Source of the DNA: Deltaproteobacteria bacterium
GTDB lineage: Bacteria; CG2-30-53-67
Direction: 5' to 3'
Assembly (NCBI GenBank): GCA_013151235.1
Contig: JAADIO010000053.1
Coordinates: 1-19,058 of the forward strand
Length of the DNA: 19,058 bases
In this document: positions 1-19,058 of the stretch, one piece after another
Layout: each line of letters opens with the position of its first letter
Numbering within the stretch: the first letter of the stretch is position 1
Notes under the pieces: generated by a model
What the model saw: only the letters and a program-made list of their open reading frames with translations
Told to the model about the DNA's origin: nothing
Databases searched by the model: none
Position numbers and translations under genes: made by a program

Positions 1-87
1 GATCTTCCCGATCATATTGTGGAGCATTACTTCATTCTTTTGAGGATAGAGCGGGACCTCTGGAAGAAGAAACTCCCTTCACCATGA
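1..87 (+). CDS. 3' end of an unidentified gene (partial)
   Basis: An open frame runs from the first base of the window to a TGA at 85-87, giving 28 residues that begin DLPDHIVEHYF and end WKKKLPSP. The 5' part lies outside the window, so no family can be assigned. A perfect inverted repeat starts 15 bases after the stop and would suit the end of a transcription unit, which is the main support for a real gene end. The piece is short enough to be a chance open frame. Confidence 0.3.
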   Translation, partial: DLPDHIVEHYFILLRIERDLWKKKLPSP

Positions 88-102
88 TGACCACGGACCG
101 TA

Positions 103-143
103 AACAGCCCGCATGAATTGGTGTTAGGCCTTGACGGGCTGTT
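103..143. terminator. Hairpin between convergent genes, possible bidirectional terminator
   Basis: AACAGCCCG (103-111) and CGGGCTGTT (135-143) form a perfect 9-bp stem around a 23-base loop. It lies between the stop of the partial plus-strand frame (87) and the stop of the minus-strand PEP-CTERM gene (172). Neither side has a strong T-run, so intrinsic termination is an inference from position and symmetry. Confidence 0.4.
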
Positions 144-171
144 ACCGAGATATCGCTTATCAATTAAACGC

Positions 172-750
172 CTATCCCCGAATCCGGGTCAGACCAAAAA
201 GCCCGACAAGACCACTCCCCAACAGCAAAAGAGAGGCCGGTTCGGGAACGACCGTTGCGATCCCGCAAAGTTTCGAGCTTTTCACGAAAACATCGCCCCC
301 GAAAAATGGGATGGCTGCAAGATCCACCTGCAGCTGCCGGTCACTGTTCAAAGCAGCCAAGGCCGGAGCCGGAAGATCAAACAGCATCAGTCGATTCTGC
401 AACAGACTGCCTGGAACCCGGCTCACAAAAAGCCTTTTCCCCAGCGGTATCCCATCGCCCTGCACACCAATGATTGATAAACCGATGGAAAGATTCAGAT
501 CGGGAGGGCAGATATGTCCTGTCCCGGTCGTGATATCCGCCTGGATAAGCAATTTCGCTGCATTAATCGTCACATCCTCTCCCCCCGGCAGGGGCGGAGA
601 AAAATCCCCGTCATCGAGAACATGGAGATAACTCGTGCTTCCCGGATTCAGAACCGTATCGCTGAAAGTAATCGGTGACGCTTCCAATACACTCGCGGTC
701 ACCATCCATAACAACAACACAGCCAAGCTGCTGAATATCCTGTATTTCAT
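172..750 (-). CDS. PEP-CTERM sorting domain-containing exported protein
   Basis: This is a 192-residue secreted protein. Residues 1-24 form a Sec signal peptide with a hydrophobic run SSLAVLLLWMV and a likely cut after VLEA. The middle has no domain I recognise. The C-terminus is a textbook PEP-CTERM signal: VPEP at 168-171, then a hydrophobic segment rich in Leu and Gly, then a short basic tail RIRG. In this family the signal is known to be cut by an exosortase as the protein is delivered to the envelope or exopolysaccharide matrix. No exosortase gene is in this window, so it must be encoded elsewhere. The ATG at 750 is preceded by AAGGAG about 11 bases upstream. A long inverted repeat (812-890) lies just upstream. 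The specific role of the protein is unknown. Confidence 0.85.
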   Translation of the reverse strand: MKYRIFSSLAVLLLWMVTASVLEASPITFSDTVLNPGSTSYLHVLDDGDFSPPLPGGEDVTINAAKLLIQADITTGTGHICPPDLNLSIGLSIIGVQGDGIPLGKRLFVSRVPGSLLQNRLMLFDLPAPALAALNSDRQLQVDLAAIPFFGGDVFVKSSKLCGIATVVPEPASLLLLGSGLVGLFGLTRIRG

Positions 751-811
751 TTTCTCATCCTCTCCTTATTCCGTTTCGTTTCAAAAGTCAACGCACCACA
801 TGCCCCTCATA

Positions 812-890
812 ATCTCTTCTCTCTCAACCACGCTTCCGGGCAAAACCGGATCAGTTCGATCAGACCGGAAGCGATGTGAGGAGAAGAGAT
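812..890. repeat. Long imperfect inverted repeat upstream of the PEP-CTERM gene
   Basis: The outer arms match as ATCTCTTCT (812-820) against AGAAGAGAT (882-890). The inner arms are a perfect 9-bp pair, CGCTTCCGG (831-839) and CCGGAAGCG (865-873), and the bases between are partly matched. The whole could fold into one hairpin of about 79 bases. It lies 60 bases upstream of the PEP-CTERM start codon, so it could be a 5' leader structure, an operator, or a small palindromic repeat element. Confidence 0.6.
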
Positions 891-953
891 CCGAGCTTGG
901 GAACGACATTCACATCAACACTGACAAACGACAACGTTCTCCTAAAAAAATAC

Positions 954-1094
954 TCAATTCACCAACCCTGATGGCCCTGGTGGCCTCCCATAATAGCTTC
1001 GTTAAATTCCGAAATCGCGTCTCCCTACAGAACCGTTTCCGTCCAGATCTCGATCCGGATCAGGGGTTGACACTTCAGTACAACGGATATGATC
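954..1094 (-). pseudogene. Decayed C-terminus with EF-hand/dockerin-like calcium loop
   Basis: On the minus strand one frame reads from 1094 down to a TGA at 954-956, broken by a single TAA at 1002-1004. Before the internal stop it contains DLDGNGSVGRRDF, which fits the EF-hand or dockerin loop pattern with Asp, Asp, Asn and final Asp at the ligand positions. After the stop the same frame continues as RSYYG and PPGPSGLVN, a tail I associate with C-termini of dockerin-type repeat proteins in environmental Gram-negatives. The match on both sides of one stop codon argues for a decayed gene end rather than chance. A TGA at 1095-1097 closes the frame upstream, so the rest of the gene is lost. Family assignment is from motif recognition only. 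Confidence 0.45.
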
Positions 1095-1255
1095 TCATGC
1101 CTGAAGTAAGCTGTTTATCCTATATTAGAAGTAACTTGAGAAGGGCAAAAGTCGCGGAGAACGTAAAATATTTTCGCACATTTAAAAAGGACATGACAGC
1201 CTTCCATCTGGTTTATTTCAGTCCGCCAAGAACAAACAACCGGAAGGAGACCACC

Positions 1256-1440
1256 ATGTCCAGAAAAAATTGTAACGTAAAATCAGGAAATTTGATAGAG
1301 ATCGATGAAACGAAAGTTACCCGGCACTTGAGCGAAATTGTTCGGGGGACTGTAGAAGAAACGTTGAACAGCCTACTGAGGCGAAAACCGATAGATTGTG
1401 CAATGCAAAGAGATTCAAAAGCACCTCAAGGATAAAAGTC
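1256..1440 (+). pseudogene. IS256-family transposase N-terminal fragment, frameshifted
   Basis: The ATG at 1256 has a good ribosome site (GGAAGGAG, 1242-1249). The frame carries SEIVRGTVEETLNSLL, which matches the N-terminal region of IS256 (mutator) family transposases. After that the original reading moves to another frame, where EAKTDRLCNAKRFKSTS continues the family pattern (usually EADRLC..A.RYERS). Further on the match disappears, so about 60 residues of a roughly 400-residue enzyme remain and the DDE catalytic core is absent. No inverted termini could be defined. This is a dead remnant, not a mobile element. Confidence 0.7.
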
Positions 1441-1528
1441 CATCTATGCCGACTCGGACCACTCCAGAAAATGGTTTTTCAGGTGGCTCAAGAGATACCA
1501 AATCGGTGACACCGCACCGGGAATGTAA
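1436..1528 (+). pseudogene. Possible helix-turn-helix transposase fragment
   Basis: Directly after the IS256 fragment a short plus-strand frame reads SRKWFFRWLKRYQIGD (1463-1510) and ends at TAA (1526-1528). The pattern of Ser-Arg-Lys-x-x-x-x-x-Trp-Leu-Lys-Arg-Tyr resembles the recognition helix region of homeodomain-like helix-turn-helix domains in IS3- or IS481-type transposases. There is no start codon and no catalytic domain. The call rests on one short motif and could be wrong. Confidence 0.25.
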
Positions 1529-1603
1529 GGAATTCAGGTCGGGAAACCCGCAAAACAACGCTCGGGTCGCGGCGGTCCACACAAGCAAACAGGTTATGCC
1601 GCC

Positions 1604-1738
1604 TCAATTCGAGACATGCGTATAGATCATTGTCGTCTTGACGTCCTTGTGCCCAAGCAATTCCTGTACCGTTCTGAGGTCATACCCGTCATGCAGGAGA
1701 TGTGCAGCATCGGAGAAAAAATAACATCCAGCATTTTA
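1604..1738 (-). pseudogene. C-terminal fragment of an integron-type tyrosine recombinase
   Basis: Reading the minus strand from the TAA at 1736-1738 down to a TGA at 1604-1606, the frame contains [20 protein letters not shown] and then [14 protein letters not shown]. This is the C-terminal catalytic block of tyrosine recombinases: the distal His of the LLGH motif and the nucleophile Tyr in MIYTHV are both present. The exact wording ([22 protein letters not shown]) is that of integron integrases (IntI) and close relatives. The more N-terminal Arg and Lys of the active site are missing, as is the rest of the protein. The stop falls where the family normally continues with LNRGG. Only about 40 residues survive, so it is inactive. 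I could not confidently identify an attI or attC site beside it. Confidence 0.8.
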
Positions 1739-1822
1739 CACCTATTCTTTAGAATGAATATACGTGATACTATATTTTGAATCTTCTTCTGTCAAGGCCT
1801 TTCCGGGGCGCGAAATTTATAT

Positions 1823-1858
1823 AAAAAAACGCCGCCCCCGGCTGGAGAGCGGCGTTTC
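1823..1858 (-). terminator. Intrinsic terminator of tRNA-Val
   Basis: On the minus strand a 9-base stem AAACGCCGC pairs with GCGGCGTTT, and a run of seven T follows. The positions are 1849-1857 and 1827-1835, with the T-run at 1823-1829. It lies just downstream of the tRNA 3' end at 1868, as expected for a single-gene tRNA transcript. Confidence 0.85.
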
Positions 1859-1867
1859 AATTACCAA

Positions 1868-1942
1868 TGGTGGGCGATGCCGGGTTCGAACCGGCGACTT
1901 CCACCGTGTGAAGATGGCACTCTCCCACTGAGTTAATCGCCC
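1868..1942 (-). tRNA. tRNA-Val(CAC)
   Basis: The minus strand folds into a full cloverleaf. The acceptor stem is GGGCGAT with ATCGCCC, the D stem is ACTC/GAGT, the anticodon stem is CCATC/GGTGG, and the T arm contains GGTTCGAACCC. The seven-base anticodon loop TTCACAC places CAC at positions 34-36, which reads the Val codon GUG. The discriminator is A and the 3' CCA is encoded. It has its own promoter upstream and terminator downstream. Confidence 0.95.
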
Positions 1943-1965
1943 ATGATCCTGTTGCACAGGGAAAG

Positions 1966-1993
1966 ATCGTATAAAAATCGCTTGATATGTCAA
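1966..1993 (-). promoter_or_regulatory. Sigma70-type promoter for tRNA-Val
   Basis: On the minus strand TTGACA (1988-1993) is followed after 16 bases by TACGAT (1966-1971). Transcription would begin roughly 15-20 bases before the tRNA 5' end. The site lies between the tRNA and the stop codon of the foldase gene. Confidence 0.7.
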
Positions 1994-2006
1994 CTGCTGT
2001 TTTGCT

Positions 2007-3059
2007 TTACTTCGGCGTCGGTGCTTCCGTCTTCAGCGCGGTCTGTATCGTTGCCGCTTGCTGCAAGGAGTCAAGATATTTGCTTAATTTTGTCCGGAAG
2101 GCGGCCTCCTCCAGATATTTCCTGATATTCTTAGACGCCTCTTTGAGGGGGATTTCCCGGCCCGGTTTCCTATCCATACACTTGATGATATGAAATCCGA
2201 AGAAGGTCCGGATCACGTCGCTGGTCTGCCCCACCTTGAGAGAAAAGGCGGCCTGATCAAATTCCGGAACCATCTGGCCATGGGTAAAATACCCGAGGTC
2301 ACCACCGTTCATTTTGGCCGAAGGGTCTTCGGAGTTCTCCCGGGCAAGGGTATTAAAATCCTCTCCCTTTTTCACACGTGCCAGCAGAGCATCAATCTTT
2401 TTCCGTGCTGCGGCTTCTTCCTTTTTCGGTGCATTCTTGGCAACCCGGATGAGAATATGACTGGCCCGGACCGATTCGGGCTCTTTCATCTTGTCCTTGT
2501 TCTTTTCGTAGAAAGCCTTTACCTCATCGTCGGAGACGGTGATTCCCTTCCGGATCTTTTCATCGAGGAGCGTCTTGATTCGGATGCTTTTCTCGACCTT
2601 TCCGCGCAGGTCCGCTTCCGTCATTTTCTGCTTCGCCAATGCCTTTTTGAACCCCTCTTCGCCGGGGAAGGACTTTTTCAGTGACACAATCTTTGCATCT
2701 ACAAGGCTGTTGAGGTCGTCAATTTTGAGCTTCTTGCCTTCCTGGTTGAGCAGTTCCGTTTCGATCATCTTCTGAAGCACCGTCTTTTTGAAATCATTCA
2801 TCTGTTTTTCAGAAGTCACCATTCCCTTGATCTGCGGGTTCTGGCCCAGCGCCGCATTCACGGCCTGTGTCAGGTCCGTTGCGGGGATCTCCACATGATT
2901 TACTTCCGCCACAACACCGGCCGGAAGTTCGGCCGACTGCTTCACGGCGGGGGTATCAGGTGCCGCCTTGGCGGAATCCTTCGCGGCCGGACAGGCCGTG
3001 ACAAGCAACAAGCCCAGGATAAACCCGTATGCGCTGATGGTACGGAATGTTCTTCTCAA
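2007..3059 (-). CDS. SurA/PpiC-like peptidyl-prolyl isomerase lipoprotein
   Basis: This 350-residue protein is a predicted periplasmic foldase that would catalyse cis-trans isomerisation of prolyl bonds and chaperone outer-membrane or secreted proteins. Residues 1-22 are a lipoprotein signal peptide ending in a VTAC box with Cys23. Residues 30-45 are a Pro/Ala-rich linker. Residues 46-190 resemble the helical SurA N-terminal chaperone domain. Residues 196-297 are a parvulin rotamase domain with the family signatures ASHILIRV, GGDLGYF, MVPEFDQAAF and the FGFHIIK end. E. coli SurA has two rotamase domains and is soluble. This one has a single domain and a lipid anchor, closer to PrsA-type or delta-lineage SurA homologues. 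The start at 3059 has AAGGAG seven bases upstream, and a strong promoter lies at 3137-3166. Confidence 0.88.
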   Translation of the reverse strand: MRRTFRTISAYGFILGLLLVTACPAAKDSAKAAPDTPAVKQSAELPAGVVAEVNHVEIPATDLTQAVNAALGQNPQIKGMVTSEKQMNDFKKTVLQKMIETELLNQEGKKLKIDDLNSLVDAKIVSLKKSFPGEEGFKKALAKQKMTEADLRGKVEKSIRIKTLLDEKIRKGITVSDDEVKAFYEKNKDKMKEPESVRASHILIRVAKNAPKKEEAAARKKIDALLARVKKGEDFNTLARENSEDPSAKMNGGDLGYFTHGQMVPEFDQAAFSLKVGQTSDVIRTFFGFHIIKCMDRKPGREIPLKEASKNIRKYLEEAAFRTKLSKYLDSLQQAATIQTALKTEAPTPK

Positions 3060-3136
3060 TGTCAGTCTCCTTTTGGACAGATCACGAATGAGGCGCCGGA
3101 GATCTCACAAGACTCCGAGCGCAGAAAACAGTAGAG

Positions 3137-3166
3137 ATCATATCAGGGGCCATGGCAGGGGGTCAA
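3137..3166 (-). promoter_or_regulatory. Sigma70-type promoter for the foldase gene
   Basis: On the minus strand TTGACC (3161-3166) and TATGAT (3137-3142) are separated by 18 bases. The second hexamer differs from consensus at one base. The predicted start site is near 3130, leaving a leader of about 70 bases before the ATG at 3059. Confidence 0.7.
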
Positions 3167-3254
3167 GATATTTTTCCCCGTCCCCGGGGTTGCCGAAATG
3201 GGAATTCTCTGTTACCTATTGAAAGAGAAAGCACTCTCTGCCTGAACGGAAAAC

Positions 3255-3260
3255 AGGAGG
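3255..3260 (+). promoter_or_regulatory. Ribosome binding site that selects a TTG start for aconitase
   Basis: A perfect AGGAGG lies seven bases upstream of TTG at 3268-3270. The next in-frame ATG, at 3274, would sit 13 bases away, which is too far. The resulting protein begins MGMNVVQKIL, which matches the usual MGxNxVxKIL opening of this aconitase type, so TTG is the better start. Confidence 0.75.
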
Positions 3261-3267
3261 CGTACCA

Positions 3268-5196
3268 TTGGGAATGAATGTTGTGCAAAAGATTCTTGAA
3301 GCCCACCGGGTGAAGGGGAGAGAAATCCCCGGAGAAGAGATCGCCCTCCGAATCGACCAGACCCTGACGCAGGATGCAACGGGAACCCTGGTCTATCTGG
3401 AATTCGAGTCTCTGGGAATCCCCCGGGTCCGGACGGAGCTTTCCGTCAGTTACGTAGATCATAATCTCCTCCAGGCCGATTTCAGAAACGCAGATGATCA
3501 TCGGTTTCTCCAGTCCACGGCCGCCCGATACGGGGCCTGGTTTTCCCGGCCGGGGAACGGAATCTCTCATCAGGTCCACCTGGAAAGCTTCGGCATCCCC
3601 GGCAAGATCCTTCTCGGTTCGGACAGCCATACACCGACGGGGGGCGGACTCGGAATGCTGGCCATCGGTACGGGCGGTCTCGATGTGGCCATGGCCATGG
3701 CGGGGAAGCCATTTTACCTGAAAGCCCCGAAAATTTGGGGCGTACGCCTGACCGGTGAACTCCCCCCCTGGGTTTCCGCCAAGGACGTAATCCTTGAGAT
3801 GCTCCGTCGTTTTTCCGTAAAAGGGGGCGTGGGAAAGATCATAGAGTATTTCGGCCCCGGCGTGGCCGCCCTGCAAGTCCCGGACCGGGGGACCATTGCC
3901 AACATGGGAGCGGAACTCGGCGCCACGGGGACGGTTTTTCCTTCGGATGAAAATACCCTCCGGTTCCTTGCGGCCGAAGGAAGGGAGGACCAATGGCGGG
4001 CGCTGACGGCCGATCCCGATGCCGAATACGATGAAATTACCGAGATCGATCTCTCCACGCTGGAACCCCTGATCGCCTGCCCTTCCTCCCCCGATAATGT
4101 AAAAAAGGTTTCCGAAGTGGAAGGGACAGCAGTGCACCAGGTCATTATCGGCTCCTCCGTCAACTCCACCTACCGGGACCTGATGGTGACGGCACTGGTT
4201 ATGGAAGGTCGGCAGGCCCATCCGAACGTGAGCTTCGAAATCAATCCCGGATCCCGTCAGGTCATGGAAAATGTGGCCGCAGGCGGCGGGATACTTCCCC
4301 TGATCCATGGCGGCGCCCGCATTCACCAGTCGGGCTGCCTGGGATGCATCGGAATGGGACAGGCCCCGGCCACGGGGACGGTCTCGCTTCGGACCTTTCC
4401 CCGGAACTTCCCCGGCCGGAGCGGCACCGAAGGAGACCGGGTCTATCTCTGCAGCCCGGAGACAGCCGTGGCCGCAGCGGTCTTCGGCAAGATCACCGAT
4501 CCCCGGAAATTGGGAAACTATCCGCGAGTCGATCTCCCGGAACAGTTCATCGTGAATAACGACATGATCCTCCCGCCCCCCGAGGATGGGTCGCAGGTCG
4601 AAATTCTCCGGGGCCCGAATATCCAGCCCTTCCCCGAACTTGACCCCCTTCCCGACGAGATCGGAGGGGAGGTCTGGCTCAAGGTGGGAGACAACATTAC
4701 CACGGATCATATCATGCCGGCCGGGAGCCGGGTCCTCCCCTTCCGGAGCAATATCCCGGCCATCAGCGAATTCGTCTATCACGCCGTCGATCCCGGTTTC
4801 GTGAGACGGGCCCGGGAGAACGGGACGGGGATCATCATCGGTGGAGAAAATTACGGACAGGGATCCTCCCGGGAACATGCGGCGCTGGCACCCCGCTACT
4901 TGGGGGTCCGGGCCAAGATCGTAAAGAGTTTCGCCCGGATTCACAAGGCCAACCTGATCAATTTCGGGATCCTGCCGCTGGAGTTCGTCGATCCGGCGGA
5001 TTATGACCGTATTTCCCAGGGGGACGACTTCCGGATCATCGACGCGAAGAAGATCCTGGCGGGAGGGGGCGACGAGATCTCCGTCAAAATCGGGACGCGT
5101 CGTATCCTCTCCCGGGCGATCCTCTCCGAACGGGAGCGGAAAACACTGATCGCCGGAGGGTTGATCAACTACGTCAGGAACGATACGATCGGGTAG
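3268..5196 (+). CDS. Aconitate hydratase, Aquifex type
   Basis: This 642-residue enzyme would interconvert citrate and isocitrate through cis-aconitate using a [4Fe-4S] cluster. The three cluster ligands are visible: Cys271 in IACPSS, and Cys357 and Cys360 in SGCLGCIG. Other signatures are DQTLTQDATGT near the N-terminus, GSDSHTPTGGG (117-127), DNITTDHIMPAG (475-486), and the swivelling C-terminal domain with GGENYGQGSSREH (525-537). The length of about 640 residues and the single-chain order with a short swivel domain fit the Aquifex-type aconitase subfamily rather than the roughly 890-residue AcnA or 860-residue AcnB. Homoaconitase or isopropylmalate isomerase are less likely because the chain carries both large and small domains. 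It starts at TTG and is read divergently from the foldase gene. The HAD phosphatase follows 62 bases downstream, possibly in the same transcript. Confidence 0.93.
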   Translation: MGMNVVQKILEAHRVKGREIPGEEIALRIDQTLTQDATGTLVYLEFESLGIPRVRTELSVSYVDHNLLQADFRNADDHRFLQSTAARYGAWFSRPGNGISHQVHLESFGIPGKILLGSDSHTPTGGGLGMLAIGTGGLDVAMAMAGKPFYLKAPKIWGVRLTGELPPWVSAKDVILEMLRRFSVKGGVGKIIEYFGPGVAALQVPDRGTIANMGAELGATGTVFPSDENTLRFLAAEGREDQWRALTADPDAEYDEITEIDLSTLEPLIACPSSPDNVKKVSEVEGTAVHQVIIGSSVNSTYRDLMVTALVMEGRQAHPNVSFEINPGSRQVMENVAAGGGILPLIHGGARIHQSGCLGCIGMGQAPATGTVSLRTFPRNFPGRSGTEGDRVYLCSPETAVAAAVFGKITDPRKLGNYPRVDLPEQFIVNNDMILPPPEDGSQVEILRGPNIQPFPELDPLPDEIGGEVWLKVGDNITTDHIMPAGSRVLPFRSNIPAISEFVYHAVDPGFVRRARENGTGIIIGGENYGQGSSREHAALAPRYLGVRAKIVKSFARIHKANLINFGILPLEFVDPADYDRISQGDDFRIIDAKKILAGGGDEISVKIGTRRILSRAILSERERKTLIAGGLINYVRNDTIG

Positions 5197-5258
5197 CCAG
5201 TGGCGCTTTCTTCTCTTTATATGATAAAACCCGCAGACATTTCGACAGAATCAACAAG

Positions 5259-5927
5259 ATGGGACAAGCGATGCACCTCCCCTGGGACAAAATCGATACA
5301 GTTCTCCTCGATATGGACGGGACTCTTCTCGATCTCCATTTCGACAACTACTTCTGGCTCGAATATGTCCCCGCCGTCTATGCCGACGGCAATGGAATTT
5401 CCAGGGATGAGGCGACGGAAGAACTCCTGAAGCGATACAAGCGGGAAGAGGGGACCCTGAACTGGACCGACCTCGACTTCTGGTCAAGGGAACTCGACCT
5501 TGATATCCCAACCCTCAAGACCGAGGTGGACCACCTGATCCAGGTCCATCCTCATGTCGAATCTTTTCTGAAGTTTCTGCAAAAATCGGAGAAAAAGATC
5601 TACCTCGTCACAAATGCACACAGCAAAACCCTCGATCTGAAAATGAAGAAGACCCGGCTCAGCCCCTGCTTCCACGGCATTATCTCGGCACACGATCTCG
5701 GGATTCCGAAGGAGAAGGCCCGATTCTGGGAGGTCCTTGATGAAAGAATCGGCTACAATCCGGAGCGGACCCTGCTGGCCGAAGACAGCGAGGCCAACCT
5801 GCGATCCGCTCAGACCGCCGGGATCGGTCATCTCATCTTTGTTGCCAAACCGAGTACAAAGGACCCGCCGCAAAGCTCCGCCGACTTTCCCTCCATTCGC
5901 TACTTTAACGAACTCCTTCCCTCCTGA
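5259..5927 (+). CDS. HAD-family phosphatase, YrfG-like (GMP/IMP nucleotidase)
   Basis: This 222-residue protein is a cytoplasmic haloacid dehalogenase superfamily hydrolase. Motif I is LLDMDGTLL, with the nucleophile Asp and acid/base Asp two residues apart. Motif II is VTNAHSK, motif III is the Lys in GIPKEKARFW, and motif IV is AEDSEANL. The stretch DGTLLDLHFDNYFWLEYVP and the following NWTDLDFW closely parallel E. coli YrfG, which is described as a GMP/IMP nucleotidase. Substrate identity here is inferred from that resemblance. A second ATG four codons in (5271) gives MHLPWDKID, which lines up better with the YrfG N-terminus. Neither candidate has a strong ribosome site, so the start is uncertain. 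It may be co-transcribed with aconitase. Confidence 0.82.
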   Translation: MGQAMHLPWDKIDTVLLDMDGTLLDLHFDNYFWLEYVPAVYADGNGISRDEATEELLKRYKREEGTLNWTDLDFWSRELDLDIPTLKTEVDHLIQVHPHVESFLKFLQKSEKKIYLVTNAHSKTLDLKMKKTRLSPCFHGIISAHDLGIPKEKARFWEVLDERIGYNPERTLLAEDSEANLRSAQTAGIGHLIFVAKPSTKDPPQSSADFPSIRYFNELLPS

Positions 5928-6008
5928 CGGTGGGTTTCACGCCTCTCCGGGAAAAAGGTTGTGTTTGTTGACAATTTACACTATAGTAGAAATAGAGGTG
6001 ACGGATTT

Positions 6009-6482
6009 ATGACCGGGGCACAAACAGACAATCATTGCATAACTGAAGATCGGCGGGAGACACCTCGCCGGGACACGGAGTTTCCGGCCCGGTTTCGTGT
6101 GATCAGTGGAGAAACGGGCAGGGTGAGCAAGGAAATCCCCGGTGCCGTAAAGAACCTGTCGGAATCCGGTTTCTGCTTGGCCACCAACTTTACTATCGTG
6201 GAAGAACTGCATGTTCTCTCCAGCAGTTCCGGCGTGACGGGGAATATTCTGGAACTCACGATTTCCGTTCCAGGCCACAATAACCTGAGAATGTCCGGGA
6301 CCGCCTGCTGGTATGATCTGACCGACAAAGACGATCCTTACCGTTACAACGTCGGAATCCACATCACGGAAATTTCCTCCGCAGACCTTACTTCTCTGAA
6401 AAGATTTCTCAAAGAAGAACGAAAAGCCCGGTGGAAATCCTTTGGGAAAAACTGGTTGTCACGATTCCGGCGGAAAGGTTGA
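6009..6482 (+). CDS. PilZ domain protein
   Basis: This 157-residue cytoplasmic protein is essentially one PilZ domain with a basic C-terminal tail. The c-di-GMP binding signature is visible: an Arg-rich RRETPRRDTEFPARF segment near the N-terminus (RxxxR type) and NLSESGFCLAT, fitting the (D/N)xSxxG motif. PilZ domains bind cyclic di-GMP and alter motility, exopolysaccharide or other outputs. Nothing in the neighbourhood names its target. The ATG at 6009 is chosen because GAGGTG (5995-6000) lies eight bases upstream. An upstream GTG at 5961 keeps the frame open but has no ribosome site. The last 25 residues (KEERKARWKSFGKNWLSRF) are strongly basic. Confidence 0.8.
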   Translation: MTGAQTDNHCITEDRRETPRRDTEFPARFRVISGETGRVSKEIPGAVKNLSESGFCLATNFTIVEELHVLSSSSGVTGNILELTISVPGHNNLRMSGTACWYDLTDKDDPYRYNVGIHITEISSADLTSLKRFLKEERKARWKSFGKNWLSRFRRKG

Positions 6483-6630
6483 AGCATTCCATTCATCAGG
6501 AAGTTCGGTGACTCCCCGGAGACCTGCCGGCCGGTATGTAAAGAACAGATAGACGTACGGAGATGATTGCCAAGAGAATCTTCGCCGGCATGGAACGCTC
6601 ACACGGAGGAAAGCCACAGGCAAGACCTTC

Positions 6631-7521
6631 CTACTTAAGCACCGCCATTTTCTCCAGCGCAATCTTCGCTTCCTCACTCTTGGGATACTTATCCACAATC
6701 TTCTTCAGGATCTGACGGGCCGTATCATTGTCCTTCAACTCGTGGAAGGCGAGACCCTCTTTAAGCAAAGCCGCCGGAACCTTGTCCCCTTTGGGATATT
6801 GCCGGACCACTTCCTCGAATTCGATAATGGCTTCATCATATTTCTTCAGGCCGTAATAGCATTCCCCGATCCAGTATTGAGCATTGTCACTCAGATCATG
6901 CCCGGGATACGCCTTGATAAATTTGCGAAATCGTCGGATGGCCGGATCATATTTGTCCGCCTTCAGAAGATCCATTGCATCATTATAGGCTTTCCTCTCC
7001 GGAGTTACTTGCGGCAATGCCTGCACTGCACCCTTCCCGGCACCTGACGAGGGGGCCGTTGCCGGGGCAACCACCTTTTCCTTGAGGGAAGGCGCCGGCG
7101 AAGTCCCGCCGGGCATTGCCGCTTCCGGTACGCTCTCCGCCGGAGAAGAGAACTGCGTCTCCAACTCCCGGACCTTCCCCTCCAGGGACTGCAACCTTTC
7201 CTTCAAAGAGCGGATCTCTTCATAGACCCCTTCCTGATTGAAAATCGGGTTCTCCTTCGGGACGATCCCCGTTTGCAGATCATCCAACCGGCCGGAGAGG
7301 ATCTGGATCTGGCTGTTTATTTTATCCATCCGGGCCGCATGATCGGCAAGCCGGGTCCGAAGATCCCGGGAAGCTACCCCCCATTCCGCAGACTTCGACA
7401 GAACATCCTTCATCTGCCCTTCCAGGAAATTAATACGGGCATCCTGATCCATGGACGCACATGCCGTCAGCAGGAAACCCACAAGAACCGGCACAATCCA
7501 CTTGAATCCTTTACCAATCAT
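6631..7521 (-). CDS. cpoB: Cell division coordinator CpoB (YbgF), Tol-Pal associated
   Basis: This 296-residue periplasmic protein is the usual last member of Tol-Pal clusters and in E. coli links peptidoglycan synthesis with outer-membrane constriction. Residues 1-20 are a signal peptide ending in LLTAC, so Cys21 makes this a lipoprotein, unlike the soluble E. coli protein. Residues 25-110 contain heptad-rich coiled-coil stretches, matching the YbgF trimerisation region. A Pro/Ala-rich linker (about 115-175) follows. Residues 178-296 hold tandem TPR units with AYNDAMDLLKADKYDPAI, NAQYWIGECYYGLKKYDEAI and the family's YPKS spacing. It lies downstream of pal in the same direction but is separated from it by a 182-bp repeat element, so it may depend on read-through or its own promoter. 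Confidence 0.9.
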   Translation of the reverse strand: MIGKGFKWIVPVLVGFLLTACASMDQDARINFLEGQMKDVLSKSAEWGVASRDLRTRLADHAARMDKINSQIQILSGRLDDLQTGIVPKENPIFNQEGVYEEIRSLKERLQSLEGKVRELETQFSSPAESVPEAAMPGGTSPAPSLKEKVVAPATAPSSGAGKGAVQALPQVTPERKAYNDAMDLLKADKYDPAIRRFRKFIKAYPGHDLSDNAQYWIGECYYGLKKYDEAIIEFEEVVRQYPKGDKVPAALLKEGLAFHELKDNDTARQILKKIVDKYPKSEEAKIALEKMAVLK

Positions 7522-7587
7522 ATCAAACCCTTCTGATGATGAAACAACTCATTCCTGCCGGGAATACCCGAATAGGAGATTGGAAGA

Positions 7588-7769
7588 TTGATGAAGTCGT
7601 AAAAAGTCGTTTTCCGGATTCCGTTCATGGTTCGACAGGCTTCCGAGCATGGTGAGCTTGTCGAACCACACGAACGGAATATCAATCACTTACACCGTTC
7701 GCCCTGAGTACGCCTGTCCTGAGCCGGCCGAAGGGTCGAAGGGCTTCGTGACTTTTACGACACCATCAA
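7588..7769. repeat. MITE/REP-like element with inverted ends between pal and cpoB
   Basis: The left end TTGATGAAGTCGTAAAAAG (from 7588) is mirrored by the right end, which on the other strand reads TTGATGGTGTCGTAAAAG (from 7769 inward). Inside is a strong hairpin: GGTTCGACAGGCT (left arm near 7629-7641) against AGCTTGTCGAACC (7657-7669), with outer arms CCGTTC and GAACGG. A second smaller palindromic block, GCCCTGAG to GAAGGGC, spans about 7701-7745. The direct repeat AAGATT flanks the element at 7584-7589 and 7768-7773, consistent with a 6-bp target duplication. The first 52 bases (7588-7639) recur exactly at 18987-19038. No protein is encoded, so movement would need a transposase in trans. 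Confidence 0.85.
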
Positions 7770-7771
7770 GA

Positions 7772-8299
7772 TTATCGGGTCCGAAAGTGTACACGCCGAT
7801 TCCTCGACCAGCACGATTCAGTTTGCTCGGTGCAGACCGGCTTTTCTTCCCCGTAACTGATAGTGGAGATCCGATCTGCGGCAACCCCTAAGTTGATCAG
7901 GTAATTGTAGGCACTCTTCGCTCGCCGATCCCCCAGCGCGAGATTGTATTGACTGGAACCCCGATCGTCACAATGCCCTTCAATCACCACCGTGGTCCCG
8001 GCATGATTCTCCATCCAGGCGGCATTATCCGCGAGAGTGGATCGAGCTTCCGGAGAAAGGTCGAAGCGGTCGTAAGCAAAATAGACATCGGCCATCTCCT
8101 TGGGCTGAATCGGCTGGATCTCCTCCGTCAGGACATCGCTCTCCTGTATTCCCTTCGTCGCGGTTGCCGCTTGCTGCTCCGCGGACGGACTCGTGGTTTC
8201 GGCTTTCACAGCAGCCTTGTTCCGGGCACACCCGGACAGAGCCAGGAGAACCATCAACCCGAACATGATGATCCCTACCACCCAATTCTTTTTCCTCAT
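7772..8299 (-). CDS. pal: Peptidoglycan-associated lipoprotein Pal
   Basis: This 175-residue outer-membrane lipoprotein anchors the outer membrane to peptidoglycan and binds TolB. The lipobox is LSGC with Cys24. Residues 25-65 form a flexible linker rich in Ala, Thr and Glu. Residues 70-173 are an OmpA-like domain with VYFAYDRFDLSPEA (Asp80 at the diaminopimelate-binding position), VVIEGHCDDRGSSQYNLALG, DRRAKSAYNYL and the terminal RNRRVHF. The start at 8299 is preceded by AAAGGAG seven bases upstream. A longer open frame continues upstream into tolB but lacks a signal peptide at its start. The gene has its own promoter in the gap after tolB. The stop TAA (7772-7774) lies immediately beside the repeat element, within the duplicated AAGATT, so the insertion leaves the protein intact. 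Confidence 0.95.
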   Translation of the reverse strand: MRKKNWVVGIIMFGLMVLLALSGCARNKAAVKAETTSPSAEQQAATATKGIQESDVLTEEIQPIQPKEMADVYFAYDRFDLSPEARSTLADNAAWMENHAGTTVVIEGHCDDRGSSQYNLALGDRRAKSAYNYLINLGVAADRISTISYGEEKPVCTEQTESCWSRNRRVHFRTR

Positions 8300-8345
8300 G
8301 GTTTCACTCCTTTCTTGGAATTTATTTCGCTTCTCTTGGCGGCAA

Positions 8346-8374
8346 AGTATAGTATAGAAACCTCGCCCTGTAAA
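8346..8374 (-). promoter_or_regulatory. Sigma70-type promoter for pal
   Basis: On the minus strand TTTACA (8369-8374) and TATACT (8346-8351) are 17 bases apart, each one base off consensus. A second overlapping TATACT (8351-8356) is badly spaced. The site falls within the tolB-pal gap, so pal can be expressed above the level of tolB, as fits an abundant lipoprotein. Confidence 0.7.
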
Positions 8375-8390
8375 ATGCTTTTTTCGTCTT

Positions 8391-9725
8391 TTATTCCGGG
8401 ACGAACCGGGGCGACCAGTCCGGAGCGGAATTCCGTGCGGCACCGGAGGTCACCCGCCTCAGGTGTGTTCCGTCGGCATTCATAATGTAGATGTCCGATT
8501 TGCCGTCCATCGTAGAACTGAAACAGAGAAACCGGCCGTCCGGCGACCAGGAGGGAAACTCGTTGTTTCCCGCGTTGGCCGTGATCAGGACCATTCCGCT
8601 CTTGTCGGGTTTGATCGTAGCGATCTGGAAACGGCCGTTCACCATCGATGCAAAGGCAATCCGGTCGCCGCGGGGCGACCAGACGGGATCGGCGTTATAT
8701 TTGCCCCGGTAGGTCAGGCGGAAGGGATGCTTGCCGTCGGAATCCATCAGGTAGACCTGAGGACTCCCGGCCCGATCCGACATGAAAATAATTTTCTTGC
8801 CGTCCGGGGACCACCGGGGCGCAACATCAATGGCCCAGTTGTTGGTCAGCCGTTTCGGTTTCCTGGAATATTTGCCGAGGGTATAGATCTCGGAATTCCC
8901 GTCCTTGCTCATCACATAGGCCAGCCGTCCCCCTCCCGGCGAATAGGCGCCCCCGGTATTGATCCCCGGCTTCCCGGAGATCTTCCGGACCTCACCGGAA
9001 CGGAGGGTGATCTGGTACAGGTCGGGGTTTCCGTCCCGGTAGGAGGTAAACACCACCTTCTCCCCGTCAGAGGACCAGCGGGGGGAAATGATAATACAAG
9101 ATTCCTTGAGCAGGACCTGATCGTTGTGACCGTCATAATCCATGATATGAATTTCCCGGGTTTTCCCCAAGGCTGCGAGATAGACGATCCGAGTATCAAA
9201 GACCCCGCGCTCCCCGGTAATCTGACGGAGCGCTGCATTGGCAAAGCGATGGGCCATCTTTCGCAGATCCTTGACCTCCCCATAATACCGCTTCCCCAAA
9301 ATCCTTTTCCGCAGGTAGACATCGTAGAGATAGAACTCCACTTTCACACGGTCTCCTTCCCGCTGATAGGTCCCTTCGATCAGGGCATCGGCACCGACAA
9401 CCCGCCAGTCCTCGAAGCGGATCTTTCGCGGATCGATCTCGGAATGGGCGGGGTCTTCGATGAAGCTCACCGGATCGAGTACCTGGAAGAGACCGGAAAA
9501 TTCCAGATCGTCACTCAAGGTCTGATGGAGTTCTTTCCCGAGTGGGAGGTCATCACTACCGGGCGACAAGTTTTTGAACACCTGAATCGCCACCGGAAGC
9601 CTCCGGAAGGTTGGGGCATTGATATCAAGATAGATCTTGGCCGACGCAGGAACGGACATCACCAGGAGGAGTATCATGAAAAATGCACGCATGAGGAAAC
9701 CGGCCGTGGGAAAACAGGATTTCAT
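8391..9725 (-). CDS. tolB: Tol-Pal system beta-propeller protein TolB
   Basis: This 444-residue periplasmic protein binds Pal and receives TolA. Residues 1-29 are a signal peptide with a cut after PASA. Residues 30-135 form the TolB N-terminal alpha/beta domain (IYLDINAPTFRRLPVAIQVF, then GLFQVLDP and FEDWRVVGADALIEG). From about 200 onward there are five propeller blades, each with a (S/A)PxWSPDG-type motif followed by a Tyr- or Asp-rich strand, for example PRWSSDGEKVVFTS, PRWSPDGKKIIFMSDR and PSWSPDGRFLCFSS. The ATG overlaps the tolA stop by four bases (ATGA), suggesting translational coupling, and GAGGAG lies just upstream. An internal Met at residue 12 is a weaker start. Confidence 0.95.
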   Translation of the reverse strand: MKSCFPTAGFLMRAFFMILLLVMSVPASAKIYLDINAPTFRRLPVAIQVFKNLSPGSDDLPLGKELHQTLSDDLEFSGLFQVLDPVSFIEDPAHSEIDPRKIRFEDWRVVGADALIEGTYQREGDRVKVEFYLYDVYLRKRILGKRYYGEVKDLRKMAHRFANAALRQITGERGVFDTRIVYLAALGKTREIHIMDYDGHNDQVLLKESCIIISPRWSSDGEKVVFTSYRDGNPDLYQITLRSGEVRKISGKPGINTGGAYSPGGGRLAYVMSKDGNSEIYTLGKYSRKPKRLTNNWAIDVAPRWSPDGKKIIFMSDRAGSPQVYLMDSDGKHPFRLTYRGKYNADPVWSPRGDRIAFASMVNGRFQIATIKPDKSGMVLITANAGNNEFPSWSPDGRFLCFSSTMDGKSDIYIMNADGTHLRRVTSGAARNSAPDWSPRFVPE

Positions 9726-10498
9726 TGAGACTCCTCGGGGGTAAAGCGAATTCCGACCTCCATTGATTTCTCATCGCCGGGCAGCGGAGGGAGGGGGCTG
9801 CTCTTTTCAATCGCTCGAATCGCGGACTGGTCGAAAGGATCGTTGCCGGAGCTGTTTTCAATTTCGATCGACAAGACCCGGCCGTCTTTTGCGACCGTCA
9901 GCCCAATCACGGTCTCCAAACCCCGCCGGACATTGACCCCTTCGGGGATCACCCAGGCATCTTTAATGATCTCCCAGATCGTATTGTAATAGGCCTTGAA
10001 GCGGATCTCCATCAACCGGCTTGTGATCCTGCTGCGGGCGGCCAGTGCCTTCCGTTCGGCCAAACGTTTTGCCGCCACCCGTTTTTTCAAATTCGCAATG
10101 GAGGAATCGATCTCCTTTTCACTGTACGCCTTGGGCGGCGGCTTTTTCGGGACTACTTTTTTCTTCGCCACCTTTTTCGCCGCCTTTTCCGGAGGAGGCC
10201 CCGTCTTTGTTTTATTCCTGTCGGGCAGGGAGATGGCTTTGGCCTTTTTCGCCTTCGGCGGTACCGCCTTTTTGGCAGCTGCTTTTTTTGCCGGTTTGGG
10301 CACCGGTTTGGGATGTACCAAGGTTACAAGATCGACCGTATAAGACGGCGGCGTATAGTAAACAGGAGGGGGAACGAATCTTCTCGAATAGGCAACAAAA
10401 AAGATTACGGCAAGATGGAGTGCCAGGGAGACCCAAAACATCCGCCGGAAATTTCGATCGAATTCCGTATCTTCAAAGGGTTGAAAACGAGGTACCAT
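9722..10498 (-). CDS. tolA: TolA-like energy transducer with TonB C-terminal domain
   Basis: This 258-residue inner-membrane protein spans the periplasm and transmits force from TolQR to TolB-Pal. Residues 1-20 are cytoplasmic. Residues 21-37 form one transmembrane helix (FWVSLALHLAVIFFVAY), followed by a Pro-rich stretch. Residues 62-127 are rich in Lys, Ala and Pro, and 128-170 look like a charged helix. Residues 170-258 are a TonB/TolA C-terminal domain (IWEIIKDAWVIPEG, GLTVAKDGRVLSIEI, SAIRAIEKSSPLPPLP). The position between tolR and tolB makes TolA the best name, although TonB-family proteins share this architecture. It is shorter than E. coli TolA (421 residues) because domain II is reduced. 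A 215-base gap holding repeat DNA separates it from tolR. Confidence 0.9.
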   Translation of the reverse strand: MVPRFQPFEDTEFDRNFRRMFWVSLALHLAVIFFVAYSRRFVPPPVYYTPPSYTVDLVTLVHPKPVPKPAKKAAAKKAVPPKAKKAKAISLPDRNKTKTGPPPEKAAKKVAKKKVVPKKPPPKAYSEKEIDSSIANLKKRVAAKRLAERKALAARSRITSRLMEIRFKAYYNTIWEIIKDAWVIPEGVNVRRGLETVIGLTVAKDGRVLSIEIENSSGNDPFDQSAIRAIEKSSPLPPLPGDEKSMEVGIRFTPEESQ

Positions 10499-10530
10499 CT
10501 ATTCACGCAACCATCCGATCAATCCGTGTA

Positions 10531-10720
10531 ACGCCGCAGACGGACTTTTTAGGCGGCCGTCAGCTCAGCCCAAGCAGTCAATTATCTTCCAACGGCAAAG
10601 TAAAAAGATCCGGATGCAAGGCGCGAAGGTTTTGACGAGTGAGACGTACTGTTTGTACGTCGCAACGATGTCAAAACCTGATAAACACCGCAGACGGACT
10701 TTTTAGGCAGCCGTCAGCTC
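10531..10720. repeat. Intergenic repeat with 36-bp direct ends and internal palindromes
   Basis: Two 36-base copies, 10531-10566 and 10685-10720, are identical except at two positions; both contain CAGACGGACTTTTTAGGC and end in CCGTCAGCTC. Between them lie nested inverted repeats: AGGTTTTGAC (10627-10636) with GTCAAAACCT (10670-10679), and inside that GACGTAC (10643-10649) with GTACGTC (10655-10661). The sequence type, with GGATGCAAGGCGCGA and GTACGTC blocks, resembles dispersed intergenic repeats I associate with deltaproteobacterial genomes. It fills the gap between tolR and tolA, and the minus-strand tolR stop codon is inside the right copy. Confidence 0.8.
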
Positions 10721-11130
10721 TTGATGTCCGAAACTTCCGTAACCATCCCCAACTTCCGGATCCCCGCCCCCTTGATCGCCGCCATGACTTTTACCACAAA
10801 ACCGTAGGGGATACTTTTATCCGCCCGGAGGAAAACCTCCCGTGTCGGGTTCGCCTTGCGGATCCGGGTCAATTTCTTCTTCAGTTCCTGAACGGTGAAA
10901 GAGGTCTTGTTGATATAGATATTCTTCTTTTTCGTCACCGTCACGACCAGGCGCTCCTTGTTGAACTTTATGGCCGAGGCCTTTGTTTTGGGCAGATCAA
11001 CATCCACCCCCTGCTGCAGCATGGGGGCCGTTACCATAAAGATAATCAACAAAACCAGCATGACATCAACCAGGGGAGTGACGTTGATCTCCGACATGCT
11101 GCTGTACTCTTTATTGCCTGTCATGCCCAT
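10714..11130 (-). CDS. tolR: TolR, ExbD/TolR-family proton channel subunit
   Basis: This 138-residue inner-membrane protein pairs with TolQ to form the proton-driven motor. Residues 1-16 are cytoplasmic. Residues 17-37 hold the single transmembrane helix (VTPLVDVMLVLLIIFMVTAP), with Asp22 as the conserved protonatable residue. Residues 40-138 are the periplasmic domain (DVDLPKTKAS, VFLRADKSIPYGFVVKVM, AGIRKLGMVTE). The start has AAGGAG six bases upstream and lies 86 bases after tolQ. The final Ser codon and the TGA stop fall inside a copy of an intergenic repeat, so the present C-terminus may have been set by that insertion. The normal family length is about 140, so function should be unaffected. 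Confidence 0.94.
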   Translation of the reverse strand: MGMTGNKEYSSMSEINVTPLVDVMLVLLIIFMVTAPMLQQGVDVDLPKTKASAIKFNKERLVVTVTKKKNIYINKTSFTVQELKKKLTRIRKANPTREVFLRADKSIPYGFVVKVMAAIKGAGIRKLGMVTEVSDIKS

Positions 11131-11182
11131 GGAAAACTCCTTACGCCGTGGCGGCTTTGCAGTAAGTCCAACCGGAGCTTTT

Positions 11183-11197
11183 TCTTGACCGTCAAGA
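11183..11197. repeat. Perfect 15-base palindrome in the tolQ-tolR gap
   Basis: TCTTGAC and GTCAAGA flank a single C. The surrounding bases (a CGTAAAAAAC block and GGTCTC near 11200-11215) resemble a decayed version of the CGTAAAAAG ends of the pal-cpoB element. It could be repeat debris, or an operator or RNA hairpin between tolQ and tolR. Confidence 0.4.
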
Positions 11198-11216
11198 TGC
11201 GTTTTTTACGAGACCC

Positions 11217-11954
11217 TCAACCTTCAAGATGTTTCTCTGCGATACTCAGAAACTCCGACGAGAAGTTTTCCATTTCGTTCGCCATCACCCGGACTTTACG
11301 GACAAAATGATTGTACGCGACGACGGCCGGAATGGCTGCGGCCAGCCCCGCAGCGGTCGCCACCAGCGCCTCGGAGATCCCCGGCGCAACCACGGCCAGA
11401 CTGGCGGATCCCCGGACCCCGATCCCGTGGAAGGCGTCCATGATTCCCCAGACCGTACCGAAAAGGCCGATAAAAGGGGCCGTACTCCCGGTGGTCGCCA
11501 GAAAGGTGATGGCCCGTTCCAGCCGCGTGATCTCGGAGATCATCGCCCGGTTCAGCGCCCGTTGCACATGTTCGACTCCGTTGATTTCCGCGGCTCCGGC
11601 CACTTCGGCGACCTCCCCTCCGGCTGCGGCACTCCCTTTCGGGGAGGTCTTTCCTTCCCGGATCTTGTTCACTTCTTCGTAGGCCGACTCAAAGAGTCTG
11701 GAGATAGGACTGGCGGGATATTGTCTGGCCGTGCGGATGAGCGTGGAGAAGGGATGATCCATCCAGAAGACCTTGAGGAACCTGTTGGTCTGGGAACGGG
11801 CGGAACGGATGACCCGGTACTTGTAGAGGATGATCGCCCAGCAGGCCACGGAAAAGATCAGCAGGATCAGCAACACCCCTTTGACCACGAGACCGGCGTT
11901 GACGACCAGAGAAAGGATTCCGCTATGTGATAAAGCCAAAGCGCTTTGTTCCAT
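11217..11954 (-). CDS. tolQ: TolQ, MotA/TolQ/ExbB proton channel protein
   Basis: This 245-residue polytopic inner-membrane protein is the motor subunit that, with TolR, energises TolA. Three transmembrane helices are visible, at about 17-44, 150-174 and 188-216. The family block FIGLFGTVWGIMDAFHGIG and the APGISEALVATAAGLAAAIPAV helix carry the conserved Thr and small residues of the proton path. The cytoplasmic loop contains an Ala/Gly/Glu-rich insert (101-126), which makes it slightly longer than E. coli TolQ (230). It is the first gene of the tol cluster and has a good promoter at 12024-12052. ExbB is the alternative by homology, but the neighbours tolA, tolB and pal favour TolQ. Confidence 0.95.
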   Translation of the reverse strand: MEQSALALSHSGILSLVVNAGLVVKGVLLILLIFSVACWAIILYKYRVIRSARSQTNRFLKVFWMDHPFSTLIRTARQYPASPISRLFESAYEEVNKIREGKTSPKGSAAAGGEVAEVAGAAEINGVEHVQRALNRAMISEITRLERAITFLATTGSTAPFIGLFGTVWGIMDAFHGIGVRGSASLAVVAPGISEALVATAAGLAAAIPAVVAYNHFVRKVRVMANEMENFSSEFLSIAEKHLEG

Positions 11955-12023
11955 AGTACCTACTTTCTGCCTTTGATTTTTCTTTGTGCCTCTGCCCCTC
12001 CGTGCTTGAGAAGTTACGCAGAG

Positions 12024-12052
12024 ACTCTAATATAGAACGTGGGCAAAGTCAA
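12024..12052 (-). promoter_or_regulatory. Sigma70-type promoter for the tol cluster
   Basis: On the minus strand TTGACT (12047-12052) and TAGAGT (12024-12029) are 17 bases apart. The start site would be near 12017, about 63 bases before the tolQ ATG. It sits in the 141-base gap after the thioesterase gene, so tolQ need not rely on read-through from the upstream operon. Confidence 0.7.
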
Positions 12053-12095
12053 GATGGGCCGCTGGTTTACAACATGGCTGCAGGTAACGCTCGGT

Positions 12096-12599
12096 TCAGA
12101 AACCGTCCGGACAGGATTCGCGGGGGCGTTCCGCATCGCGCAGGCGTTTCCGCTCTTCGGCCTTCCTCTGAAGCGCCTCCTCCTCCACGGTGCGGCAAAC
12201 CAGGGGGGGAACGGGAGTGGGGCGCCCCTTCCCGTCCAGGGCAACGTAGGTCACGAGGGCTGTGCAGGTCTTGCAACGGGCGCCGGTAAGGGGATTTTCG
12301 GAAAAGATATCGACGCCCACCTCCACCGAAGTCCGAAAGGCGCCGTTGAGCCTTGCCTTAACGATGGCCAGCGTCCCGATCCGGATCGGGTGACGGAAAT
12401 CGACCCGATCCATGGAGGCGGTCACAACGATGGTCCGACAATGACGCATGGCCGCCATGGCCCCCGTCAGGTCGATCATGGAGAGGACTTTCCCGCCAAA
12501 AACATTTCCCAGATGGTTCCCGTCATTGGGCTGGATCAGCTCCGTCGTTTCCACCATCGATTCCTCAAAGGTCTTTCCCTGCAACAGATCATTCATCAT
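12096..12599 (-). CDS. Acyl-CoA thioesterase, hotdog fold (YciA/BACH type)
   Basis: This 167-residue cytoplasmic enzyme would hydrolyse acyl-CoA to free acid and CoA. It is a single hotdog domain of the acyl-CoA hydrolase type: ELIQPNDGNHLGNVFGGKVL with the family GNVFGGKxLxxID motif at 31-43, VTASMDRVDFRHPIRIG, VEVGVDIFSENP, and CTALVTYVALDGKGRP near the end. The C-terminal 25 residues are charged and helical (EEEALQRKAEERKRLRDAER). Its start overlaps the stop of apbE by four bases, and the ribosome site GGAGGAG lies inside the end of apbE, so the two are translationally coupled. Adjacent ATG ATG codons leave the start uncertain by one residue. The natural acyl substrate cannot be read from sequence. 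Confidence 0.88.
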   Translation of the reverse strand: MMNDLLQGKTFEESMVETTELIQPNDGNHLGNVFGGKVLSMIDLTGAMAAMRHCRTIVVTASMDRVDFRHPIRIGTLAIVKARLNGAFRTSVEVGVDIFSENPLTGARCKTCTALVTYVALDGKGRPTPVPPLVCRTVEEEALQRKAEERKRLRDAERPRESCPDGF

Positions 12600-13636
12600 T
12601 TCTCTCCTCCGGGAAACCCCGTCGTCGAAAATGTCCGGTCTTCCCCGTCGACAATCATCCCCTCCACCTGATCACGCCGTTGGAGCAGGACACGCCCCTT
12701 TTTCGGCCCGAGGACGAAAACGGCCGTTGCCAGGGCATCCGCCTCCATGGCCGTGGGGGCGATCACCGTAACACTCCGGCAGCCCCGGGCAGGACGCCCC
12801 GTCCGGGGATCCAGAATATGATGATACCGTACCCCCTGGTAGATGTAAAATCTTTCATAGTCTCCGGAGGTGGCCGCAGCCCGGTCGGTCAGAGGCAGTT
12901 CCTCCATAAGCCGGCCCCGGTGGCGAGGGTCCTCTATTCCCACCCTCCAGGGACGGGATACGGATCGTCTCCCGATCGCACGCAGATCACCTCCGGCATT
13001 CACGATAGCGTTTTCGATCCCCTCTTTCTCAAGAACCTCAATGGCCCGGTCCACTGCATACCCCTTGGCAACCCCCCCCAGGACGATCGCCATCCCCGGC
13101 TTCGGCAGGCGCACCCGGCCCGCTCGATCGATCCGTACTTTACGATAGTCCACAAGAGGGAGGACGGCATCAATTTTTCCCCGACCGGGAGGGGGGGGAC
13201 CTTTTTCAATATGCCAGATCCGCACCAGGGGTTTCACCGTGATGTCGAAGGCCCCATTCGACAGGGCGCCGAAGCGGAGTCCCGCCCTGATAACCAGCCG
13301 GAGTTCAGGAGAGACCGGCGTCCATCCCTTGCCCGCGGCGTCGTTGACCTTCGAGATCCCGCTATCCGGACGGTAGGTACTCATGATCGCCTCAAGACGT
13401 CGGATCTCACCGAAAGCACGATCCGCCGCATGGTCGGCACGATCAGGATCGACACCGGCTATGGTGATCGAGACCGTCGTCCCCATAAGAATCTGTTCCC
13501 GTTCCACAACCGGAGGGGTCGAAGTCTCACATCCCGTCGAAAGCAGAAGCCCACAGATCAGCAGGAGCAGAACCGGATTTTTTCGCAGCAAATTCGGGAG
13601 GGGCGCGGCAGATTCCAGGATCCGCTTACAGATCAC
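12596..13636 (-). CDS. apbE: FAD:protein FMN transferase (ApbE family lipoprotein)
   Basis: This enzyme would transfer FMN from FAD to Thr residues of exported proteins such as the NqrC/RnfG subunits. The GTG start at 13636 gives 346 residues, the usual ApbE size, and overlaps the polyprenyl synthase stop by 11 bases. The frame stays open further upstream inside that gene. A TTG at 13591 (LLRKNPVLLLLICGLLL) is the alternative and would give a tidier signal peptide. No start has a clear ribosome site. Residues 20-35 are hydrophobic and end in STGC, so Cys36 is likely lipidated. Signatures include MGTTVSITI, LGGVAKGYAVD (186-196), NAGGDLRAIG (213-222), TSGDYERF, HHILDPRTGRPA (272-283) and the Mg-binding EADALATAVF. 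No Nqr or Rnf genes are in the window to name its substrate. Confidence 0.9.
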   Translation of the reverse strand: MICKRILESAAPLPNLLRKNPVLLLLICGLLLSTGCETSTPPVVEREQILMGTTVSITIAGVDPDRADHAADRAFGEIRRLEAIMSTYRPDSGISKVNDAAGKGWTPVSPELRLVIRAGLRFGALSNGAFDITVKPLVRIWHIEKGPPPPGRGKIDAVLPLVDYRKVRIDRAGRVRLPKPGMAIVLGGVAKGYAVDRAIEVLEKEGIENAIVNAGGDLRAIGRRSVSRPWRVGIEDPRHRGRLMEELPLTDRAAATSGDYERFYIYQGVRYHHILDPRTGRPARGCRSVTVIAPTAMEADALATAVFVLGPKKGRVLLQRRDQVEGMIVDGEDRTFSTTGFPGGEK

Positions 13637-14600
13637 GCCGGTAGACAAAATCAGAAACGGAGAGAAGAGCATCTTTGGCCAAAGAATTTTCAAAGGGTTT
13701 GAGGTTTCCGCGGGCCTGTTCGATATAGGATCGGGTTCGTTCCTGCGTATAAGCCACGGCATCATATCGCTCAACACAGTCAAAAACGAAATCAAGGTCC
13801 TCTGCACGCTTCTCCCCCGCCTCAAAAATCAAGCGGATTCGGGCCGTTTCATCCTCGGTCCCCTCATGAAGCACATGGATCAGCGGGAGGGTAACCTTCC
13901 CTTCCAACAGGTCCTTTCCGACCTTTTTGCCGAGTTTTCCTTCCTGAGCCGAATAATCAAGAGCATCATCACTCAGTTGAAAAGCGATCCCCACGGCATT
14001 GCCGAAGGCCACCATGGACTTCCGGACGGAAGGCGGCGCCTCGGCAAGGATCGCTCCCAATTCACAGGCTGCCGCAATGAGTACGGCCGTCTTTTTCGTA
14101 ATGACGGCGAGATAATCTTCTTCCGTCAGATCGAGATTGCCGATCTGAGAGAGCTGCATCACCTCTCCCTCCGACATGACCGTTGTGGCCTCGGAGAGAA
14201 CGTTCATAATCTCCTGGTTTTCTTCCCGGACAGCCAGATAAAGAGCCTTGGAATAAAGATAATCTCCCACCAGGATGCTCGCCTGGTTTCCGAAGACCCG
14301 GTTTGCCGCATCCTGACCCCGTCGAATCACGGCATCGTCCACCACGTCGTCATGGAGAAGAGAAGCCGTATGAATATATTCGATAACCGATGCCAGAAGA
14401 TGCTGCCGGTCTCCATGATATCCGCAGACGCGGGATGCCAGGAGGAGAAGAAGGGGACGGATCCGTTTACCCCCGCCCCGCAGCAGGTGAAGACCCACTT
14501 CTCCAATCAGGGGAGCGCCGGAATGCAGATTCCCGGCGATACACCGCTCCACCTCGGCCAGATCCTTCTCCAGAAGTGTCCAGACTTCCTCGATTCTCAT
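13626..14600 (-). CDS. Trans-polyprenyl diphosphate synthase (IspB-like)
   Basis: This 324-residue cytoplasmic enzyme condenses isopentenyl diphosphate units onto an allylic primer to make the long isoprenoid chain of quinones. Both Asp-rich motifs are intact: DDVVDD at 84-89 within LLHDDVVDDAVIRRG, and DDALD at 211-215 within AFQLSDDALDYS. GGGKRIRP (42-49) is the substrate-binding segment, and GKVTLPLIHVL follows the second motif as usual for octaprenyl or related synthases. Absence of a Pro-containing insert in the first Asp motif argues against a bacterial FPP synthase. Chain length cannot be fixed by eye, so heptaprenyl to nonaprenyl remain possible. It is the first gene of a three-gene operon with apbE and a thioesterase, driven by the promoter at 14627-14655. 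Confidence 0.9.
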   Translation of the reverse strand: MRIEEVWTLLEKDLAEVERCIAGNLHSGAPLIGEVGLHLLRGGGKRIRPLLLLLASRVCGYHGDRQHLLASVIEYIHTASLLHDDVVDDAVIRRGQDAANRVFGNQASILVGDYLYSKALYLAVREENQEIMNVLSEATTVMSEGEVMQLSQIGNLDLTEEDYLAVITKKTAVLIAAACELGAILAEAPPSVRKSMVAFGNAVGIAFQLSDDALDYSAQEGKLGKKVGKDLLEGKVTLPLIHVLHEGTEDETARIRLIFEAGEKRAEDLDFVFDCVERYDAVAYTQERTRSYIEQARGNLKPFENSLAKDALLSVSDFVYRRDL

Positions 14601-14626
14601 CAGTCTCCCTTGGGAAAAACAGTGTG

Positions 14627-14655
14627 ATAGTAGTGGATCAGGGGACTGTTGTCAA
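14627..14655 (-). promoter_or_regulatory. Strong sigma70-type promoter for the polyprenyl synthase operon
   Basis: On the minus strand a consensus TTGACA (14650-14655) and TACTAT (14627-14632) are 17 bases apart. Transcription would start near 14620, about 20 bases before the ATG at 14600. From here to the purH promoter (14656-14863) I see no gene, RNA or clear repeat. Confidence 0.8.
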
Positions 14656-14863
14656 GGTGTAACGCCCCCGGACTTCCCCCAATTTTTCGCGGTGATTCGT
14701 TATTGTCGGCGCATCAACCGGAATTCCGGGTAAACCGCCCGCTTTTACAGGGCAACCACCCCCGAAGAACGCCGAAAAATGCTCATAAGCCCGGCGGCAG
14801 ACACATCACATCCGGAACCGGTTTCGACTATCCCAATGGGGAAATATCAAAGAAGAGAAGGTA

Positions 14864-14892
14864 TTGACAAGCGGTCTCAAAGCGTGTAGAGT
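14864..14892 (+). promoter_or_regulatory. Sigma70-type promoter for purH
   Basis: TTGACA (14864-14869) and TAGAGT (14887-14892) are separated by 17 bases. The start would be near 14899, giving a leader of about 107 bases. The -10 hexamer is the same as that proposed for tolQ. Confidence 0.75.
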
Positions 14893-14912
14893 GCCGCACA
14901 TTAAACGAAGAG

Positions 14913-14938
14913 TCTCCGGAGCGGGAAGACCCCGGAGA
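14913..14938 (+). promoter_or_regulatory. Hairpin in the purH leader
   Basis: TCTCCGG (14913-14919) pairs with CCGGAGA (14932-14938) around a 12-base loop, close to the predicted 5' end of the transcript. No T-run follows, and I do not recognise a purine or ZTP riboswitch core. It may stabilise the 5' end or have no role. Confidence 0.4.
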
Positions 14939-15005
14939 ACCTCAACCGGACAAAAACCTGAATTTCATTATCCAACCGGCAACTTCTTTTACCAAGGATC
15001 CGACC

Positions 15006-16547
15006 ATGAAAAAAGCGTTGATCAGCGTCTCCGACAAATCCGGTGTCGTCGAGTTTGCCCGCGCCCTTCATCAGCGGGGATTTGAGATTCTCTCCACCGG
15101 CGGTACAGCCAAGCTGTTGCAAGACAGCGGGGTTGAGGTCCGTTCCGTTTCGGACTATACCGGATTTCCCGAGATGCTAGACGGCCGGGTCAAGACACTT
15201 CACCCGAAAATTCACGGCGGGCTGTTAGGAAAGCGGAATCAGCCGGACCATGTGGATCAGATGCAAAAACAGGGGATCGAACCGATTGACCTCGTGGCCG
15301 TGAACCTGTATCCTTTTGAGTCCACCATTGCCGAACCGGACTGCACTCTCGAAAATGCCATTGAAAATATCGATATCGGCGGACCGGCCATGATTCGTTC
15401 CGCCGCCAAGAATTTTGCCGATGTTACCGTGATTGTCGACCCCAAAGATTATGAATGGGTCCTACGGGAAATGGAAGAAAATGACGGGCATGTCTCCCGG
15501 AAAACCCGGTATACCCTGGCCTGCAAGGTCTTCGCCCATACGGCCCGTTACGACGGCATGATCTCCTCCTATCTCTCTTCCGAAGGGGAGACTCCCCGGT
15601 TTCCGGAGCAACTGAGCCTTCAATACGAAAAAGTCACGGAGTTGCGATACGGGGAAAATCCCCATCAGCGGGCCGCCTTCTACCGGGAGCCCTACAATAC
15701 CGAGCCGGGCGTAGCCACAGCAGTCATCCACCAGGGAAAGGCCATGTCCTTCAACAACTACCTTGACACCCACTCCGCCCTGGAACTGGCCAAAGAATTT
15801 GAGGTCCCTACATCCGTTGTCGTCAAGCATAACAACCCCTGCGGCGTCGCCTGCTCGAACGACCTGCGGGAGGCCTACATCACCGCCCGGGAGTGCGATC
15901 CCGTATCGGCCTTCGGCGCCGTCCTGGCCTTCAATCGACCCGTGGATACGGCCACGGCGAAAGAGATCGTCTCCACCTTCGTGGAGGTCGTCATCGCACC
16001 GGGATACAACGAAGGGGTCCTGGAAATTTTCAAAGAGAAGGAAAACATCCGGATCCTCGAAATCGATATATGGGGGCGGGAGCGTCCTCAGGACATGGAG
16101 TTGAAAAAAGTCGTCGGCGGTCTGATTTACCAGGATCGGGACTTGGGGACCGTCGATATTCGCCGGCTGGAAGTCGTTACAAAACGGCAACCGACGGAAG
16201 AAGAGATTCAGGCCATGTCTTTTGCCTGGAAGGTCGCCAAACATGTGAAATCGAATGCCATCATCCTCACCCGGGCCGACCGGACCGTAGGGATCGGCGC
16301 AGGCCAGATGAGCCGTGTCGATTCAACCCGGCTGGCCATCTCCAAAGCCATGAGTGATACCAAAGGATGCGCCCTCGCCTCGGACGCGTTTTTCCCCTTC
16401 CGGGACGGCATCGATGAGGCGGCAAAATCAGGTGCCACGGCCATCATTCAACCGGGCGGATCGATCAAGGATGCGGAAGTCATCGCCGCGGCCGATGAGT
16501 ATGACATGACGATGATCTTTACAAAGATGCGCCATTTCAGACATTAA
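15006..16547 (+). CDS. purH: Bifunctional AICAR formyltransferase/IMP cyclohydrolase PurH
   Basis: This 513-residue cytoplasmic enzyme performs the last two steps of de novo IMP synthesis: formylation of AICAR with 10-formyl-tetrahydrofolate, then ring closure. Residues 1 to about 145 are the MGS-like cyclohydrolase domain (LISVSDKSG, ILSTGGTAKLL, KTLHPKIHGGLL at 63-74, IDIGGPAMIRSAAKN). The rest is the transformylase domain with LRYGENPHQRAAFY (213-226), the catalytic KHNNPCG (Lys274, His275), KSNAIILT, GIGAGQMSRVDS, SDAFFPFRDG, and the terminal MTMIFTKMRHFRH. Length is normal. The start has AAGGA about eight bases upstream. It stands alone, with its own promoter and no other purine gene beside it, and is followed by an inverted repeat and tRNA-Arg. 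Confidence 0.97.
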   Translation: MKKALISVSDKSGVVEFARALHQRGFEILSTGGTAKLLQDSGVEVRSVSDYTGFPEMLDGRVKTLHPKIHGGLLGKRNQPDHVDQMQKQGIEPIDLVAVNLYPFESTIAEPDCTLENAIENIDIGGPAMIRSAAKNFADVTVIVDPKDYEWVLREMEENDGHVSRKTRYTLACKVFAHTARYDGMISSYLSSEGETPRFPEQLSLQYEKVTELRYGENPHQRAAFYREPYNTEPGVATAVIHQGKAMSFNNYLDTHSALELAKEFEVPTSVVVKHNNPCGVACSNDLREAYITARECDPVSAFGAVLAFNRPVDTATAKEIVSTFVEVVIAPGYNEGVLEIFKEKENIRILEIDIWGRERPQDMELKKVVGGLIYQDRDLGTVDIRRLEVVTKRQPTEEEIQAMSFAWKVAKHVKSNAIILTRADRTVGIGAGQMSRVDSTRLAISKAMSDTKGCALASDAFFPFRDGIDEAAKSGATAIIQPGGSIKDAEVIAAADEYDMTMIFTKMRHFRH

Positions 16548-16555
16548 TCGAGCAT

Positions 16556-16635
16556 TCAGCGATCAGCCATCAGCTTTCAGCCAAAACAAAAATGATATGC
16601 TTTGCGCCTTACTTTTGCTGATAGCTGGACGCTGA
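16556..16635. repeat. Imperfect inverted repeat between purH and tRNA-Arg
   Basis: The 19-base arms 16556-16574 (TCAGCGATCAGCCATCAGC) and 16617-16635 are complementary at 16 of 19 positions, with about 42 bases between. Each arm is itself built from repeated CAGC and ATCAGC units, and TTTCAG occurs again outside both arms. The build resembles small palindromic repeats based on TCAGC words. It may also act as a transcript-end structure for purH, although no T-run follows. Confidence 0.7.
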
Positions 16636-16655
16636 CGACTGAAAGATCATATAGT

Positions 16656-16732
16656 GCCCCCGTAGCTCAGCTGGATAGAGCACAGGATTCCGGTTCCTGG
16701 TGTCGGAGGTTCGACTCCTCTCGGGGGTACCA
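16656..16732 (+). tRNA. tRNA-Arg(CCG)
   Basis: A complete cloverleaf is present. The acceptor stem is GCCCCCG with CGGGGGT, the D arm GCTCAGCTGGATAGAGC, the anticodon stem CAGGA/TCCTG, and the T arm GGAGGTTCGACTCCTCT. The loop TTCCGGT puts CCG at 34-36, reading the Arg codon CGG. The discriminator is A and the 3' CCA is encoded at 16730-16732. The following T-rich stretch, likely its terminator, is also the last codons of the convergent haem-binding gene. Confidence 0.95.
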
Positions 16733-16735
16733 TTT

Positions 16736-17191
16736 TTATCTTTTTACTTTCTCTTTGATCCTTATTCCCTGTTCCTGATCAAGGCTCCAGTTCCTGATCC
16801 GTTGTTTTTCTTTTTTCGTAAGGCGCGCCTCCGGGTGAATTATCCGGTAATACCAGGGAGGCATATCCCCATTATTCACGGCTTCCCCGATATCTCTGAT
16901 GCGTTTTACAATCTTCTGCCGGTCAAGCCGGTTCCACGCAGTGAAATTCATTTTCTGCCTCGCCTCGGACACATCCTGCGCAATAATCCATGAAATGGGT
17001 GCCAAATAGGAGTACCAGGGCCATACGGTCTCATTGGAGTGACAATTATAGCAGGCGCGATGAAAGATCCCGGCCAATGGACGGGGAAAAGCAACTTCTG
17101 TCTCAATTGGGGGATTACTTCTCTTCAGGGGAATCAGTTGGATGAGGACAAACAATACCAGGAAACCATGGATAAATTTCTTTTTTCTCAT
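16736..17191 (-). CDS. Membrane-anchored haem-binding domain protein (CxxCH)
   Basis: This 151-residue protein has an N-terminal transmembrane anchor (about 6-22, IHGFLVLFVLIQLIP) and a periplasmic domain with one c-type haem site, ACYNCHSNE (Cys47, Cys50, His51), followed by WPWYSYLAPISW. The sequence after the haem site (DVSEARQKMNFTAW, GDMPPWYY, HPEARLTKKEKQRI) is the typical pattern of the small haem-binding domain family found next to or fused with cytochromes. A redox or haem-sensing role is inferred. The ATG at 17191 is preferred because GGAG lies seven bases upstream; an in-frame GTG two codons earlier is possible. Its stop codon is only three bases from the tRNA-Arg 3' end, and the Lys-rich tail is antisense to the tRNA's T-rich terminator region. 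Confidence 0.85.
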   Translation of the reverse strand: MRKKKFIHGFLVLFVLIQLIPLKRSNPPIETEVAFPRPLAGIFHRACYNCHSNETVWPWYSYLAPISWIIAQDVSEARQKMNFTAWNRLDRQKIVKRIRDIGEAVNNGDMPPWYYRIIHPEARLTKKEKQRIRNWSLDQEQGIRIKEKVKR

Positions 17192-17303
17192 TTCCACTCT
17201 CCGATCTATCTCTACTACCTCTTTGTCCGGGACAGAGCCCGAGTGAATGTACCCGGAAGATTCAGCGAATACGGGATCACGGGGATGCGGCCTTTAACGT
17301 CAT

Positions 17304-17987
17304 TCAACGTTGTGGCGTCGTCGTATAGAGGATCCCGCCGTCGGCTTGAACAACTTTGTAGATCTTCTTGGGGGGCCGGTGCATCTTTTTGTATCCTTGA
17401 TAGTAACGGAGAACCCGGGCCACATAGGCTCGGGTCGACGGGATGGGGGGAATATCGCCGCAAGCGGCAACACGGGTCTCCCCCGCATGGTATGCGGCAA
17501 TGACCAGCCGGGGTTTTCCGAACCTCTTTTGAAGTTCCCTCAGGTATCGGACACCACCGTCGATATTCTGTTCCGGCTGGAAAGGATCATCCACCTTCAG
17601 CTTCTTCGCCGTCTCCGGCATCAGCTGCATGAGGCCGATGGCACCGGCCACCGATACGGCATAGGGATCGTAGTCGGATTCAGCCTTGATGACGGCCCGG
17701 ATCAGTTCCTCCTCGACTCCATATCTGGCGGCAGCCTGTTCGATGTCCCTGCGATATCGATCCAGGCTTTCCGACAGGTTTTCCTTTTCCGGGAGGGAAG
17801 AGGGATAGCGGGAGACCAGCTTCATTTCCCCGCTCTTCTCATGACTGTGGGTCACATGGATATTCCCCTCCGGATCTGCGTAGACAAAAAGGTCAGCTTC
17901 TACTCCTCCAGCCCAGAAAAAAATCAGAAGAAGTAACGACCCGACCAGACATCCCCTTTTTCCCAATGTCCTCCAGTACGATTCCAT
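17304..17987 (-). CDS. Lytic transglycosylase (SLT family)
   Basis: This 227-residue exported enzyme would cleave peptidoglycan between MurNAc and GlcNAc, forming the 1,6-anhydro product. Residues 1-31 are a signal peptide (GSLLLLIFFWAGG, cut near VEA). Residues 32-60 resemble a DUF4124-like segment (LFVYADPEGNIHVTH). Residues 83-200 are the SLT lysozyme-like domain: VIKAESDYDP with catalytic Glu103 followed by Ser, GAIGLMQLMPETA (115-127), NIDGGVRYLREL, and AAYHAGE (164-170). The last motif is usually AAYNAGE, so His replaces the common Asn. The C-terminal 25 residues repeat the DUF4124-like theme (KIYKVVQADGGILYTTTP). It lies 112 bases upstream of the haem protein gene in the same direction. 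No ribosome site is obvious at 17987. Confidence 0.92.
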   Translation of the reverse strand: MESYWRTLGKRGCLVGSLLLLIFFWAGGVEADLFVYADPEGNIHVTHSHEKSGEMKLVSRYPSSLPEKENLSESLDRYRRDIEQAAARYGVEEELIRAVIKAESDYDPYAVSVAGAIGLMQLMPETAKKLKVDDPFQPEQNIDGGVRYLRELQKRFGKPRLVIAAYHAGETRVAACGDIPPIPSTRAYVARVLRYYQGYKKMHRPPKKIYKVVQADGGILYTTTPQR

Positions 17988-18059
17988 TTCAATTACAAGC
18001 TATCACAGAGGGCTCGGATCGTCAAGAATCAGGCTCCGGAATTTCCCTCAGATTGAACG

Positions 18060-18900
18060 GAAACAGAGAAAAGACCAATGATTTGGGGTCATTATTAGAA
18101 CCGTTGAACAGAACAATCTTTTCCCTATGCTCCGTGCTCCCAAAAAGACTCAAGAGGTAATCCTGGGTTCTCTGGAATTCCGTAAATGATGCTGACTTCC
18201 CGGGCCGAACTCAGTTGGACCGCTTTATCAAATCCGACCTCCAACGCCTTGATCAGGCTCTGGCCTTTTGGCATTCTTCGTGATGGAAACGGCAATGTCC
18301 AAAGGAGGCTTCCAGATCCTGTATTTTATTCTCGATGGCTTGGATATCATCTTGAAAGAAGAAGTCTTGTTGGGCTTCGGATTCCGCTCATTCATCCTGA
18401 AGGTTCTCGAATGACTCAAAACCCTCAGAAAGTCTCTTTTCCGCTTCCTTCAGGACTTTCTCGTTATTTTTTCAGCCGGGCCTTGAGCTCATCGTAGGTC
18501 TTAAAATCCGCCAGACCTGCGTATTGAAAACAAAAGCTTTTGAGATCACCGAAAGCATAATCATTAACGCAGCTGACCAAACCATAGCGTTCCAATAATG
18601 AGTTCTGCAGGGCCGTGGCCGTCAAGTCGAATGGATTTTGCCTGCCCTTCTTCCGGGCCATATGATGTGCGGGCTTCAGGAATGTGGGAAAGCAGGAAAA
18701 ACTTCTCCTGCAGTTCCTGTAGCCACTGCTTTTGAAGGCTTGAGAGAACGATGATCAGGATTTTTCATTTCCGCTCGCCCCTTTTCCCGGGAAAGAACAA
18801 TACCCGCTTCAATGCTTTTTCCCAATCCGACTTCATCTGCAATCCGCAAGTATCGTGTCCCTGAACAAAGGGGATCTGTTGGAAACCTTTAATGATGCAT
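18060..18900 (-). pseudogene. Decayed SNF2-type helicase gene, multiple frameshifts and deletions
   Basis: Minus-strand pieces of one helicase appear in order but in different frames. RYLRIADEVGLGKSIEAGIV (about 18852-18793) is the Walker A motif. KILIIVLSSLQKQWLQELQE (from 18764) is motif Ia in a new frame. RKKGRQNPFDL joins directly to TATALQNSLLERYGLVS (within 18464-18661), which is motif III (normally TATPLQNS), so motif II with the DExH box has been deleted. FGDLKSF and DELKARLKK follow and end at a stop. EKVLKEAEKRLSEGFESFE and DDIQAIENKIQDLE come next, with an internal TGA. Then SITKNAK, GQSLIKALEVGFDKAVQL and FTEFQRTQDYLLSLF with KIVLFNGSNNDPKS (motif IV region) lie in three frames. 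Motifs V-VI are gone. Intact relatives are large helicases often found in defence or accessory islands. Confidence 0.85.
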
Positions 18901-18986
18901 CAAAGCGTCCATTTTCCCAAATTAAAGTCCGTTAACTACTCGAAGCAGAGGAAATTTCCGGGGTCTTTCAAAACGAAACACCAAAA

Positions 18987-19038
18987 TTGATGAAGTCGTA
19001 AAAAGTCGTTTTCCGGATTCCGTTCATGGTTCGACAGG
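18987..19038 (+). repeat. Second copy (left end) of the pal-cpoB repeat element
   Basis: Bases 18987-19038 are identical to 7588-7639, starting TTGATGAAGTCGTAAAAAG and ending GGTTCGACAGG. After that the two sequences diverge: this copy continues TTGATATGGTTGAC, while the pal copy continues CTTCCGAGC. It is in the same orientation as the first copy and lies at the edge of the helicase pseudogene. The window ends 20 bases later, so it cannot be told whether this is a shorter variant or a broken copy. Confidence 0.85.
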
Positions 19039-19058
19039 TTGATATGGTTGACAGTTGT

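Follow-up and report, generated by a model that had tools for sequence, protein, structure and literature searches.

The window analysed here, that is, the whole stretch of 19,058 nucleotides of contig JAADIO010000053.1 from a deltaproteobacterial genome (assembly GCA_013151235.1), carries a tol-pal cluster that comprises TolQ/ExbB, TolR/ExbD, a TonB-C protein, TolB, an OmpA-family protein (pal) and a TPR protein (cpoB). Between pal and cpoB lies a short element flanked on both sides by the hexamer AAGATT, and the spacer from the pal stop codon to cpoB, element included, now measures 250 nt (Table 1). The initial annotation had described this element as a 182-bp probable MITE with inverted ends, an internal hairpin and AAGATT directly repeated at its flanks. 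The element itself, its inverted ends, its hairpin and both copies of the hexamer are present in the sequence, whereas its size had to be revised to 178 bp (7590-7767) by comparison of copies. The terminal inverted repeats are 19-bp ends with one deletion in the right end, and no open reading frame was found inside the 178 bp at a threshold of 90 aa.

Table 1. Features of the pal-cpoB junction and of the right edge of the window (positions in the window)
Feature	Position	Strand	Basis or remark
cpoB/ybgF-like gene, TPR protein	6631..7521	-	Pfam TPR_6, YfiO
Target-site duplication, copy 1 (AAGATT)	7584..7589	.	Sequence; 6-bp duplications at copies elsewhere
MITE, 178 bp, non-coding	7590..7767	.	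Limits from comparison of copies
Left terminal inverted repeat GATGAAGTCGTAAAAAGTC	7590..7608	+	Among matches listed, 43 exact in the genome (20-mer = end plus flanking T)
Inner palindrome, arms 7618-7629/7669-7680 around arms 7628-7641/7655-7668	7618..7680	.	Sequence and folding
Second palindromic unit, inverted and disrupted (CTTCGAC...GCTCAGG...GCGAACGG type)	7695..7743	-	Sequence
Right terminal inverted repeat GATGGTGTCGTAAAA-GTC, A5 run short by one A	7750..7767	-	Sequence, read inward
Target-site duplication, copy 2 (AAGATT)	7768..7773	.	Sequence; 7772-7773 also supply the final two bases of the TAA stop of pal
pal, OmpA-family lipoprotein, stop codon 7772-7774	7772..8299	-	Pfam OmpA, 3.8e-22
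Second MITE copy, cut by contig end	18989..19058	+	About the first 50 bases match the first copy

In all seven other genomes of the phylum (G001-G007), pal is followed by the region of its downstream gene and the junction is free of any element, a comparison of relatives that the initial annotation had proposed. The pal-cpoB spacer is short in the sister species G001 and too diverged for a single hexamer to be matched base by base. Both strands of the element fold far better than shuffled sequences (z about -5; z = -5.2 as DNA and z = -5.3 as RNA), and an RNA fold of this predicted strength would also suit a conserved attenuator or regulatory RNA of the tol-pal operon whose likeness to a transposon is accidental. 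Such a regulatory element is exceedingly improbable, given that no Rfam match was obtained up to E = 1, that a terminator/promoter scan found no terminator-like or promoter-like site inside the element, that the element is missing from the junction in the seven relatives and that dozens of unrelated sites carry it.

Genomic copies and the 6-bp target duplication

The census of copies in the window's genome, which combines searches with retrieved stretches of the genome, confirmed the multicopy nature of the element: BLAST returned 49 matches, the best of them apart from the element itself being 94-97% identical, and the 20-mer end was found with at most three mismatches at 148 sites (0 for a reversed-pattern control), with about 75 end pairs in the genome. 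The two ends differ at positions 5-7, where the left reads AAG and the right GTG or GTC. There is a trend for the copies to avoid genes and they are mostly intergenic, 23 of 39 lying in no open reading frame of at least 100 aa after excision compared to 9% of random positions, a comparison made with simple open reading frames and to be read as a trend only. Many contigs of the assembly break within the MITE, including that of the window at its right edge (18989-19058).

The palindromic parts of the element are also repeated. The unit of the 7695-7743 type has 119 occurrences in the genome (up to three mismatches), and the TTCGACARGCTCA palindrome is present outside MITE ends as well, so that it constitutes a separate dispersed repeat. 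Additionally, the palindrome [CG]TTCGACARGCTCANNRCGAACGG was observed outside MITE ends in the same genome (L299:411-570 and L304:1501-1524), with one site holding three units.

Flanking hexamers are identical in 33 of the 46 complete copies of the window's genome; when the right flanks were shuffled among copies, 1.0 matched on average and never more than 6. The length of the flank match is exactly 6 bp in 33 of the copies, 7 bp in 7 and 8 bp in 0. The target consensus is A-W-N-N-W-T, with A at position 1 in 29/33 and T at position 6 in 30/33. The initial annotation had hesitated over the duplication at pal because the AA/TT part of the flanks overlaps the palindromic ends. Comparison of copies settles this point: the base adjoining GATG is T or A depending on the target and is found again as the outermost base of the hexamer on the right, so the AA/TT that extends the palindrome is part of the target duplication, which is therefore 6 bp long and unambiguous. 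On the other hand, its placement of the insertion exactly after the pal stop codon is not upheld, since the duplicated hexamer takes up the last two bases of the stop and the element begins 4 nt past it. The pal strand reads AATCTT at this hexamer, and as the AA completes the TAA, the staggered cut would have fallen within the stop codon and the stop would have been restored by the duplication.

Distribution of the ends and diversity of the interiors

A slightly wider end pattern gave 74 matches in the sister species G001, a few in G002 and G004, and none in the rest of the seven relatives. Among the GTDB matches listed, the end GAYGNNNTCGTAAAAAGTC is found mostly in Desulfobacterota, with additional occurrences in Nitrospirae, Aminicenantes and Neomarinimicrobiota. 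It is present in 123 of 395 genomes (~31%) sampled from the phylum of G107, a Desulfobacteraceae genome, where control matches were stray only; the top genome of this sample, G250 (5.3 Mb), harbors 589 exact ends, corresponding to ~295 elements. The hexamer duplication was also seen at copies in other genomes, exactly in 30 of 83 and with at most one mismatch in 43 of 83. Viral contigs were considered as carriers and rejected: none of 28 matches combined a matching end with an exact duplication, so they were treated as chance.

Element lengths in the other genomes peak at 133 and about 151 bp despite differing interiors (L150-L266). The ends remain constant and include a conserved TCGTAAAAAGTC, and what they enclose is often a REP-like palindrome and is unrelated in sequence from one type to another (CATTGCGAGGAG, ATTCCCGC...GCGGGAAT and TTCGACARGCTCA palindromes, the AAGGCGCG type, or plain A+T-rich DNA). 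REP-like palindromes in the interior, found outside the ends too, together with five Y1_Tnp matches in the window's genome (L061-L065), could suggest a REP/BIME-type element spread by the RAYT (Y1) transposases of this genome, with the palindromic interior as the recognised part. This origin is very improbable: the 6-bp target duplications found at most copies are not a product of Y1 chemistry, and it is the ends that are constant and the interiors that are unrelated. The RAYT transposases were also rejected as movers by inspection of their five loci, which showed no tested palindrome nearby and no element ends at their borders.

A candidate partner insertion sequence

The partner of the MITE was sought by screening the PF01609 genes of MITE-bearing genomes and inspecting their borders for MITE ends. 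The candidate is a 1.9-kb insertion sequence (IS) that is bounded by MITE-type ends and encodes a transposase of ~580-600 aa with DUF772 and DDE_Tnp_1_6 domains. In Desulfatitalea sp. BRH_c12 (L368) the IS measures 1891 bp, with ends GACGAACTCGTAAAAAGTA/GTC and flanks AAACTT/AAACTT. The sister species G001, of the same genus as the window's genome, holds an intact gene in an IS of 1937 bp with both ends (L375; protein 46% identical), the flanks of which do not match (AATCCT/TTCTTT). Further transposase homologues were found in G105 and G109, and at two loci (L377 and L378) both ends are present and the hexamers do not match. As a test of the prediction, 395 genomes were searched with four transposases, which added an IS of 1924 bp (L399, ATTGTT/ATTGTT) and one of 1916 bp (L400, AATCTT/AATCTT), each with both ends, and two loci with flanks that differ at one base (L407 and L408); at the remaining loci the hexamers beside the ends do not match or the contig stops short. 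Wherever the contig extends far enough, the ends accompany full-length transposases with 45% or more identity to that of L368, and in the same search the ends were absent at transposases of 33% identity or less. Invariant D151, D358 and E482 (L368 numbering) would fit a DDE triad.

In the window's genome, a decayed N-terminal part of the partner transposase persists at G000:C33:49738-49869 (L383), in a remnant stretch of 219 bp that is 79% identical to the IS of G001, with a stop codon inside and no ends. Unpaired ends followed for up to 3 kb led to no transposase and hence to no autonomous copy, most of them lying at contig ends or facing a degraded end. Of the other PF01609 transposases examined, only that of L364:799-2724 in G004 lies between the ends, and it was not retained as partner: it belongs to an IS1182-family IS that has terminal repeats of its own and sits within a MITE of the present family.

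The ends, the copy number, the 6-bp duplications, the target rule, the element-free junctions, the IS of other genomes that shares these ends and duplicates its target likewise, and the decayed remnant, as read from the sequences, all support the MITE of the initial annotation, which had itself suggested searching for further copies, duplicated hexamers and a transposase gene between the same inverted ends. With high confidence, the element can be considered a MITE, a non-autonomous transposon consisting of ends only, that most likely takes its transposase from the 1.9-kb IS; the initial annotation had left the mover unnamed, and an IS1182-related DDE transposase can now be put in its place. 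Encoded elsewhere and acting in trans, this transposase would bind the 19-bp ends and place the MITE by cut-and-paste in an A/T-edged hexamer with a 6-bp staggered cut, after which repair would copy the hexamer. The insertion at pal was probably near-neutral, and the autonomous copies would have been lost later, the source IS being intact in the sister species and apparently left only as a fragment in the window's genome.

Some genomes rich in ends did not yield the partner transposase: none was detected in G107 (234 ends) and G128 (331 ends) at E <= 1e-10, nor in G250 at E <= 1e-40. The transposase was found in 18 of the 395 genomes as against 123 with ends, and the association between the two is weak (ends in 10 of 18 transposase carriers vs 113 of 377 others). 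These high-copy genomes without the IS lend some weight to the possibility that the element, still a MITE, was amplified by another transposase of the same end specificity and that the IS1182-related IS is merely a relative. We consider this improbable, since no other gene bordered by the ends was found apart from the nested IS1182 of L364, since the window's genome holds a remnant of exactly the partner transposase, and since MITEs commonly lose their autonomous copy after amplification. For the high-copy genomes, either the autonomous copies have often been lost or left unassembled, or another transposase with the same ends has been at work. A more speculative and rather unlikely extension would be that one fixed 19-bp end pair serves as a general vehicle across phyla, new MITE lineages arising repeatedly by capture of unrelated palindromic DNA between the ends, dispersed REP-like repeats included, with an interior that is selected or needed and a spread that goes beyond the hosts holding the transposase. 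A testable question is also raised: why are the interiors so often palindromic yet unrelated in sequence?

Comparison with known elements

In the literature text searched, no mention of the end sequence or of the TTCGACARGCTCA palindrome was found, and the other text matches are analogies only. REP/BIME repeats mobilized by RAYT have REP-like palindromes in common with the present MITE, which differs from them by its terminal inverted repeats, its target duplications and the lack of any association found with the Y1 genes. The Correia elements of Neisseria are similar in size, with inverted ends, intergenic location and many copies; they duplicate TA and their ends differ from those described here. 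As for the partner IS, it presumably resembles the ISDol1 group (ISNCY) in size and duplication length.

The partner IS shares with the IS1182 family the DUF772 and DDE_Tnp_1_6 domains, the occurrence of short non-coding derivatives and, as best NCBIfam match, NF033551 (IS1182), although its scores of 149.6 and 159.3 bits lie below the cut-off of 270. It also differs in its 6-bp duplication, compared to the 4-bp duplication or palindromic target of the family: ISPse1 duplicates 4 bp (PMC3281130), and IS1272 of Staphylococcus, which belongs to the same wider family, replaces a palindrome without any target duplication (PMC5678879), whereas the present elements duplicate a hexamer. In Methanosarcina acetivorans, MITEs are paired with the IS1182-family element ISMac2, one of them with a 4-bp duplication (PMC3852290). 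Judged by its domains, model scores and flanks, the partner is thus a relative of IS1182 that the NCBIfam model of this family does not include and that makes a duplication of another length.

The MITE Chunjie of Geobacter uraniireducens is described in a review as 178-235 bp long and present in dozens of copies, which have conserved ends as well as direct repeats and lie mostly between genes, with one copy in an operon (PMC10969869); by this description, it is similar to the present MITE in size, copy number, ends, direct repeats, intergenic sites and operon insertion. The present family may be the same as Chunjie or as one of the ISfinder groups, for example ISDol1. A transposase and a target rule can now be assigned to a repeat that is very common in Desulfobacterota-type and other genomes and apparently has no name, and the copies of this repeat can therefore be annotated as MITEs instead of unexplained intergenic DNA. 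Since the element behaves as a MITE in every respect that could be tested and its partner falls outside the IS1182 model, the class to which it belongs is a known one, of which the present family is probably an undescribed, or so far unlinked, member.
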